This document shows, piece after piece, positions 1 to 64,000 of a DNA stretch of 64,000 nt (position 1 is the first letter of the stretch; each line of letters starts with the position of its first letter). The stretch is from Faecalibacter bovis (lineage in GTDB: Bacteria > Bacteroidota > Bacteroidia > Flavobacteriales > Weeksellaceae). The notes under the pieces were generated by a model. It was not told the origin of the DNA. It saw nothing but the letters and a program-made list of their open reading frames with translations, and made no database searches. Location of the stretch: assembly GCF_017948305.1 (NCBI RefSeq), contig NZ_CP072842.1, positions 1,156,001 to 1,220,000 on the forward strand, in the 5' to 3' direction. Position numbers and translations under genes: made by a program.

Positions 1-64
1 CCGCTTGTAAAGATTCAAAATTACCAGCAGGAGCCATTAACTCCATTTTTCCATCTTTGGTCAT
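1..64 (-). CDS. U32-family peptidase, N-terminal fragment (cut by window edge)
   Basis: The first 64 bases, read on the minus strand, begin with ATG and encode about 21 residues, including MELMAPAGNFESL. Peptidase U32 (PrtC/RlhA-like, collagenase-like) proteins start with this sort of ELLAPAGNxESL sequence, so this is probably the start of such a gene; the rest lies outside the window. A second in-frame ATG at 44-46 would start the protein at MELMAPAG and cannot be excluded. A Bacteroidetes -7 box lies 23 bp upstream. The family call rests on this short N-terminus alone. Confidence 0.6.
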   Translation of the reverse strand, partial: MTKDGKMELMAPAGNFESLQA

Positions 65-87
65 ACGAAATTTCTGATTTTAAGGTG

Positions 88-95
88 CAAAGGTA
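88..95 (-). promoter_or_regulatory. Bacteroidetes -7 box (TAnnTTTG) for the U32 peptidase gene
   Basis: The minus strand reads TACCTTTG, an exact match to the TAnnTTTG -7 element of Bacteroidetes sigma-A promoters. It lies 23 bp before the ATG. No TTG is found at the ideal 19-bp spacing, so the -33 half is weak. Confidence 0.5.
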
Positions 96-116
96 TAAAA
101 AATTGAAAGAACTTTA

Positions 117-254
117 TAATGAATTAAAATAGAGGATGTTTATTTCGTTATAAATTATAAGAAATACAATCGTAAAAATATTTGAAATGATGAATTAGAT
201 AAGTGGTTTATAATAAATAACTTATTGCTAAATTAGGCTAATGAATTAAAATAG
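117..254. repeat. Two copies of a 16-bp direct repeat in the spacer before the DUF4377 gene
   Basis: The sequence TAATGAATTAAAATAG occurs at 117-132 and again at 239-254, with 106 bp between them; the second copy lies just before the lipoprotein start codon. The copies are identical, but the sequence is AT-rich, so chance or a small local duplication are both possible. The rest of this spacer shows no other signal. Confidence 0.4.
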
Positions 255-261
255 ATAAAAA

Positions 262-594
262 ATGATAAAATTATATTTTGGATGTTTAATCGGTTTGTTA
301 TCACTAAATGCTTGTAATACGACTCAAAATTTAGGGAAAGATGAAGTTTTAATGTATATAGCGGCAGAACAAGTAGATTGTGTAGGAGTTGTACCTATGA
401 AATGTTTACAAGTAAAAGAATCTAAAGACGATAATTGGACTTATTTTTATTCTGCTATTGATGGATTTTCGTATGAATCAGGTTATGAATATGAATTACT
501 TATAAAGAAAACTAAGGTTTCGGATCCAGTTCCAGCTGATGCATCTTCCATTCAATATCATTTGATTAAAGTGTTAAAAAAGACAAAGAAATAA
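262..594 (+). CDS. DUF4377-domain lipoprotein
   Basis: This 110-residue protein starts with a lipoprotein signal peptide; the lipobox LNAC puts the lipidated Cys at position 18, so it is probably membrane-anchored and periplasmic or outer-membrane. The remainder fits DUF4377: the pattern VDCVGVVPMKCLQVKE followed by a W-x-FY motif, GFSYESGYEYEL and PADASSIQYHLIKV. Members occur alone or attached to META/HslJ-type domains and have no established function. Two Cys (about residues 40 and 48) in the conserved motif could form a disulfide. It stands alone before the methyltransferase gene, which has its own promoter. Confidence 0.75.
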   Translation: MIKLYFGCLIGLLSLNACNTTQNLGKDEVLMYIAAEQVDCVGVVPMKCLQVKESKDDNWTYFYSAIDGFSYESGYEYELLIKKTKVSDPVPADASSIQYHLIKVLKKTKK

Positions 595-600
595 TATAGA

Positions 601-630
601 TTGCGATTGCCTGAAATTATTTTAATTTTG
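601..630 (+). promoter_or_regulatory. Complete Bacteroidetes promoter for the TrmH-family gene
   Basis: TTG at 601-603, a 19-bp spacer and TAATTTTG at 623-630 match the Bacteroidetes housekeeping consensus TTG-N19-TAnnTTTG exactly. The start codon begins at 635, only 4 bp after the -7 box, so the transcript would start at or within a base or two of the ATG: a leaderless mRNA by inference. Confidence 0.7.
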
Positions 631-634
631 CAGT

Positions 635-1408
635 ATGCAAATAGAAAGTCTTCAAAATCAAAAAATAAAAAACTTGCTGAAATTGCAAGATAAATCGAGA
701 GAACGTAAAAATCAAGGATTGTTTATTGTTGAGGGAACTCAAGAAAATGAATTAGCAATTAAAGGAGGTTACGAAGCAGTTGAAATTTATATCTGTGAAG
801 ATATTTATGATGCAAATATAAAATTCGATAATCCAAGACGATTTGAAATTACTCGAGCTATTTTTGAAAAGATTGCATATCGTAAATCTACAGGTGGTAT
901 TATTGGAGTTTATAAAACGAAAGCATCAAAATTAGAAGATTTAAATTTACCTGAAAATCCTTTAGTTGTCGTATTAGAAGCGGTTGAAAAACCAGGGAAT
1001 TTAGGTGCTGTTTTAAGAACCGGTGATGGTGCAAAAGTAGATGCTGTAATAGTTTGTGATGAAACGGTAGATTTTTTTAATCCGAATGTAATTAGATCAT
1101 CGGTCGGAACTTTATTTACGAATCAAATTGCGTCGGCATCTAAAGAAGATGTTTTAGATTATTTAAAAAATAAAAATGTTCAGATCATTTCAACTTTCTT
1201 GCGCGACGAAACCATTAGTTTATACGAAGCTGATTTTACTTCAGGTTCTGCAATTATTTTAGGAACAGAAGCGACAGGATTATCTGATTTTTGGGCCGAT
1301 AATTCAGCAGCTTTAATTAAAATTCCGATGTTAGGATTTGTAGATTCTTTAAACGTGAGTAATGCAGCAGCAATTTGCGTGTATGAAGCCGTAAGACAAA
1401 GACAATAA
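635..1408 (+). CDS. TrmH/SpoU-family RNA 2'-O-methyltransferase
   Basis: This 257-residue protein has the layout of a SPOUT-class 2'-O-ribose methyltransferase. An N-terminal SpoU substrate-binding domain (about 1-95, with LFIVEGTQE) precedes the knotted catalytic domain. The three family motifs are visible: motif 1 with EKPGNLGAVLRT (about 118-129, conserved N122 and R128), motif 2 with GTEATGL (210-216) and motif 3 with LNVSNAAAI (239-247). It should methylate a ribose in rRNA or tRNA using S-adenosylmethionine; whether it is RlmB-like (23S G2251) or another subtype cannot be told from sequence alone. It is monocistronic, with its own promoter and a terminator directly after it. Confidence 0.9.
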   Translation: MQIESLQNQKIKNLLKLQDKSRERKNQGLFIVEGTQENELAIKGGYEAVEIYICEDIYDANIKFDNPRRFEITRAIFEKIAYRKSTGGIIGVYKTKASKLEDLNLPENPLVVVLEAVEKPGNLGAVLRTGDGAKVDAVIVCDETVDFFNPNVIRSSVGTLFTNQIASASKEDVLDYLKNKNVQIISTFLRDETISLYEADFTSGSAIILGTEATGLSDFWADNSAALIKIPMLGFVDSLNVSNAAAICVYEAVRQRQ

Positions 1409-1423
1409 TTCTTTTAAAATAAC

Positions 1424-1453
1424 AAAAAGCCACTCAATTTGAGTGGCTTTTTT
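1424..1453. terminator. Bidirectional terminator between the TrmH-family and wzc-like genes
   Basis: AAAAAGCCACTCAA pairs with its complement after a very short loop and is followed by a run of T; the same structure has a T-run on the minus strand. It separates two convergent genes. The same stem core (AAAAAGCCACTC) occurs in the terminator at 51934-51969. Confidence 0.85.
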
Positions 1454-1463
1454 ATGTTTACTG

Positions 1464-3854
1464 TTATTTGAATTTTCTTAAAATTTTCTTGTACCATGGT
1501 AATTTCCCATTGTATTGGTAACCGTAGCCATACCCGTAGCCATATCCGTAACCATAGCGGTATCCATAACCTCTATTCATGTCAACATCATTAATAATCA
1601 TATTCATGTTTTTTAAGATGTTTTCTTGGTACATATGCTTTGGAATATCCATTACATTTTTATCTGTATAATTTGCTCTAGAAATATACAGAGTTAGATC
1701 AGCATTTTCAGCAATTAAAACCGTATCTGTAACTAAATTTACAGGTGCAGTATCTACAATAATATAATCGTAGTGTTCTTTTGCGTAATTAATGATTTCA
1801 GCAAATCGGCCATTCATTAATAATTCTGCTGGATTAGGTGGAATTACACCTGCATTTACAAAATCAAAGTTAAAACCACCAGGTTTATTTATAATTATAT
1901 CACTAGGTAAAATGTCAGAATCTGCTAAGAAATTAGTTAATCCTGCCGTTTTTCTCGAAAATCCATCCAAATCCAAATAATCTAAAATTTTAGGATTACG
2001 AATATCAGCTCCAATTAATAAAACTCTGTCATTTGAAAATGTATAGATTTGAGATAAATTGGTAGCTACATAAGTTTTACCTTCACCTGAAATTGAAGAT
2101 GTGATGTAGATAACTTTTCCGTCTTTTTTATTTTTATCGATAAAGAAATTGATGTTGGTACGTAACATTCTGAAAGATTCTGCCGTAACAGAAGTATCAT
2201 TTCTTTCAATAATTTTAACCTTACTATTCGGGATTTGACCAGCAACTGGTGCTCCAACAATTTTTTCTAAATCCTCTTTTGTGTGTACTTTATTATTTAA
2301 TAATTGACGTAAGAAAACAAACGCAAATGGTATGGCTAATCCTAACGCAATAGATCCCATATAAATCATACGAGAATTAGGAGAAACCGCACCTCCGTTT
2401 CCGTAAGCACTGTCAACAATCTTTATATGTTCTGGTGTAGAAGCTGCTTTAATTTCAGATTCTTCACGCTTTTGTAGTAAAAACAAATATAAAGCTTCTA
2501 CAATTTGTTGCTGTCTTGAAATGTCTTTAAAGACACGTTCTTGAGCAGGTATTTTAGATATACGATTGTTAAGATTTGATTGTTTTGATTGTAATGAATT
2601 TAATGATGTTTGAATATTATTACGATATAATTTAAAACTTGATTTTAAATTAATTTTTACATCATTAATTTGTTTTTGAAGCGTTTTTACATCATTATGA
2701 TGCTCCGTTACATTCTTTAATTTTTCTTCTTTTGCTAAAATTAAGTCGTTGTATTGACTAATTGTGCTAGTGATAGTACCATCAGTTAACCCAATGTTTG
2801 TTGGCAACAAATTATCACGATTTGTTTGTAGCGCTTTATTCATAAAGTCTACTAACGATAATTGTGTATTATAATCTAAAATTTGTTTTTCAGTTTGTGT
2901 AGATTCGCCTAAGAAAATACTAGCTTCTGATTCTAAATCTGTGATTTTATTTGATGTTTTATAACTCTCTAAACTACGGTCAACACCTTGTAATTCGTTC
3001 GTAACAATAACCAAACGATCATTGATAAATTTAGATGTTGATTCAGTGATTTTCGCATCATCACTTTTTAAATCTTCGTTATAAACATTAACTAATTCGT
3101 CAATAAATTCAATGGCACGATTAGGAACATTATCAACTAAACTTAAATTTAAAATACGAGAATTTTCGCTTGAAGGAGAAATCTGAATTCTACCTTTATA
3201 TGAATTTACTGTTGAAATAAATGGTGAAAATCGAATGATAATTTCAGAACCATTTTCACTTCTTAAATCTTTATCAGGATTTGGTAAAATAATAAAATCG
3301 CCAGTAGAATTGTAAATCTTCTGACCGAAATTATATTTTTTTGTTCCACCAATTTCATCAATTAATTCAAAACTTGTTGGCGATAGAATTCGAATTCTAT
3401 AATTTCCGTAAAGTTTATCACTATTTGAAGTTAAAGGGTTAATGAATTTAACTTGTATTGGGGAATTTTTACCGTAAACTTCAATTTCTTTAATTCGACC
3501 AACTCGTGTATAAGAGATGTTTAAATCTTTGGCGTCAACAACTTGAGAGATGATTCGACGAGATTTAATAATTTCTATTTGATCAGCTAATTCAGCATCT
3601 GCTTCTTTATTTAACATGCTGTTATTTAAAGCAGCTAACTCAATATTTTTAGCATTTTTACTATTAACCAATACTTTGGCGCTTACAGCATAAGTACTAA
3701 TCGCATATTTTAAGTAGGTATTTGCACAAACTAATGCGATGATTAATCCGATAGCAAATAAATACCAATATTTTAAATAAGGAAAAATGATTTCACGAAG
3801 ATCAAATGAACTATTTGAATTTTGTCCAAAATCAATTTCTTTGTTGTTTTCCAT
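1464..3854 (-). CDS. Wzc-like polysaccharide co-polymerase / BY-type tyrosine kinase
   Basis: This 796-residue inner-membrane protein combines a Wzz chain-length domain with a bacterial tyrosine-kinase (BY-kinase) domain. The N-terminal helix at about 29-47 and a second helix near 495-515 bracket a large periplasmic, coiled-coil-rich segment. The cytoplasmic part has Walker A (SGEGKTYVATN, about residue 587-597), Walker A' (IGADIRNPK, about 613-621) and Walker B (YIIVDTAP, about 697-704). The C-terminus (1512-1571) carries ten tyrosines alternating mainly with glycine, the expected autophosphorylation cluster. Its role is to control polymerization and export of capsule or exopolysaccharide together with the Wza-like protein encoded 1 bp upstream. 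It is the last gene of the operon. Confidence 0.93.
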   Translation of the reverse strand: MENNKEIDFGQNSNSSFDLREIIFPYLKYWYLFAIGLIIALVCANTYLKYAISTYAVSAKVLVNSKNAKNIELAALNNSMLNKEADAELADQIEIIKSRRIISQVVDAKDLNISYTRVGRIKEIEVYGKNSPIQVKFINPLTSNSDKLYGNYRIRILSPTSFELIDEIGGTKKYNFGQKIYNSTGDFIILPNPDKDLRSENGSEIIIRFSPFISTVNSYKGRIQISPSSENSRILNLSLVDNVPNRAIEFIDELVNVYNEDLKSDDAKITESTSKFINDRLVIVTNELQGVDRSLESYKTSNKITDLESEASIFLGESTQTEKQILDYNTQLSLVDFMNKALQTNRDNLLPTNIGLTDGTITSTISQYNDLILAKEEKLKNVTEHHNDVKTLQKQINDVKINLKSSFKLYRNNIQTSLNSLQSKQSNLNNRISKIPAQERVFKDISRQQQIVEALYLFLLQKREESEIKAASTPEHIKIVDSAYGNGGAVSPNSRMIYMGSIALGLAIPFAFVFLRQLLNNKVHTKEDLEKIVGAPVAGQIPNSKVKIIERNDTSVTAESFRMLRTNINFFIDKNKKDGKVIYITSSISGEGKTYVATNLSQIYTFSNDRVLLIGADIRNPKILDYLDLDGFSRKTAGLTNFLADSDILPSDIIINKPGGFNFDFVNAGVIPPNPAELLMNGRFAEIINYAKEHYDYIIVDTAPVNLVTDTVLIAENADLTLYISRANYTDKNVMDIPKHMYQENILKNMNMIINDVDMNRGYGYRYGYGYGYGYGYGYQYNGKLPWYKKILRKFK

Positions 3855-3855
3855 T

Positions 3856-4605
3856 TTATAATCGAGTGATGATAGTTGTAATTGAAAGTACTAATCCAAT
3901 GATACTTGCAGCAATTGTTATAGTTCTTGTACTTGAAGCATTTTGTATTGCTGATTTGTTTGGTTCAACGTAAATTACGTCGTTTTGAGCTAAATAATAT
4001 ACAGGTGAATTAAATACTTCTTTAGATGTTAAATCAACACGATGAGATTCAACTTGTCCTTCAGTATTTCTAATTACCATGATATTATTTCTTACACCAT
4101 TAATTTTTAAATCTCCTGCTAAACCAATTGCATCAATAATAGAAACTTTCTCAGATGGTAAAACTTTAGTTCCAGGACTATTAACTTCACCTAAAATTGT
4201 AATCTTAAAATCTGCAAATGATACATTTACAGAAGTGTTTTTGATATAAAAAGATACTTTTTCTTGAATTAAATCTTGAGCCTCAATACGAGTCAAACCT
4301 TTCACATTAACTTTTCCTAAAATAGGCATATCTATAGCACCATTTTGGTCTACTAAATATGTTTTACCTTCCGTATCGTTTGTAGAGGAACTTTGTAAAT
4401 TAAAAGGAGCTGTAGTTGTTGCATCAGTAGCGTACACGCTAACTTTTAATTTATCGTTAATCTGAATTTTAGGTGCGTTTTCTTGCACAAAAGTATTGAT
4501 GGTTTGCGCATCATTAAAATAGACAACATCTTCTCTTTTTGCACAAGAAAAAATGATGAATGAAAACACAATTAGATATAGAATGTTTTTTAATTTGATT
4601 TTCAT
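3856..4605 (-). CDS. Wza-like polysaccharide export outer-membrane lipoprotein
   Basis: This 249-residue protein has a lipoprotein signal ending in IIFSC (Cys21). It is followed by a Poly_export domain (about 40-140, with LVDQNGAIDMPILGKVNVKG) and an SLBB-type beta-grasp region (about 140-215, with ITILGEVNSPGTK). A hydrophobic helix near the C-terminus (about 228-246) is common in Bacteroidetes Wza homologues. It should form the export channel for capsule or EPS and contact the periplasmic part of the Wzc-like protein. The start overlaps the stop of the upstream epimerase gene by 4 bp (ATGA type), and the stop is 1 bp from the next start, so the three genes are surely co-transcribed. Confidence 0.92.
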   Translation of the reverse strand: MKIKLKNILYLIVFSFIIFSCAKREDVVYFNDAQTINTFVQENAPKIQINDKLKVSVYATDATTTAPFNLQSSSTNDTEGKTYLVDQNGAIDMPILGKVNVKGLTRIEAQDLIQEKVSFYIKNTSVNVSFADFKITILGEVNSPGTKVLPSEKVSIIDAIGLAGDLKINGVRNNIMVIRNTEGQVESHRVDLTSKEVFNSPVYYLAQNDVIYVEPNKSAIQNASSTRTITIAASIIGLVLSITTIITRL

Positions 4606-6518
4606 GCTTGTTGATCTAGAATTTCAAAGGTAGAATTTTGAGATTTAAATTCAGGAACGATTTGTTTAATTTTTCGAACAAGTTCAATATTATCTCTATT
4701 ATACTCTGTTTCTTTCGCAAAATAACAAAGTGTTGAAATATTTTCAAACGTATTTTCACATTTTGAATAATTAACCTTTGCAATCATGATTTTTTCATGA
4801 TGAGTTTTGGTTGTGTTTTCATCACTAGCAAGTAATTCTTCAAAAATTTTCTCACCAGGTCTTAGTCCAATAACTTTAATATCAATTTCTTGTGGATATT
4901 TATAACCACTTAATCGAATCATTCGCTTAGCTAAATCAATTATTTTCATTGATTCGCCCATATCAAATACGAAAATTTCACCACCTTTTCCCATTGTCCC
5001 CGCTTCTAATACCAATTGACAAGCTTCCGGAATTGTCATAAAATAACGCGTGATTTCAGGATGAGTTACTGTTAAAGGTCCACCTTGTTCTAATTGACGT
5101 TTAAATAAAGGTATAACAGATCCGTTAGAACCCAAGACATTACCAAAGCGAGTCACAATGAAATTGGTATTTGAAAGCGCATTTAAACAACTAACATAAA
5201 TTTCAGCACATCGTTTTGTTGCGCCCATTACGTTTGTTGGATTAACAGCTTTATCCGTAGAAACCATTACAAATTTCTCAACATTATATTCATGCGATAA
5301 ATCTGCCATTATTTTAGTTCCTCTTACGTTCGTATTAACCGCTTCGTAGGGATATTTTTCCATTAAAGGAACGTGTTTATAAGCTGCTGCATGGTAGATA
5401 TAATCAGGTTTATGCAGCTCGAAAATATTTTTCATTCGATCTAAATCTCTTACATTTCCAATGATATATTCAATATCATTTTTTTTGTTAGAAACCATGC
5501 TTTGTTCCACGTCGTACAATGCTGATTCAGCAATATCTAATAAAATTAATTTTTTGAAATTTTTACGTGCCACTTGACGAGCAATTTCACTACCAATAGA
5601 TCCTGCTGCTCCTGAAATTAAAATCGTTTTATTTTCTAATTCATTTTCAACGATCGGATTATTTAATTCGATTGAGTCACGACCTAATAAATCTTCAATT
5701 TTTAAATGCTTAATCTGTCTTGTAGAATAATTTCCATTAATCCAATCATTAATTGCAGGAGTAATTTTAACCTTAATTGGATATTCAGTTAATTTTTCTG
5801 AAATTTTTAATAATTGGGATTTTGAAATATTTTGGATAGAAATGATTACTTCATCTACTTGGTTATTTTGGATAAATTCATCAGTTAAAATTGATGAATG
5901 ATGAACCATTAATCGGTTAATCTTTTTTCCAGATTTTTTAGGATCATCGTCAATAAAACATAATACTTGAGCATCAGATTTTTGGTCAGCTGCAAGTGCA
6001 TTTAATGTAATTGCTCCAGAATCTCCTGCACCGTAAATGATTACTTTTTTACCTCTTTTATTATTCCCTAAATAATAGGCATATGTTGATTTATAGGAAA
6101 TCCTCGCAAAAACCATTGCCACAGTTGCAACAAAAGAGTGGATGAATAAAATTGAATAAGAGAAACGATAAAAATGAACCGTTTCATCTGTCAAATCCAT
6201 TGTGTTTCTAATAAAAACAGAGAAAGTTAAAAGTACAAAAAAGGATAAAATATTTGCTATAAATACATTTTGGGCATCTTTTAACCCTGTTTGTCTTATT
6301 ACACCTTTGTAGGTCCCGAAAAGTAAATATAATATAGCGTATACAGTAACAACTATAGGTAGTTTTAAATATACATTTACCAGGTTGAAATTATTAGTGA
6401 AATTGTTTATAATAAAGTTACTAATTATGTAGGTAAAGGCTACAATATTTAAATCAATTACCAATATCACCCATCGAGGTAAATTTTTAAGTAAATTATT
6501 TTTAGTTTTACTTATCAT
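4602..6518 (-). CDS. Membrane nucleotide-sugar epimerase/4,6-dehydratase (PglF/WbpM/CapD family)
   Basis: This 638-residue protein has four N-terminal membrane helices (about 15-135), a first Rossmann-like domain (YGAGDSGA, about 163-170) and a C-terminal extended SDR domain. The latter has the NAD-binding GAAGSIGSE motif (about 304-312), YKHVPLME and STDKAVNPTNVMGATKR, the region carrying the active-site residues of WbpM/PglF-type enzymes, in which Met often replaces the usual SDR Tyr. Such enzymes convert UDP-GlcNAc to a UDP-4-keto-6-deoxy sugar or 5-epimer, the first step toward modified amino sugars for surface glycans. It is the first gene of the minus-strand operon with the Wza-like and Wzc-like genes. 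Confidence 0.92.
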   Translation of the reverse strand: MISKTKNNLLKNLPRWVILVIDLNIVAFTYIISNFIINNFTNNFNLVNVYLKLPIVVTVYAILYLLFGTYKGVIRQTGLKDAQNVFIANILSFFVLLTFSVFIRNTMDLTDETVHFYRFSYSILFIHSFVATVAMVFARISYKSTYAYYLGNNKRGKKVIIYGAGDSGAITLNALAADQKSDAQVLCFIDDDPKKSGKKINRLMVHHSSILTDEFIQNNQVDEVIISIQNISKSQLLKISEKLTEYPIKVKITPAINDWINGNYSTRQIKHLKIEDLLGRDSIELNNPIVENELENKTILISGAAGSIGSEIARQVARKNFKKLILLDIAESALYDVEQSMVSNKKNDIEYIIGNVRDLDRMKNIFELHKPDYIYHAAAYKHVPLMEKYPYEAVNTNVRGTKIMADLSHEYNVEKFVMVSTDKAVNPTNVMGATKRCAEIYVSCLNALSNTNFIVTRFGNVLGSNGSVIPLFKRQLEQGGPLTVTHPEITRYFMTIPEACQLVLEAGTMGKGGEIFVFDMGESMKIIDLAKRMIRLSGYKYPQEIDIKVIGLRPGEKIFEELLASDENTTKTHHEKIMIAKVNYSKCENTFENISTLCYFAKETEYNRDNIELVRKIKQIVPEFKSQNSTFEILDQQA

Positions 6519-6771
6519 TTGGTTCTTTTAGAGATAACAGTTAATAAATTAGGCTGTTATTTTGACTATGTGTTTGTTGTTAACTTTTAATGATTTATTA
6601 AAAGATTTTTACAAATATCATAAAATAATTTTGATATAATGTCTAATTAAAACTTCTTTTTCAAGTAGAAGTATTTATAACAGTTTAAAAATAGATATTT
6701 TAAGCAGAATTAACCGATTAATTTCATTGGAAATTTTACTTTTTTTAACAACGTAAATCCTATAAAAATAG

Positions 6772-6779
6772 TATTTTTG
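6772..6779 (+). promoter_or_regulatory. -7 box upstream of prs
   Basis: TATTTTTG matches TAnnTTTG and lies 23 bp before the prs ATG. No good TTG is seen at the -33 position. The 284-bp divergent spacer (6519-6802) should hold the promoters of both prs and the polysaccharide operon; I found no exact -7 match for the latter. Confidence 0.5.
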
Positions 6780-6802
6780 CACAAATATTCCCAAAACAAA
6801 CA

Positions 6803-7738
6803 ATGGAACAATCAGCATTTCTTTTTTCTACACGTGGTTCACATGAGTTAGCCACTAAAATTGCAGACCATTATGGTCAAGAATTAGGTAATTTAAAAAT
6901 CGTTGAATTTAGCGACGGAGAATTTACTCCAGCTTTCGAACAGCCAATTCGTGGTGCACGCGTTTTCTTAATTGGATCTACACATCAACCAACAGATAAC
7001 TTAATGGAGTTATTATTAATGTGTGATGCTGCAAAACGTGCATCTGCAAAATCGATTACAGCAGTAATTCCTTACTACGGGTTTGCGCGTCAAGATCGTA
7101 AAGACGCTCCTCGTGTTCCAATCGGAGCTAAATTAGTAGCGAAAATGTTAATGTCTGCCGGTGCGACTCGTGTAATGACAATGGATTTACATGCTGATCA
7201 AATCCAAGGATTTTTTGAAATTCCTGTTGACCATTTATTTGCTTCAACAATATTCGTAGATTATATCAATAGTTTAAATTTAGATAATTTATGCATCGCT
7301 TCGCCTGATATGGGAGGAGCAAAACGCGCAAATACTTATGCTAAGCATTTAAACGCGGAAATTGTTATCTGCCACAAAGAGCGTAAAAAAGCAAATCATG
7401 TGGATAGCATGATGTTAATTGGTGATGTTGTTGGTAAAAATGTAATCTTAGTTGATGATATGATTGATACAGCTGGAACTTTAGCTAAAGCTGCTGAACT
7501 AATTATGTCTAAAGGCGCATTATCAGTACGTGCAATCGCAACTCACGGAATTTTATCTGGACCTGCTTTTGAGCGTTTACAAGACTCAATGTTAACAGAA
7601 ATTGCTGTAACTGATAGTATTCCATTAAAAAATTCTAGTGTAAGTAAAATAAAAGTATTATCTTGCGCTCCGCTTTTTGCTGATGTTATGCATCTAGTAC
7701 ATAGCAATAAATCAATTAGTCAACGTTTTGTTATCTAA
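6803..7738 (+). CDS. prs: Ribose-phosphate pyrophosphokinase (PRPP synthetase)
   Basis: This 311-residue cytoplasmic enzyme transfers pyrophosphate from ATP to ribose-5-phosphate to give PRPP for purine, pyrimidine, His, Trp and NAD synthesis. It has the class I signatures: RQDRKDAPR (96-104), [11 protein letters not shown] (128-138, with the metal/ATP ligand H130) and the ribose-5-phosphate loop [11 protein letters not shown] (217-227). Length is normal. rplY follows after 44 bp in the same direction, so the two are probably co-transcribed, a common pairing in Bacteroidetes. Confidence 0.97.
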
Positions 7739-7782
7739 TTGGTTACAAAAACAAATTTTTAATTTTTATATATAATTTTATT

Positions 7783-8367
7783 ATGAAATCTATTACAATT
7801 CAAGGTGTAAAAAGAGAAAACGTAGGTAAAGTTGCTACACGTGCCTTACGTAATGCTGAACAAGTACCTTGTGTGATTTACGGTGGAACTGAGCCAGTTG
7901 CATTTTCTGCAGATGAAAAAGCATTCAAAGGATTAGTATATACTCCAGAAGCTCACACAGTTACTATCGAATTAAACGATGGAACTAAGTTTGAGGCTAT
8001 CTTACAAGATATCCAATTCCACCCAGTTACAGATCGTATCATCCACGCTGATTTCTACCAATTAGACGAGAACAAACCAGTTACTATGGAAGTTCCAGTT
8101 CGTTTAGTAGGACGTGCTCGTGGTTTAGTAGCCGGAGGGGTTTTACGTTTCAACATGCGTAAAGTTAAAGTTCGTGCTATTCCAGCTAATTTACCAGACG
8201 AAATCGAAATCGACATTACTCCAATGAGAATTGGTCACAAAATGTACATCGAGTCTTTAAAGAACGAAAAGTACTCTTTTGCTCACCCAGACAATGCAGT
8301 AGTTGTTGCTATCCGTACTTCTCGTAACGCTGTTAAAGATGCGGATTTAGAAGAAGATGAAGATTAA
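7783..8367 (+). CDS. rplY: 50S ribosomal protein L25/general stress protein Ctc
   Basis: This 194-residue protein is the two-domain (TL5/Ctc) form of L25. The N-terminal domain (about 1-90) should bind 5S rRNA and ends near [17 protein letters not shown]. The C-terminal beta domain (about 95-180) includes [16 protein letters not shown] and [12 protein letters not shown]. The acidic tail (DADLEEDED) is typical for the family in Bacteroidetes. The gene uses ribosomal-protein-like codons and is followed by a strong terminator. Confidence 0.95.
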
Positions 8368-8388
8368 TATTTCTCTTTAAATAAATTT

Positions 8389-8417
8389 AAACCACCTCAA
8401 TCGAGGTGGTTTTTTTA
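8389..8417 (+). terminator. Rho-independent terminator after rplY
   Basis: A perfect 10-bp stem (AAACCACCTC at 8389-8398 with its complement at 8403-8412), an AATC loop and a run of T follow the stop codon by about 20 bp. Confidence 0.9.
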
Positions 8418-8443
8418 TTTTCATATTTTTAATAAAGATAAAT

Positions 8444-8473
8444 TTGTCCGAGTTAAATAATTTATTATATTTG
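8444..8473 (+). promoter_or_regulatory. Complete promoter for the Rrf2 regulator gene
   Basis: TTG at 8444-8446, a 19-bp spacer and TATATTTG at 8466-8473 match the Bacteroidetes consensus exactly. The ATG at 8505 leaves a leader of about 25 nt. If the regulator is autoregulated, its operator would be expected near here, but I see no clear palindrome. Confidence 0.7.
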
Positions 8474-8504
8474 CAAAGTAAAATTAAACAAGAATAGAGG
8501 TATA

Positions 8505-8939
8505 ATGTTTTCAAAAGCATGCGAATATGGTATTAAGGCGAGTATTTTTATCGCTCGTGAATCTATCGGTGGAAATCGTGTGAATTTGAAGCAAATTGCA
8601 GCTTCTGTCAATTCGCCTGAAGCATATACAGCTAAAATTTTACAAGAACTTGTGAAGAATGGGATTATAAGTTCTGTCAAAGGAAAAATGGGAGGATTTG
8701 AAATGGATCCAAAATCTTTAACAGAAATTAAATTAGTACACATCATTAAAGCCATAGACGGAGATGGGTTATACCACAGCTGTGTATTAGGTTTGAATGA
8801 ATGTGATGCAGCAAGACCATGTGCTTTACATAAACGAATTTTTATGGTTCGTAAAGATTTGCAAAAAATGTTGGAAGTGACGTCTATGAATGATTTAATT
8901 GACGACATTGATAATGGTTTGGCATTTCTAAAACATTAA
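8505..8939 (+). CDS. Rrf2-family transcriptional regulator with a three-cysteine motif
   Basis: This 144-residue protein has the Rrf2 winged-helix fold: an N-terminal helix (FSKACEYGIKASIFIA), the recognition region around LKQIAASVNSPEAYTAKIL and a wing (SSVKGKMGGFEM). Three cysteines, C93, C100 and C106 (C-x6-C-x5-C), sit where IscR and NsrR bind their Fe-S cluster, so it may sense NO, oxygen or Fe-S status. The spacing differs slightly from the C-x5-C-x5-C usual in IscR. The hemerythrin-like gene 51 bp downstream on the same strand supports a role in NO or redox response, but the exact signal is not known. Confidence 0.88.
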   Translation: MFSKACEYGIKASIFIARESIGGNRVNLKQIAASVNSPEAYTAKILQELVKNGIISSVKGKMGGFEMDPKSLTEIKLVHIIKAIDGDGLYHSCVLGLNECDAARPCALHKRIFMVRKDLQKMLEVTSMNDLIDDIDNGLAFLKH

Positions 8940-8990
8940 AAAAATTTGAAACTAAATAAGACAAAAATATCCGATTAATAGATTCCAATT

Positions 8991-9485
8991 ATGAAACTAC
9001 TTACCGAAATACAAAGCTCAAATCAATTAAGTTTTACATCGTCTCTTAACCAGACAGTATATGAAGCATGTTCTAAACATCATAAAACTTTGTTTTTTTG
9101 TTGGAATATTAGAACAGGAATTGATCGAAATGTTGAGATTGAGAGAATTGTAGCTTATGTTAATTGGTACGGTGAAAATATTTTATTTCCGAAAATGGAA
9201 ATAGAGGAGAAGTTGTTGTTTACAATTTTAAGTGAGGATAATTATATAGTAAAACGAGCTTTAAAGGAGCACAGAAGAATTAGAAGATTATTCAAAATCG
9301 GGTCAAATCCGATGAAGAATTTAATTTATATAGAAGAAGAGTTAGATTTACATATTCGTTTCGAAGAGAAAAATATCTTACCAGAAATTGAAAATGTAGC
9401 GACTCAAAAACAATTAAAAGCTATTAACGAAGCTTTAGGTCAATTACCAACAAATGCTAATTGGGATGACCACTTTTGGGAATAA
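8991..9485 (+). CDS. Hemerythrin-like (HHE) domain protein
   Basis: This 164-residue protein fits the hemerythrin HHE cation-binding domain: HHKTLFFCWNIRTGI (30-44), the helix LFPKMEIEEKLLF (65-77), KEHRRIRRLF (92-101) and LHIRFEEKNILPEIE (120-134). Expected diiron ligands H30 or H31, H94, H121 and E125 are present. The second helix normally has HFxxEE, but here the sequence is PKMEIEE, so that His is missing. It may bind iron in an altered way or not at all. Relatives repair or sense NO and oxidative damage to iron centres. Its position after an Rrf2 regulator gene suggests co-expression. Confidence 0.8.
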   Translation: MKLLTEIQSSNQLSFTSSLNQTVYEACSKHHKTLFFCWNIRTGIDRNVEIERIVAYVNWYGENILFPKMEIEEKLLFTILSEDNYIVKRALKEHRRIRRLFKIGSNPMKNLIYIEEELDLHIRFEEKNILPEIENVATQKQLKAINEALGQLPTNANWDDHFWE

Positions 9486-9568
9486 TAACGTAAAATAATA
9501 CTTATAATTTTTTAGATGATTTTTGAATAATAAGAATTCTATTTGCAGTGTGAATTTTTATTTGTGGT

Positions 9569-9605
9569 AAAAAGAAAGCCTTGCTATTGCAAGGCTTTCT
9601 TTTTA
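9569..9605. terminator. Bidirectional terminator between the hemerythrin-like and glutamine cyclotransferase genes
   Basis: A perfect 14-bp stem (AAAGAAAGCCTTGC at 9571-9584 with its complement at 9589-9602) closes a TATT loop and is flanked by A and T runs. It serves the two convergent genes. Confidence 0.9.
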
Positions 9606-9607
9606 TG

Positions 9608-10630
9608 TTATTTCTTAATCTTAATCTCGTATATATTATCCCACTTCTTACCTGTTACTAACATATTATCGCCTTTAAAAGCAATTCCATTTAGTACATC
9701 AGCTTGTGGACCTGTTTGTTTCGTTTTAAACTCACTTAAATCTAATTTAGCTTTTACTTGTCCTGAAGCTGGATCTATAGCCAAGATAGTTCCCGATTCG
9801 TAAACATTCGCGTAAATTAAACCATCTTTATACTCTAACTCATTTAATTTTAAATACACATTTTGATTGTCAACGGCCTGAATAGTGCGTTGATATTTGA
9901 AATTAGCATCAAAAAAATGAATTCGTTGAGTACCTTCGGAAACAGCTAATTGATCGCCAACTGTTGTAATTCCCCAACCTTCCATGATTTCGCCAGGCAT
10001 GTTAATTTGATCCAGTTTATTAAAATCTTGATCGTATTTTAAAATTGCTCTATCCTGCCAAGTTAATTGGTAAATATTTCCATTCAATTCAGTTATACCT
10101 TCACCAAAAACATTTTCAACAACCTTATATTCTTTACTTGCTTTAGCATCACCCAATTTGTATTTTGCCAAATATGTTTCGTTGCGCAAACCAGTTCCTT
10201 CAAAAATGTTTCCATCTTTATAATAAAATCCTTGTGTAAAATATTTATTATCGTGAGGGTATGTATTTACCAATTCGTATGACCAAGTAGCTGCTGCTTC
10301 TTTTCCAAAAACGATAAAGGTAAATTCTCTCGAATTTTTAACTTCTGTACCTTTTAAGAATTCAATAAAAATAGAATGATTTCCTAATCCTACAACTTCA
10401 TTTGTTATGGTAGATCCATTAGGAACATCTTTTCCATCAATAGTAATTCTTACATTATCAACTCCTTCTAAAGCCGAAAAATCGATGTTGATTTTATCAC
10501 CTAACTTATACTGTTTTTGTTCAATTCCTGATACAATTTCAGTAATTGCATTGTTATTTGCTGCCCCTTCATCTTTACAAGAAGTAATCATAGCAGAGGC
10601 TACAAGAGCCATTAAAAATATCTTTTTCAT
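9608..10630 (-). CDS. Glutaminyl-peptide cyclotransferase (plant/bacterial type), lipoprotein
   Basis: This 340-residue protein has a lipoprotein signal (ITSC, Cys18), a short Ig-like segment (about 30-110, LGDKINIDFSALEGVDNVRI) and a glutamine cyclotransferase domain (PF05096; about 117-338). The latter is a five-bladed propeller with YFTQGFYYKDGNIFEGTG, TWQDRAILKYD, GWGITTVGDQLAVSEGT and LNELEYKDGLIYANV. The family turns N-terminal Gln into pyroglutamate. In Bacteroidetes this would happen in the periplasm or at the cell surface on exported proteins, many of which begin with Gln after signal cleavage. The gene has its own -7 box and converges on the hemerythrin-like gene. Confidence 0.92.
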   Translation of the reverse strand: MKKIFLMALVASAMITSCKDEGAANNNAITEIVSGIEQKQYKLGDKINIDFSALEGVDNVRITIDGKDVPNGSTITNEVVGLGNHSIFIEFLKGTEVKNSREFTFIVFGKEAAATWSYELVNTYPHDNKYFTQGFYYKDGNIFEGTGLRNETYLAKYKLGDAKASKEYKVVENVFGEGITELNGNIYQLTWQDRAILKYDQDFNKLDQINMPGEIMEGWGITTVGDQLAVSEGTQRIHFFDANFKYQRTIQAVDNQNVYLKLNELEYKDGLIYANVYESGTILAIDPASGQVKAKLDLSEFKTKQTGPQADVLNGIAFKGDNMLVTGKKWDNIYEIKIKK

Positions 10631-10671
10631 AGAGAATTAATTCTAATATAGTATGTTATGAAATCTTACTA

Positions 10672-10679
10672 CAAATATA
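10672..10679 (-). promoter_or_regulatory. -7 box for the glutamine cyclotransferase gene
   Basis: The minus strand reads TATATTTG, matching TAnnTTTG, 41 bp before the start codon and just after the ruvC stop. No clear -33 TTG is present at the ideal spacing. Confidence 0.5.
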
Positions 10680-11228
10680 TTACTTTGTTCGATTAGGATT
10701 TGATTTTACAAACGAATCCCAACCCGAATAAGATTTTTGTTGTGTTATTTTGTTTCCAGAATTCAAATAATGACAAACTGCTGCCGCCAAACCATCTGTT
10801 GCATCTAAACGTTTTGGTAATTCTTTCAAATTAACTAAATGTACCAACATTGCAGCAACTTGTTCTTTAGAAGCGTTTCCGTTTCCGGTAATTGCCATTT
10901 TTATTTTCTTTGGTGCATATTCGGTAGATGGAATTTCTCTTGATAAACAAGCAGCAATACAAACACCTTGTGCGCGACCTAATTTTAACATTGATTGTGC
11001 ATTTTGTCCTAAAAAAGGTGCTTCGATGGCTAATTCGTCGGGATGATATTCGTCGATTAACATAATAATTTTTTCAAATATACGTTTCAGTTTCATTTCT
11101 TGATTTGGTAATTTATTCAATAATAATTCACCCAAAGCAATTAACGAAATTTTGTTTCCCTGCACTTTTATCAAACCATAACCCAAGACATTTGTTCCAG
11201 GATCAATACCTAATATGATTCTTTCCAT
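10680..11228 (-). CDS. ruvC: Crossover junction endodeoxyribonuclease RuvC
   Basis: This 182-residue enzyme resolves Holliday junctions with RuvAB during recombination and repair. The RNase H-like fold shows the acidic active site: D9 in ILGIDPGTNVLGYG, E69 in LAIEAPFLGQN, and D142 and D145 in LDATDGLAAAVCH. KITGNGNASKEQV-type sequence (about 110-124) is conserved in the family. Size is normal. Its -7 box lies just 5 bp upstream of the ATG, suggesting a leaderless message. Confidence 0.96.
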   Translation of the reverse strand: MERIILGIDPGTNVLGYGLIKVQGNKISLIALGELLLNKLPNQEMKLKRIFEKIIMLIDEYHPDELAIEAPFLGQNAQSMLKLGRAQGVCIAACLSREIPSTEYAPKKIKMAITGNGNASKEQVAAMLVHLVNLKELPKRLDATDGLAAAVCHYLNSGNKITQQKSYSGWDSFVKSNPNRTK

Positions 11229-11233
11229 CGGAA

Positions 11234-11241
11234 CAAATTTA
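11234..11241 (-). promoter_or_regulatory. -7 box for ruvC (probable leaderless start)
   Basis: The minus strand reads TAAATTTG, matching TAnnTTTG, with only 5 bp before the ruvC start codon. Transcription would begin at or next to the ATG. No TTG is found at 19-bp spacing. Confidence 0.5.
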
Positions 11242-11321
11242 CGATATTTTATTACGAATTTTGATTTGCATTAATGTTCTGATAAATACTCATTGATTTA
11301 ATAAAACTTTTGACTAAAAAG

Positions 11322-11350
11322 AAAAAGCTAGAAATTATCCTAGCTTTTAT
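11322..11350 (-). terminator. Terminator after the GH3-like gene
   Basis: AAAAGCTAG (11323-11331) pairs with its complement at 11340-11348. On the minus strand the hairpin is followed by a T-rich stretch, and it lies directly after the GH3-like stop codon. Confidence 0.75.
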
Positions 11351-11354
11351 AATA

Positions 11355-12869
11355 TTAAAAATTTGTTTTGTTTAAAGCAATCAACGGTTCGATGAATTCT
11401 CTTGTATTAGATAATCGAGGGACTTTATTTTGGCCTCCTAATTTTCCACGAGACGCCATCCATTCAATAAATAATTTTGGTTTAGCTTGATGAACAATTG
11501 GAGGATTCAGGGTCATATTATTATATCGTTTTGCTTCGTAATCCGAATTAATTTCTTGTAAGCTTTGATCTAAAATAGTTACAAATTCATCAAAGTTAGA
11601 CGGTTCACGATCAAATTCAATAATCCATTCGTGCGCACCTTTTTCTTTTCCTTGCATAAAAATAGGTCCGGCACTATATTCTGAAACAATAGCATTAGTT
11701 TTATCACAAGCACGTTTCAAAGCTGTTTCCGCATTATCAATCATTAACTCTTCCCCAAAAACATTGATATGATGTTTCGTTCGTCCAGTAACAACGATTC
11801 GATGAGGATTTATAGATGTAAATTTGATTGTATCACCAATAATGTATCGCCATAAACCACCATTTGTCGTAATAACCATGGCGTAATTTTTTCCGACTTC
11901 AACTTCTCCAATCGTCAAGTAACGTGCGTTTTCAGAACCAAATTCTTCCATTGGAACAAATTCATAAAAAATTCCATTATCCAATAAAAGCAACATGTCT
12001 TTTTCAATTAATTGATCTTGTATTGCAAAGAATCCTTCTGATGCATTATATAATTCGAAGTAATTTATTTTTTTACCTGTTATTAAGTTATAATTTTCTG
12101 CATACGGCGTAAAGCTAATTCCACCATGGAAGAAAACTTCTAAATTTGGCCATAATTCATGTACGTTTGTTTTTCCAGTGTCTGCCAACATTTTGTTTAA
12201 AACAACCAACATCCAAGACGGAACACCTGTTAAAGAACCTACACTTTCATTTTTTGTAGCATTGATAATTGCATCCATTTTTAGAGACCAATCCGACATC
12301 AACGAAATCTCACGATTCGGTATGTTTTTCATTTCTGCATAAAATGGTAAATTATCAATCAAAATAGCTGATAAATCTCCAAAACGAGTATCGTATTTTT
12401 GAAATAATTCACTACTTCCTCCAATACGAAGGTTTTTATTTAAGAAAATCTCAGTATTAGGATTAGCGTTCAAATACAAAGCAAACATAGTTTTTCCGGC
12501 AGCATAATGACAATCTTCTAAAGATTCATTACTTATCGGAATAAATTTACTTTTTGCATTTGTTGTACCTGAAGATTTAGCAAACCATTTAATTTTTCCG
12601 TTCCATGTAACGTCTTTTTCACCTTTACGAGCTAACTCGATATAAGGTTCAAAATCTTCGTAATGAACTGCTGGGACTTGATTTTGAAATTTATGAATTG
12701 TATTCGCTTCATTAAATCCAAACTCACGTCCGTATATAGTATGTTTTGCTTTTTTAATGTTATCAAATAAGACACGTTCTTGCGTACCAACTGGATTTTT
12801 GATGCTATCTTCAATCGCATTCATACGGCTGCGCATCATAATTTCCATGATCTTATTAACTAATCCCAT
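11355..12869 (-). CDS. GH3-like (auxin-responsive promoter family) acyl-adenylating protein
   Basis: This 504-residue protein matches the bacterial GH3 family, adenylate-forming enzymes related to the plant amido synthetases that join amino acids to jasmonate or auxin. An AMP-binding-like motif, AKSSGTTNAKSKFIP, lies near residues 92-106. Other family landmarks are LTGVPSWMLVVL, FFHGGISFTPY, YNASEGFFAIQ (about 274-284) and the hinge region IVVTGRTKHHINVFGEEL (about 352-369). Bacteroidetes homologues are common but have no known substrate. It is monocistronic with its own -7 box and terminator. I give no specific reaction. Confidence 0.9.
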   Translation of the reverse strand: MGLVNKIMEIMMRSRMNAIEDSIKNPVGTQERVLFDNIKKAKHTIYGREFGFNEANTIHKFQNQVPAVHYEDFEPYIELARKGEKDVTWNGKIKWFAKSSGTTNAKSKFIPISNESLEDCHYAAGKTMFALYLNANPNTEIFLNKNLRIGGSSELFQKYDTRFGDLSAILIDNLPFYAEMKNIPNREISLMSDWSLKMDAIINATKNESVGSLTGVPSWMLVVLNKMLADTGKTNVHELWPNLEVFFHGGISFTPYAENYNLITGKKINYFELYNASEGFFAIQDQLIEKDMLLLLDNGIFYEFVPMEEFGSENARYLTIGEVEVGKNYAMVITTNGGLWRYIIGDTIKFTSINPHRIVVTGRTKHHINVFGEELMIDNAETALKRACDKTNAIVSEYSAGPIFMQGKEKGAHEWIIEFDREPSNFDEFVTILDQSLQEINSDYEAKRYNNMTLNPPIVHQAKPKLFIEWMASRGKLGGQNKVPRLSNTREFIEPLIALNKTNF

Positions 12870-12896
12870 TCTTCAAAAAATTTGTAGATTTACTCA

Positions 12897-12904
12897 CAAA
12901 TTTA
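12897..12904 (-). promoter_or_regulatory. -7 box for the GH3-like gene
   Basis: The minus strand reads TAAATTTG, an exact TAnnTTTG match, 27 bp before the start codon. It lies in the 53-bp divergent spacer shared with the DUF2797 gene. Confidence 0.5.
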
Positions 12905-12922
12905 ATTAAACTTTGATAAGAT

Positions 12923-13714
12923 ATGCAGTTTGAAGGGCAAATTCGTAAAATGATTACTGAAAATGGAAATCCGATAAAATATTACTGGGATTTTAAGCAC
13001 GATTTTGTAACAATGAATCGAGTTTTAGGAAAGAAAATCAAGGTTACTTTTGATCATTACGAATGTTTAGGATGTGGTGATGATAAGGAAATTTATCAAA
13101 TGGGATACTGTAAAAACTGTTTTTTTACGTTACCTGAAGCTAATCCAAGCATCATAAGTCCAGAATTATCAACTGCACATTTAGGTATAGAACAACGTGA
13201 TTTGGCTTGGGAACAAAAATTTGAACTACAACCTCATATTGTTTATTTAGCTAATTCATCAGGTATTAAAGTTGGTGTAACTCGCGAAACGCAGATTCCT
13301 ACACGTTGGATTGATCAAGGTGCTTCTGAAGCAATTGTAATCGCTCGTACAAATAATCGTTATGAAGCAGGTATGATTGAGGTGTCTTTGAAAGATGTAA
13401 TGGCTGATAAAACCAATTGGCAACGCATGTTAAAAAATGATGTGCCTGAAATTAATCTGTATGAACAATTCGAAATTGTAAAAGAAAATGTAAATCCAGA
13501 TTTTCGTCAATTTTTAGTTGATGAGCCAGAAGTTTATAAATTAGATTATCCAGTTTTGGAATATCCTGAAAAAGTGAAATCAACGAATTTGAAAAAAACG
13601 TCTGTTATTGAAGGGGTTTTAAAAGGAATTAAAGGACAGTATTTAATTTTTGAAGATAATTCTGTTTTCAACGTTCGTGGACACGAAGGTTTTTATGTGA
13701 AAGTTGAGATTTAA
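12923..13714 (+). CDS. DUF2797 family protein
   Basis: This 263-residue protein matches DUF2797. It begins MQFEGQIRKMITENGNPIKYYW and has the conserved block ELSTAHLGIEQRDLAWE (about 87-103), then PHIVYLANSSGIKVGVTR and PTRWIDQGASEA (about 107-142). Two CxxC pairs (CLGCG near 48-52 and CKNCF near 63-67) could bind zinc. The middle block resembles GIY-YIG-like sequence (KVGVTR, IPTRWIDQGA), but nuclease activity is only a guess. Function is unknown. It is divergent from the GH3-like gene and ends at its own terminator. Confidence 0.88.
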   Translation: MQFEGQIRKMITENGNPIKYYWDFKHDFVTMNRVLGKKIKVTFDHYECLGCGDDKEIYQMGYCKNCFFTLPEANPSIISPELSTAHLGIEQRDLAWEQKFELQPHIVYLANSSGIKVGVTRETQIPTRWIDQGASEAIVIARTNNRYEAGMIEVSLKDVMADKTNWQRMLKNDVPEINLYEQFEIVKENVNPDFRQFLVDEPEVYKLDYPVLEYPEKVKSTNLKKTSVIEGVLKGIKGQYLIFEDNSVFNVRGHEGFYVKVEI

Positions 13715-13739
13715 TCGCAATAAATTTAACTAATATAAC

Positions 13740-13767
13740 AAGCGTATCAGTAATGATGCGCTTTTTT
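13740..13767 (+). terminator. Terminator after the DUF2797 gene
   Basis: AAGCGTATCA (13740-13749) pairs with TGATGCGCTT (13754-13763) with one T-G wobble and a GTAA loop, followed by a T run. Confidence 0.85.
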
Positions 13768-13856
13768 TAATGAATTGAATTTTAGTTAAATAAATCATAA
13801 ATTATTAAAAAAATGATTATATTAGTCTGTATCAAAACACAAAAAAATTAACAATT

Positions 13857-14291
13857 ATGAGTTTTAATAAATTATTATTAGGATTGGTTGCTATTTCTGC
13901 TTTTGTTTTCACATCTTGTGGAGGAAAGAAGAAAGGTGAATTACAAAAATATCAGATTGAACGTCCTGCGTTAGATGTTTTTAAATATCGTGAAACTATA
14001 AAGGATTCTTTGCCTTATGTATTGGAGGGTATTACAGAAGCGCAAGTGAAAGAAGCACAAGGGAAATTTGGTAAAATAGATATCTTCAACTTAAAGGATA
14101 TTAAAGAAGAAGATGACAACGGACAAGTGGTTTATGTATCGACATACGATGTTGAATATGAGAATGGAATTGGTACAGAAACATTTAAAATTAAATCGAT
14201 AAAAAAACATCCGAAAGTGGTTGCATATTCTTACGATATTAAAGAAAAAGCTGCTACCGTAGATACGATAAAAGTTGATTCAGTAAAATAA
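13857..14291 (+). CDS. Small lipoprotein of unknown function
   Basis: This 144-residue protein has a clear lipoprotein signal ending in FTSC (Cys21), followed by GGKKKGE. The mature part is charged and soluble, without repeats or a family I recognise; it holds LPYVLEGITEAQVKEAQGKFGK, which looks like a conserved helix, and ends in a Lys/Asp-rich tail. It is probably held in the envelope. It stands alone with a terminator directly after it. Confidence 0.7.
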   Translation: MSFNKLLLGLVAISAFVFTSCGGKKKGELQKYQIERPALDVFKYRETIKDSLPYVLEGITEAQVKEAQGKFGKIDIFNLKDIKEEDDNGQVVYVSTYDVEYENGIGTETFKIKSIKKHPKVVAYSYDIKEKAATVDTIKVDSVK

Positions 14292-14295
14292 AATT

Positions 14296-14324
14296 AAAAG
14301 AGGTCTTAGGACTTCTTTTTTTTT
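14296..14324 (+). terminator. Terminator after the small lipoprotein gene
   Basis: AAAAGAGGTC (14296-14305) and GACTTCTTTT (14310-14319) form a 10-bp stem with one G-T wobble and a TTAG loop, then T run. Confidence 0.85.
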
Positions 14325-14371
14325 AACAATTTGCTAATTATCAAACTTGCACACAAAAAATATAGTTTCAT

Positions 14372-14379
14372 TATATTTG
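14372..14379 (+). promoter_or_regulatory. -7 box for mfd
   Basis: TATATTTG matches TAnnTTTG and ends 7 bp before the TTG start codon of mfd. A TTG at 14347-14349 is 22 bp upstream, rather than the ideal 19. Transcription would start almost at the start codon. Confidence 0.55.
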
Positions 14380-14386
14380 TTCTACT

Positions 14387-17300
14387 TTGGAACAAAAAAC
14401 AATTCATAATGTCCTAAGCTTATACGATTCATCAGAATTCGTACAGAAGCTTATTGCTAATTTTAAGAATAATCCACAACAAAAGTTAAATATAAAAGGC
14501 TTTTTAGGCTCTGGATTAAGTCTATTAACTGCACAACTTTATCAGCGTTTACCACGTCCTATTTTTTTACTTTTAGATGATAAAGAGGAAGCTGCGTATT
14601 ATTTGAATGATTTAGAATCTCTATTTTCTAAAGAGGAAGTTTTATTTTTTCCGAGTTCGTATCGCAGACCTTATGAAATAGAAGAAATTCAGAATGCAAA
14701 CGTAGTAATTCGTACAGAAGTATTAAATGCTTTAGCCAATAAGAAACCGAAAATTATAGTTACTTATAGCGATGCATTACTGGAGAAAGTAGTGACAAAA
14801 ACAGCTTTATCGGCGAATACGTTAAAAGTTAAAGTTGGATCTGAACTTGGAATTGAATTCATTTCTGAAATGTTATTCGAGTACAATTTCAATAAGGTTG
14901 ATTTCGTATCAGAACCAGGAGAGTTTTCTATTCGTGGAGGAATTATAGATGTTTTCTCTTATTCGGGTGAACATCCTTACCGTATTTCTCTTTTTGGGGA
15001 TGAAGTGGAAACCATTCGTACATTCGATATCGATTCTCAACTTTCAATTGCTACTACAAAAGAAATCACAATTATTCCAAACTTAGAGAATAAAGCAATC
15101 GATGAAAAACGAGAAAGCTTTTTGGAATACATTCCGAAAGATTCATTGTTTATCACAAAAAATATCGATGTTGTTTCTAATCAGATTAAAAAGAACTTCG
15201 AGAAAGCAGAAGAAATTTATGTTAATTTAAAATCTGAAATTAAACGTGCTGAACCTAAAGATTTATTCTTGGATCAGAATGGTTTTTTACATCAATTGGT
15301 GAATTTCGGTGTGATTGAATTATCAAATAAATCGTATTTCGAAACCGTAGAAACATTAGATTCTCCTTTTAAGCCACAACCGTCTTTTAACAAACAATTC
15401 GAATTATTAATTGATGATTTAAATGAGCGAAAGGAAAATGGATTTCGTAATGCTTTATTATGTTCAAATGAAACACAGATCAAGCGTTTTGAAGAAATCT
15501 TTGACGATATAGGAAAGGATGTTTCTTATATTCCGGTTTTAGGCTCGTTATATCAAGGTTTTGTCGATGAAGAGTTGAAGATTACTTGTTTTACAGATCA
15601 TCAGATTTTCGAACGTTATTATAAATACAATGTTCGTTCGTCTTTCTCTAAAAAAGAATCCATCACATTAAAAGAAATCAACACGTTACAAGTCGGAGAT
15701 TTTGTAACACATATTGATTATGGAGTTGGGAAATTTGCTGGTTTAGTAACTGTTGATAATAATGGAACAAGGCAAGAATCGATCAAATTAATTTATCAAA
15801 ACAACGATATTTTATACGTCAATATTCATTCTTTACACAAAATTGCAAAGTTTCGTGGTAAAGACGGTGCCGAACCAAAAATTTCTAAATTAGGTTCTCC
15901 TGCATGGAAAAACCTGAAGAATAAAACGAAAGCAAAAGTAAAAGAAATTGCTTTCGATTTGATTAAATTATACGCAAAACGCCGTACTCGTAAAGGGTTT
16001 GCTTTTTCACCAGATACCTATTTACAGACCGAGTTAGAAGCTTCGTTTATTTATGAAGATACACCAGATCAGTTCAAAGCGACACAAGATGTTAAAGCTG
16101 ATATGGAATCTGATCGTCCAATGGACCGATTGGTTTGTGGTGATGTAGGGTTTGGAAAAACTGAGGTTGCGATCCGTGCCGCATTAAAAGCAGCAGTCGA
16201 TGGAAAACAAGTTGCAGTTTTGGTTCCTACAACAATTCTTGCGTTCCAACATTATAAAACATTTTCAGAGCGTTTGAAAGATTTGCCTGTAAAAGTGGCT
16301 TACCTAAATCGTTTTGTTACAGGAAAAAAGAAAAAAGATACATTAGAGGGATTAAAATCGGGACAAGTTGATATTGTCATTGGTACTCATCAATTAGTTA
16401 ATTCAAAATTAGAATATAAAGATTTAGGATTATTGATTGTTGATGAAGAGCATAAATTTGGTGTCGCAGTTAAAGATAAATTAAAAACTTTACGAGAAAA
16501 TATTGATACGTTAACACTTACGGCTACGCCAATTCCTCGTACACTTCAATTCTCATTGATGGCGGCTCGTGATTTATCTGTAATTAAAACGCCTCCACCT
16601 AATCGTCAACCTGTCGAAACACAATTGGTCGGTTTTAATGAAGAAGTTTTCCGTGATGCAATCATGTACGAAATGCAGCGTGGAGGACAAGTATATATCA
16701 TTCATAATCGTGTACAATCGTTAAAAGATATTGCCGGAATGGTACAACGATTAGTTCCGGATGCTCGCGTAGCAACAGGTCACGGGCAAATGGACGGAAA
16801 AGAATTAGAAGCGGTTCTTTTAGATTTTATTGATGGTCGTTATGACGTTTTCGTTTCCACTACGATTATCGAATCAGGTTTAGATGTACCAAACGCAAAT
16901 ACAATATTAATTAATGATGCTCAAAATTTCGGTTTAGCAGATTTACATCAAATGCGTGGTCGTGTAGGTCGTAGTAACCGTAAAGCATTTTGTTATCTTA
17001 TTGCGCCTCCAATCTCTGTTTTAACGGATGAAGCTCGTAAAAGACTTCAAGCAATTGAACAATTTTCGGACTTAGGTTCAGGATTTAATATCGCAATGAA
17101 AGATTTGGAAATTCGTGGAGCTGGTAATCTTTTAGGAGGTGAACAAACCGGATTTATGATGGATATTGGGTTTGAAACTTATCAGAAAATTCTAAATGAA
17201 GCGATCGAAGAATTAAAAGAAACTGATTTTAAAGATTTATTTGAAGAAGAGCGTAATGGTCAAGTAGTCGAATATGTAAAAGAAGTTCAGATAGATACAG

Positions 17301-17752
17301 ATTTGCCAGTTCAATTACCTGATGAATATATAGAAAGTTCAGAAGAACGTTTAATTCTTTACAAAGAATTAGCAGATGTTGAGGATAGGCAAGTTTTAGA
17401 AAAGTTTAGATCTAATTTAATTGATCGTTTTGGTGAGTTGCCAAAAGAAGCAGAGAATTTACTTTTATCAGTAGAATTAAAATGGGTTTCGAAAAAATTA
17501 GGTTTTGAAAAGGTTGTATTGAAAAAGGGTTCTATGTTATGTTATTTTATAAGTAAACCTCAATCAGAATTTTATCAATCAGATGAATTTAGACTGGTTT
17601 TAAATAACGTGCAATCAAACTCTAAAAATATTAGTTTTAAAGAAAAACCGCCTAAAAATGGTGAGGAGTATCCGACTTTGTTATTGAGGTTTGAGAATGT
17701 GAAAAATGTGAAACAAGCATTAGAATACTTAAATAATTTAATAAATAGTTAA
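14387..17752 (+). CDS. mfd: Transcription-repair coupling factor Mfd
   Basis: This 1121-residue ATP-dependent translocase removes RNA polymerase stalled at DNA damage and recruits UvrA. Visible parts are an N-terminal UvrB-like region (about 1-330, with FVSEPGEFSIRGGIIDVFSY), the RNA-polymerase-interacting domain (about 430-500, THIDYGVGKFAGL), the RecG-like helicase with Walker A GFGKT (near 587-591) and DEEH (near 685), and the TRG/C-terminal TRCF domain (GRVGRSNRKAFCYL near 858). The start is TTG: upstream, in frame, there is a stop at 14363 and no ATG, and the first internal Met lies far inside the conserved domain. Length is normal. Confidence 0.97.
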   Translation: MEQKTIHNVLSLYDSSEFVQKLIANFKNNPQQKLNIKGFLGSGLSLLTAQLYQRLPRPIFLLLDDKEEAAYYLNDLESLFSKEEVLFFPSSYRRPYEIEEIQNANVVIRTEVLNALANKKPKIIVTYSDALLEKVVTKTALSANTLKVKVGSELGIEFISEMLFEYNFNKVDFVSEPGEFSIRGGIIDVFSYSGEHPYRISLFGDEVETIRTFDIDSQLSIATTKEITIIPNLENKAIDEKRESFLEYIPKDSLFITKNIDVVSNQIKKNFEKAEEIYVNLKSEIKRAEPKDLFLDQNGFLHQLVNFGVIELSNKSYFETVETLDSPFKPQPSFNKQFELLIDDLNERKENGFRNALLCSNETQIKRFEEIFDDIGKDVSYIPVLGSLYQGFVDEELKITCFTDHQIFERYYKYNVRSSFSKKESITLKEINTLQVGDFVTHIDYGVGKFAGLVTVDNNGTRQESIKLIYQNNDILYVNIHSLHKIAKFRGKDGAEPKISKLGSPAWKNLKNKTKAKVKEIAFDLIKLYAKRRTRKGFAFSPDTYLQTELEASFIYEDTPDQFKATQDVKADMESDRPMDRLVCGDVGFGKTEVAIRAALKAAVDGKQVAVLVPTTILAFQHYKTFSERLKDLPVKVAYLNRFVTGKKKKDTLEGLKSGQVDIVIGTHQLVNSKLEYKDLGLLIVDEEHKFGVAVKDKLKTLRENIDTLTLTATPIPRTLQFSLMAARDLSVIKTPPPNRQPVETQLVGFNEEVFRDAIMYEMQRGGQVYIIHNRVQSLKDIAGMVQRLVPDARVATGHGQMDGKELEAVLLDFIDGRYDVFVSTTIIESGLDVPNANTILINDAQNFGLADLHQMRGRVGRSNRKAFCYLIAPPISVLTDEARKRLQAIEQFSDLGSGFNIAMKDLEIRGAGNLLGGEQTGFMMDIGFETYQKILNEAIEELKETDFKDLFEEERNGQVVEYVKEVQIDTDLPVQLPDEYIESSEERLILYKELADVEDRQVLEKFRSNLIDRFGELPKEAENLLLSVELKWVSKKLGFEKVVLKKGSMLCYFISKPQSEFYQSDEFRLVLNNVQSNSKNISFKEKPPKNGEEYPTLLLRFENVKNVKQALEYLNNLINS

Positions 17753-17790
17753 AAAAAACTTACAAATTTTATAAAATATTGAATTTGAAT

Positions 17791-17826
17791 GAAAGAGCAT
17801 TACTTCGGTTTTGCTCTTTTTTTTTT
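17791..17826 (+). terminator. Terminator after mfd
   Basis: AAAGAGCA (17792-17799) pairs with TGCTCTTT (17812-17819), with a loop containing CTTCGG and a long T run. It lies about 40 bp after the mfd stop and 150 bp before nuoA. Confidence 0.8.
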
Positions 17827-17975
17827 CAATAACCGTAATGTCTGTTACGGATAAAATATATTGATATTTATCTTAATAAGAATTTAACTATTTGATGCAA
17901 AATGTCTTAATGATTTAATTTAGGATAAATATTATTATTTTTAGCACTCAAAAACCACAAAAAAATAGTTCTGTT

Positions 17976-18341
17976 ATGGAAACATCATATAATTATCTTC
18001 CAATTTTAATCTTATTCATCTGTGCATTCGCATTTGTTGCAATTACAATCGTTGCTACACATTTTTTAGGACCTTCTCGTAAGACCGACGAAAAGTTAGA
18101 GAACTTCGAATCTGGAATTGAAAAACAAGGAAATGCTCGCCAACCATTCGCGATTAAATACTTCTTAGTTGCGATTTTATTCGTCTTATTTGATGTAGAG
18201 GTGATTTTCTTTTATCCGTATGCGGCAAACTTTAAAGAATTAGGTTGGGAAGGATTTGCAGCAGTTGTAACATTCGTAGGTTTATTCTTTGTAATGTACG
18301 CTTATGCTCGTAAAAAAGGTGCATTAAACTGGGAAAAATAA
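17976..18341 (+). CDS. nuoA: NADH-quinone oxidoreductase subunit A
   Basis: This 121-residue membrane subunit of complex I has three helices (about 9-29, 64-84, 90-110) and the family signature FESGIEKQGNARQPFAIKYF (about 44-63), followed by LFDVEVIFFYPYA. It helps form the quinone-chamber junction between the peripheral and membrane arms. It is the first of 14 nuo genes in standard order, so a promoter should lie in 17827-17975. That stretch holds a near match (TATTTTTA, about 17937-17944) to the -7 box but no exact one. Confidence 0.95.
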   Translation: METSYNYLPILILFICAFAFVAITIVATHFLGPSRKTDEKLENFESGIEKQGNARQPFAIKYFLVAILFVLFDVEVIFFYPYAANFKELGWEGFAAVVTFVGLFFVMYAYARKKGALNWEK

Positions 18342-18372
18342 TCTTCTGTTTTACTTCTAAAAAAAACACAAA

Positions 18373-18945
18373 ATGATACATAATAAAAGACCTGTAACGC
18401 ATAATACAAACGTAAAAGTTGTAGATGCGCCAGAAGGACATCAGGGCGAAGGGTTTATGGCAATGCAATTATCTAAAGTAGTTGGATTGGCTCGTAAAAA
18501 TTCGATTTGGCCATTGCCTTTTGCGACAAGTTGTTGTGGGATTGAATTCATGGCGACAATGGGTTCAACATACGATTTAGCACGTTTCGGATCTGAGCGT
18601 TTAGCCTTTACACCTCGTCAGTGCGACTTGTTAATGGTAATGGGTACAATCTCTAAGAAAATGGCGCCTGTGCTTAAACAAGTTTATATCCAAATGGCAG
18701 AACCTCGTTGGGTTATTGCGGTTGGTGCTTGTGCAAGTTCGGGAGGAGTTTTCGATACATATTCAGTTTTACAAGGAATTGATGAAGTAATTCCAGTAGA
18801 TGTTTACGTGCCAGGTTGTCCACCACGTCCGGAAGCGATTATCGACGGAATTATGCGTATTCAAGATTTAGTTGAAACGGAAAGTGTAAGACGTCGTAGT
18901 AGTCCAGAATACCAAGAATTATTAGCTAGTTACGGAATCAAATAA
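18373..18945 (+). CDS. nuoB: NADH-quinone oxidoreductase subunit B
   Basis: This 190-residue peripheral subunit carries the N2 [4Fe-4S] cluster, the last electron donor to quinone. The four cysteine ligands are visible as ATSCCGIEF (tandem Cys near 53-54), VGACASSGG and PGCPPRPEA. It lies 31 bp after nuoA and 13 bp before nuoC. Confidence 0.96.
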   Translation: MIHNKRPVTHNTNVKVVDAPEGHQGEGFMAMQLSKVVGLARKNSIWPLPFATSCCGIEFMATMGSTYDLARFGSERLAFTPRQCDLLMVMGTISKKMAPVLKQVYIQMAEPRWVIAVGACASSGGVFDTYSVLQGIDEVIPVDVYVPGCPPRPEAIIDGIMRIQDLVETESVRRRSSPEYQELLASYGIK

Positions 18946-18958
18946 GAACATAAACGCG

Positions 18959-19495
18959 ATGGAAAATAGTTTTATTAAAGACCGTTTAGTTCACAAATTC
19001 CAAGAACATATTTACGGTTGGGAAGAACAACACGGAATCTTAATTATTCACGCTGATAAAGATTATAACTTAAAAATCATTCAACATCTTGTGGATGATG
19101 AGCAATTAGGGTTTAAATTTTTAACAGATTTAACTGCCATTCATTACCCGAATAATACCAATGAAGAATTAGTCGTAACATACTTATTATATAATATGTA
19201 TAAGAATGTTTATGTGCGATTAAAATTTGCATTGCCTATTTCAGAACCAAAAATTTTTACGGCAACTAAGATTTTTGAAACAGCGAACTGGTTAGAGCGC
19301 GAATGTTTCGATTTTTATGGTGTAGAATTTTTAGGACATCCAAATCTGATTCGTGTAATGAATGTAGATGAAATGGATTATCACCCATTACGTAAAGAAT
19401 ATCCTTTAGAAGATCAAACACGTAAAGACAAAGATGACGAAATGTTTGGTCGTGGTGGCGATTTCAATTTTGGACATTTTAACGTTAAATCTTAA
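18959..19495 (+). CDS. nuoC: NADH-quinone oxidoreductase subunit C
   Basis: This 178-residue 30-kDa-type subunit has the signature ERECFDFYGVEFLGHPNL with DYHPLRKEYPLE following (about 117-161). It is separate from NuoD, unlike the fused NuoCD of E. coli. It has no cofactor and helps hold NuoD and NuoB at the quinone site. Confidence 0.94.
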   Translation: MENSFIKDRLVHKFQEHIYGWEEQHGILIIHADKDYNLKIIQHLVDDEQLGFKFLTDLTAIHYPNNTNEELVVTYLLYNMYKNVYVRLKFALPISEPKIFTATKIFETANWLERECFDFYGVEFLGHPNLIRVMNVDEMDYHPLRKEYPLEDQTRKDKDDEMFGRGGDFNFGHFNVKS

Positions 19496-19502
19496 TTGAG
19501 TA

Positions 19503-20750
19503 ATGGGAAAAATTAAAGAAAAAAAGGAAAAAAGAGGAACAATAGAACTTCCTGACGGATCTTTAGAGAAAAGTACAATTACACTTAATCTAGGACCAAC
19601 TCACCCAGCAACGCATGGGGTTTTCCAAAATATATTAGAGATTGATGGTGAAATTATCAAATCTGCAGTTCCAACTGTAGGTTATATTCACCGTGCATTC
19701 GAAAAAATTGCAGAACGTCGTCCGTTATATCAAATCACACCATTAACAGACCGTTTAAATTATTGTTCAGCGCCATTAAATAATTTAGGATGGCACTTAA
19801 CAGTAGAAAAATTCTTAGGAATTGAAATTCCTAAACGTGTATCTTATATGCGTGTGCTTGTTATGGAATTAGCGCGTATCGCCGATCATATTGTATGTTC
19901 ATCAATTATGGGAGTTGATTCTGGAGCTTTTACAGGATTCCTTTATATGATGAAGTACCGTGAATTAATTTACGAAATCTACGAAGAAATTGGTGGTTCT
20001 CGTTTAACAACTAATATCGGACGTATCGGTGGATTCGAACGTGATTTCTCTGATGTAGCTTGGCAAAAAATTGATCGTTTTGTAAAAGAATTTCCAGATG
20101 TTTTAACTGAGTTTGAAAACCTTTTTGTGCGTAACCGAATCTTTATGGATCGTACACAAGGCGTTGGTGGAATATCAGCAGAACGTGCTTTAAGCTACGG
20201 TTTTACAGGGCCAAATTTACGTGCGGCAGGTGTTGATTATGATGTACGCGTTGCAAAACCATATTGCCGTTACGAAGAATTCGATTTTGATATACCAATT
20301 GGTAAAACGGGGGATTGTTACGATCGTTTTATGGTTCGTAATGCTGAAATGAGACAATCACTTCGCATTATCGAACAAGCTTTAGAAAAAATTAATGCAT
20401 TAGAAGGTGAAGAGGCAACTGTTCATCATGCTGATGCACCAGAATATTATTTACCACTGAAAAAGGACGTTTATACCAAAATGGAAGCCTTAATCTATCA
20501 CTTCAAAATTATTATGGGAGAGGTAGAAATGCCTGTAGGCGAAATTTATCATTCCATCGAAGCTGCGAATGGTGAATTAGGATTCTATTTAATTTCAGAC
20601 GGAGGTCGTTCACCTTATCGTTTACATTTCCGCCGTCCTTGTTTCATTTATTATCAAGCGTATCCAGAATTAATCACAGGTTCAATGATTTCAGATGCCA
20701 TCATTACGATGAGTAGTTTGAACTTGATTGCTGGTGAACTTGATGCGTAA
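19503..20750 (+). CDS. nuoD: NADH-quinone oxidoreductase subunit D
   Basis: This 415-residue 49-kDa-type subunit, related to NiFe hydrogenase large subunits, forms the quinone pocket with NuoB. Family landmarks include LNLGPTHPATHGVFQNILEI (about 28-47, with the conserved His near the quinone head), YIHRAFEKIAERR, DRLNYCSAPLNNLGW and the C-terminal SDAIITMSSLNLIAGELDA. The start ATG is 7 bp after the nuoC stop. A basic N-terminal tail (KIKEKKEKRG) precedes the domain. Confidence 0.96.
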   Translation: MGKIKEKKEKRGTIELPDGSLEKSTITLNLGPTHPATHGVFQNILEIDGEIIKSAVPTVGYIHRAFEKIAERRPLYQITPLTDRLNYCSAPLNNLGWHLTVEKFLGIEIPKRVSYMRVLVMELARIADHIVCSSIMGVDSGAFTGFLYMMKYRELIYEIYEEIGGSRLTTNIGRIGGFERDFSDVAWQKIDRFVKEFPDVLTEFENLFVRNRIFMDRTQGVGGISAERALSYGFTGPNLRAAGVDYDVRVAKPYCRYEEFDFDIPIGKTGDCYDRFMVRNAEMRQSLRIIEQALEKINALEGEEATVHHADAPEYYLPLKKDVYTKMEALIYHFKIIMGEVEMPVGEIYHSIEAANGELGFYLISDGGRSPYRLHFRRPCFIYYQAYPELITGSMISDAIITMSSLNLIAGELDA

Positions 20751-20767
20751 CTAAAACTACTAAGAAA

Positions 20768-21259
20768 ATGAGTATTCAGTTTTCAGAGAAAACACAACGA
20801 AAAGTTGATGAAATTATCGCACGTTATCCAGAAGGAAAACAAAAAAGTGCGTTGCTTCCTATTTTACACGTTGCACAAGAAGAGTTTGGAGGTTGGTTAG
20901 ATACGCCTCATTTAGATTATGTCGCTCAGATTTTACAAATTTTACCAGTTGAGGTGTACGAAGTAGCATCTTTCTATACGATGTTTAATTTAAAACCAGT
21001 TGGGAAATTTGTTTTAGAAGTTTGTCAAACAGGACCTTGTATGTTACGTGGTTCGGACAAAATTATCGAGCACATCAAAACTAAACTTGATATTACCGAA
21101 GGTGGAACTTCTGCCGACGGATTATTCACGTTAAAGCCAGCTGAATGTTTAGGCGCTTGTGGATATGCACCAATGATGCAATTGGGTAAAACCTATCGTG
21201 AGAATTTGACGATAGAAAAGGTGGATGAATTGTTAGAAGAATTGAAAAAATTAGCCTAA
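20768..21259 (+). CDS. nuoE: NADH-quinone oxidoreductase subunit E
   Basis: This 163-residue 24-kDa-type subunit binds the [2Fe-2S] cluster N1a through C86, C91, C127 and C131 (CQTGPC and CLGAC), in a thioredoxin-like fold. It partners NuoF in the NADH-dehydrogenase module. The stop overlaps the nuoF ATG by one base (TAATG), suggesting translational coupling. Confidence 0.95.
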   Translation: MSIQFSEKTQRKVDEIIARYPEGKQKSALLPILHVAQEEFGGWLDTPHLDYVAQILQILPVEVYEVASFYTMFNLKPVGKFVLEVCQTGPCMLRGSDKIIEHIKTKLDITEGGTSADGLFTLKPAECLGACGYAPMMQLGKTYRENLTIEKVDELLEELKKLA

Positions 21260-22614
21260 TGGGACAAAAGTTATTATTGAAAAATATTGATGTTCCAGGG
21301 ATTCGATATTTTAAAACATACTTCGAAAACGGCGGTTATGCTAATGCTGCTAAAGCATTAAAAATGACAACGGACGAAATCTTAGAAGAAGTTAAAACTT
21401 CAGGATTACGTGGTCGTGGAGGAGCTGGATTCCCAACGGGAATGAAATGGAGTTTCTTAGCAAAACCAGAAGGTGTTCCAAGACATTTGGTGGTTAATGC
21501 TGACGAATCTGAACCAGGAACATTCAAAGACCGTTTCTTAATGGAATATATTCCTCATTTATTACTTGAAGGAATTTTAATTTCATCGTATTGTTTAGGT
21601 TCAAATACTTCTTTTATCTACATCCGTGGCGAATACGCTTGGGTTGCTGAAATATTAGAAGAAGCCATTGCAGAAGCAAAAGAAGCAGGTTGGTTAGGAC
21701 AAAACATCCAAGGTTCTGGTTACGATTTAGAAATCGTGGTTCAACGTGGAGGTGGAGCTTACATCTGTGGAGAAGAAACTGCATTATTAGAATCTTTGGA
21801 AGGTAAGCGTGGAAATCCTCGTTTAAAACCACCTTTCCCAGCTGTTAAAGGATTATGGGGAAGACCAACAGTAGTGAACAATGTTGAAACGATCTCTGCA
21901 GTTGTTCCAATTATCGAGATTGGAGGACAAGCCTATTCAGAAAGAGGTGTTGGACGTTCAACAGGAACTAAATTAATTTCAGCTTGTGGGAATATTAACA
22001 AACCAGGTGTTTACGAAATTGATTTTGATTTATCGGTGGAAGAGTTCATCTTTTCAGAAGAATATTGTGGCGGAATTGCCAATGGAAAACGTCTAAAAGC
22101 GTGTATTCCTGGAGGAAGTTCTGTGCCGATTGTTCCTGCAACTTTATTGTTAACAACTTCGGATGGTTCACCTCGATTAATGAACTACGAAAGTTTATCA
22201 GAAGGTGGATTCCAAACCGGAACAATGTTAGGTTCTGGAGGATTTATCGTCTTAGATGAAGATCAAGATATTGTTTATCATACTTATACATTGGCTCGTT
22301 TCTATCGTCACGAATCGTGTGGACAATGTTCGCCTTGTCGTGAAGGAACAGGTTGGATGGAAAAAATCTTAAAACGAATCCACGAAGGACAAGGAAAAAT
22401 GTCTGATATCGATTTGTTATGGGATGTTCAACGTAAAATCGAAGGAAACACAATTTGTCCATTAGGAGATGCAGCGGCTTGGCCAGTTGCAGCAGCAATT
22501 CGTCACTTCCGTGATGAGTTCGAATGGCACATTGATAATCCTGAATGTTTAGTTCGTAATTATGGTTTAGCAAATTATGGTAAACCGAGAGAAATAATTC
22601 AAACCACAAATTAA
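21259..22614 (+). CDS. nuoF: NADH-quinone oxidoreductase subunit F (NADH- and FMN-binding)
   Basis: This 451-residue 51-kDa-type subunit binds NADH and FMN and the [4Fe-4S] cluster N3. The NADH-binding loop RGRGGAGFPTGMKW (51-64) and the FMN region around VVNADESEPGTFKDR are clear. N3 ligands are the three cysteines of SCGQCSPCREG (near 353-360) and a fourth in TICPLGD (near 398). Complete and of normal length. Confidence 0.97.
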   Translation: MGQKLLLKNIDVPGIRYFKTYFENGGYANAAKALKMTTDEILEEVKTSGLRGRGGAGFPTGMKWSFLAKPEGVPRHLVVNADESEPGTFKDRFLMEYIPHLLLEGILISSYCLGSNTSFIYIRGEYAWVAEILEEAIAEAKEAGWLGQNIQGSGYDLEIVVQRGGGAYICGEETALLESLEGKRGNPRLKPPFPAVKGLWGRPTVVNNVETISAVVPIIEIGGQAYSERGVGRSTGTKLISACGNINKPGVYEIDFDLSVEEFIFSEEYCGGIANGKRLKACIPGGSSVPIVPATLLLTTSDGSPRLMNYESLSEGGFQTGTMLGSGGFIVLDEDQDIVYHTYTLARFYRHESCGQCSPCREGTGWMEKILKRIHEGQGKMSDIDLLWDVQRKIEGNTICPLGDAAAWPVAAAIRHFRDEFEWHIDNPECLVRNYGLANYGKPREIIQTTN

Positions 22615-22621
22615 TACGAAG

Positions 22622-23704
22622 ATGGCAGAAGAAACTCCATTATTTAAAGTTACCATAGATGACCAAACGGTCGAAGTTCCTGCGGGTACGACGATCCTTC
22701 AGGCCGCTCGTATGCTTGGTAAAGAAATTGCTCCGCCAGCGATGTGTTACTACGAAAAATTAGAAAACACTGGTGGAAACTGTAGAACGTGTTTGGTTGA
22801 AGTTTCGAAAGGAAGCGAGGCTGATCCACGTCCGATGCCAAAATTAGTTCCATCGTGTCGTACAACGGTGATGGACGGAATGGTTGTCGGAAACAAAACT
22901 TCTGAAAAAGTTGTTGAAGCGCGTAAAGGTATCGTTGAAATGTTGTTAATCAATCACCCGTTAGATTGTCCAGTTTGTGATCAGGCAGGTGAGTGTAAAT
23001 TACAAGATTTAAGCTATGAACACGGTGCAGAAGCAACACGTTACGAATTTGATCGTCGTACGTTTCCAAAAGAAGATTTAGGTCCAAACATCGAGTTGAA
23101 TATGAATCGTTGTATTCTTTGTTACCGTTGTGTAAAAACAGCCGACCAAATTACAGGTTGTCGTGAGCACGGTGTAATGAACAGAGGAGATCACGCAGAA
23201 ATTTCAACACATATTCATAAAGCATTAGACAACGAATTCATCGGAAATATCATTGATGTTTGTCCAGTTGGGGCATTAACAGATAAAACTTTCCGTTTCA
23301 AGAATCGTGTGTGGTTCTTAAAACCGGTTGATGCACATCGCGATTGTCCAACTTGTTCGGGTAAAGCTCAGATTTGGTTCCGTGGAAATGAAGTTTTCCG
23401 TGTAACAGCTCGCAAGAATCAATGGAACGAGGTGGAAGATTGGATTTGTAATACATGTCGTTTCGATAAGAAAGATATTAACGATTGGACATTAGAAAAA
23501 CCAGCAGAGGTATCGAAAACTTCGGTGATTCGACAAGGACATTATACAGCGAATAAAATTCAACCAGAAGAAACATTCCCGAAAGTTGTTAAACGAGATC
23601 CAAAAATCTTGTTAGACATTCATAATGTTTCGGAAGTGAATGAGCCAGATCGTGATATTTCTAAAATTCATGGTCCAGCAACAAGTAACGACTATAAAGA
23701 TTAA
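22622..23704 (+). CDS. nuoG: NADH-quinone oxidoreductase subunit G (compact form)
   Basis: At 360 residues this subunit is much shorter than the roughly 900 of E. coli NuoG, because it lacks most of the molybdopterin-oxidoreductase-like domain. The electron-wire part is complete: the [2Fe-2S] ligands C42, C54, C57 and C79; the His-Cys cluster H112, C116, C119 and C125; and a further [4Fe-4S] set C164, C167, C170 plus the Cys of IDVCPVGAL. A last four-Cys set (DCPTCSG and ICNTCRF) remains from the start of the lost domain. This form is usual in Flavobacteriia, so I take it as functional rather than broken. Confidence 0.94.
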   Translation: MAEETPLFKVTIDDQTVEVPAGTTILQAARMLGKEIAPPAMCYYEKLENTGGNCRTCLVEVSKGSEADPRPMPKLVPSCRTTVMDGMVVGNKTSEKVVEARKGIVEMLLINHPLDCPVCDQAGECKLQDLSYEHGAEATRYEFDRRTFPKEDLGPNIELNMNRCILCYRCVKTADQITGCREHGVMNRGDHAEISTHIHKALDNEFIGNIIDVCPVGALTDKTFRFKNRVWFLKPVDAHRDCPTCSGKAQIWFRGNEVFRVTARKNQWNEVEDWICNTCRFDKKDINDWTLEKPAEVSKTSVIRQGHYTANKIQPEETFPKVVKRDPKILLDIHNVSEVNEPDRDISKIHGPATSNDYKD

Positions 23705-23729
23705 TCATACGTAAATTAAATTAACACAA

Positions 23730-24779
23730 ATGACGGAAGAACAAATTGCTTTTGTTTTAGAAAAGTTAGCTTTAGTTGGCGTTATGATTGGTTTCTCGCT
23801 AGCTGTTGCAGCTTATTCTACTTGGGCAGAACGTAAAGTTGCTGCTTTCTTACAAGACCGTTTAGGTCCGAACCGTGCCGGTATTTTTGGTTTATTACAA
23901 CCTTTAGCCGACGGTTTAAAATTATTCTCGAAAGAGGAAATCACACCAAAAGATGCAAATAAATTCTTATTCATCTTAGGTCCAGCTCTGGCAATGATTG
24001 TTGCTTGTATGACGGGTGCAGTTATTCCTTGGTCAACACCTTTTGAGATTGGAGATCGCATCGTGGTTCCACAAATTGCAGACATCAACATCGGATTCTT
24101 ATACATTTTAGGTGTATTAAGTTTAGGAGTGTATGGAATTATGTTAGGAGCTTGGGCATCGAACAACAAATACTCGTTAATGGGAGGATTACGTGCAGCG
24201 TCACAAATTATCTCTTACGAGTTACCAATGGGATTAGTATTGATTACAATCTTGATGTTTACAGGATCATTAAAATTAAGTGATATTGTAGCTCAACAAC
24301 AAGATGGTTTCTGGTTTGTGATTTTACAACCTTTAGGATTCTTAATCTTCTTAATCTGTTCATTCGCTGAAACGAATCGTACACCTTTTGATTTACCAGA
24401 GGCAGAGAATGAGTTAATCGGAGGTTATCACTCAGAATACTCATCAATGAAAATGGGATTCTTCTTATTTGCCGAGTACATCAATATGTTCATCAGTTCA
24501 ACAATTATCGCAACGATTTATTTTGGTGGATATGATATTCCATTTGTAAATGATGTGGCTTTAGGAGAAACAATTGGTGCAAACTGGTTAGCAATCTTAC
24601 ATTTTGCTACATTATTTGGAAAAGCATGTTTCTTCATCTTTTTCTATATGTGGGTAAGATGGACAATTCCTCGTTTCCGTTACGATCAGTTAATGGATTT
24701 AGGTTGGAAAAAATTATTGCCATTGGCTTTAATTAATATGTTGATCACTGGATTAGTAATTTTATTAATGAATAATTAA
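23730..24779 (+). CDS. nuoH: NADH-quinone oxidoreductase subunit H
   Basis: This 349-residue membrane subunit with about eight helices joins the two arms and lines the quinone tunnel. Signatures include AERKVAAFLQDRLGPNRAG (about 33-51), QPLADGLKLFSKE and AETNRTPFDLPEAENELIGGYHSEYS. Complete. Confidence 0.96.
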   Translation: MTEEQIAFVLEKLALVGVMIGFSLAVAAYSTWAERKVAAFLQDRLGPNRAGIFGLLQPLADGLKLFSKEEITPKDANKFLFILGPALAMIVACMTGAVIPWSTPFEIGDRIVVPQIADINIGFLYILGVLSLGVYGIMLGAWASNNKYSLMGGLRAASQIISYELPMGLVLITILMFTGSLKLSDIVAQQQDGFWFVILQPLGFLIFLICSFAETNRTPFDLPEAENELIGGYHSEYSSMKMGFFLFAEYINMFISSTIIATIYFGGYDIPFVNDVALGETIGANWLAILHFATLFGKACFFIFFYMWVRWTIPRFRYDQLMDLGWKKLLPLALINMLITGLVILLMNN

Positions 24780-24799
24780 TCATCAAAACCTCAACAAAA

Positions 24800-25303
24800 A
24801 TGGAAAAACTTACAAATAGAGCGAAAGAGATAGACCGCAAACCAATGAATTTTTGGGAAAGCATCTATTTAATCGCAATCGTAAAAGGATTGATGATTAC
24901 GTTGAAGCACTTCTTTATGAAGAAAGCAACAATCAATTATCCAGAAGAGAAAAGACCGTTTAGTCCTGTGTTTAGAGGATTACACGTTTTAAATAGAGAT
25001 GAAGAAGGTCGTGAAAACTGTACAGCTTGTGGACTTTGTGCCTTAGCGTGTCCAGCGGAAGCGATTACGATGGAAGCGGCTGAACGTTTACCAGGTGAAG
25101 AAAATAAATACCGCGAGGAAAAGTATGCAGCAAAATACGAAATCAATATGTTGAGATGTATTTTCTGTGGATTCTGTGAAGAAGCTTGTCCGAAGGATGC
25201 GGTTTATTTATCTCAAACAGTAGCGCCAGCAAGTTATGATCGTAAAAACTTCATTTATACAAAAGAAGATTTATTAATTCCTCACCCAAAAGCAACGAAA
25301 TAA
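24800..25303 (+). CDS. nuoI: NADH-quinone oxidoreductase subunit I
   Basis: This 167-residue ferredoxin-like subunit carries clusters N6a and N6b in two motifs, CTACGLCALACP and CIFCGFCEEACP (CxxCxxCxxxCP twice). It lies on the surface of the membrane arm next to NuoH. Its last base is the first base of nuoJ. Confidence 0.96.
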   Translation: MEKLTNRAKEIDRKPMNFWESIYLIAIVKGLMITLKHFFMKKATINYPEEKRPFSPVFRGLHVLNRDEEGRENCTACGLCALACPAEAITMEAAERLPGEENKYREEKYAAKYEINMLRCIFCGFCEEACPKDAVYLSQTVAPASYDRKNFIYTKEDLLIPHPKATK

Positions 25304-25821
25304 TGGAAATAACAGAAATTTTATTTTACGTTTTATCGGGCTTAACAGTGTTGAGTGCGTTATTAATGGTGTTCAGTAAAAGTGCTGTGCATTCTATTTT
25401 ATACTTAATCATTACTTTTTTTTGCATCAGTGGACATTACATTTTACTGAATGCGCAGTTCTTGGCTATTGTTAATATTATCGTTTACGCCGGTGCAATT
25501 ATGGTACTGTTCTTATTCGTAGTGATGTTAATGAACTTGAACGAGGAAAAGAAAACGTTTGGAAAAGCAACCAAATTATTAGCAGCTAGTTTAACGAGTC
25601 TTTTATTTGTCGCGTTAACAGCAGGAATTTTAATTGGTCAGCCAGAAGCAACGAAGCAAGGAGTACAATTATTCGAAGGAGAAGTTGGTTTAATCAACAA
25701 CCTTGGAACGTTGTTATACTCAGAATATGTTTTGCCATTCGAATTAAGTAGTATTCTTTTTATTTCAGCGATGATTGGAGCAGTCATCTTGTCGAAAAAA
25801 GACGATGAATTAGTGAATTAA
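25303..25821 (+). CDS. nuoJ: NADH-quinone oxidoreductase subunit J
   Basis: This 172-residue subunit has five predicted helices. The segment IVNIIVYAGAIMVLFLFVVM (about 51-70) is the conserved third helix that changes shape during the proton-pumping cycle. It overlaps nuoI by one base and precedes nuoK by 22 bp. Confidence 0.95.
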   Translation: MEITEILFYVLSGLTVLSALLMVFSKSAVHSILYLIITFFCISGHYILLNAQFLAIVNIIVYAGAIMVLFLFVVMLMNLNEEKKTFGKATKLLAASLTSLLFVALTAGILIGQPEATKQGVQLFEGEVGLINNLGTLLYSEYVLPFELSSILFISAMIGAVILSKKDDELVN

Positions 25822-25843
25822 TAATTAAAAATCGAAGTACAAA

Positions 25844-26170
25844 ATGTTACCAATTAGTTATTATATAATATTATCATTAGTTCTTTTCGCGATAGGAATG
25901 ACAGGTGTGGCGATTCGTCGTAACGCAATCATCATTTTTATGTGTATCGAATTAATGCTAAACTCAGTCAATTTATTGTTAGTGGCATTCTCTAAAATGC
26001 ACTACATGAAAAATCCTGAGTTACAAAACGGAACAGATGCACAACTTTTAGTATTCTTTATTATGGTTGTTGCCGCTGCTGAGGTTGCCGTTGGTTTATC
26101 GGTAATTATCTTATTATTCCGTAAAGTGTATAGTGTAGATATTAATGTTTTAAAACGTTTAAAAGGATAA
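25844..26170 (+). CDS. nuoK: NADH-quinone oxidoreductase subunit K
   Basis: This 108-residue subunit has three helices. The conserved glutamate of CIELMLNSVNL (about 31-41) and that of AAAEVAVGL (about 69-77) are part of the proton path. It is encoded 4 bp before nuoL. Confidence 0.95.
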   Translation: MLPISYYIILSLVLFAIGMTGVAIRRNAIIIFMCIELMLNSVNLLLVAFSKMHYMKNPELQNGTDAQLLVFFIMVVAAAEVAVGLSVIILLFRKVYSVDINVLKRLKG

Positions 26171-26174
26171 TAGA

Positions 26175-28067
26175 ATGGAAAGTTATTTATGGTTAATCCC
26201 GTTAATTCCATTCATTGGATTTTTAATTAACGGTTTAGGACGAAAAGTTTTATCTAACTCTTTAGTTGGATTTATCGGAAGCGCAGCAGTTTTAACAAGT
26301 TTTATCTTGTCTGTTGTCGTTTTTATGAATGTACCTTCTGGCGCGGATGCAGCACCAATTATTGTAAAGTATTTTGATATCATCAACTTACCAACAATCA
26401 AAGTGCCATTTGCTTTTCAGATTGATGCATTAACAAGTTTATTCTTATTGATTATTACTGGAGTTGGATTTTTAATCCACCTTTACAGTACAGCGTATAT
26501 GAGTGAAGACAAAGGATTCGGGAAATTCTTTGCTTACTTAAACTTGTTCATCTTCTTTATGTTGTTATTGGTAATGGGGAACAACTTCTTCATTATGTTT
26601 ATCGGATGGGAAGGTGTAGGATTATGTTCATTCTTATTGATTGGATTTTGGTACACAAATCCAGATTATGTAAAAGCAGCGAAGAAAGCCTTCATTATGA
26701 ACCGTATTGGTGATGTTGGTTTCTTATTAGCGATGTTTTGGATTTTTAACCAATTCGGAACGTTAGAATACGAAGTTGTTTTTGCGCAATTAGGCGAAAA
26801 TTCTAAAGCAATTGCTTCAGGAACAATTGTAGGTATTACATTATTGTTGTTCTTAGCAGCAACAGGTAAATCAGCACAATTACCATTATTCACGTGGTTA
26901 CCAGATGCGATGGCCGGACCAACACCAGTTTCTGCCTTAATTCACGCAGCAACGATGGTTACAGCAGGTATCTTTATGATTACACGTTGCAATGAGTTAT
27001 TTGCTTTAGCACCATTTACATTAGAAATTATTCAATATGTCGGAATGGCAACTGCTTTAATCACAGCTTCAATCGCGATGCAACAAAACGACATCAAGAA
27101 AGTGTTGGCTTATTCAACAGTTTCTCAGTTAGGTTTAATGTTCGCAGCAATTGGTTCTGGTGCTTATATCGCAGCCGTTTTCCACGTAATGACGCACGCG
27201 TTCTTCAAAGCGTTATTATTCTTAGGTGCAGGTTCTGTGATTCACGGAATGCATCACGAACAAGATATGACGAAGATGGGTGGACTGAAAAAATATATGC
27301 CAATCACTCACATTACCATGTTAGTTGGATGTTTAGCGATTGCAGGTATTCCAGGTTTATCAGGATTCTTCTCAAAGGACGAAATGTTATTAGGAATGTT
27401 TATTTCTAACCCTGTGATTTACGGTTTAGGATTTATCGTTTCTGTAATGACAGCATTCTATATGTTCCGTTTATATGCAATGACTTTCTTAGGTGAGTTA
27501 AGAAACAAAGAAGCTCATCCATACGAAAGTCCAGCTCCAATGACGATTCCATTAATCATCTTAGCAGTTTTATCTGTTGTTGCTGGTTACATCGGAATTC
27601 CAGCATTGTTCATGCAAGACGGACACAAATTACAAACCTTCTTAAGTGGGGTAGTAAATGTTGGGGAAGCGCATCATGTAGCAAATTCAACAGAATGGAT
27701 CATGATGATTGCATTATTTGTATGTGTTATCGCAGCAATTTTAGTTGCCGTGAAAAAATTCAGCAGCAATGTTGAGGAAGGTGAAGCGACAGGTTTGGCG
27801 AAATTCTTTGCGAACAAATGGTATATCGATGAGGTATACGATGGCGCAATTGTAAAGCCAATCACTGAAATCGGTGATGTTTTAAAGAAATATGTAGAGA
27901 AAGCAGGATTAGTTGCTTTAGTAGGTGGAGTTGGAACTTTTTCAGCTCGTGCTTCGCAACGTGTTCGTGCGCTACAAAACGGAAATGTAGGTTTCTATAT
28001 CTTAATGATTATCGTTGGTGTAACATTAGGTATCGGAATATTTTTCATTGATTATTTTATAAAATAG
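26175..28067 (+). CDS. nuoL: NADH-quinone oxidoreductase subunit L
   Basis: This 630-residue antiporter-like proton-pumping subunit lies at the far end of the membrane arm. Family features are the GWEGVGLCSFLLIGFW helix, the Lys of ATGKSAQLPLFTWLPDAM, GPTPVSALIHAATMVTAG, and the C-terminal helix that runs along NuoM and NuoN. Complete. Confidence 0.96.
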   Translation: MESYLWLIPLIPFIGFLINGLGRKVLSNSLVGFIGSAAVLTSFILSVVVFMNVPSGADAAPIIVKYFDIINLPTIKVPFAFQIDALTSLFLLIITGVGFLIHLYSTAYMSEDKGFGKFFAYLNLFIFFMLLLVMGNNFFIMFIGWEGVGLCSFLLIGFWYTNPDYVKAAKKAFIMNRIGDVGFLLAMFWIFNQFGTLEYEVVFAQLGENSKAIASGTIVGITLLLFLAATGKSAQLPLFTWLPDAMAGPTPVSALIHAATMVTAGIFMITRCNELFALAPFTLEIIQYVGMATALITASIAMQQNDIKKVLAYSTVSQLGLMFAAIGSGAYIAAVFHVMTHAFFKALLFLGAGSVIHGMHHEQDMTKMGGLKKYMPITHITMLVGCLAIAGIPGLSGFFSKDEMLLGMFISNPVIYGLGFIVSVMTAFYMFRLYAMTFLGELRNKEAHPYESPAPMTIPLIILAVLSVVAGYIGIPALFMQDGHKLQTFLSGVVNVGEAHHVANSTEWIMMIALFVCVIAAILVAVKKFSSNVEEGEATGLAKFFANKWYIDEVYDGAIVKPITEIGDVLKKYVEKAGLVALVGGVGTFSARASQRVRALQNGNVGFYILMIIVGVTLGIGIFFIDYFIK

Positions 28068-28073
28068 ACAGAA

Positions 28074-29486
28074 ATGCTTTTACCTTTATTTATCATATTC
28101 CCATTCATCGTAGGTGTTTTTATGCTCCTTATGAATGGACAAAAACCACAAAAGTGGTTAGGAGCATTAGTGAGCGGTGCATTGGTAGCTTTATTCTTTT
28201 ACTTGTCTTGTAACGGAAAAGAAATGGCGTATCAAGCCGACTGGTTTTCGTTTAATAATGTAAAAACATACATCGCCTTAGACGGAACAGGTTTAGGTGG
28301 TTTGATGTTGTTATTATCGAATCTGGTTTATGCTGCTTTATTCATTTACATTGGTTCATCAGATCAAAAATATTCTAACAGTTTTTACGGATTATTATTA
28401 ATCGCATTAGCTGGATTGAACGGTGTATTCTTAGCAAACGATTTAATTTTATTCTATTTCTTTTGGGAAATCGTCTTGATTCCTATCTATTTCTTAATCG
28501 GAATTTGGGGGAAAGGTGCAGATAAGATTAAAGCGAATATGACTTTCTTCCTTTACACAGTTTTAGGATCGATGTTTATGTTAGCGGGAATCATCTATAT
28601 CGGATTTAACTTGAAACCAGTTTCATTTTTAATTACAGATGTACAGCAAGTAACAACGCCATATTTCTCAACGAATACATTCTTAGCGTTATTATTCTTG
28701 ATTGCTTTTGTAATTAAAATTCCAATTTTCCCATTCCACACGTGGCAACCAACAGCGTACAAAACTTCGCCAACTCCGGTTACAGTTGTTTTAAGTGCAT
28801 TGATGGCAAAAATGGGATTATTTGCAGTGGTTCATTGGTTTTTAGGATTATTTCCTTCAATTTCTGAGCTTTTTGATTACTTCTTATATGTAGCAATTTT
28901 CGGTTTAATCTATGCTTCTTTAATTGCTTTAAGTACAAAAAACATCAAGAAGATTATTGCGTATAGTTCGATTGCGCATTTAGCGTTAATTTTTGTGGCT
29001 TTATTTACAAGAAACGAAATCGGAACGCAAGGTGCTTACTTCCAAATGTTCTCTCACGGTTTAGTGGTTTTAGGGCTTTGGTTAATTGTTGATGTGTTAG
29101 AGCGTCAATACAACGTAAAAGACATCAATTCGATCAAAGGCTTAGCTACAGCCAATCCAACATTAGCAATTCTGTTGATGATTTTTGGTTTAGCAAATGT
29201 GGCTTTACCGTTAACAAGTTCGTTTATTGGTGAGTTTATGATGTTGAATGCTTTATTTAGTTACAATAAAATCTTAGCAGTATTTGCGTGTTTAGGAGTT
29301 ATCCTTTCAGCGGTTTATACGCTTCGATTAGCCGGAGCAATCTTATTCGGTGAAGTAAAGAATATCGACTTGAACGACCGTACAAAAGATACGTCTGGAG
29401 TAATCTTGGTTTTAGCTGTTGTAGCTATTATCGTGATTTTCTTAGGAATTTATCCAACGCCAATCTTTGAAATTATCGCACGTTAA
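28074..29486 (+). CDS. nuoM: NADH-quinone oxidoreductase subunit M
   Basis: This 470-residue antiporter-like subunit has about 14 helices, with FFWEIVLIPIYFLIGIWG, KIPIFPFHTWQPTAYKTSP and SSIAHLALIFVALF as typical blocks. It pumps protons between NuoL and NuoN. Confidence 0.95.
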   Translation: MLLPLFIIFPFIVGVFMLLMNGQKPQKWLGALVSGALVALFFYLSCNGKEMAYQADWFSFNNVKTYIALDGTGLGGLMLLLSNLVYAALFIYIGSSDQKYSNSFYGLLLIALAGLNGVFLANDLILFYFFWEIVLIPIYFLIGIWGKGADKIKANMTFFLYTVLGSMFMLAGIIYIGFNLKPVSFLITDVQQVTTPYFSTNTFLALLFLIAFVIKIPIFPFHTWQPTAYKTSPTPVTVVLSALMAKMGLFAVVHWFLGLFPSISELFDYFLYVAIFGLIYASLIALSTKNIKKIIAYSSIAHLALIFVALFTRNEIGTQGAYFQMFSHGLVVLGLWLIVDVLERQYNVKDINSIKGLATANPTLAILLMIFGLANVALPLTSSFIGEFMMLNALFSYNKILAVFACLGVILSAVYTLRLAGAILFGEVKNIDLNDRTKDTSGVILVLAVVAIIVIFLGIYPTPIFEIIAR

Positions 29487-29506
29487 ACATTTTTGAATTA
29501 AACAGT

Positions 29507-30895
29507 ATGAATACGATTATAATCTCAGCACTTTCAGGAATCATTTTAATGTTTAGTGGTTTCTACATCAAAAACAGTCGTGCGTTAACTTTTATTTCAG
29601 CTTTAATGTTTATCGCAATCATTATTGGTGGAGTATTCGAATTGAATGGATGCAAGATGTTGGATGGTAGATTCCCAAATATGATTGGAGAGTCGCTTTA
29701 CGGAGTATCATTTATCATAGGATTAGCTGCGTTGGCAGTATTCTATTTATTAATCAATAAAGACCAATTTGGAAAAGTTGGAAATCACGTTGGCGAATAT
29801 TTCGCACTGATCTTCTTCTCTTTCACAGGAGTTGCTGTTTTAGGGCAATTCAATAATTTGGTTTTAATGTTCTTAGGGATTGAATTAATGTCGATTCCGA
29901 TGTACATCATTGCAGGAACAAACAAAGAAAGTTTAAAAAGTACAGAGGCTTCTGTAAAATACTTCTTGATGGGAGCTTTTTCAACTGGATTTTTATTATT
30001 AGGAATTACATTTTTATACGGAGCAACAGGAACATTTTTAGTAGAAAACATTGACAAGTTTGATCAAAACTTTGAAATGATTTATTACTTAGGATGGATT
30101 TTAATCATATTCTCGTTCTGCTTTAAAGTAGGTGCTGCACCTTTCCACATGTGGACACCAGATGTCTATGCAGGAACGCCGACAGTTTTCACATCATACA
30201 TGTCGACAATTGTGAAAGGAGGTTCATTCTTAGGATTTATCTTAGTGATGCAACAATTCCCAGCAGATGCTGAATATAGTGGCTACTTAAGAGTTTTATT
30301 AGGCACAATTATCGTTTTAACTTTAGTGTTAGGAAACTTCGGAGCGGTAACGCAAAATTCAGTGAAGAAAATGATGGCTTATTCATCCATCGCTCAAGCT
30401 GGTTTCATGTTGTTCGTTTTATTCCAAGTCAATTCAGTTTCTAAAGAAGCGTTATTCTTTTATACAATTGTTTATTCGGTAGCGAATTTCATTATTTTCT
30501 ATACGATTCAACAAACAAAAGCAGAGAAATACGAAGATTTAATTGGTTTAGGAAAAGCCAATCCATTCTTAGCCGCTGCAACTTCTGTAGCATTAATTTC
30601 ACTAGCAGGAATTCCATTAACAGGAGGTTTTATTGCGAAATTTATGGCATTAAGTATTGGTGGAGCAAATGCTGAAAACTTAGTGATTATTGTAATTGCT
30701 TTAGTAATGGCGGTATTGTCAATGTATTACTATTTTAAAGTGATTATTCATATGTACTTTAAAGAAGGTCAATCTAACATTAAAACGCAAGATGGTTTAA
30801 CAACTGCATTATTAGTTGTCGGAATTATTGTGTTAATTGTAATGGGAATTTTCCCTGGAATCTTGCCTTCATTTTTAGCAACACCAATGTGGTAA
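29507..30895 (+). CDS. nuoN: NADH-quinone oxidoreductase subunit N
   Basis: This 462-residue antiporter-like subunit closes the nuo operon. It has FLGIELMSIPMYIIAG, KVGAAPFHMWTPDVYAGTP and the YSSIAQAGFML block typical of NuoN. A hairpin terminator follows, so the operon from nuoA to nuoN is one unit of about 13 kb. Confidence 0.95.
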   Translation: MNTIIISALSGIILMFSGFYIKNSRALTFISALMFIAIIIGGVFELNGCKMLDGRFPNMIGESLYGVSFIIGLAALAVFYLLINKDQFGKVGNHVGEYFALIFFSFTGVAVLGQFNNLVLMFLGIELMSIPMYIIAGTNKESLKSTEASVKYFLMGAFSTGFLLLGITFLYGATGTFLVENIDKFDQNFEMIYYLGWILIIFSFCFKVGAAPFHMWTPDVYAGTPTVFTSYMSTIVKGGSFLGFILVMQQFPADAEYSGYLRVLLGTIIVLTLVLGNFGAVTQNSVKKMMAYSSIAQAGFMLFVLFQVNSVSKEALFFYTIVYSVANFIIFYTIQQTKAEKYEDLIGLGKANPFLAAATSVALISLAGIPLTGGFIAKFMALSIGGANAENLVIIVIALVMAVLSMYYYFKVIIHMYFKEGQSNIKTQDGLTTALLVVGIIVLIVMGIFPGILPSFLATPMW

Positions 30896-30930
30896 CAATT
30901 AAAAACAACTAAATTCTCACCCATAAAGTG

Positions 30931-30972
30931 AAAAAGCTCGGTTGAATCGAAAGAGGATACCGGGCTTTTTTT
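30931..30972 (+). terminator. Terminator after the nuo operon
   Basis: AAAAAGCTCGGT (30931-30942) pairs with ACCGGGCTTTTT (30959-30970), 12 bp with one T-G wobble and a 16-base loop, then a T run. Confidence 0.85.
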
Positions 30973-30973
30973 G

Positions 30974-30981
30974 TATGTTTG
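30974..30981 (+). promoter_or_regulatory. -7 box for the M1 peptidase-coaX unit
   Basis: TATGTTTG matches TAnnTTTG, placed directly after the nuo terminator and 28 bp before the ATG. No clear -33 TTG. Confidence 0.5.
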
Positions 30982-31009
30982 AAATACTAAAGTTTATAGA
31001 TAAGTTAAC

Positions 31010-32866
31010 ATGAGAAAATTTACATTAATTCTTTGCTTATTCTTAGTTCAATTTGTTTTTGGACAACGCAAAGGATATTGGCAACAAAAGGTAGATTACA
31101 AAATGACGATTGATATTAAAGACGATTTATATCAATACGATGGTAAGATGAAGTTGAAGTATACAAACAATTCAGGTCAAAGCTTGAATAAAGTGTATTT
31201 CCATTTATACTTCAATGCGTTTCAACCACAATCGATGATGGATTACCGTTTAGCAAATATTGCTGATCCAGATAAACGTATGGTTTCAAACATTGGAACA
31301 AAAGAAAACCCTAAAATGCAATCGCGTATCGCGACTTTAGGACCAGATAATATGGGTTATCAAAAGATTAAATCGTTAACTCAAAACGGGAAGGCAACTT
31401 CTTACAAAGTGGACGGAACAATCTTAGAAGTAACATTAGCAACGCCTATTAAACCAGGAAAATCAACAACATTTGATATGGTTTGGGAAGCACAAGTACC
31501 AGAACAAATTCGTCGTTCGGGACGTAATTCAAAAGAAGGAGTTGCATATTCGATGACACAATGGTATCCAAAAATGGCTCAATTTGATGAGTTCGGATGG
31601 CATTTAGATGAGTATGTAGGACGTGAATTTATCGCACCTTTCGGAAACTTTGATGTTACAATTAACATTGGTAAAGATTATGTAATTGGTGCTTCTGGAG
31701 TTTTACAAAATCCAAAAGAAGTAAAAGGTTATGATGCGAATGCAAAAATTGTAGAGAAAAACGGTAGAGCTTCATGGAAGTTTAAAGCAAACAATATTCA
31801 CGATTTTGCTTGGGCAGCCGACAAAAACTTCGTAGTGGATGAAGGAACTTCTAAAGGTGGTGTAAAAGTTTATTTAGTTTACATTCCAGGAGAAAAAACT
31901 ACTAAAGTTTGGAAAGAGGCAATGCCTTATACAACTGAATTTTTTGATTATGCAGCAGATAAATTCGGTGCTTACCCTTGGCCAACGTACACTGTAGTAC
32001 AAGGTGGTGACGGTGGTATGGAATACGGAACAGTTACTTTAATTACAGGAGAAAGAAGTTTATCTTCTTTAGTAGGTGTAATTTACCACGAAGCAGCTCA
32101 CTCTTGGTACCAACATTTATTCGGAATCAACGAAACGGTTGATGAGTGGTTTGATGAAGGATTTACATCGTATGTTGAGAATTTAGCATCATTACAAGTT
32201 TTCGAAAAACAGACTACTTTAGCTTCTAATCCAAATTTAGATGCATACAAAGGTTACATTAATTTAGCATTATCAGGAAAAGAGGAACCAGCAAGTTTAT
32301 TAGCTGATTATTACAACACAAACTATGCGTATTCTTTAGAAGCTTACTACAAAGGTCAAGTGTTAGCTATTCAATTAGGATATATTATCGGAAACGAAAA
32401 TTTAGATAAAACTTTCCAAGAATTTTACAAACAATGGAAATTCAAACACCCAACGCCAAACGATTTTAAACGTGTTGCGGAGGAAGTTTCTGGAGTTAAT
32501 TTAAAATGGTATTTCAACTTATTCATCAATACAACCCGTAAAATTGATTACGCGATAGAGAATGTTCAAGGTAACAGTTTCAACGTTGTAAATAAATCAG
32601 ATTTTGCAATGCCTTTAGATGTTTTAGTTGAATATACTGACGGAACAAAAGAGTTATTCTACATTCCATTACGTGAAATGCGTGGAGAAAAACCAGTAGA
32701 AAATTTAGTAGAATACCAAGGTGTAAAACGTACAGTTTTAACAGATGCTTTCTGGACAAATCCAGTTTATGAAGTGAAAACTTCTAAAGCTGTTAAGACA
32801 ATTGTAATTGATCCTACAAAGCGTTTAGCAGACGTAGATTACAAAAATAACGTATACAACAAATAA
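31010..32866 (+). CDS. M1-family zinc metallopeptidase (secreted aminopeptidase-like)
   Basis: This 618-residue protein has a signal peptide (about 1-18, cleavage after VFG) and an M1 peptidase fold. The N-terminal beta domain is followed by the catalytic part with GGMEYGT (near 336-342), the zinc motif HEAAH (near 360-364) and the third ligand Glu in WFDEGFTSY (near 380-388). The family removes residues from peptide N-termini, here probably in the periplasm. Its stop overlaps the coaX ATG by one base (TAATG). The pairing with coaX seems to be a matter of gene order rather than pathway. Confidence 0.93.
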   Translation: MRKFTLILCLFLVQFVFGQRKGYWQQKVDYKMTIDIKDDLYQYDGKMKLKYTNNSGQSLNKVYFHLYFNAFQPQSMMDYRLANIADPDKRMVSNIGTKENPKMQSRIATLGPDNMGYQKIKSLTQNGKATSYKVDGTILEVTLATPIKPGKSTTFDMVWEAQVPEQIRRSGRNSKEGVAYSMTQWYPKMAQFDEFGWHLDEYVGREFIAPFGNFDVTINIGKDYVIGASGVLQNPKEVKGYDANAKIVEKNGRASWKFKANNIHDFAWAADKNFVVDEGTSKGGVKVYLVYIPGEKTTKVWKEAMPYTTEFFDYAADKFGAYPWPTYTVVQGGDGGMEYGTVTLITGERSLSSLVGVIYHEAAHSWYQHLFGINETVDEWFDEGFTSYVENLASLQVFEKQTTLASNPNLDAYKGYINLALSGKEEPASLLADYYNTNYAYSLEAYYKGQVLAIQLGYIIGNENLDKTFQEFYKQWKFKHPTPNDFKRVAEEVSGVNLKWYFNLFINTTRKIDYAIENVQGNSFNVVNKSDFAMPLDVLVEYTDGTKELFYIPLREMRGEKPVENLVEYQGVKRTVLTDAFWTNPVYEVKTSKAVKTIVIDPTKRLADVDYKNNVYNK

Positions 32867-33639
32867 TGTTATTAGCAGTAAATATCGGCAATTCGAATAT
32901 TCGTTTTGCCGTTTTTAAATCAGACGATTCAGTAGTTACTTGGACAATTAATTCCAAACCAGCACGTACAGAATACGAATTCTTTGCAAAGTTTAGTAAC
33001 ATGTACGAACCGTTTGGGATCAAAAAAGAAGAGATTACAGATATTGTAATTGGATCTGTTGTTCCTCCTTTGACAATGAATGTTAAAATAGCGTTGAAAA
33101 AAATCCATGGTTTCAATCCGATGATTGTAAATCGTGATACGCCAGGAGGAATCATTCAGTATTCGAAACAAATGGGAACTGATTTGTATGCCAATGCAGT
33201 TTCTGCACATCATTCAGGAATTGAGGGAAAAAAGATTGTTATCGATTTCGGAACAGCTCTAACTTTCTTGGCAATTGATGAGGTTGGGGAAGTGACAGGA
33301 GTAATTATTGCGCCTGGAATTATCACTGCTTTAAATTCTTTGGTTGGAGAAACTGCTCAGTTACCAGAAATCGAGTTAAAGGCTCCGAGTACGGTTTTAG
33401 GTCGCGATACGGTAACATGTATGCAATCAGGAATGGTGTTTGGTTACCTTTCAATGGTCGAAGGAATGATTGATCGTATCAACAAAGAATTAGGTGCAGA
33501 TTGTACGGTGATTTCAACTGGAGGTTTAGGCGGAATCTATAAACCACTTTCAGATAAGATTCATCATGATGATCGCTTACACACGATTAAAGGATTAAAA
33601 ATTCTTTATGAATTAAATAAAGATTCATTCGAGAAATAA
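32866..33639 (+). CDS. coaX: Type III pantothenate kinase
   Basis: This 257-residue cytoplasmic kinase carries out the first step of coenzyme A synthesis, phosphorylating pantothenate. It has the acetate-kinase/Hsp70-like fold motifs: the phosphate loop AVNIGNSNIRFA (4-15), DFGTALTF (near 126-133) and the ISTGGLGGIY region (near 217-226). The Asp of GTDLYAN is also typical. It starts within the stop codon of the M1 peptidase gene. Confidence 0.94.
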   Translation: MLLAVNIGNSNIRFAVFKSDDSVVTWTINSKPARTEYEFFAKFSNMYEPFGIKKEEITDIVIGSVVPPLTMNVKIALKKIHGFNPMIVNRDTPGGIIQYSKQMGTDLYANAVSAHHSGIEGKKIVIDFGTALTFLAIDEVGEVTGVIIAPGIITALNSLVGETAQLPEIELKAPSTVLGRDTVTCMQSGMVFGYLSMVEGMIDRINKELGADCTVISTGGLGGIYKPLSDKIHHDDRLHTIKGLKILYELNKDSFEK

Positions 33640-33728
33640 TAGGACTTTATATCAAACTGTTGATGTACTTGGCAACATCATTACAAACAAGTAAAATATT
33701 CAGATTATAAAATAGTTTAATCTTTATT

Positions 33729-33760
33729 AAGTGACTCGGATATTCTGAGTCACTTTTTTT
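33729..33760 (+). terminator. Terminator after coaX
   Basis: AAGTGACTC (33729-33737) pairs with GAGTCACTT (33747-33755), with a loop of 9 bases and a T run. It separates coaX from the sigma-factor gene cluster. Confidence 0.85.
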
Positions 33761-33841
33761 ATTTTTAATAAAATTTCAATAGTAAGTGTAACCTTTTTTT
33801 AAAAGCTGCATCTTATTTATAAAGCGACCCAAATTACACAC

Positions 33842-34411
33842 ATGAATTTATTTATAAAATCTAAAAAATCAGTGGAAGAGCTTTTAATCGAAAGGTTAAA
33901 AAAAAATGATAAAAAAGCTCAACGCGAATTATACGATCTACACGCTAAAAAGATGCTAGCCGTTTGTAGAAGCTATATTTCTGACAACTTTTATGCGGAA
34001 GATTGTATGATTAATGGATTTTGTAAAATATTTAATCACATTCAAAAATTTGAAAATAAGGGAAGCTTTGAAGGGTGGATTCGCCGAATAATGGTTAATG
34101 AATGTTTAACCTTTTTACGATCAAACAAAACCTTGATTTATTTGGACGATACCAGAGTAACAGATTATGATGGTATTGATGATGAATTAGACGAATTAGA
34201 ATTTACGTTTAATGTAGAAGAGGTTTTACAGCAATTACCAGAAGCGTATAGATTAGTTTTTAATCTTCACATATTAGAAGATTATTCGCATCAAGAAATT
34301 GCAGAAGTTTTGAATATTTCGGTTTCATCAAGTAAAACACAATTGTTTCGTGCAAAAGCCAAGTTAAAAGAAATCATCCTAACCCAAAAAAGAGTTCAAA
34401 ATGAAATTTAA
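33842..34411 (+). CDS. ECF-type RNA polymerase sigma factor (first locus)
   Basis: This 189-residue protein has sigma-70 region 2 (about 20-100, with YAEDCMINGFCKIFNHI and GSFEGWIRRIMVNE) and region 4 (about 125-180, with LPEAYRLVFNLHILEDYSHQ and the recognition helix near EIAEVLNISVSSSKTQL). It is clearly a paralogue of the sigma factor at 49028-49594: both share GSFEGW, the IMVN block and EDYSHQEIA. It overlaps the next gene by 11 bp, so its probable anti-sigma factor is translationally coupled to it. Its regulon is unknown; autoregulation is expected by analogy. Confidence 0.92.
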   Translation: MNLFIKSKKSVEELLIERLKKNDKKAQRELYDLHAKKMLAVCRSYISDNFYAEDCMINGFCKIFNHIQKFENKGSFEGWIRRIMVNECLTFLRSNKTLIYLDDTRVTDYDGIDDELDELEFTFNVEEVLQQLPEAYRLVFNLHILEDYSHQEIAEVLNISVSSSKTQLFRAKAKLKEIILTQKRVQNEI

Positions 34412-35060
34412 AGAATATATACAATCAGAAGTTAATCAAAAGGAAATTGAACCATCGCACGATGCTTTTGACCGCATTCAAGCCAGATTAGGTAATCAAC
34501 AAGAAATTGTTTTACAAAAATCAACGACAAAATGGTGGGCTATTGCAGCTACGGTTATCGGATTAGCTGTTTGTACAACGATATTTTTTACTCAAAATAA
34601 AACTCAAAATACAGAATTTGTATCTCATGATCTTAATGCGATAAAGGATACAATTTCTACTAAAGAAACGGTTGAAGATAAATCTAAAATCAATTCAGGA
34701 AATGAAGTTCAATTGGTAGAAAGTTCAAATTCTAAAGCTGATGCTGAAACTAAAGTTGAATCTCTAAAACGCGAAAATTCAGAATCTGATATTCAAATTG
34801 CAGTCCAACCAACAAAAGAAATAATTCAAGAACAACCTAAAGTTGCAAATCCTATACAAGTGCCGAATTTGGCAACTGGATTAAAATCAAATCAGAATCA
34901 AATTGCAACGAATTTAGATACGGTGAAAGTAAATCCTAAGAAAAAAGGAAATTATGTGGATCCAAATATGTTGTTGTATTCTATCGAAAATAAAGAATCT
35001 TTAAAAGAATCAAACAATCAGAAATCGAAAGTTGCAGTTATCGATCTGAATAAAAAATAA
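34401..35060 (+). CDS. Single-pass inner-membrane protein, probable anti-sigma factor
   Basis: This 219-residue protein has a short cytoplasmic N-terminus with SHDAFDRIQARLG (19-31), one membrane helix (about 45-64, WWAIAATVIGLAVCTTIFF) and a long periplasmic tail rich in Asn, Lys, Glu and Ser that looks disordered. The N-terminal motif matches PIDAWKNIEEKL of the fused protein at 47707-49053, and the gene starts inside the sigma-factor gene, so I infer an anti-sigma role. The sequence does not match the classical zinc anti-sigma (ZAS) motif. The tail ends with YVDPNMLLYSIENKES, which may be a contact site for the barrel protein encoded next. Confidence 0.7.
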   Translation: MKFKEYIQSEVNQKEIEPSHDAFDRIQARLGNQQEIVLQKSTTKWWAIAATVIGLAVCTTIFFTQNKTQNTEFVSHDLNAIKDTISTKETVEDKSKINSGNEVQLVESSNSKADAETKVESLKRENSESDIQIAVQPTKEIIQEQPKVANPIQVPNLATGLKSNQNQIATNLDTVKVNPKKKGNYVDPNMLLYSIENKESLKESNNQKSKVAVIDLNKK

Positions 35061-35088
35061 TCCATTCACTAATTAAAAAATACTACAT

Positions 35089-36129
35089 ATGATAAAGAAA
35101 ATTATTGTAGCAGGAATGCTGTGCTTTTTTGCTACACCAATGTTGGCACAAAGTATCGGAATTGACTTTAATAAAAAAGGAGATCAAGATAAAGTAAGTC
35201 CTAAAGTTCGTGAAAAAATGGACGAATTTCAGTTGCAAATCAAAGAAATTGTAAATGAAGAAAAAGCGAAATTAGATTCAGCAATCCAGCAATTAGAAAA
35301 AGATATTGCGGAAGGTAAAATAACGAAAGAAAAAGCAGATGAAACTAAAATTCAGTTAGCGGAAGCTTCTTCAGAAATTATTAATGAAAGAATCCAGAAA
35401 GTAAATTTTGATTTAGATGATTTGATTAAAAAGCAAGTTGCTTTTGCAATTTTGAATGGAAATGATACAGATGAAATTCCAACTTTAGAAGATTTAAAAA
35501 AGAAGCACAGAGCAACGCATAATCTAACAGGTTATATCGGTTATGGATTCATGGGGTTTACAGAAAAAAAGGATGAACAATTGGATGATCGTTTAGGTTT
35601 TGCAAATAATTTTGAATTAGGTTTAACTTATACAAAACAGTTTAACGCTGCTAGTCCATGGTCGTTAAAATCAGGTATGGTTTTCTCTTGGCGTACAACT
35701 CGTTTGGATGACGATTATAAATTTGTAAGAGGTGCGGATGGAAATACAACATTGCAACATAGCGAAACTAAATTGGATAAAAGTAAGCTAAGAGGTTCTT
35801 ATTTAATTGTACCTTTAGGGTTACAATATACCTTTGGTAATAAGGTTTCGGTAGATGATTTTACATATTACAAAGAGAAAGATTTAGCAATTACAGCAAA
35901 TGTTTATGGTGGTGTAAAATTATCGAACAATAACATTGTAAAAGGTGATGATATTAGCCAACGCGATAAAAAAGATTATAATCTGAACCCTTTTGTTTAC
36001 GGTGCGCAACTAACTTTCAGAATTAATTCAGTCAATATTTATGCTCGCAAAGAATTTTCAAATTATTTTGATAAAAACACTTTTGACGATCGTAAAATGT
36101 TTCAATTTGGTGTTAATTTCGGATTTTAA
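35089..36129 (+). CDS. Outer-membrane beta-barrel protein with a periplasmic coiled-coil domain
   Basis: This 346-residue protein has a signal peptide (about 1-20, ending MLAQ), a highly charged helical, probably coiled-coil segment (about 36-115, with EKAKLDSAIQQLEKDIAEGK) and a beta-barrel-like C-terminal region (about 145-346). It ends in Phe (MFQFGVNFGF), the usual signal for insertion by the BAM complex. It follows the probable anti-sigma gene by 28 bp. Together with that protein it supplies the same parts found fused in the protein at 47707-49053, so it may sense the outer membrane and signal to the sigma factor. That role is inferred. Confidence 0.75.
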   Translation: MIKKIIVAGMLCFFATPMLAQSIGIDFNKKGDQDKVSPKVREKMDEFQLQIKEIVNEEKAKLDSAIQQLEKDIAEGKITKEKADETKIQLAEASSEIINERIQKVNFDLDDLIKKQVAFAILNGNDTDEIPTLEDLKKKHRATHNLTGYIGYGFMGFTEKKDEQLDDRLGFANNFELGLTYTKQFNAASPWSLKSGMVFSWRTTRLDDDYKFVRGADGNTTLQHSETKLDKSKLRGSYLIVPLGLQYTFGNKVSVDDFTYYKEKDLAITANVYGGVKLSNNNIVKGDDISQRDKKDYNLNPFVYGAQLTFRINSVNIYARKEFSNYFDKNTFDDRKMFQFGVNFGF

Positions 36130-36140
36130 TAAGAATAATA

Positions 36141-36236
36141 ATTCTGAATTTATTTCAGAATCACATAATGCAAAAATGATAAGCTGAAACAAGTTCACCT
36201 TGACAATGGCTGAGATTCAGAACTTGTTGAAGAAAC
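36141..36236. repeat. Decayed intergenic palindromic repeat (REP-like)
   Basis: Between convergent genes lies ATTCTGAA (36141-36148) paired with TTCAGAAT (36154-36161), then AACAAGTTC (36188-36196) paired with GAACTTGTT (36220-36228). The words CTGAAACAAGTTCA and TTCAGAACTTGTT resemble the interspersed palindromic repeats seen between genes in many Bacteroidetes genomes. I see only this copy in the window, and it looks degraded. The family match is from memory. Confidence 0.5.
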
Positions 36237-36252
36237 TAATTTTATAACATAA

Positions 36253-36287
36253 ACAAACGCGAGGCCTTTAGCTTCGCGTTTGTGTAT
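36253..36287. terminator. Hairpin between the barrel protein gene and the PH-domain gene
   Basis: ACAAACGCGA (36253-36262) pairs with TCGCGTTTGT (36274-36283), a 10-bp stem. The T run is weak on both strands, but its place between convergent genes suggests a bidirectional terminator. Confidence 0.65.
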
Positions 36288-36698
36288 TTATTCAAACTCA
36301 ATAGTCGGATTAATATGTTTTAATTGACGTATAAAATCTTCTCTGTTTTTGGGAGAAATTAGTACCGAATCGTATGTATTAAAAAAGATTTCAATTCGAT
36401 CAAGCGATAATGCAGGAGAACTTATTAAACTTTTGGATGGTTTAATTTTTCTAATCTTATCAATGTCAATTGTAATTTTTACTAAAATCCCACTTTTTAC
36501 AAGTAATTGATTCGAATTTTTATTGATAAGGTAATACGTATTTGTGAAGAGATAAATGAAAAATAGAATTAAAAATACTACCACAAGAAATCCTGCAATC
36601 TTAAAATCTGTTATTAAGAAATAGAAAACGGGTAAAAGGACAAATAAGAATAAAACGACCAATTCAATTCCAATTTTAGATGGATATTTTATAATCAT
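36288..36698 (-). CDS. PH-domain-like membrane protein (bPH_4/DUF1200 type)
   Basis: This 136-residue protein has two adjacent N-terminal helices (about 11-30 and 33-53) and a small beta-rich domain with ISSPALSLDRIEIFF (about 92-106) and VLISPKNREDFIRQLKHINP (about 112-131). This matches bacterial PH-like proteins of the bPH_4 kind. The C-terminal sequence is the family hallmark. Function is unknown. A terminator-like hairpin separates it from the upstream gene, so it may have its own promoter. Confidence 0.75.
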   Translation of the reverse strand: MIIKYPSKIGIELVVLFLFVLLPVFYFLITDFKIAGFLVVVFLILFFIYLFTNTYYLINKNSNQLLVKSGILVKITIDIDKIRKIKPSKSLISSPALSLDRIEIFFNTYDSVLISPKNREDFIRQLKHINPTIEFE

Positions 36699-36720
36699 AT
36701 GATTCGATTTGTATAAAGAT

Positions 36721-36745
36721 AAAAAAAGCTACCAAAAGGTAGCTT
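36721..36745 (-). terminator. Terminator after the small membrane protein gene
   Basis: AAGCTACC (36726-36733) pairs with GGTAGCTT (36738-36745) around an AAAA loop, with a T run on the minus strand, just after the stop at 36752. Confidence 0.8.
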
Positions 36746-36751
36746 AATCTT

Positions 36752-37036
36752 TTATTTATTCGATCGAATGGTCATTAGTAAATGCTGAATTATAACTACC
36801 AATCCTACCGATATTAAAAATGTAATTCCGGTTTGAAATGCTAAATTAGGATTAGTTCCTTCCATTTTAGTAAATAAAATATATGCGATTGCAGTTCCTG
36901 CCAATTGCATGATTGCACTTCTAATTCCTGTTTTATTAATCGTTAAACGATCTTTTGCTTTAAAACCCCAAATCAATTGATGAATTGTAGGAATCAATAA
37001 ACAGATAAAAGCAATAATTGTATACGTTACTATCAT
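36752..37036 (-). CDS. Small membrane protein of unknown function
   Basis: This 94-residue protein has three predicted helices (about 3-22, 43-57 and 68-87). I recognise no family. Its start codon overlaps the stop of the cysteine-cluster gene by one base, so the two are co-translated, and the three genes from HMG-CoA reductase down form one operon ending at the hairpin at 36721-36745. Confidence 0.65.
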   Translation of the reverse strand: MIVTYTIIAFICLLIPTIHQLIWGFKAKDRLTINKTGIRSAIMQLAGTAIAYILFTKMEGTNPNLAFQTGITFLISVGLVVIIQHLLMTIRSNK

Positions 37037-37524
37037 TACAATTTTATTTCTTTTTGCATTTGTTCCACCACTTCATAAGTCGCCGGACAAATTAATGTGT
37101 TCTTAATTGTGAGATGATTGATTTGATAAAACTTCTTACGATCCGTATGTGGATATTCGCGGCAAGCTTTTGGTCGATCTTCGTACACCAAACAATAATT
37201 ATCCGAATCCAGAAATGGACAAGGTGTTTGTTGTAAGACGTAATCGTTATCTTCATCAATACGCAGATATTTCTCGATAAATTGACTCGGTTTCAAACGA
37301 AACACATGCGCCAAACGTTCAATATCTTTATTGGTAAATAGAGGTCCAGTTGTTTTGCAACAGTTGGCACACGAAAGACAATCGATACGATCAAAAACCT
37401 CTTCGTGGATTTCCTCCATTTGTTGGTCTAAATTTTTAGGTGGTTTTTTCTTCAGCTTTGCTAAAAACGCTTGATGTTCTTTTTGTTTTTCGCGTGCTTT
37501 TCTGAAATATTCTTCTAAATTCAA
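37036..37524 (-). CDS. YkgJ-family cysteine-cluster protein
   Basis: This 162-residue protein has the YkgJ (CxxCxxCC) zinc- or iron-cluster signature: CLSCANCCKTTG (about 49-60) followed by PCPFLDSDNYCLVYEDRP and ACREYPH. Family members are sometimes called Fe-S oxidoreductases, but no reaction is proven. A charged, probably helical N-terminus (FRKAREKQKEHQAFLAKLKK) precedes it. It starts 1 bp after the stop of the HMG-CoA reductase gene. Confidence 0.85.
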   Translation of the reverse strand: MNLEEYFRKAREKQKEHQAFLAKLKKKPPKNLDQQMEEIHEEVFDRIDCLSCANCCKTTGPLFTNKDIERLAHVFRLKPSQFIEKYLRIDEDNDYVLQQTPCPFLDSDNYCLVYEDRPKACREYPHTDRKKFYQINHLTIKNTLICPATYEVVEQMQKEIKL

Positions 37525-37525
37525 C

Positions 37526-38878
37526 CTAATCTTTTTTAATTTCTTCTACAGATTTTACACCTCTTAAATTACAGAATTCCTCAATTACGTTGTGGTGAGA
37601 AACTGTTTTATCTTTAAAAAAGTTTACAAAATATTGTTTTTCTTCGTCTGTAGCTTCTAATTGATTCAAGATATTCATCAAGTGCATTTTCATGTGACCT
37701 TTCTGAATTCCTGTTGTTACCAACGAACGTAAAGCGCCAAAATTTTGTGCTAATCCTGCAACAGCAACAATTCCCATCAACTCAGATGCTGAAGGTTTTC
37801 CTAAGATTCCTAAAGCTAATTTTACGATTGGGTGTAAAGATGTTAATCCACCAATTGTTCCTAAAGCTGTTGGTAAATCAATCCAAAAACGGAAAACTCC
37901 ATCTTTCACTTCGCAATGTGTTAACGAAGAATATTGACCATCTTTTGCTGCATAAGTATGTGCACAAGCTTCCACAGCACGGAAATCGTTTCCAGTTGCG
38001 ATAACCACCGCATCAATTCCGTTCATGATTCCTTTATTATGCGTAGTTGCACGATAAGGTTCAATTTCTGCGATACGAACGGCGAGAGAGAATTTTTCAA
38101 CAAATTCTTCAGCCGAAACATTTCCTTCTGCTAATTGTTCAACAGGACAAGAAACTTCTGCTCGTACGATACAATCTGGAGTATAGTTTGATAAAATACA
38201 CATCACGATTTGTACTGATTCTTTCTCTTCAAAAGTAAATGTGTTATCAGCATCAATTTCATTTTTCAATGTTTTTGCAAATTGCTCTAAACATGAGTTA
38301 ATGAAATTCGCTCCCATTGAATCTACTGTTTCAAAAGAACCTTTAATTTGGAAATAGTTTTCTAAATCAGCAGTTTTATCAATTAATTCTAAATTTAAAA
38401 TACCACCATTACGCGCACGCATATTTTTAGTAATATCATTGGTTTCCTCAATTAATTTAGCTTTGATTGTATTTTCGAATGTAGTTCTTAATTTTTCAAC
38501 ATCACCTTCGTACATAAAATGTACATGTCCTAGTTTTGTTGTAGAAAGAACAGTTGTTTTAAATCCTCCACGATCTAACCAGAATTTTGCAGCTTTAGAA
38601 GCAGCAGCAACTACCGAAGATTCTTCAACGGCCATTGGAATGGTATATAATTCGTTGTTGATTAAAAAGTTTGGTGCTAAACCAAAAGGCATATAAAAGT
38701 TAGAAATTGTATTTTCAGAGAATTCGTCGTGCAGTTTTTGTAAGTCTGCATCGTCGTTCCAATATTGTTTCAATGTTTGGATAGCTTTTTCGTCACCGTT
38801 AAGATATTCGTTTACTAACCATTCAATTTTTCCTTCTTTCGATAATTTCGAAAATCCTTCAACTGGTTGATGTTTCAT
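37526..38878 (-). CDS. Class II hydroxymethylglutaryl-CoA reductase
   Basis: This 450-residue protein matches class II HMG-CoA reductases (called degradative after Pseudomonas mevalonii). It has ENTISNFYMPFGLAPNF (about 55-71), the catalytic Glu in AVEESSVVAAASKAA (about 83-97), the Lys/Asp block HNKGIMNGIDAVVIATGND (about 276-294) and the catalytic His in GHMKMHL (near 395-401). In Flavobacteriia, which make isoprenoids through mevalonate, it more likely works in synthesis (HMG-CoA to mevalonate) than in breakdown. This role is inferred, as no other mevalonate gene is nearby. Cofactor preference, NADH or NADPH, cannot be read from sequence. Confidence 0.9.
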   Translation of the reverse strand: MKHQPVEGFSKLSKEGKIEWLVNEYLNGDEKAIQTLKQYWNDDADLQKLHDEFSENTISNFYMPFGLAPNFLINNELYTIPMAVEESSVVAAASKAAKFWLDRGGFKTTVLSTTKLGHVHFMYEGDVEKLRTTFENTIKAKLIEETNDITKNMRARNGGILNLELIDKTADLENYFQIKGSFETVDSMGANFINSCLEQFAKTLKNEIDADNTFTFEEKESVQIVMCILSNYTPDCIVRAEVSCPVEQLAEGNVSAEEFVEKFSLAVRIAEIEPYRATTHNKGIMNGIDAVVIATGNDFRAVEACAHTYAAKDGQYSSLTHCEVKDGVFRFWIDLPTALGTIGGLTSLHPIVKLALGILGKPSASELMGIVAVAGLAQNFGALRSLVTTGIQKGHMKMHLMNILNQLEATDEEKQYFVNFFKDKTVSHHNVIEEFCNLRGVKSVEEIKKD

Positions 38879-38903
38879 ATTGGATGATAAATTTTAATTG
38901 TTG

Positions 38904-38911
38904 CAAAATTA
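38904..38911 (-). promoter_or_regulatory. -7 box for the HMG-CoA reductase operon
   Basis: The minus strand reads TAATTTTG, a TAnnTTTG match, 25 bp before the start codon. No clear -33 TTG at the ideal spacing. Confidence 0.55.
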
Positions 38912-39019
38912 AGAACCTTTGTTTTATAAAGGTGAATAAATATTACTGAATTGCATAATTATTTAACATTCTTTAGTACAAATGCGATGCTTTAACGACT
39001 GAGCGAATAAGTATTTTAC

Positions 39020-39027
39020 TATATTTG
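39020..39027 (+). promoter_or_regulatory. -7 box for the DPP-IV-peptide transporter unit
   Basis: TATATTTG matches TAnnTTTG, 31 bp before the DPP-IV ATG. A -33 TTG is not evident. The divergent spacer with the HMG-CoA reductase gene spans 38879-39058. Confidence 0.55.
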
Positions 39028-39058
39028 ATTGTTTATACACATGTTTTAGGATAAGATT

Positions 39059-41221
39059 ATGAGAAAGACTTTATTAAGTTTTCTGGTTTGTACGGTAAGT
39101 ATGTATACTTATGCACAGAAAATTACTTTAGAAAATATTTATGGAGGAAAATACAGCGAACGTAGTTTGCGTGGTGTGAACTCGATGAATGATGGAGAAA
39201 ATTATACCATATTAAACGAACAAGGTTTAGTAAAGAAAACGTATCAATCAACTTTGAATAAATCAATCGATAAAGATGTCGTTTTGGTTCCTGGAAAATT
39301 TCAAGGGTACGAATTTTCTTCAGACGAGCGTTATGTATTATTAAAAAACAACACAGTTAGTATTTACCGTCATTCAAATACGGCAACTTATGAAGTTTTT
39401 GATACGCAAACGAAATCTAAAGTAAGTGTTTTTAATGGTAAAGCAATTCAAGAACCTTTATTCTCGCCAGATGCTTCTAAAGTAGCTTTTGCTTTCGAGA
39501 ATAATTTATATGTTCAAGATTTAAAATCAAATCAAGTTTCACAAATCACAAAAGATGGTAAGAAAAATGAAATCATCAACGGGATTTGTGATTGGGTTTA
39601 TGAAGAAGAATTTGGATTTGTTCGTCACTTCGATTGGAATGCAGACGGAACAGCTTTAGCTTTTGTCCGTTTTGATGAATCGAAAGTAAAAGAAATTAAT
39701 ATTCCGATTTATTACAACAATTTATATCCAGAAGAATTAAGATTCAAATACCCAAAAGCTGGTGAAGATAATTCAGAGGTTACTTTACATGTGTACTATG
39801 TAAAATCAAATAAAACGGATAAAGTTGATTTAAGTGGAGTACAGAATTATTACATTCCTCAAATCAAATTCTCGAAAAAATCGAATTTATTAACGGTAAT
39901 CACTTCAAACCGTCATCACAATAATGTAGATGTTTCTTTTTATGACATCAACACGCAAAAAGTAAACAAGTTATTTACTGAAACTAATAAAGCGTGGATT
40001 GAAACGGATCATTTTACGTTAGAATTCTTAAATGATAATTCATTCTTATGGGCATCTGAGCGTGACGGAAACAATCACATGTACCACTATGCTGAGAATG
40101 GAAAATTAATTCGTCAAATTACGAAAGGAGATTGGGAAGTAACACGTTACTATGGATATAATCCTACGAACAAAACAATTTATTACCAATCGACAGCTAA
40201 TAATGGAAAACGTGTTTCGACTGAACGTCAGATTTTTGCTGTTTCATTAGATGGAAAGAAAACAACACAGTTAACAAAGTTAGCAGGTACAAATAATGCG
40301 GCATTCTCTAAGAATTTCACTTATTTCATCAACACATTCTCAAATATCGATACACCTCGTACAGTAAGTTTAGTAGAAACTAAAACAGGTAAAGATTTAG
40401 GAATCATCATGAATAATGAGCACGTGAAAGAGCGTGTGAATGCGGATAATATCGGAACAAAAGAATTATTCACTTTAAAAACCGCTGCAGGTCACGAATT
40501 GAATGCTTATGTGATTAAACCAAAAGATTTTGATCCAAATAAAAAATATCCAGTATTGATGTATCAATATTCTGGACCAGGTTCTCAGAACGTGAATAAT
40601 ACATGGCAATCGACAAATGACTATTGGCACCAAATGTTAGCACAAGAAGGTTATTTAGTTTTCTGTGTTGATGGACGTGGAACTGGTTACAAAGGAGAAG
40701 CTTTCAAAAAAGTAACATACATGCAATTAGGAAAATATGAGGTAGAAGATCAAATTGCAGCTGCTGTTGAGATTGGAAAATTACCTTATGTAGATGCGTC
40801 ACGAATCGGAATTTGGGGATGGTCTTACGGTGGATATATGTCGTCTAATGTTTTATTCAAAGGAAATGACGTTTTCAAAGCAGCTATTGCTGTAGCTCCG
40901 GTTACAAACTGGCGTTTTTACGATACTGTTTATACTGAACGTTTTATGAGAACTCCACAAGAAAATGCATCTGGTTATGACAACAATTCGCCAATTAACC
41001 ATGTGGATAAATTTAAGAAAGGAAGTTTCTTATTGGTTCACGGAACAGCAGATGATAACGTACATGCACAAAATGCATTCGAATTATCTGAAGCATTAAT
41101 CCAAGCCAATAAAGATTTCGAAATGTTGTATTACACAGATAAAGACCACGGAATTTATGGTGGAAATACACGAGTTCATTTATACCGTCAAATGACAAAT
41201 TTCTTAAAGAAAAATTTATAA
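39059..41221 (+). CDS. S9-family dipeptidyl-peptidase IV
   Basis: This 720-residue exported serine peptidase cuts dipeptides, usually Xaa-Pro or Xaa-Ala, from peptide N-termini. It has a signal peptide (about 1-19, ending TYAQ), an eight-bladed DPPIV N-terminal propeller and a C-terminal alpha/beta-hydrolase domain. The active site shows GWSYGGYMS (Ser near 588), Asp in TADDNVH (near 663) and His in DKDHGIYGG (near 697). The DWVYEEEFG motif (near 177-185) holds the two Glu that bind the substrate N-terminus in DPP-IV. It is encoded just before a POT transporter gene, so products are likely imported directly. Confidence 0.95.
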   Translation: MRKTLLSFLVCTVSMYTYAQKITLENIYGGKYSERSLRGVNSMNDGENYTILNEQGLVKKTYQSTLNKSIDKDVVLVPGKFQGYEFSSDERYVLLKNNTVSIYRHSNTATYEVFDTQTKSKVSVFNGKAIQEPLFSPDASKVAFAFENNLYVQDLKSNQVSQITKDGKKNEIINGICDWVYEEEFGFVRHFDWNADGTALAFVRFDESKVKEINIPIYYNNLYPEELRFKYPKAGEDNSEVTLHVYYVKSNKTDKVDLSGVQNYYIPQIKFSKKSNLLTVITSNRHHNNVDVSFYDINTQKVNKLFTETNKAWIETDHFTLEFLNDNSFLWASERDGNNHMYHYAENGKLIRQITKGDWEVTRYYGYNPTNKTIYYQSTANNGKRVSTERQIFAVSLDGKKTTQLTKLAGTNNAAFSKNFTYFINTFSNIDTPRTVSLVETKTGKDLGIIMNNEHVKERVNADNIGTKELFTLKTAAGHELNAYVIKPKDFDPNKKYPVLMYQYSGPGSQNVNNTWQSTNDYWHQMLAQEGYLVFCVDGRGTGYKGEAFKKVTYMQLGKYEVEDQIAAAVEIGKLPYVDASRIGIWGWSYGGYMSSNVLFKGNDVFKAAIAVAPVTNWRFYDTVYTERFMRTPQENASGYDNNSPINHVDKFKKGSFLLVHGTADDNVHAQNAFELSEALIQANKDFEMLYYTDKDHGIYGGNTRVHLYRQMTNFLKKNL

Positions 41222-41238
41222 AATCAAAACACTAAAAT

Positions 41239-42822
41239 ATGAGTCAAGACACAGGATTAATTAAACATCTTCACAGCTTGGGGATGGATGATAAAATGGT
41301 AAATGGTCACCCTGCAGGATTATTTGTTTTGTTCTTTACAGAAATGTGGGAACGATTCAGTTACTACGGAATGCGTGCATTATTAACTTTATTCTTAATC
41401 AGCACAATTGCCGATGGAGGTTGGGGATGGACGAATTCTGAAGCCATGAAATTATATGGAGTATACACAGGATTGGTTTATTTAACACCGTTATTAGGAG
41501 GAATTATTGCCGATAAATTTACAGGTTACAAAAAAGCAATTTTGATCGGAGCTTTGATTATGACTTTAGGACATTTATCAATGGCTTTTGAAGGGATCGC
41601 TCCTTGGTTCTTCTATTTAGGATTAGCATTAATGATTCTTGGAAATGGAATGTTCAAACCAAATATTTCGTCGATGGTTGGTAATTTATATCCTGACACA
41701 AGTTCTAAAAAAGATGCTGGGTACACGATTTTCTACATGGGTATTAACGCAGGTGCATTCTTAGGAATGTTATTGTGTGGATACATTGGAGAAAAAATCG
41801 GTTGGCATTATGGTTTTGGATTAGCTGGAGTTTTTATGTTCTTTGGAATGTTACAATTCTATTTTGGAGAAAAAATCTTCGGAATTATTGGTGAATCTCC
41901 TAAAGAAGTTCAGGCTTTTCATGATAAAAAAATCGCTAATAACGAAGAAGAGGAAGAAGTAATTCCTGCCAATGTAGTTAGAGATAGATTAATCGTAGTT
42001 GCTGTATTGATGATAGCGAGTATTGTTTTCTTCTTAGCTTTTGAACAAGCAGGAGGTTCTATGTCTATTTTCGCAAAAGATTATACACAACGAGTATTAG
42101 AAGGTGGAGCTGCAACTTCATTCAAATGGATTGATACGATTTTAACAATTGTACCAATTGCAATTGTAACAATTGTACTTTATGCATTAGCAAAAAAGAT
42201 TTATAAACAATATCCATTAACAATTATTTTCACAGCGATTTCTTTTGTGATAATTTGGGGATTAGGATTATGGAAAATATTTAGAGAGTTTAACTCTGTT
42301 GAAACAGAAGTTGCGGCTTCATGGTTCCAAATCTTAAATTCATTCTTCATTATTGCATTAGCATCATCATTTAGTAAATTCTGGGAGAAAATCTGGAATC
42401 CTTCTGGACCAGTAAAATTTGCTTTAGGTTTAGTGTTAGTAGGATTAGGATTCGCTGCATTAGCATACGGTGCATTGGAAATTCCACAAGGAGCAAAAAC
42501 AGCTTCTGTTAGTATGGTTTGGTTAGTAATTGCTTATTTCTTCCATACAACGGGAGAATTATGTTTATCTCCAGTAGGATTATCGTATGTATCGAAATTA
42601 TCTCCGAAAAAATTCTTAGGATTACTATTCGGATTCTGGTTCTGTGCTTCGGCAATCGCCAACTTTATTGGTGGTTTCTTAGGTTCTTATATCGATCAAA
42701 TTGTAGAAACACATTCGATGTCGTATTTCTTTATGATTTTTGCAATTATCCCTGCAGTTACTGCATTGATTTTGGTTGCATTAAATCCTATCTTAAAACG
42801 AATGATGCACGGAATTAATTAA
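41239..42822 (+). CDS. POT/PTR2-family proton-dependent peptide transporter (first copy)
   Basis: This 527-residue major-facilitator protein has about 12 to 14 helices. It carries the POT hallmark ExxER, E35-M-W-E38-R39 in FFTEMWERFSYYGMR, and the conserved MGINAGAFLG and GELCLSPVGLSYVSKL blocks. It should import di- and tripeptides with protons. It is encoded 17 bp after the DPP-IV gene, so the pair probably works as cleave-and-import. A terminator follows. Confidence 0.94.
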   Translation: MSQDTGLIKHLHSLGMDDKMVNGHPAGLFVLFFTEMWERFSYYGMRALLTLFLISTIADGGWGWTNSEAMKLYGVYTGLVYLTPLLGGIIADKFTGYKKAILIGALIMTLGHLSMAFEGIAPWFFYLGLALMILGNGMFKPNISSMVGNLYPDTSSKKDAGYTIFYMGINAGAFLGMLLCGYIGEKIGWHYGFGLAGVFMFFGMLQFYFGEKIFGIIGESPKEVQAFHDKKIANNEEEEEVIPANVVRDRLIVVAVLMIASIVFFLAFEQAGGSMSIFAKDYTQRVLEGGAATSFKWIDTILTIVPIAIVTIVLYALAKKIYKQYPLTIIFTAISFVIIWGLGLWKIFREFNSVETEVAASWFQILNSFFIIALASSFSKFWEKIWNPSGPVKFALGLVLVGLGFAALAYGALEIPQGAKTASVSMVWLVIAYFFHTTGELCLSPVGLSYVSKLSPKKFLGLLFGFWFCASAIANFIGGFLGSYIDQIVETHSMSYFFMIFAIIPAVTALILVALNPILKRMMHGIN

Positions 42823-42849
42823 TCAATTTTCAAAAAAAGTATTTTAAAT

Positions 42850-42883
42850 AAAAAAAACCTCTGCTTTATCAGAGGTTTTTTTT
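42850..42883 (+). terminator. Terminator between the two POT genes
   Basis: An AAAAAACCTCTG stem pairs with CAGAGGTTTTTT around a CTTTAT loop, then more T. It separates the DPP-IV/POT pair from the second POT gene. Confidence 0.9.
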
Positions 42884-42958
42884 ATTTTCGTTGATTGCTA
42901 ACAAAATCTTAAGATAATGTTAGTATAATTTTTCAATACAAATAGTAAATAAACAATA

Positions 42959-44722
42959 ATGAGTGCAGTTCAAGAACAAAACTTTTTCGACTCTAAAGTA
43001 TTAGGACACCCGTCGGGATTGTTTGTCCTATTCTTTACAGAAATGTGGGAGCGTTTCTCTTTTTATGGGATGCGTGTCTTATTAATCAACTTCTTAACAT
43101 CAGCAATTATCAACGGAAGTCCATTCTCTGGATGGGGTTGGGATGCTGAACAAGCAGGAGCTTTATATGGAACTTATGCGATGTTATTATACATTACGCC
43201 AATTTTTGGTGGAATCTTAGCTGACAAGTATTTAGGTTACCGTTGGGCAGTAGTAATTGGAGCCTTAATTATGACCATAGGTCATGCCTCGATGGCTTTA
43301 GAAGCACCAATTTTTATGTACATTGGTTTAGCTTGTTTAGTAATTGGTACAGGTTTCTTTAAACCTAATATGACATCTATTTTATCAGAAATGTACAAGA
43401 ATTATCCTGAGAAAAAGGATGGTGCTTATACAATTTTCTACATGGGTGTAAACGCTGGAGCATTCTTCGGAATGATGTTATGTGGTTACTTAGCAGAAAA
43501 AGTAGGATGGCACTGGGGATTCGGTTTAGCTGGTATCTTCATGTTATTAGGTACTTTACAGTTCTGGTTTGCTAAACCTATTTTTGGTACTATTGGAGAT
43601 CCTCCAACTGCTGAGCAAAAAGCTGAAGCTGCTCGTGTAGCTAAAGAATCTACGGATCCTAACGATAAGCCAAATCCATTTACAATGATTGATAAAGTTT
43701 TAATCGCTGTAATGACTGTTTTAGGTTTAGGTTATGCATTCAACGATCCATTATCTAAAGTTGGAAATATGAATTTATTCAACTTTGAAATGTTTGGATT
43801 AAAAGGACAAGATGTTGCAATTTTAGTAGCTTTAATCTTATTCTTAGGAGTTGTAATTTCTCGTTTAACACGTTATACAAAAGTTGTTCGTGAGCGTATG
43901 ATTGCGGTAATTATTTTCGCATTCTTCGTAATCTTCTTCTGGATGTCTTTCGAACAAGGAGCGTCATCATTAGTAATCTTTGCTCGTGATAATGTTGATA
44001 GAACTTTAGAAGGAACTTCTTTAACGATTTTTAATCTTGTAAATGCTGCATTAACAATTATTCCATTAATAATTATCACTTATGTAGTTGCATTATTATC
44101 AAAACAAACATTTGGAAAAGCACCTTTAACAAACATTGTACAAGTAATTTGTTTTGTTGGAATTTGGGGAGTAGCGATCTGGATGTTATACCGTGAGTTT
44201 ACAGCAGAATCGTCTGAAATTACAGTTTCTTGGTTCTCTATCTTAAACTCTTTCTTCATCATTGCATTTGCATCTTCAGTTTCTAAGATTTGGGATTCTA
44301 AATTAAACCCACCAGCAGCTGTTAAATATGGTTTAGGATTAATCATTATGGCGATTGGATTTGGTTTATTAGCTTTCGGATCTCACGGAATTCAAGAAGG
44401 TGTTAAAGTTTCTATGATTTGGTTAGTATTAGCTTATTTATTCCACACTTTAGGTGAGTTATGCTTATCTCCAGTAGGGTTATCTTACGTTTCTAAATTA
44501 GTACCAGCACGTATGATTGCATTCATGTTTGGTATGTGGTATTTAGCAATCGCAATTGGTAACAAATTAGCAGCGATTATTGGAGGACAAATCGAAAAAA
44601 TTACAGAAGCATATTCGTTATCAACTTTCTTCTTAATTTTTACAATTGTACCGATTGTTGCAGGGGTTATCGTTATTGGATTAAATCCAATTATGAAGAA
44701 ATTAATGCACGGAGTTAAATAA
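42959..44722 (+). CDS. POT/PTR2-family proton-dependent peptide transporter (second copy)
   Basis: This 587-residue protein is a paralogue of the previous one, with E28-M-W-E31-R32 (ExxER), FYMGVNAGAFFGMMLCGYLAE-type sequence and GELCLSPVGLSYVSKL. It is longer, with an extra loop near residues 210-260 containing AEQKAEAARVAKESTDPND. Tandem POT genes probably arose by duplication; different peptide preferences are likely but cannot be read from sequence. The thioredoxin-like gene follows by 15 bp and is probably co-transcribed. Confidence 0.94.
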   Translation: MSAVQEQNFFDSKVLGHPSGLFVLFFTEMWERFSFYGMRVLLINFLTSAIINGSPFSGWGWDAEQAGALYGTYAMLLYITPIFGGILADKYLGYRWAVVIGALIMTIGHASMALEAPIFMYIGLACLVIGTGFFKPNMTSILSEMYKNYPEKKDGAYTIFYMGVNAGAFFGMMLCGYLAEKVGWHWGFGLAGIFMLLGTLQFWFAKPIFGTIGDPPTAEQKAEAARVAKESTDPNDKPNPFTMIDKVLIAVMTVLGLGYAFNDPLSKVGNMNLFNFEMFGLKGQDVAILVALILFLGVVISRLTRYTKVVRERMIAVIIFAFFVIFFWMSFEQGASSLVIFARDNVDRTLEGTSLTIFNLVNAALTIIPLIIITYVVALLSKQTFGKAPLTNIVQVICFVGIWGVAIWMLYREFTAESSEITVSWFSILNSFFIIAFASSVSKIWDSKLNPPAAVKYGLGLIIMAIGFGLLAFGSHGIQEGVKVSMIWLVLAYLFHTLGELCLSPVGLSYVSKLVPARMIAFMFGMWYLAIAIGNKLAAIIGGQIEKITEAYSLSTFFLIFTIVPIVAGVIVIGLNPIMKKLMHGVK

Positions 44723-44737
44723 TTTTAATTGAACAAT

Positions 44738-45181
44738 ATGAGAATTTTAATTACCGTATTAGCTTTATTTATTACATCAATTACCTTTGCGCAAGGAATC
44801 AATTGGATGTCTTTAGATGATGCTACAAAAGCAAGTAATGCGAATCCGGAAAAGCCAATTTTATTCAATATTTATACAAATTGGTGTGGATACTGCAAGA
44901 AATTAGATAAAGAAACTTTCGTTGATCCTGCCGTAGTAAAATATGTAAACGAGAATTACATACCAGTAAAATTTAATGCAGAAACAAAAGAAATGGTTTC
45001 GTTTTTAGGTATTAATTTTACTTATATCGCTGGAGCAAAAGCTAATTATTTAGCCTATGTGATGACTAACGGTAGATTAAGTTATCCAGCTACAGTAATT
45101 CTTGATAATAAAGGGAATACAGATAAGATAATTCTTGGATATCGTTCAGCTGAAAATTTTACTTCAGACATTAAAATTTAA
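44738..45181 (+). CDS. Exported thioredoxin-fold protein
   Basis: I start this 147-residue protein at the ATG at 44738, giving MRILITVLALFITSITFAQ, a good signal peptide; a TTG 9 bp upstream would only add three residues. The thioredoxin active site reads WCGYC (49-53) in the DUF255/thioredoxin-like context NIYTNWCGYCKKLDKETF, common in exported Bacteroidetes proteins. It is probably a periplasmic disulfide oxidoreductase. Its 3' end overlaps the convergent comEC gene by 11 bp. Confidence 0.88.
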   Translation: MRILITVLALFITSITFAQGINWMSLDDATKASNANPEKPILFNIYTNWCGYCKKLDKETFVDPAVVKYVNENYIPVKFNAETKEMVSFLGINFTYIAGAKANYLAYVMTNGRLSYPATVILDNKGNTDKIILGYRSAENFTSDIKI

Positions 45182-47174
45182 TTTGAAAATAACCTCTCTC
45201 AGAGGTTTTCCATAAATTAGAATTAGATTGTTTTTTTAGAACAGAATCTAATTCATCAACATAATTAGGGTAGTTGCTTCCATCAGCAATTACCCTTTTT
45301 ATTTGCTGTAAATTGGATAAATTTTCAGGTTTAAAACTCGAATTTCGAACTAAAATATAATCGGTTTTCTCTGGAATTTGATTCAGATTTTGACCAACAA
45401 ATATGGATATGTTTTCAACGATTAAAAATGATTTTGATTTATAAAATTCATCACTAATAGTAGCAGAATCGATAGCGTAATACTCCGTTTTCTTAATTCT
45501 ATTTCTTATCTCAAAAGGTCGGATTGTATATTGTTTCGTGAGGCTAGAATCTAAATTTTCTGAACTAAATATTTTTAAATTTTGTCCATTTCTTACTCCA
45601 ATTAAACTTGATTTAAATTGATTGAAAATCACAATTTCTCTGCTCTTTCTAATTCGATTTACATCAATAAATCTATTTACAGCTATTCCAAACAATGAGA
45701 TTAAAATAACGATCAAAGAAGTTTTTGAATATTTTAAAATTAATGGTCTGATATGATACAGGATAAGTAAGATTAAAATCGCTGAAAAAGATCCAATATA
45801 AATTTGTTTAAAAACGAAAGAATCAAAATTTGATAACCATTTGATATAAGAGTTACAGGACTCAATATAAAAGTTGAAAATGAATGTAAAAGTTGAAAAA
45901 TTAATATCTAAACTAAGAAGTAAAATCGCAATTATAGAACCTACAATCATTAAAAAAGAAGCTGGAATTAATACCAGATTACCTAATAAAAATAGTCCGG
46001 AAAACTGATTAAAATAGTAGGTTGAAAATGGCATTGTACCTAATTGCGCACTAATGCTTGTAGTGGATAAATCGTATAAATAAGAACTGATTTTACGTTT
46101 TGGTTGATAGAATTTTTTATAAATAGGATTTAACCAAACGATAAAAAATACAGCCGAAAAGCTTAATTGGAAACCAACATCAAACAAGTATTTTGGCTGA
46201 AAAATTAATATAATAAACGCACTTAGAGCAATGGTATGATAGATATTTTTCGGTCTTTTTAGTAAATCGGAGATGTAATAAATTGAAATCATAAGAGCTG
46301 AACGAAACACAGGAGGTTGCATATCGACGTAAAAAGCAAATATCCAAATGATGATTAGCGATACGATGATTCGGATATATTTACCATTTTTCAACCATAA
46401 AATAGGCTTTAATATAAAATTCAGAATAAAGTAAATCATCACTACATGTAAACCCGAAATGGACAAAATATGTACAACACCAGTCGCTACATAGCTATCA
46501 TTTAATTCTGTAGAAATTTCGCTTCTGTCACCTAAAAGCATGGATGAAATAATAGATCTGGTTTCGATTGAATAACCAAATTTTTTCATCTTTTCTCTGA
46601 TTTCATCCTTTGATTTTACGGTAAATTTTTTCCAAGAATTATGGTTTGATTTATGTTTTAGTACATGATTTACGTAAATCGTATGATCTATATTTTGTCT
46701 ACGCAAATACGCTGCATAATCAAATTGGTACGGATTTTTGACAGAAGTTAAGGGATAGGTTTTAGCATAAATGATCAAAGTATCTTGAGGATAATAATTG
46801 ATAGAATCTATCGGAATATGAACTAATCCGACACGATCATTTGTTAAATTTTTTGCTTTATACTTATAATATTTGGAAGTAGATTTGTACTTGTTATCTA
46901 AAACGAGATAGTTAATTTTAGCTTGATCACTTAGCCTTAAAGTCTCTGTATGATTGGTTTTATTTGCATTATTTATCAAAAATCCAATGATTACAAATTG
47001 AAAGCAAAATGCAAAAGTTTTAATTATACTGTTATTGATTAATTGGCTGGTAAACAAGCTAAAGAACAGAATAATAAAATAAATTCGTAAATTTGCGGCA
47101 AGAATTAGCTTTTCAGAAAGAAAAATTCCAAGAGCAAGACAAATTACTAGATATGAAAATAGGTGCTTTTTCAT
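45171..47174 (-). CDS. ComEC/Rec2-family DNA-uptake channel protein (without lactamase domain)
   Basis: This 667-residue membrane protein has a DUF4131 N-terminal region (about 1-170) and the competence domain (about 200-480) with ATGVVHILSISGLHVVMIYFIL, the family signature, then multiple helices. The C-terminal metallo-beta-lactamase domain of Bacillus ComEC is absent; the tail after residue 500 has no HxHxDH motif. This short form is common in Bacteroidetes. By homology it would move single-stranded DNA across the inner membrane during transformation. It converges on the thioredoxin-like gene with 11 bp of overlap. Confidence 0.88.
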   Translation of the reverse strand: MKKHLFSYLVICLALGIFLSEKLILAANLRIYFIILFFSLFTSQLINNSIIKTFAFCFQFVIIGFLINNANKTNHTETLRLSDQAKINYLVLDNKYKSTSKYYKYKAKNLTNDRVGLVHIPIDSINYYPQDTLIIYAKTYPLTSVKNPYQFDYAAYLRRQNIDHTIYVNHVLKHKSNHNSWKKFTVKSKDEIREKMKKFGYSIETRSIISSMLLGDRSEISTELNDSYVATGVVHILSISGLHVVMIYFILNFILKPILWLKNGKYIRIIVSLIIIWIFAFYVDMQPPVFRSALMISIYYISDLLKRPKNIYHTIALSAFIILIFQPKYLFDVGFQLSFSAVFFIVWLNPIYKKFYQPKRKISSYLYDLSTTSISAQLGTMPFSTYYFNQFSGLFLLGNLVLIPASFLMIVGSIIAILLLSLDINFSTFTFIFNFYIESCNSYIKWLSNFDSFVFKQIYIGSFSAILILLILYHIRPLILKYSKTSLIVILISLFGIAVNRFIDVNRIRKSREIVIFNQFKSSLIGVRNGQNLKIFSSENLDSSLTKQYTIRPFEIRNRIKKTEYYAIDSATISDEFYKSKSFLIVENISIFVGQNLNQIPEKTDYILVRNSSFKPENLSNLQQIKRVIADGSNYPNYVDELDSVLKKQSNSNLWKTSERGYFQIKF
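45187..45209. terminator. Candidate terminator hairpin inside the comEC 3' end
   Basis: AACCTCT (45191-45197) pairs with AGAGGTT (45201-45207) around CTC, followed by TTTT. It sits 10 bp after the thioredoxin-like stop codon, but inside the comEC coding region. Likely terminates the peptide-transport unit; weak T run. Confidence 0.5.
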
Positions 47175-47253
47175 CCTAATAATTTACAAAATGAAGGTCT
47201 AAATATTAGGTTTTAATTATTTGACATTCATTTATTTAAAAATAAATGTATAT

Positions 47254-47691
47254 ATGAAGCATTTTTTATTGTTTATTACGCTGTTTATGTCTCAGTTTTT
47301 AATGGCGCAAACAGATGTAAAACTTACAATTAAAAACCTGAGAGAAGTGGAAGGTTTTTTGTCAATCGAATTTTATAGAAATGTAGAAAATTATACGAAA
47401 GGACAAAACGCATTTAAAAAATTATACGTTCCAATTAAAGATTTAAATCAGTACGAAACAACTTTTAAGAACATTGAGGAAACGTATTACGCAGTTAAAG
47501 TTTTTGTAGATACTAATGGAAACAAAACATTAGACAGAAGTTTTTTTGGAGTTCGTAAAGAACCTTATGGTTATTCTGGAGATGAAGAACCATTTTTACG
47601 CGAACCAACTTTTGAAGAAGCAAAAGTGTATGCTTCGAAGAAAAATAATAACATTATTATAGAATTAAATAACAACAAAGGCGAAGAATAA
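47254..47691 (+). CDS. DUF2141 exported protein
   Basis: This 145-residue protein starts at the ATG at 47254, giving MKHFLLFITLFMSQFLMAQ, a signal peptide; the TTG at 47221 would add 11 residues that spoil it. The mature part matches DUF2141: VKLTIKNLREVEGFLSIEFY, YYAVKVFVDTNGNKTLDRSFFGVRKEPYG and EEPFLREPTFEEAKV. The DTNGNKTLD block resembles a calcium-binding loop. Members are exported beta-sandwich proteins without known role. The last seven codons lie in one arm of a long terminator hairpin. Confidence 0.87.
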   Translation: MKHFLLFITLFMSQFLMAQTDVKLTIKNLREVEGFLSIEFYRNVENYTKGQNAFKKLYVPIKDLNQYETTFKNIEETYYAVKVFVDTNGNKTLDRSFFGVRKEPYGYSGDEEPFLREPTFEEAKVYASKKNNNIIIELNNNKGEE

Positions 47692-47708
47692 TCTTCGCCT
47701 TTGTTGTT
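47671..47708. terminator. Long bidirectional terminator overlapping the DUF2141 stop codon
   Basis: Bases 47671-47687 pair perfectly with 47692-47708, a 17-bp stem with a four-base ATAA loop. The left arm encodes the last residues of the DUF2141 protein, and the right arm ends at the stop codon of the convergent fused sigma-regulator gene. There is no long T run; the arms end in AACAAC/GTTGTT. Confidence 0.75.
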
Positions 47709-49053
47709 AAAATTTATATGAAAATCCAATCCCAATTCCGAGTAAAGAATTCTCTTTATTTGAAAAATTATTTAACGGATTAATTAAAAATTTATAATTA
47801 GGTTCAAGATTAATTCCAGCTTTTTCAGAAAGCAAATATTCAAATTTTAAACCTGCATTAGCCGAATAGCTATAATCATTTAAGTTTTCTGCTTTACCAA
47901 TTTTACTTCTGCCGTAGGTTTGATTGTCAATAAAAATATCATTTTTAGTTAAAATCATATAACTTCCACCACCAACTAAATAAATGTTAAATTGAGATTT
48001 GTTATTTAAACGATATTCAATTTCAACCGGAATTTCAAGAAATTCAACCCTTTGATTCATGGTATTTTTTTCAGTACTATAAAACGTAGTTGGATAATCT
48101 TGATGATTGGTAATAACCTGCAAATTTCCGTTGTATTTGATGTTATTATTGTTTGTTCTAATATTAGAAGACAACGGGATAACATTTGTACTTTGTATTG
48201 CAGAAGTGCTCGCCATAACAACATCTTTTGTGTTTTGATCAAAATCAAGTTTAGATATTCCCGTTCGTATTTTTAATTTATCGTTGATTTGATAGGCTAA
48301 TTTAGCACCATAAGCCACAGTTACTTTATTGTCAATTTCGTGTGTATTAAACGAGTTTGAAAGTATTGATTCTTCTTTTAAAAAAGTTGAAGTTGAAACA
48401 AATGTAGAAACAGAAAACTTAGTTTTAGGATCGAGTTTTTTCGGATCAAGATCAACCTTTGCCTTCTCTTCAATCAAGATTTCCTCGATTGTTTTCTCTT
48501 TATTTGATTCATCTTTTTGATCAATTTGATTCTGAGTTATCAATTGATTAGAAAATATCTTTTCATCAATAACCTGTTGATTATTTGTTGAATTAGTTTT
48601 TTTAGTTCCTAAATATTCTCCTAAATCAAAATTATTATAATCATTTTCAGCGCTTTTAAAATCTGAATTTTTGACCGAATTTAACTGATTTGTTTTATTG
48701 TAACTTTCTGATTTTGAGTGTTTGTTTCCGTTATTAACAATGTTAATAATTTTGTTAGTATCCTTTAAATTATTTAAAGAATCTAAAGTGTTATTCTTTT
48801 TTAGAATAGAATTTATAGTCTTATCCTTATGTACAATTTCAGGTTGATTTGTTGTATTTTCTTTCGCATGAAAAAAGTAAGTTACACCAGCTATACCTAA
48901 ACATGCAGCAGAAGATGAGATCCAAAAAATAAAAGGAATAATTCTTTTTTTCTTCTTTTGATCTAATTTCTCTTCAATATTTTTCCACGCATCAATTGGA
49001 GGAGTTTGATGTTCTGAAAGTTTATTTTTAATATGATGATCGAACTTGTTCAT
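47707..49053 (-). CDS. Dma-like dual membrane-spanning anti-sigma protein (anti-sigma N-terminus fused to outer-membrane barrel)
   Basis: This 448-residue protein has no signal peptide. It begins with a short cytoplasmic domain with PIDAWKNIEEKLD (19-31), then one inner-membrane helix (about 38-61), then about 150 residues rich in Asn, Lys, Ser and Gln that look disordered (about 64-210), and finally an outer-membrane beta-barrel-like domain (about 211-448) with VEFLEIPVEIEYRL, FNIYLVGGGSYMI and a terminal Phe (GIGFSYKF). This order matches dual membrane-spanning anti-sigma (Dma) proteins reported in Bacteroides thetaiotaomicron, in which one chain crosses both membranes. Its start lies 26 bp inside the sigma-factor gene. 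The barrel region begins KFSVSTFVSTSTFLKEE. Function here is inferred. Confidence 0.8.
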   Translation of the reverse strand: MNKFDHHIKNKLSEHQTPPIDAWKNIEEKLDQKKKKRIIPFIFWISSSAACLGIAGVTYFFHAKENTTNQPEIVHKDKTINSILKKNNTLDSLNNLKDTNKIINIVNNGNKHSKSESYNKTNQLNSVKNSDFKSAENDYNNFDLGEYLGTKKTNSTNNQQVIDEKIFSNQLITQNQIDQKDESNKEKTIEEILIEEKAKVDLDPKKLDPKTKFSVSTFVSTSTFLKEESILSNSFNTHEIDNKVTVAYGAKLAYQINDKLKIRTGISKLDFDQNTKDVVMASTSAIQSTNVIPLSSNIRTNNNNIKYNGNLQVITNHQDYPTTFYSTEKNTMNQRVEFLEIPVEIEYRLNNKSQFNIYLVGGGSYMILTKNDIFIDNQTYGRSKIGKAENLNDYSYSANAGLKFEYLLSEKAGINLEPNYKFLINPLNNFSNKENSLLGIGIGFSYKF

Positions 49054-49594
49054 TGTTTACTTGAGATTTTAATTGATGTAATTTTTGTTTTAAAAAACTT
49101 CGTGCTCGTGAGAGATTTGATTTTGATGTTCCTACTGAAATTTGGAGTAAATCTGCAATCTCTTGATGCGAGTAATCTTCGATTACATAAAGATTAAAAA
49201 CCTGTCGGTATTGGGAGGGAAGTGTCTGAATGACTGAGAGTATTTCGTCATATTCATAATCAAATTCGTCATTATCTTCATCAGATGATAAATCAGGGAT
49301 TTGATCAATTTCATTGTTACTAAAATTATGATTTTTGCGGTATTTATCAAGTGAAAGATTAACCATAATTTTCTTCATCCAACCCTCGAAAGAACCTTCA
49401 AAATTGTATTGATCGATCTTATTAAAAATTAAAATGAAACCCTCCTGAAAAGTATCCTGCGCGTCTTCGTAATTATCTGCATATCGTAGACAAATAGAAA
49501 AAAGAATAGGAGAGAACTGTTGGTATAAAAGTTCTTGTCCCTTCCTATCCTTTTTTTTGCATAGCAGTACAATTTTTTCTATTGGGTTTCCCAA
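49028..49594 (-). CDS. ECF-type RNA polymerase sigma factor (second locus)
   Basis: This 188-residue protein has sigma region 2 (about 20-95, with YEDAQDTFQEGFILIFNKI and GSFEGWMKKIMVN) and region 4 (about 125-180, with LPSQYRQVFNLYVIEDYSHQ and GTSKSNLSRAR). It is a paralogue of the sigma factor at 33842-34411. It overlaps the Dma-like gene by 26 bp, which supports translational coupling and a sigma/anti-sigma pair. A lipoprotein gene lies 19 bp upstream, so the three genes are probably one operon. The regulon is unknown; envelope or vesicle control is suggested by analogy only. Confidence 0.92.
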   Translation of the reverse strand: MGNPIEKIVLLCKKKDRKGQELLYQQFSPILFSICLRYADNYEDAQDTFQEGFILIFNKIDQYNFEGSFEGWMKKIMVNLSLDKYRKNHNFSNNEIDQIPDLSSDEDNDEFDYEYDEILSVIQTLPSQYRQVFNLYVIEDYSHQEIADLLQISVGTSKSNLSRARSFLKQKLHQLKSQVNNEQVRSSY

Positions 49595-49613
49595 AACTTA
49601 TATAAACGTATTT

Positions 49614-50063
49614 TTATTCTGATGGTACTGTAATAGTTTTTGAAATGTAGATATCTGCACCTCCTGGATCTTTACCAGCCCAAACTCTAATTGTTTGTTC
49701 TCCTGCAGTTGTTGGAGTAAATTTTAAAGTTTTAACAGTCGTAATGATATCATTCGTACATGCAGAATTATTTTTTTGTGAACCAAATACTCCGATTTTT
49801 GTATCGTTTGCATCTGCTGGTAAAATTCTTCTGAATTCTAAAAATTCTTGACAACTTCCTGCTAAGTTAAACGAGATTTTAACGTTTGTAGGTTGCGAAA
49901 CTGGTTGGATTGAATCTAAATTTACATCAATGGCAGTTGCTGGTATAAAACCATAAGTGTAAAAAGGTTCGTTAGAATCATCATCTAAACAGCTAACAGT
50001 TGTAACACCAATAAATACTAATAAAAATAGGTAGCTGAAAAATTTAGTCATCTTCATAATCAT
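49614..50063 (-). CDS. Lipoprotein encoded before the second sigma factor
   Basis: This 149-residue protein has a lipoprotein signal with TVSC (Cys25) followed by LDDDSNEP; acidic residues right after the Cys are typical of surface-export signals in Bacteroidetes lipoproteins. The rest looks like a beta-sandwich (KISFNLAGSCQEFLEF, KTLKFTPTTAGEQTIRVWAGKD) with two further Cys (about 71 and 96) that could form a disulfide. I recognise no named family. The start is the first of three in-frame ATGs near 50051-50063; the exact one is uncertain. Its position before the sigma/Dma-like pair suggests a link to envelope sensing. Confidence 0.75.
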   Translation of the reverse strand: MIMKMTKFFSYLFLLVFIGVTTVSCLDDDSNEPFYTYGFIPATAIDVNLDSIQPVSQPTNVKISFNLAGSCQEFLEFRRILPADANDTKIGVFGSQKNNSACTNDIITTVKTLKFTPTTAGEQTIRVWAGKDPGGADIYISKTITVPSE

Positions 50064-50141
50064 GTTTTTTTAAAGTTATATAAAGATAAGATGTGAAAAA
50101 CTGAAAAGGTTGCGTAAGTATTTAAATTTTAACATTTAAAC

Positions 50142-50173
50142 AAAAAAATCCTCTTACTTGAAGTAAGAGGATC
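50142..50173 (-). terminator. Terminator after lpxB
   Basis: ATCCTCTTACTT pairs with AAGTAAGAGGAT, a 12-bp stem with a one-base loop that will open slightly. On the minus strand it is followed by seven T and lies right after the lpxB stop. Confidence 0.85.
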
Positions 50174-50176
50174 AAA

Positions 50177-51292
50177 TTATTTTAGGAATAAATCTTTTGT
50201 AATTAAGTTGGCTGTTCGTACAGATGCGCCAACACCACCTAACTTATGATACAATTCTTCGTAATCATTCAAGATTTGTTCACGCTTAGGAGAATTTAAA
50301 ATTAAGTTCAATTCGTGTTTAATATTTTCGTACGTTAAATCGTATTGAATTAATTCTTTTACCACTTCACGATCCATGATTAAATTAACCAAAGAAATGA
50401 ATTTAATATTTTTTACTACTCGTTTTCCGATTTCATAAGAAAGAGCATTTCCTTTATAACAAACCACTTCAGGTACTTTTAATAAAGCTGTTTCCAAAGT
50501 AGCCGTTCCTGATGTAACTAACGCAGCATGAGAAATTCGAAGTAAATCATAGGTTCTGTTTTCTACAATTTTTAAATCATTCCCTGCGATGGCTTTGTAG
50601 TTTTCTGTTGGTTGTGATGGTGCTCCTGCAACAACAAATTGATAATCAGGAAAATCTTTTTCTACCGATAACATCAAAGGTAATTTAACTTTAATTTCTT
50701 GCGTTCTACTTCCAGGTAAAACTGCTATAATCGGTCGGTCATCTAATCCAAATTTCGTTTTAAATTCCTTTTCATTTACTTCTGGTAAATTATTTAATGA
50801 ATCTAATAATGGATTTCCTACAAAATCAACTTTATAATCATATCGTTGATAAAACTCTTCTTCAAAGGGAAGAATCACGAACATTTTATCAACTAATTTT
50901 TTGATTTTATGTACACGTCCTGTTTTCCAAGCCCAAATTTGTGGAGAAATATAATAGTAAATTTTGATGCCTAAAGACTTGATAAAAGGTGCAACCTGTA
51001 AGTTAAAACCAGGATAATCAACCATGATTACACAATCGGGTTGGTAAGCTTGAATATCTTTTTTACAGAATGAAAGATTTTTTGTAATTGTACGAATATT
51101 CATAATCACTTCTGCAAATCCCATAAAAGCCAAATCACGGTAATGTTTAACAATTTCACCACCTTGAGCTTCCATTAAATCGCCACCCCAACAACGAAAC
51201 TGCGCGTTTGGATCTTTGATTTTGATTTCTTTCATTAAATTCGAAGCGTGTAAATCGCCCGAAGCTTCACCTGCAATAATATAATATTTCAA
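50177..51292 (-). CDS. lpxB: Lipid-A-disaccharide synthase
   Basis: This 371-residue glycosyltransferase (GT19) joins UDP-2,3-diacylglucosamine and lipid X to make the lipid A disaccharide at the inner membrane. It starts IIAGEASGDLHASNLM, the family N-terminus, and has VDYPGFNLQVAPFIKSLG, YYISPQIWAWKTGRVHKIKK and VTSGTATLETALLKVPEVVCYK. The start is TTG at 51290-51292; the next ATG (residue 21) would remove the conserved GEASGD loop. It has its own -7 box and terminator. Other lpx genes are not nearby. Confidence 0.95.
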   Translation of the reverse strand: MKYYIIAGEASGDLHASNLMKEIKIKDPNAQFRCWGGDLMEAQGGEIVKHYRDLAFMGFAEVIMNIRTITKNLSFCKKDIQAYQPDCVIMVDYPGFNLQVAPFIKSLGIKIYYYISPQIWAWKTGRVHKIKKLVDKMFVILPFEEEFYQRYDYKVDFVGNPLLDSLNNLPEVNEKEFKTKFGLDDRPIIAVLPGSRTQEIKVKLPLMLSVEKDFPDYQFVVAGAPSQPTENYKAIAGNDLKIVENRTYDLLRISHAALVTSGTATLETALLKVPEVVCYKGNALSYEIGKRVVKNIKFISLVNLIMDREVVKELIQYDLTYENIKHELNLILNSPKREQILNDYEELYHKLGGVGASVRTANLITKDLFLK

Positions 51293-51314
51293 AGGAATAT
51301 AATTTACTTTGATA

Positions 51315-51322
51315 CAAAGATA
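51315..51322 (-). promoter_or_regulatory. -7 box for lpxB
   Basis: The minus strand reads TATCTTTG, matching TAnnTTTG, 22 bp before the TTG start. No TTG found at 19-bp spacing. Confidence 0.5.
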
Positions 51323-51422
51323 ATTAATTACAAATAAGAAATTAGTTTATCTCGAAACACGAATGACAATGTTCTTGATATTGATTAATATTCGTAATTT
51401 TACTACATCAAATTTGAACAAA

Positions 51423-51935
51423 ATGTCAGACGAAATAATAAATAAAATTGCCAATAGTGGCTTAATTAATCTGGATTTAGAGGATTTTTACCCAGAAGGT
51501 CCTCGTGTAGTTTTTGATCTAAAAGATTGGCTTTATGAAGAGTTAATCTTGAGAGAAAAAGATTTCCGTCAGAATTTAAAAGAACACGATTGGTCGCAGT
51601 ATGAAGGGAAATATGTTGCAATGACTAATACAGCTGATGCAATTGTACCATCGTGGGCTTATATTTTAGTAGCGACTTATTTACAGCCTATTGCAAAACG
51701 TGTAATTCATGGAACTTTACAAGATTTAGATCAGATTTTGTACACAGAAATCATTAATGCATTACCGATTGATGAATATGTAGATGGACGTATTATTGTA
51801 AAAGGTTGTTCTAAAAAACCGGTTCCAGATTCAGCTTATATTCAGTTGGTCGAAAAGTTACAACCTGTTGCCAATTCAATTATGTTTGGCGAAGCTTGTA
51901 GTACCGTTCCTCTTTATAAAAAGAAAAAAGCATAA
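51423..51935 (+). CDS. DUF2480 family protein
   Basis: I start this 170-residue protein at the ATG at 51423 (MSDEIINKIANSGL), which matches the family N-terminus. An ATG at 51363 would add 20 residues not expected in the family. Conserved blocks are LINLDLEDFYPEGPRVVFDL, HDWSQYEGKYVAMTNTADAIVPSW and IIVKGCSKKPVPDSAYIQL, then MFGEACSTVPLYKK. It is soluble, without a signal peptide. Members are found almost only in Bacteroidetes and have no known role. The gene ends at a perfect terminator. Confidence 0.85.
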   Translation: MSDEIINKIANSGLINLDLEDFYPEGPRVVFDLKDWLYEELILREKDFRQNLKEHDWSQYEGKYVAMTNTADAIVPSWAYILVATYLQPIAKRVIHGTLQDLDQILYTEIINALPIDEYVDGRIIVKGCSKKPVPDSAYIQLVEKLQPVANSIMFGEACSTVPLYKKKKA

Positions 51936-51969
51936 AAAAAAGCCACTCGATTCGAGTGGCTTTTTTTTA
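51934..51969. terminator. Bidirectional terminator between the DUF2480 and TonB-receptor-like genes
   Basis: AAAAAGCCACTCGA pairs with its exact complement TCGAGTGGCTTTTT with almost no loop, flanked by A and T runs. Nearly the same stem ends the gene at 1408. Confidence 0.9.
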
Positions 51970-51981
51970 TTTCGGTTTGGA

Positions 51982-54717
51982 TTAAAATCCTTGATTTAGT
52001 CTCATTCCTCCACCTCTTTGTGGATTTGGAGTTCCTGCTGATTTTCCACCAAATTGATTTAAATTAAATGTTACAGAGAACATCACGAAACGAGTTAAAA
52101 TACTGTTTCTTTCATCACGAATATATTCGTCAGAAATTGTTCTTGTGTAACTATTATTTTGGTTCAATAAATCATACACTTTAACTCCGGCTTGTAATTT
52201 ATTATCGAAGAAAGAATACATCATTTGCATGTTCCATAAGAAGAAATCTCTTTTGAAACCAGCTGCCATTCTCGAATTGTTATTGTAAGAAAATTCGTTC
52301 GTCCAAGTTAAATTCTTTGGCCAAGTTGTAATTGTTCTTAAACTAAAATTATGAACCGTGTTAGATTGTTGATCTATCGTGTAGTTCTCGTAATTAGAGC
52401 TTGAGAATCTTAGGTTATACGATGGCGATAATGTTAAATATTCATTCCATTTATACGTTAATCGAATGTTTGGTGTAATACTAGAGTTGTATGCTGTGTA
52501 TAATCTTGAGTTTCTGTAACCTTGTTGGCGAGCATAATTTGTTTGTACACCTGCGTTTAAGTTTAATTTATTTCCAGATTTACTTAATTGTTTACTGTAA
52601 AAGAAACCAGCATTTACGTTATAATTACCTTCGATATTTGTATAAGTTGATCGAGTGATTAAATTTTCGTCAACAGTTGAATAATTTACAATACTAGATT
52701 CGTTGTAATTATATCCTAAATTAACATTGAAACCTTGTTTTGTTTTACGATCAAAGTTTGAAAAGTTTAAAGATAATCGGTGTGCACGATTCGGATCTAA
52801 ATCAGGATTACCCACAAAAATATTCAATGGATTTGATAAGTTTTCGATTGCTAATAATTGGTTAGACGAAGCTAAACTTGTATTATAACGGTAATTGAAA
52901 GATAAATTATTATTTCCTAATTTATATCTAATATTCGCCTCAATCATTGGTAAAGTTTCCTGAACTGTTAAGTTGTAATCATCACCTCTATATAAACCAA
53001 AATTTCTTTGATTATAAAAATCAGTACCAGCTTTTAACGTACCTGAAATTTTACTTTTCGTTAACTGTAATTCAGCATAAGGTGTAATTTTATTCAGTTT
53101 TGTTTCAGTAAAACGTGTAAATAAATCGTTTTGTGATACAAATTGACCTGTGATTTCATCATAATCCCAAGTTATTTCATCGTTCTCGATATAGTTATAA
53201 TTGTATCTTGATCCAACTGCAATTTTCAATGAATCACTAATTGGGCGTGTATAATTCAACTCAAAATTGAAATTATTATTCTTCGAGTTATAATCCTCTA
53301 ATTGATTACGAATATCATCTGGAGAATTATTGTTGTTGAATATTGTACTTGAATTGATTCTGTTGTTTTGCTTCGATTGATCAAAAGTTAAATTACCGAT
53401 TACATTGATGTATGAATTATCTTTAAAACCTTGGTAAAGTGTAATCTCTGAACCAAAATTATCTGATTTAGATTCCTTTTTATTATCCGCAAAACTTTCA
53501 TTTCGTAATTCACCATTTTCATCAATCGATTGACTATCGCTTAAAGTTGATGAATTATTGATGCTATGAGTATATTTCGGAGCAAAGAATATTTTAGTTA
53601 AATTATTATTCCACTCTAACGTACCACCAAAGTTGTGACTAAAGTTTTCAGATTTTGAAATTAAATTAGACTCAGTTGTATAAATATTTTCTGGTAATAA
53701 GTTCTCTTGACGAGTATAATTCTCGTTTTTATTATAAGTATGATTAAAGTTATAATTAGCGCCAACAGTAAGTTTATCGCTAAATTTATCATTATAATTA
53801 AAACCAATACTTGAACTATTTGTGATTCCATTTCCTCCTCGACGGCCCATACGACCACGACCGAAAGAACCTGCACCATTGGCTAATCCTGTACTTGCAA
53901 TATCATTTGAAGAAGCTACTAAACTAAATTTTTGACTTCCTTTAAAATAATTTGCCATCAAATTACTTTCGTATCGATTATCTGTCCCATAACCAACTGT
54001 ACCCTCAGCCATATACCCTTGTTTTTTGTCTTCTTTTAAAGTAACATTGATAGAAGATTTATCAGAACGAGAGCGTTCTCCTGAGAATTTTTCGTTACGA
54101 GTTTTGAAATCTGAAACTTGAACTTTCTTGATGATATCTGCTGGAATATTTTCTAAAGCAATTTTTCCGTCAGTTCCAAAAAATGGCTCTCCATCAATCA
54201 AAATTTCATTAACTTCTTTACCATTTACAGTAATCTTTCCATCATCATCAACATCAACGCCAGGAAGTTCTCGTAAAAGTGCCTCTAAATTAGCATTAGG
54301 TTTTACGGTATAAGAACTCGCGTTGTATTCAATCGTGTCATTTTTTACAACAACAGGATCTACTGTTAATAAAACTTCTTTTAATTCATAACGTTGAATG
54401 CTTAATTCAACATTTCCGAAATCGTAAGGAGTCGTTAATTTATCAAAACTTTTTTTGTAGATTCCTTCGATAGGATCTTCGATAATGACGTAGATAGGTT
54501 TGTTTTGAACAGGTATTTCAATTGTGAAATCTCCATTCTCATCACTTACAGTTGAAGCAATTTGTAAAGAATCGGCAGTATTTCCGATTATAACAGTTGC
54601 ATCAACTAATGGAAGTTGGATTTGATCTTGAATTTTTCCCTTTAAACTTATTTTTTCTTGTGCGAAAGTTAAAGTACTAAATAAAGCGAAAATCAAGAAT
54701 GAAAGTAATTTTGGCAT
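51982..54717 (-). CDS. TonB-dependent-receptor-like outer-membrane protein (OMP_b-brl_3 type)
   Basis: This 911-residue protein has a signal peptide (about 1-19, ending TFAQ), a carboxypeptidase-regulatory-like domain (about 22-105, with LKGKIQDQIQLPLVDATVII), a TonB plug-like domain (about 130-220, with LPGVDVDDDGKITVNGKE, ILIDGEPFF and NIPADIIKKVQV) and a barrel of about 680 residues of the OMP_b-brl_3 kind. Such proteins use TonB to import large substrates or act in unknown transport; there is no SusD neighbour, so a glycan role is not supported. A Gly/Arg patch (GRGRMGRRGGNG, about 285-296) marks a loop. The substrate is unknown. Confidence 0.88.
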   Translation of the reverse strand: MPKLLSFLIFALFSTLTFAQEKISLKGKIQDQIQLPLVDATVIIGNTADSLQIASTVSDENGDFTIEIPVQNKPIYVIIEDPIEGIYKKSFDKLTTPYDFGNVELSIQRYELKEVLLTVDPVVVKNDTIEYNASSYTVKPNANLEALLRELPGVDVDDDGKITVNGKEVNEILIDGEPFFGTDGKIALENIPADIIKKVQVSDFKTRNEKFSGERSRSDKSSINVTLKEDKKQGYMAEGTVGYGTDNRYESNLMANYFKGSQKFSLVASSNDIASTGLANGAGSFGRGRMGRRGGNGITNSSSIGFNYNDKFSDKLTVGANYNFNHTYNKNENYTRQENLLPENIYTTESNLISKSENFSHNFGGTLEWNNNLTKIFFAPKYTHSINNSSTLSDSQSIDENGELRNESFADNKKESKSDNFGSEITLYQGFKDNSYINVIGNLTFDQSKQNNRINSSTIFNNNNSPDDIRNQLEDYNSKNNNFNFELNYTRPISDSLKIAVGSRYNYNYIENDEITWDYDEITGQFVSQNDLFTRFTETKLNKITPYAELQLTKSKISGTLKAGTDFYNQRNFGLYRGDDYNLTVQETLPMIEANIRYKLGNNNLSFNYRYNTSLASSNQLLAIENLSNPLNIFVGNPDLDPNRAHRLSLNFSNFDRKTKQGFNVNLGYNYNESSIVNYSTVDENLITRSTYTNIEGNYNVNAGFFYSKQLSKSGNKLNLNAGVQTNYARQQGYRNSRLYTAYNSSITPNIRLTYKWNEYLTLSPSYNLRFSSSNYENYTIDQQSNTVHNFSLRTITTWPKNLTWTNEFSYNNNSRMAAGFKRDFFLWNMQMMYSFFDNKLQAGVKVYDLLNQNNSYTRTISDEYIRDERNSILTRFVMFSVTFNLNQFGGKSAGTPNPQRGGGMRLNQGF

Positions 54718-54765
54718 ATATTGATTTTATAGTCTACAGATTAGACCAAAAATCTTACCTAAAGT

Positions 54766-55287
54766 TTAATTCTTTTTTATTTTTTTCCAGTTTGTATCAT
54801 TAATTTTTAATGTATCAATCGGAGAAATTGTATTGAAAATTGGAGTTATTGCCATTACTCTATACGTTTTCTCTTCACGCAAATCCATTTCTAAACAATA
54901 AGTTTCTATTAATTTTATGGTTTCTGAAGATGATGAAACTGATTCGTATAAGGTAGATTTTACTTTTTTTGTTACTTCCCAATTTTGGCAATTTCCTACT
55001 GAAGAGTAGTATTTAAAAAGAAAGAAAGGGATAATTCCGATTATAATTCCGAATACAAATTTTAGGATATTTTTTATATTCCAACCGTCAGCTTTTTTTA
55101 TGCTAAGTAAGAATAAAAAGTAAATACTAGCACCTGTTGCGAAAGTTAAAATTTTTGGAAAGAAAAGAGCAAAATTATAATCAGAAAACTCTAAACTAAT
55201 GTGTTCTCCGAAAACGAAATAACTAATAAACCAAACGATAATAAGGATAAAGGTAGTTTTTAAGGTTAATCGTAGAGATCTGTTCAT
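54766..55287 (-). CDS. Membrane protein of unknown function
   Basis: This 173-residue protein has three helices in its first 95 residues (about 9-27, 38-60, 73-93), then a soluble, probably extracytoplasmic tail with two Cys (about 99 and 130). I recognise no family. It lies between the mutase and receptor genes on the same strand, with gaps of 81 and 48 bp, so membership of an operon is unsure. Confidence 0.6.
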   Translation of the reverse strand: MNRSLRLTLKTTFILIIVWFISYFVFGEHISLEFSDYNFALFFPKILTFATGASIYFLFLLSIKKADGWNIKNILKFVFGIIIGIIPFFLFKYYSSVGNCQNWEVTKKVKSTLYESVSSSSETIKLIETYCLEMDLREEKTYRVMAITPIFNTISPIDTLKINDTNWKKIKKN

Positions 55288-55368
55288 ATTCTGATTTTTA
55301 CTTCTGTAAAATTAAAGATTAATTCCTGCTAACCAAAGTATTTGACAGGAATCAATCTTTTTATTTTT

Positions 55369-57501
55369 TTATTTATATTCTTTAATTAAATTTTCTAAAA
55401 CTTCTATAGCAGATTCTGCTAAATTAGTTCCAGGACCGAAGATAGAATGAGCTCCGTTAGCTAAAAGAAAATCATAATCTTGTCTAGGTATTACGCCTCC
55501 AACAACAATATAAACGTCATCACGACCTAATGATTTTAACTCTTTAACCACTTCAGGTACTAAAGTTTTATGTCCTGCGGCTAATGAGGAAACTCCTAAA
55601 ATATGAACATCATTTTCTATGGCTTGTTTTGCAACTTCTGCTGGAGTTTGGAATAATGGAGCAATGTCCACATCAAATCCCATATCAGCATAAGATGTTG
55701 CAACTACTTTAGCGCCGCGGTCATGCCCATCTTGTCCCATTTTAGCAACCATAATTCTTGGTCGACGACCTTCTAATTCTGCAAATTCGTCAGCTAATTT
55801 TCTAGCTTTTTCAAAGCTTTCCATTTTTCCTGCGTCCATAGCGTAAACTCCTTGTATTCCTCTTGTAATAGCTTTATGTCTTCCGTAAATAACCTCTAAA
55901 GCATCAGAAATTTCTCCTAAAGTTACACGACGACGAGCAGCTTCGATTGATAATTCTAATAAATTTCCGTTTCCAGATTTAGCAGCTTCCGTAATCTGCG
56001 CTAAAATTTCATCAACTTTAGCTTGGTCACGCGTTGCACGAATTTGATCTAAACGATCAATTTGTTTTTGACGAACTGCAGTATTATCAATATCTAAAAT
56101 ATCAAATTCTTGTTGCTCTAATTTAGATTGATACGCATTGACACCAATAATAGCATCTTCGCCAGAATCAATTTTCGCTTGTTTTTTAGCAGCAGCTTCT
56201 TCTATTCGCATTTTCGGAATGCCAGCTTCGATAGCTTTAGTCATTCCACCTAATTCACGAACTTCTTGGATGTATTCCCACGCTTGATTTGCCATTTCAT
56301 TAGTCAAAGCTTCAATCATGAAACTTCCACCCATTGGATCGGCAGTACGACAAATTTGAGTTTCTTCTTGTAAAATAATCTGCGTGTTACGTGCAATACG
56401 AGCCGAGAAATCTGTTGGTAAGGCAATCGCTTCGTCCAATGCATTCGTATGTAAAGATTGTGTTCCACCTAACGCAGCAGCTAACGCTTCGATTGCTGTA
56501 CGACCTATATTATTGTAAGGTTCTTGTTCGGTTAAACTCCATCCAGATGTTTGACAATGTGTACGTAACATCAACGATTTTTGGTTTTTAGGCTCAAATT
56601 CTTGCATTAATTTTGCCCAAAGCATACGAGCTGCACGCATTTTTGCAATTTCTTGCGTAAAATTCATACCAATAGCCCAGAAAAAAGACAAACGTGGAGC
56701 AAAGTCATCAACTTTTAATCCTGCATTTAATCCTGTTTTCACATATTCATAACCATCGGCTAATGTATAGGCCATTTCTAAAACAGGAGTTGCACCGGCT
56801 TCTTGCATGTGGTAACCCGAAATAGAAATAGAGTTGAAACGAGGAATATATTTAGAAGTATATTCAAAAATATCCGCGATAATCTTCATCGATGGTGTAG
56901 GAGGATAGATGTACGTATTACGCACCATAAACTCCTTTAATATATCATTCTGGATTGTTCCAGATAATTGTTCTTGCGAAACGCCTTGTTCTTCTGCAGC
57001 AACAATGTAGAATGCTAAAATTGGTAAAACTGCACCATTCATTGTCATCGAAACTGAAATTTTATCTAATGGAATTTCATCAAATAAAATCTTCATATCT
57101 TCAACAGAATCAATAGCAACACCAGCTTTTCCAACATCGCCAACTACACGTTCGTGGTCAGAATCGTAGCCGCGATGCGTAGCTAAATCGAAGGCAACAG
57201 AAAGTCCTTTTTGTCCAGCTGCTAAATTTCTTTTATAAAATGCATTTGATTCTTCTGCAGTAGAAAAACCTGCATATTGGCGAATTGTCCAAGGTTGACG
57301 CACATACATTGTTGTATATGGCCCTCTTAAAAAGGGTGCAAAACCTGGTAAAAAATCTGTTTGTTTTAGATTTTTTACATCGCTATAAGTATAATTATTC
57401 TTGACTTGTAAACTATCTAATTCAAAATCTACCATTTCTGGTTGAGTTGAATTTAATTTTCTTTCAAATTTTAAATTTGAAAAATCTGTTTTGTGATTCA
57501 T
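55369..57501 (-). CDS. Methylmalonyl-CoA mutase, B12-binding catalytic subunit
   Basis: This 710-residue protein converts succinyl-CoA and (R)-methylmalonyl-CoA using adenosylcobalamin. It has the TIM-barrel mutase domain (about 60-560, with [41 protein letters not shown] and [19 protein letters not shown]) and a C-terminal cobalamin-binding domain (about 575-705) with the base-off ligand motif DGHDRG (DxHxxG). The smaller partner subunit gene (mutA), often just upstream in Bacteroidetes, is not adjacent, so either this works as a homodimer like E. coli ScpA or the partner is elsewhere. Confidence 0.95.
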
Positions 57502-57630
57502 AACGCTAATATAAAAAATATCGACAGATAATTTTTCAAATCTTTATGTAAAATGATTTTTGCAACTATATGATAAAGAGGTTTTTGGTAGGGTTATTGA
57601 AGTTTTTTATTAAATCAAAAAACAACCAAC

Positions 57631-58665
57631 ATGAAATTAGACTTTAATAATCAAACAATTAATGAGATTATTGCCACTATCGATGAAAATAAAGCGACGG
57701 AATGGCAATTGGATATTTTAAATTTTTTAAAAAAATATCAAGAACTAAATAGTGAAATTCAAATTAACGAGATGCAAGGTGAAAATATTTTTACAATTGC
57801 AATGAAGCGTGAAAATATTCAGAATACTGTTAAAGAATTAAATAAATATACAAATGTAAAGCAAGGTGATACGACTTTGATTGCTAATTCTATTACCATG
57901 AAAGATGGTGTTATTGCGTTAGCACAAGCAATTGAAGGTAAAATGGAAGCGTATTGCGTAGAGCCAACTAATGATATTAGGATTCCGTACACAGGGCAGG
58001 ATCAAAATACGATTCATTGGGGATTGAATTATGTTTATTTAACAGAGGCACAAGTGCAACAATCTAGTGATGTATTACACCGAATTGAAAAAATTGCAGT
58101 CGAAACCAATGGAATAAAAGATGAAACAAAAGAATTGTTAATTAGTAACAATCAAGATCAAATGATTTATGAAGTTTTTAGTGTGAAATCTTTTCCAATT
58201 GCAGTGAGAAAATTGAATGAAGAAAACTATTCGACGATTGGAAATGTAAACATTGTTAGATCTAACGACGGACAATTAATTATAGATTCGCCAAATTTTC
58301 AAGAACGTATCAATACCCAAAAAGCAGTTGTAATTAATGATGATCATAGCTTTAGATGGCTAACTTCGGGAGAATATTTAGATGATGATAACGATACAAT
58401 TATAAACTTTGATCATATCGAAGAAGTTTTGAAACCATATATTGCAACGCGTTTTGTGGTAATGAATTTCCCAGAAAAAGAATCGGGTCAAGAAGTGGTA
58501 ACGTTGATTGTTGAAAGACGTTATATGGAAGAATTTAATTACCCAACTGACGGATTAAAAGAACATGAAATTCCTAAACAAACATTCTTTTTAGGAGAAT
58601 TTCCAGAAAATAATGACCGAGCAGCCATTCGTAAAGAAGTGAAAAGATTATTAACCATAAATTAA
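57631..58665 (+). CDS. MenE-like ANL-family protein lacking catalytic motifs
   Basis: This 344-residue protein looks like o-succinylbenzoate-CoA ligase (MenE) along its length, but the family's reaction motifs are gone. KQGDTTLIANSITMKDGVI with AYCVEPTND (about 77-114) aligns with the MenE block around LPTDYIAGKMM and VEPSSNP. IYEVFSVKSFPIAVRKLNEENY (about 180-201) stands where MenE has YETYGMTETxSHIA, and FRWLTSGEYLDD (about 250-261) where it has FKWLGRxDNVINSGG. The ATP loop TSGSTGKPK is replaced by EMQGENIFT (about 48-56). It is probably a pseudoenzyme or a much-changed ligase; alignments were done by eye. It is followed by a strong terminator. Confidence 0.55.
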   Translation: MKLDFNNQTINEIIATIDENKATEWQLDILNFLKKYQELNSEIQINEMQGENIFTIAMKRENIQNTVKELNKYTNVKQGDTTLIANSITMKDGVIALAQAIEGKMEAYCVEPTNDIRIPYTGQDQNTIHWGLNYVYLTEAQVQQSSDVLHRIEKIAVETNGIKDETKELLISNNQDQMIYEVFSVKSFPIAVRKLNEENYSTIGNVNIVRSNDGQLIIDSPNFQERINTQKAVVINDDHSFRWLTSGEYLDDDNDTIINFDHIEEVLKPYIATRFVVMNFPEKESGQEVVTLIVERRYMEEFNYPTDGLKEHEIPKQTFFLGEFPENNDRAAIRKEVKRLLTIN

Positions 58666-58700
58666 AAAAAGCCGACTTATCTAATAAGTCGGCTTTTTTT
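58664..58700. terminator. Bidirectional terminator between convergent genes
   Basis: AAAAAGCCGACTTAT pairs with ATAAGTCGGCTTTTT around a CTA loop, with flanking A and T runs. It reaches the stop codon of the minus-strand gene. Confidence 0.9.
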
Positions 58701-58968
58701 AATATTGAATATCTATTAATGAAGTTAATGGTATTAAAACACCATTTTTAATTTGTAAATATTTTTCAGTTACAGTCCAAACCGTAGTTTCAATTTTCTT
58801 TGGTCCTTGATCTGTTTGGAATGTAATGTAAGCTTTTGATTTAAACTCGTTTCCTAAACGTACAGCTCCTAATAATTTTTCTTTCTGTACGTGAACTTCA
58901 GTTAATGGCGCATTTAAAAATTTATAATTTTGAACTTCCTCCTTTTCAATTAATTCAGCTTTAATCAT
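58699..58968 (-). CDS. Small conserved protein of unknown function
   Basis: This 89-residue soluble protein starts MIKAELIEKEEVQNYKF and has EVHVQKEKLLGAVRLGN and FQTDQGPKKIETTVW, with even beta-strand spacing and an ending LIPLTSLIDIQY. I recognise no named family, but the composition and convergent terminator support a real gene. The spacer 58969-59180 to era holds only the era promoter that I can see. Confidence 0.65.
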   Translation of the reverse strand: MIKAELIEKEEVQNYKFLNAPLTEVHVQKEKLLGAVRLGNEFKSKAYITFQTDQGPKKIETTVWTVTEKYLQIKNGVLIPLTSLIDIQY

Positions 58969-59168
58969 CGTTCTGTCTTATTTATGGTTTTAATATTTTT
59001 CTTTTCACACGTTACCGAATGTACAAAATCGGAAATTAAAAAACTAACAAACGTCATTAAAAATTTCATAAAATTATTACACCAATATACGCGTGATAAA
59101 GTGTTGTTTTATAATATTCAAAAAGTTGACCAAGATTTATTTATTCTTAATATATCATCTGAATTTCG

Positions 59169-59176
59169 TAATTTTG
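59169..59176 (+). promoter_or_regulatory. -7 box for era (probable leaderless start)
   Basis: TAATTTTG matches TAnnTTTG and ends 4 bp before the era ATG at 59181. The ideal -33 position reads TTA rather than TTG (59147-59149). The message would be almost leaderless. Confidence 0.55.
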
Positions 59177-59180
59177 CAAT

Positions 59181-60068
59181 ATGTCAGACGAAAAGAAATT
59201 TAAATCCGGTTTTGTTAACATCATTGGTAATCCTAACGTAGGAAAATCAACGTTAATGAATTTAATGATGAAAGAACGTTTAGTAATTGCTACACATAAA
59301 GCACAAACTACACGTCATCGTATCAAAGGAATTTTAACTGGGGATGATTATCAGATTGTTTTTTCTGATACACCTGGTGTTTTAGATCCTGCGTACGAAT
59401 TACAAACTAAGATGATGGATGCCGTTAACGAATCATTAGTAGATGCTGATGTGATTCTTTACGTTGTTGAAATCGGAGAAAAACGTTTAAAAAACGAAGA
59501 AGTATTTGCTCGTCTTCAAAAAACTTCTACACCAATAATTTTATTATTAAATAAAATTGATACAGCTACACCTGACCGTCTGAACGAAGCTGTTGAATAT
59601 TGGCACGAATTATTACCTGCTGCACAGATTTTGCCTATTTCTGCAAAAGAAAATGTAAATGTAGACATGTTAGTCACTAAAATTAAAGACATGTTGCCAG
59701 AAGGTCCACAATATTATCCAGAAGAACAATTAACAGATCGTTCGGAGCGTTTTATCGTAAACGAGGTAATTCGTGAGAAAATATTATTAAACTATTCAAA
59801 AGAAATTCCATACTCGGTTGAAGTTGTAACAGAACGTTTCAAAGAAGAAATTAATTTAATTTCAATCGAAGCTGAAATTTTTGTTGAACGTGATTCTCAA
59901 AAAGGAATTATCATCGGACATAAAGGTGAATCTTTATCTAAAGTAGGAAAGGAAGCGAGAGAAGAGTTAGAAAAATTCTTCGATAAAAAAGTTTTCTTAA
60001 AGCTTTTTGTTAAAGTTAAGAAAGACTGGCGTAAGAAAGAAAATGATTTACGTCGTTTTGGTTATTAA
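59181..60068 (+). CDS. era: GTPase Era, 16S rRNA-binding ribosome maturation factor
   Basis: This 295-residue protein checks 30S subunit assembly by binding the 3' end of 16S rRNA. GTPase motifs are G1 GNPNVGKS (16-23), G2 near T43-T44, G3 DTPG (63-66), G4 NKID (124-127) and G5 SAK (154-156). The C-terminal KH domain (about 205-285) includes IIIGHKGESLSKVGKEAR. Normal length. It is preceded by a -7 box only 4 bp upstream and followed by a terminator. Confidence 0.97.
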   Translation: MSDEKKFKSGFVNIIGNPNVGKSTLMNLMMKERLVIATHKAQTTRHRIKGILTGDDYQIVFSDTPGVLDPAYELQTKMMDAVNESLVDADVILYVVEIGEKRLKNEEVFARLQKTSTPIILLLNKIDTATPDRLNEAVEYWHELLPAAQILPISAKENVNVDMLVTKIKDMLPEGPQYYPEEQLTDRSERFIVNEVIREKILLNYSKEIPYSVEVVTERFKEEINLISIEAEIFVERDSQKGIIIGHKGESLSKVGKEAREELEKFFDKKVFLKLFVKVKKDWRKKENDLRRFGY

Positions 60069-60090
60069 ATAATCATTTTAAATAAAAGTT

Positions 60091-60117
60091 AAGCGTTGAT
60101 ATTCAACGCTTTTTTTA
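60091..60117 (+). terminator. Terminator after era
   Basis: AAGCGTTGA (60091-60099) pairs with TCAACGCTT (60103-60111) around TAT, then T run. Confidence 0.88.
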
Positions 60118-60181
60118 TGCATAAGATTTTGATTTTTTGTAAATTTATAAAGAGATAAAACAAAATCTAAAATAAACCCTT

Positions 60182-60967
60182 ATGGCAACAATATTATTTC
60201 CAACAGATTTTTCTAAAACAGCTAATAATGCATTTTTATATGCGTTGAATCTTGCGAAAGCAATCGATGCAGATATTCGTTTAATTACATTAAAAACTCA
60301 TCTAAAAGAGTATTTAAATATGCATGAAGATGAATTTGAAACGAAAGTAAACCAATTAAAAGCAATCGCTAAGGAAAATCAATTAGAAGATATTAATATA
60401 AAAAGCTCTTTAGAAATTGGAGATTTATTATTAACAGTTCTTGATGTTGTAAATAAAGAAAATATAGATTACATCGTAATGGGAACGAATGGTGAAAATA
60501 GCTTTGGACAGAAATTTTTCGGTTCTCAAACTCTTGCAGTAATCAACAATTCGCCGGTTCCTGTGCTTGCAGTTCCTCATAATGTAGTTTTTGAGGAAAA
60601 TAGAAAATTCGCTTTCGCATCTATGTTTGATCCAAAAGAAGAATCAGCGATTAACCAAATGATAAGTTTTGCTAAAAAACATCAATCAACTTTAGATATT
60701 GTTCATGTCGAGAATAAAAATATGAGTGTTGATATGATTATGAACAAACGCGAGTTAGAAGTTAATCATCCAGATGTGAAGGTAGAAGTTATTAAAAACG
60801 ATGATGTAGAATCTGCATTATTAGATTACTGTAAAATGTATCACATAGATGTTTTAGGAATAATGAATCGTGAATTAAATCCATTTCAACGTTTGTTTAC
60901 AGAAAGCTACAGTAAACATTTATTAACAAGTGCTGATTTTGCAATCTTAGTTTTAAAAGAAAAATAA
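60182..60967 (+). CDS. Universal stress protein with two Usp domains
   Basis: This 261-residue protein has two UspA-type domains (about 1-142 and 145-261). The first starts ATILFPTDFSKTANNAFLYAL and ends with GQKFFGSQTLAVINNSPVPVLAVP, which holds the G-x2-G-x9-S/T-type ATP site. The second starts RKFAFASMFDPKEE and ends LLTSADFAILVLKEK and is more diverged. Such tandem proteins are common in Bacteroidetes; binding partners are unknown. It is monocistronic with a terminator after it. Confidence 0.9.
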   Translation: MATILFPTDFSKTANNAFLYALNLAKAIDADIRLITLKTHLKEYLNMHEDEFETKVNQLKAIAKENQLEDINIKSSLEIGDLLLTVLDVVNKENIDYIVMGTNGENSFGQKFFGSQTLAVINNSPVPVLAVPHNVVFEENRKFAFASMFDPKEESAINQMISFAKKHQSTLDIVHVENKNMSVDMIMNKRELEVNHPDVKVEVIKNDDVESALLDYCKMYHIDVLGIMNRELNPFQRLFTESYSKHLLTSADFAILVLKEK

Positions 60968-60985
60968 TCAAATCCAATACCATTG

Positions 60986-61013
60986 AAAAGCGATGTTTAA
61001 CATCGCTTTTTTT
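60986..61013 (+). terminator. Terminator after the universal stress protein gene
   Basis: AAAAGCGATGT (60986-60996) pairs with ACATCGCTTTT (61000-61010) around TTA, then T run. Confidence 0.88.
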
Positions 61014-61055
61014 ATTGGCTAAATTTTTGCGAAATTTATAATACAATTTGAACAG

Positions 61056-62303
61056 ATGACAGAAGTAGAAAAAAAACAAAGTCTAGTAAAACATAAATCT
61101 ATCGCAACAGGTTTGTTTGTACTTATGGCTTTATTATACGCAGCAATGGTATATTTAAGCAAGCAATCTGAAGCAGAATGGATTGGTTACGTAGAAGCAT
61201 TTTCTGAAGCTGCAATGGTTGGTGCACTAGCCGACTGGTTTGCTGTAACTGCATTGTTCAGGTATCCATTAGGATTAAAAATTCCGCATACAAATTTGAT
61301 TGAACGTAGTAAAAATTCAATCGGTGATAATCTAGGAAGTTTTGTAACAAATAATTTCTTAACCTCAACCAATATTCGTCCTTATATAGAAAAGTTAGAC
61401 GTTGTAAAATTTGTTGCTGATTGGTTAAATAAAAAAACGAATCAAGAAGTTTTACAAGAAGAGATAATAGGTTTTGTAAAGAAAGTTGTCAAAGATTTAG
61501 ATGATAAAGAAGTGGTGGATTTTTTGTCTTTAAAAGGTGATGAAATTCTAAAACAATTTGATCTTAAAGAATTAGCTTCAACCGCAGTTACTTATCTGGT
61601 TGAAAAAGATAAACACAGCGAAATTTTAGATGTTATTTTGCCTAAAGCTAAAGCTTACATAGAAGAAAGTGATGTTTTAATAGAAGACAAAATCAATGAA
61701 AAACATCCTGTTATTTCATTTTTTGCAGGTAAAAAAATATCGAAAGGTGTTGTAAATGGTGTGATTAGTTTTATTGAAGAAATAGAGCAGGATCAGGAAC
61801 ATCCAATTCGAAAAAATATACAAAATTCATTATTAAACATTGCTAATAAAGCGAAATCAGATCCGTATTGGGAACAAAAAATAAACGCAATGCGTGATGA
61901 ATTTGTAACGCCAGAACGTATTGTAGAATATGCTACGGATTTATGGCAATCAATCAAAGAGAATTTAACTGAAAGCTTTGATCAAGAGGATTCTACTTTG
62001 CAGAAATACATCCATAAAAACATCGAAAAATTGTCTAATAATTTAAATGATAATGAAGATTTAGTCCATAAAATTAATGGTTGGATACGTCATTTTCTTT
62101 ACCGTATGATTTTAAGAAATGTTACTGAAGTTGAAGATTTAATCAGTACAACAGTAGGGGATTGGGAAGGTAAAGAATTAAGTGATAAGTTGGAATTAGA
62201 AGTTGGTAAAGACTTACAGTTTATTCGTATCAATGGTACAATTGTCGGTGGTATCGTCGGTTTGATAATATATGCAATTACCCAATTATTTTTGAATTGG
62301 TAA
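61056..62303 (+). CDS. DUF445 family membrane protein
   Basis: This 415-residue protein matches DUF445 (YjiN-like). There is an N-terminal helix (about 16-32), the conserved GALADWFAVTALFRYPLGLKIPHTNLI block (about 56-82), a long charged helical region and a C-terminal membrane helix (about 394-412, GTIVGGIVGLIIYAITQLF). The two end helices suggest a U-shaped protein with both ends in the inner membrane. Function is unknown. Own terminator. Confidence 0.9.
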   Translation: MTEVEKKQSLVKHKSIATGLFVLMALLYAAMVYLSKQSEAEWIGYVEAFSEAAMVGALADWFAVTALFRYPLGLKIPHTNLIERSKNSIGDNLGSFVTNNFLTSTNIRPYIEKLDVVKFVADWLNKKTNQEVLQEEIIGFVKKVVKDLDDKEVVDFLSLKGDEILKQFDLKELASTAVTYLVEKDKHSEILDVILPKAKAYIEESDVLIEDKINEKHPVISFFAGKKISKGVVNGVISFIEEIEQDQEHPIRKNIQNSLLNIANKAKSDPYWEQKINAMRDEFVTPERIVEYATDLWQSIKENLTESFDQEDSTLQKYIHKNIEKLSNNLNDNEDLVHKINGWIRHFLYRMILRNVTEVEDLISTTVGDWEGKELSDKLELEVGKDLQFIRINGTIVGGIVGLIIYAITQLFLNW

Positions 62304-62338
62304 AAAAAAAGCTCAACATTTATTGTTGAGCTTTTTTA
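62304..62338. terminator. Bidirectional terminator between the DUF445 and ecotin genes
   Basis: AAAAAGCTCAACA pairs with TGTTGAGCTTTTT around a TTTAT loop, flanked by A and T runs, between convergent genes. Confidence 0.9.
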
Positions 62339-62342
62339 ATTA

Positions 62343-62804
62343 TTATTCAGCATTATATGTTTTATCAGAAGCTGACCAAATTCTGTAATTTACTTCATAC
62401 CCTTTAGGCGTGTAAATTACAATTGGTAAACGACTATTGTATCTTACTTTTTCTGATGGTGAATAAACTATTTTTTCTACTGACTTATTATCAGAACATC
62501 CCATTAAAGTTCCAGCTATATTTCCGTCAGTTGTAAAATTATAATATGAATATCCCCAACCTTCCAGATTATTTTCTTCAAGTTTTCCCATCAAGAAATG
62601 ATTATTACAAGAATCTGTCATCGTTTTTTTACCGATCATAATCTCAATCATAAAATCATTTTCGTTGTCGCGAGGTTCAACTCGAATGACTTTCTGTACT
62701 TGATCTTTATCTGGTTTTGGAAACATTTTTATATCTTCTTTCATTTGTGCAAAACTTGTTATTGAACTGAAAGTTAAAATATTTAATAACAGTAACTTTT
62801 TCAT
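62343..62804 (-). CDS. Ecotin-family serine protease inhibitor
   Basis: This 153-residue exported protein has a signal peptide (about 1-20, ending SFAQ) and a mature part that follows E. coli ecotin along its length: IKMFPKPDKDQVQKVIRVEP, the conserved GKLEENNLEGWGYSYYNF (73-90) and RYNSRLPIVIYTPKG (121-135), then VNYRIWSA. The inhibitory loop is AGTLMGC, with C66 and C103 placed for the ecotin disulfide. By alignment P1 is L100, where E. coli has Met, so the target preference may differ. It should inhibit secreted or host serine proteases as a periplasmic dimer. Confidence 0.9.
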   Translation of the reverse strand: MKKLLLLNILTFSSITSFAQMKEDIKMFPKPDKDQVQKVIRVEPRDNENDFMIEIMIGKKTMTDSCNNHFLMGKLEENNLEGWGYSYYNFTTDGNIAGTLMGCSDNKSVEKIVYSPSEKVRYNSRLPIVIYTPKGYEVNYRIWSASDKTYNAE

Positions 62805-62879
62805 TTTTTAATTTTTGATTATATCGATAAGATGAAAAAGTAGTGCCAATGGTTGTGCGAAGTTTGTTAAATTAAAGCC

Positions 62880-62915
62880 AAAAAAAAAGACAATCAAAAT
62901 TTGATTGTCTTTTTT
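62880..62915. terminator. Bidirectional terminator between tRNA-Asn and ecotin
   Basis: GACAATC (62889-62895) pairs with GATTGTC (62903-62909), the stem extending through flanking A and T, with a seven-base loop AAAATTT. It directly follows the tRNA 3' end. Confidence 0.85.
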
Positions 62916-62916
62916 G

Positions 62917-62990
62917 CTCCTCCTCTTGGGCTCGAACCAAGGACCCTCTGATTAACAGTCAGATGCTCTAACCAACTGAGCTAAGGAGGA
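62917..62990 (-). tRNA. tRNA-Asn (anticodon GTT)
   Basis: The minus strand folds as a normal 74-nt tRNA: a seven-base acceptor stem (TCCTCCT with AGGAGGA), D-arm GCTC/GAGC, anticodon stem TCTGA/TCAGA with loop CTGTTAA (anticodon GTT at 62954-62956), T-arm CTTGG/CCAAG with TTCGAGC, and discriminator G. CCA is not encoded and must be added after transcription. It is the only RNA gene seen in this window. Confidence 0.97.
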
Positions 62991-63013
62991 GTATCGTTAT
63001 CGATATTGTGTTG

Positions 63014-63043
63014 CAAATATAGAGCGAAAATTTATATCTCCAA
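63014..63043 (-). promoter_or_regulatory. Complete promoter for tRNA-Asn
   Basis: On the minus strand TTG (63041-63043), a 19-bp spacer and TATATTTG (63014-63021) match the Bacteroidetes consensus exactly, 23 bp before the tRNA 5' end. Confidence 0.75.
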
Positions 63044-63127
63044 ATATTTTTTAAACTTTTTTTCACTTGAAAGTCGCTTAAATAGGGCAACTTATTGAAA
63101 ATGAATTAGAAAAAATTTTATTTTTTT

Positions 63128-63802
63128 TTAATTATAATGATGAAAAATCCCTTGTTGCGATGCAGTCCATAGCGGAGCCGTCTGTTTTGCTTCTTTTAAT
63201 GCATCACTTGCCCAAGTATTACAAGTAAAAAAGATGTTGTATGTACCTTTCGCTTCGTAAAAAGAATCATTATTTCCGTAAACCATTTCAGTTGGTATAA
63301 GTTGTACATTTCCTGTTGTATCCAATTCAAAAGAATTCTTTATATATTCTACTATTTTAATATATTCATCTCTACTAATTGTCATTCTTTTACAATCTTC
63401 ATTTTCAGTAATTGTATTATAAAACGTGGTGTGCATAGCAGAATCTCCTAACCAAAATGCAGCTTTAAAAGCAGTAGAAAATTTTAGATCTTTCCATTCA
63501 GGTGTATCCAAATAAAAACCTTTATCTCCCCAACCAAAAGCAATATATTTCATGGGTTGTTTTGCTTTTGTATCACTAAAAGGAATTAAATCAGACCAAT
63601 TTATCACATCAGTTTCAACAGGAAGTACAATATCGGTATGCATTCCATTGGTTAAAATGTAGATTTCTACCCAATCATTTGATGATGAGGTTGTTTTGTT
63701 TACAGGGATTAATGGTAGGATGATAACAGCTAAGATGTAGACGAATAATAATCCAAACAAAAGTCCGATTGATTTTAGAAAGTATTTGAATATTTTTTTC
63801 AT
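63128..63802 (-). CDS. DUF2459 (TIGR02117) exported or membrane-anchored protein
   Basis: I start this 224-residue protein at the ATG at 63800-63802 (MKKIFKYF), which gives a clear N-terminal hydrophobic helix (about 10-32). A start further upstream at 63856 would place coding sequence through the terminator of the preceding gene. The rest matches DUF2459/TIGR02117: LTNGMHTDIVLPVET, AFGWGDKGFYLDTPEW, AMHTTFYN, and YNIFFTCNTWASDALK near the C-terminus. Some family members sit near urease genes, but no role is proven. It may be anchored in the inner membrane. Confidence 0.85.
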   Translation of the reverse strand: MKKIFKYFLKSIGLLFGLLFVYILAVIILPLIPVNKTTSSSNDWVEIYILTNGMHTDIVLPVETDVINWSDLIPFSDTKAKQPMKYIAFGWGDKGFYLDTPEWKDLKFSTAFKAAFWLGDSAMHTTFYNTITENEDCKRMTISRDEYIKIVEYIKNSFELDTTGNVQLIPTEMVYGNNDSFYEAKGTYNIFFTCNTWASDALKEAKQTAPLWTASQQGIFHHYN

Positions 63803-63826
63803 AGAGATTGATTTCCTTAAAGATAA

Positions 63827-63855
63827 AAAAATCCCGTCACACGTGACGGGATACA
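63827..63855 (-). terminator. Terminator after the probable clpB gene
   Basis: ATCCCGTCAC (63831-63840) pairs with GTGACGGGAT (63843-63852); on the minus strand the stem is followed by a T run. It lies just after the stop of the gene that continues to the right edge. Confidence 0.85.
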
Positions 63856-63904
63856 ATTAACTAAAATATTTAATATGAAATCGACTTCATAAATGGATTA
63901 TATG

Positions 63905-64000
63905 TTAAGCATTCGTTCTGAAAACTAATTTGTTTCCTGGTTTTTCATCTAAGTAATCGATTAATACAGCATCATTATCATTGATATTTCCTTTCAGAAT
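63905..64000 (-). CDS. C-terminal fragment, probably ClpB chaperone (cut by window edge)
   Basis: Minus-strand codons from 64000 to the stop at 63905-63907 give 31 residues, including ILKGNINDND and the ending LVFRTNA. Flavobacterial ClpB proteins end in a short strand of this sort, so ClpB is my best guess, but so little sequence is present that it could be another protein. Confidence 0.4.
   Translation of the reverse strand: MLKGNINDNDAVLIDYLDEKPGNKLVFRTNA

Follow-up and report, generated by a model that had tools for sequence, protein, structure and literature searches.

The locus described here raises the question of what a sigma factor does when its gene is joined to that of a single protein that appears to span both membranes, and what part might be played by a small lipoprotein encoded beside the two. 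It lies in a stretch of 64,000 nucleotides of the Faecalibacter bovis genome (‘the window’; contig NZ_CP072842.1, positions 1,156,001 to 1,220,000). A preliminary description of the window had read the 448-residue protein encoded there as a flavobacterial relative of the dual-membrane anti-sigma factors of Bacteroides thetaiotaomicron, with the lipoprotein as a possible extra part of the sensor. Dma of B. thetaiotaomicron is reported to consist of an N-terminal sigma-binding domain, a transmembrane helix, a disordered tether and a C-terminal barrel, and to adjoin an ECF21 sigma factor (PMC13088901). The class has also been published under the name Reo, in Phocaeicola vulgatus and B. fragilis (PMC9308784, PMC13114119). 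EcfO–Reo and Das1–Dma1 are described as sigma/anti-sigma pairs driving nigD genes (PMC13114119, PMC9308784, PMC13088901), and NigD is a known target of EcfO in Bacteroidales (PMC13114119, PMC9308784).

Architecture of the putative anti-sigma protein

The genes of the locus and the parts of the 448-residue protein are as follows:

50177..51292, minus strand: lpxB, context
49614..50063, minus strand: lipoprotein of 149 residues, possibly starting at 50057, with lipobox ..SC followed by LDDD
49028..49594, minus strand: ECF sigma factor of 188 residues, start codon TTG, overlapping the anti-sigma gene by 26 bp
47707..49053, minus strand: putative dual-membrane anti-sigma factor (Dma/Reo type), 448 aa (architecture, profiles, predicted structure)
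48946..49053, minus strand: its residues 1–36, candidate sigma-binding part (conservation; related N-termini in other anti-sigma proteins)
48859..48933, minus strand: its residues 41–65, inner-membrane helix after a basic run (hydropathy and structure model)
48421..48858, minus strand: its residues 66–211, predicted disordered periplasmic tether (pLDDT; tether lengths of relatives)
47710..48417, minus strand: its residues 213–448, predicted 8-strand outer-membrane barrel, last residue Phe (predicted structure)

The 448-residue protein lacks a signal peptide, and hydropathy gives it a single inner-membrane helix (peak at residues 38–56), which is modelled at low confidence over residues 41–65. 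Three residues of the preceding N-terminal stretch, P18, W23 and I26, are invariant in 21 sequences. Residues 62–187 have pLDDT values below 50, and the tether varies between 117 and 280 residues among 80 relatives. Prediction of the full-length structure, a check proposed in the preliminary description, returned a C-terminal, OmpA-like barrel of eight strands at residues 213–448. The domain order described earlier (no signal peptide, one inner-membrane helix, tether, barrel ending in Phe) is thus borne out by sequence and model together, as is the 26-bp overlap with the ECF sigma gene. Pfam finds the barrel below its cut-off only and no anti-sigma domain, and NCBIfam and PDB sequence searches leave the protein without an accepted family, the barrel being sub-threshold at most. 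The nearest named relative, from Faecalibacter macacae, is 63% identical in the anti-sigma factor.

The sigma gene adjoins the barrel gene in all 20 fetched relatives and at all of the best 80 of 472 named loci found; nearly all of these 80 have the two genes overlapping (37 loci) or all but touching. Where the sigma start could be aligned among the named relatives, taking the first possible codon mechanically, it is TTG or GTG in 74 of 77 cases and ATG in three, perhaps a hint of dosage control that keeps the sigma factor below its inhibitor.

Conservation of the gene triad

Read along the minus strand, the order of genes is lipoprotein, sigma factor, anti-sigma factor. The unit is flanked by lpxB at one end and by a DUF2141 gene and comEC at the other; lpxB and comEC were named by us from sequence. 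The triad is present in the same order and place in 14 of 14 genomes of the genus, two of which carry a second lipoprotein gene in tandem (L034, L040), and it is kept at other places in two more genera of the same family. In a genome of another family (G039) the lipoprotein gene lies behind the anti-sigma gene, and at four of the 20 fetched loci (L049–L052; genomes G040, G053 twice, and G038) the sigma–barrel pair occurs without it. Other orders of the class also have sigma–barrel pairs for which no lipoprotein was recognised.

The best 80 named loci, being those closest to the query, include 77 with the triad, although they are not independent, as 36 are titled Winogradskyella. They fall into several genomic contexts: 67 are beside recA, nine are beside lpxB, comEC and the DUF2141 gene, and four are beside none of these. 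Across 296 genomes drawn from the order, the lipoprotein gene is adjacent and on the same strand at 29 of 61 kept barrel loci; in 28 of the 29 it lies upstream, at a distance of 554–720 bp, the width of one sigma gene. The 61 loci come from 54 genomes, 79 genomes having any match at 1e-10; rows that covered just the N-terminal part, or just the end of the barrel, were mostly left out, and split matches were merged. Of the lipoprotein rows 83 were kept, those weaker than about 2e-8 being left out. Relatives of the lipoprotein were found in 41 genomes of this sample that hold no kept barrel anti-sigma locus, but absences in these order-wide searches are not proof, because limited numbers of candidates were scored per genome (5 and 13).

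As a separate observation, three tandem lipoprotein copies precede the sigma gene in Zunongwangia pacifica (L208:588-2254).

A predicted promoter shared by most triads

Upstream of the lipoprotein gene we find a pattern of the ECF type, ACGCAACC-N16-17-TCTWA in its general form:

50087..50115, minus strand: predicted sigma-dependent operon promoter, ACGCAACC-N15-ATCTTA

The ACGCAACC element is unchanged in all 14 genus genomes while its flanks diverge, and letters resembling TCTWA follow it by 16–17 bp in most of the genomes aligned. It is also found in two genomes outside the genus (G022, G031) and is absent in G039. Among the 77 named triads, CGCAACC-N15-17-TCT precedes the lipoprotein gene in 71 (63 at a spacing of 17 and eight at 16); shuffled sequences average 0.02, and the backward pattern has no match in these upstream regions. 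A wider search found the motif at 75 of the 80 named loci; of three triads lacking the motif, two have it before a second lipoprotein gene and one has a one-letter change. Order-wide, the core GCAACC stands before 16 of 18 triads, none of ten orphan lipoprotein genes and nine of 17 sigma genes without a preceding lipoprotein.

Orphan relatives of the lipoprotein in one genus (g21; L093, L096, L097, L100, L110) occur without the promoter core. The gene at L093, the one g21 locus scanned with Pfam, lies between gidB and a DUF922 gene.

The strict pattern, CGCAACC-N16-17-TCTWA, matches once in the window, at 50087-50114 before the triad, where 0.01 matches are expected, and once in the whole genome (one contig of 2.84 Mb), again at the present operon, the backward control also giving one match. 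Over the 14 genus genomes there are 34 matches against 12 in the backward control, with none in genome G011. The 30 loci given for these 34 matches divide into 13 with triad promoters (some of which hold the same pair of sites), three where the match is intergenic elsewhere and 14 where it falls within a reading frame. This conservation fits the trace that autoregulation by the sigma factor would be expected to leave, with the sigma factor as the putative reader of the promoter. Since the strict promoter occurs once in the genome, at the operon itself, the unit looks like a self-activating circuit, and as no second target is predicted in the genome, the lipoprotein would be its natural output.

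We found no paper on a flavobacterial member of this class or on the ACGCAACC promoter, in a search that reached few subscription papers, where a mention is possible. A different ECF-type motif (SM6, with a ‘CGT’ box) and an ECF/anti-sigma pair have been reported in Flavobacterium psychrophilum (PMC9723704). The two-membrane sensor class is thus already known, and it is the conserved triad of lipoprotein, sigma factor and anti-sigma factor with its shared promoter that looks new.

A model of the circuit

Domain order, gene order and the conservation of the promoter can be read from the sequences themselves, and the model that we build on them is that the three genes form one self-activating operon, with the barrel protein placed in both membranes and the lipoprotein as output, to which we give a probability of roughly 0.6. 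Residues 1–36 of the anti-sigma factor would bind the ECF sigma factor on the cytoplasmic side, the helix at 41–65 would anchor the protein in the inner membrane, the tether of about 150 residues would cross the periplasm, and the barrel, embedded in the outer membrane, would do the sensing. If the outer membrane or the assembly of the barrel were disturbed, the anti-sigma factor would be changed or destroyed, and the freed sigma factor would then transcribe chiefly its own operon from ACGCAACC-N15-ATCTTA. The lipoprotein, as a putative counterpart of NigD that is probably exposed at the external surface of the outer membrane, would be the product whose rise benefits the cell, and renewed synthesis of the anti-sigma factor would close the loop.

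A bolder version of this model, which we advance tentatively and at somewhat below even odds, would make the unit a minimal closed circuit for outer-membrane stress, in which a two-membrane anti-sigma factor and its sigma factor have a single surface lipoprotein as their sole product, with a promoter kept across Flavobacteriaceae and Weeksellaceae and a lipoprotein that does the work of NigD without having its sequence. If so, this stress response in Bacteroidota would have a basic plan consisting of sigma factor, two-membrane sensor and surface lipoprotein. Two-membrane anti-sigma factors are known from Bacteroidales, whose NigD targets have no known action; this small flavobacterial system could make it testable what signal the barrel receives, how it passes through two membranes in one chain and what benefit the lipoprotein brings, and the promoter offers a direct reporter for the signal.

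It is also conceivable, though somewhat unlikely, that the dual-membrane anti-sigma factor governs a broad envelope regulon and that the picture of a single operon arises only because the promoter pattern was drawn too strictly. Systems of the Dma/Reo type in Bacteroides are reported to alter many genes (PMC13088901), and in a few genus genomes the motif does stand before other genes, one of them (L161:1501-1985, genome G003) another small lipoprotein gene with a perfect match, a possible second target in one species. Against such a regulon, a search that keeps the spacing seen in the window but tolerates one mismatch gains a single further site in the F. bovis genome, inside a reading frame, and the total stays under that of the backward control (2 versus 3), so that we rejected a wider set of targets obtained in this way.

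The lipoprotein: output or part of the sensor

In the named relatives, at least two acidic residues occupy positions +2 to +6 in 73 of 81 lipoproteins, counting from the first cysteine after residue 10 as the lipid cysteine. Acidic residues following this cysteine are described as a feature of surface lipoproteins (PMC5080379), and from its sequence the acid-rich product of the present gene is probably surface-located as well. Two further cysteines are invariant in 19 relatives. Searches of Pfam, NCBIfam and PDB sequences give no family for the protein, single members touching Ig-like models at E-values of 0.001–0.01.

In some Bacteroidales, NigD-like lipoproteins (Pfam NigD_N) occupy the same slot before a sigma and an anti-sigma gene, following lpxB in three of 11 loci, and they share the acidic mature start. 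Of five NigD-like PDB structures (4pqx, 3qwn, 3k0y, 3k6o, 4j8q), four are among the lipoprotein's best 22 VIA rows. In contrast, the sequences have nothing in common beyond the signal-peptide region, and the present lipoprotein has one domain only, two conserved cysteines and no NigD_N, a model without any match in the F. bovis genome (G000). Likewise, the core GCAACC was not seen before any of the 11 NigD genes. A profile of the mature lipoprotein gives an hhalign probability of 0.8% against the 11 NigD proteins and no hmmsearch match above threshold, whereas with full-length sequences hhalign reports 95.5%, the match beginning in the signal peptide and spanning 75 columns of the N-terminal part. 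Profile matches at NigD loci (A2; E-values of 1e-3 to 1e-6) similarly vanish without the signal peptide. As both of these matches rest on the signal peptide, we dropped common descent with NigD; what the two lipoproteins share is position and, perhaps, a weak likeness of fold.

In E. coli, RcsF with OmpA provides a parallel for a lipoprotein and a barrel that together report on the outer membrane. By that analogy, the present lipoprotein might be bound to the barrel or threaded through it and inform the anti-sigma factor of how the outer membrane is faring; the preliminary description had suggested it as a possible part of the sensor. Its membership of the unit has been borne out by the counts above (14 of 14 genus genomes, 77 of 80 named loci and 29 of 61 order-wide loci), and the tight linkage of the two genes, the OmpA-like, 8-strand barrel and the acidic residues typical of surface lipoproteins would all suit a role in sensing. 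This role nevertheless seems distinctly unlikely to us: 32 of the 61 kept order-wide barrel loci have no lipoprotein beside them (misses being possible), relatives of the lipoprotein occur in the 41 genomes without a kept barrel locus, and the lipoprotein gene is the first after the predicted sigma promoter and is tandem-duplicated in some genomes, which fits an output. The lipoprotein is more likely the output because the predicted sigma promoter drives its gene and because NigD, which takes this slot in some Bacteroidales, is under sigma control. Both a sensing lipoprotein and a broad regulon could possibly be combined with the rest of the circuit model.

Relationship to the Bacteroidales systems

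The 448-residue protein has all four domain features of the Dma/Reo class, as judged from sequence features and the structure model, and profile comparisons point the same way. A profile of its N-terminus and transmembrane helix (residues 1–66), tested against four NigD-linked barrel anti-sigma factors of Bacteroidales, gives E-values of 1.4e-6, 7.7e-4, 4.1e-3 and 0.08, and the barrel profile gives 1.1e-7 to 6.2e-15. The N-terminal comparison proposed earlier is therefore positive when the helix is included, but weak with residues 1–36 alone (E-values of 0.14–0.74 in three proteins, the fourth not being listed). Of three small NigD-linked anti-sigma factors, two score 0.37 and 0.48 against the N-terminal profile and the third is not listed, nor are any of four unrelated proteins tested.

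In a tree of 56 sigma factors, that of the window and those linked to both NigD and a barrel fall into one group of 46 (support 96/85), and the barrel label requires two changes on the tree, against a shuffled mean of 15.4. The group comprises 38 barrel-linked members and eight with other anti-sigma factors, so that a barrel does not characterise the group throughout. The adjoining sigma factor is certainly ECF by Pfam; its placement with the barrel-linked sigma factors comes from this tree. Architecture, profiles and tree together support the assignment to a flavobacterial Dma/Reo-type anti-sigma factor, with sigma binding, topology and function putative.

EcfO–Reo of P. vulgatus and B. fragilis likewise pairs an ECF sigma factor with an anti-sigma factor running from the cytoplasm to an outer-membrane barrel, and nigD lipoprotein genes are reported to be under its control (PMC9308784, PMC13114119); its host order is Bacteroidales, the present one Flavobacteriales. 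The tag of a nigD gene, M0N98_03762, numerically adjoins those of ecfO (03761) and reo (03760) (PMC9308784, PMC13114119), and from these consecutive numbers the gene order is probably as in the present unit. Das–Dma has the same four-part anti-sigma factor beside an ECF sigma factor, and NigD1 is reported to be required for the vesicle effect of a dma1 mutant; that source does not present nigD1 (bt_4005) as a neighbour, and in the dma2 operon the third gene, BT_1557, has no known function (PMC13088901).

That the protein is an ordinary outer-membrane barrel encoded merely downstream of a sigma gene, with an N-terminal stretch devoid of any anti-sigma role, would suit the family searches (a sub-cut-off barrel and no anti-sigma domain in Pfam, nothing in NCBIfam) but is very improbable given the lack of a signal peptide, the N-terminal residues invariant in 21 sequences, the overlapping or nearly touching sigma and barrel genes, and related N-termini, encoded after other sigma genes, on proteins whose outer parts are quite unlike this one.

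In two other genera of the same family (L279:1808-4273, L281:1234-3789; also L280, L282), a related anti-sigma N-terminus heads a protein of about 790–850 residues encoded directly after an ECF sigma gene. In the two that were scanned, L279 and L281, this head is joined to a TonB plug and to a von Willebrand A domain, together with either YfbK_C or a tail for type IX secretion, so that one cytoplasmic head carries very different outer parts. In the window itself, at about 33842-35865 on the plus strand (L268), a second ECF sigma gene is followed by a gene for a 219-residue, single-span anti-sigma factor whose N-terminal domain is related to that of the 448-residue protein (E-value 4.4e-6). A separate protein with a sub-threshold barrel match follows this anti-sigma factor, giving the same parts as in the triad's protein, split over two genes.
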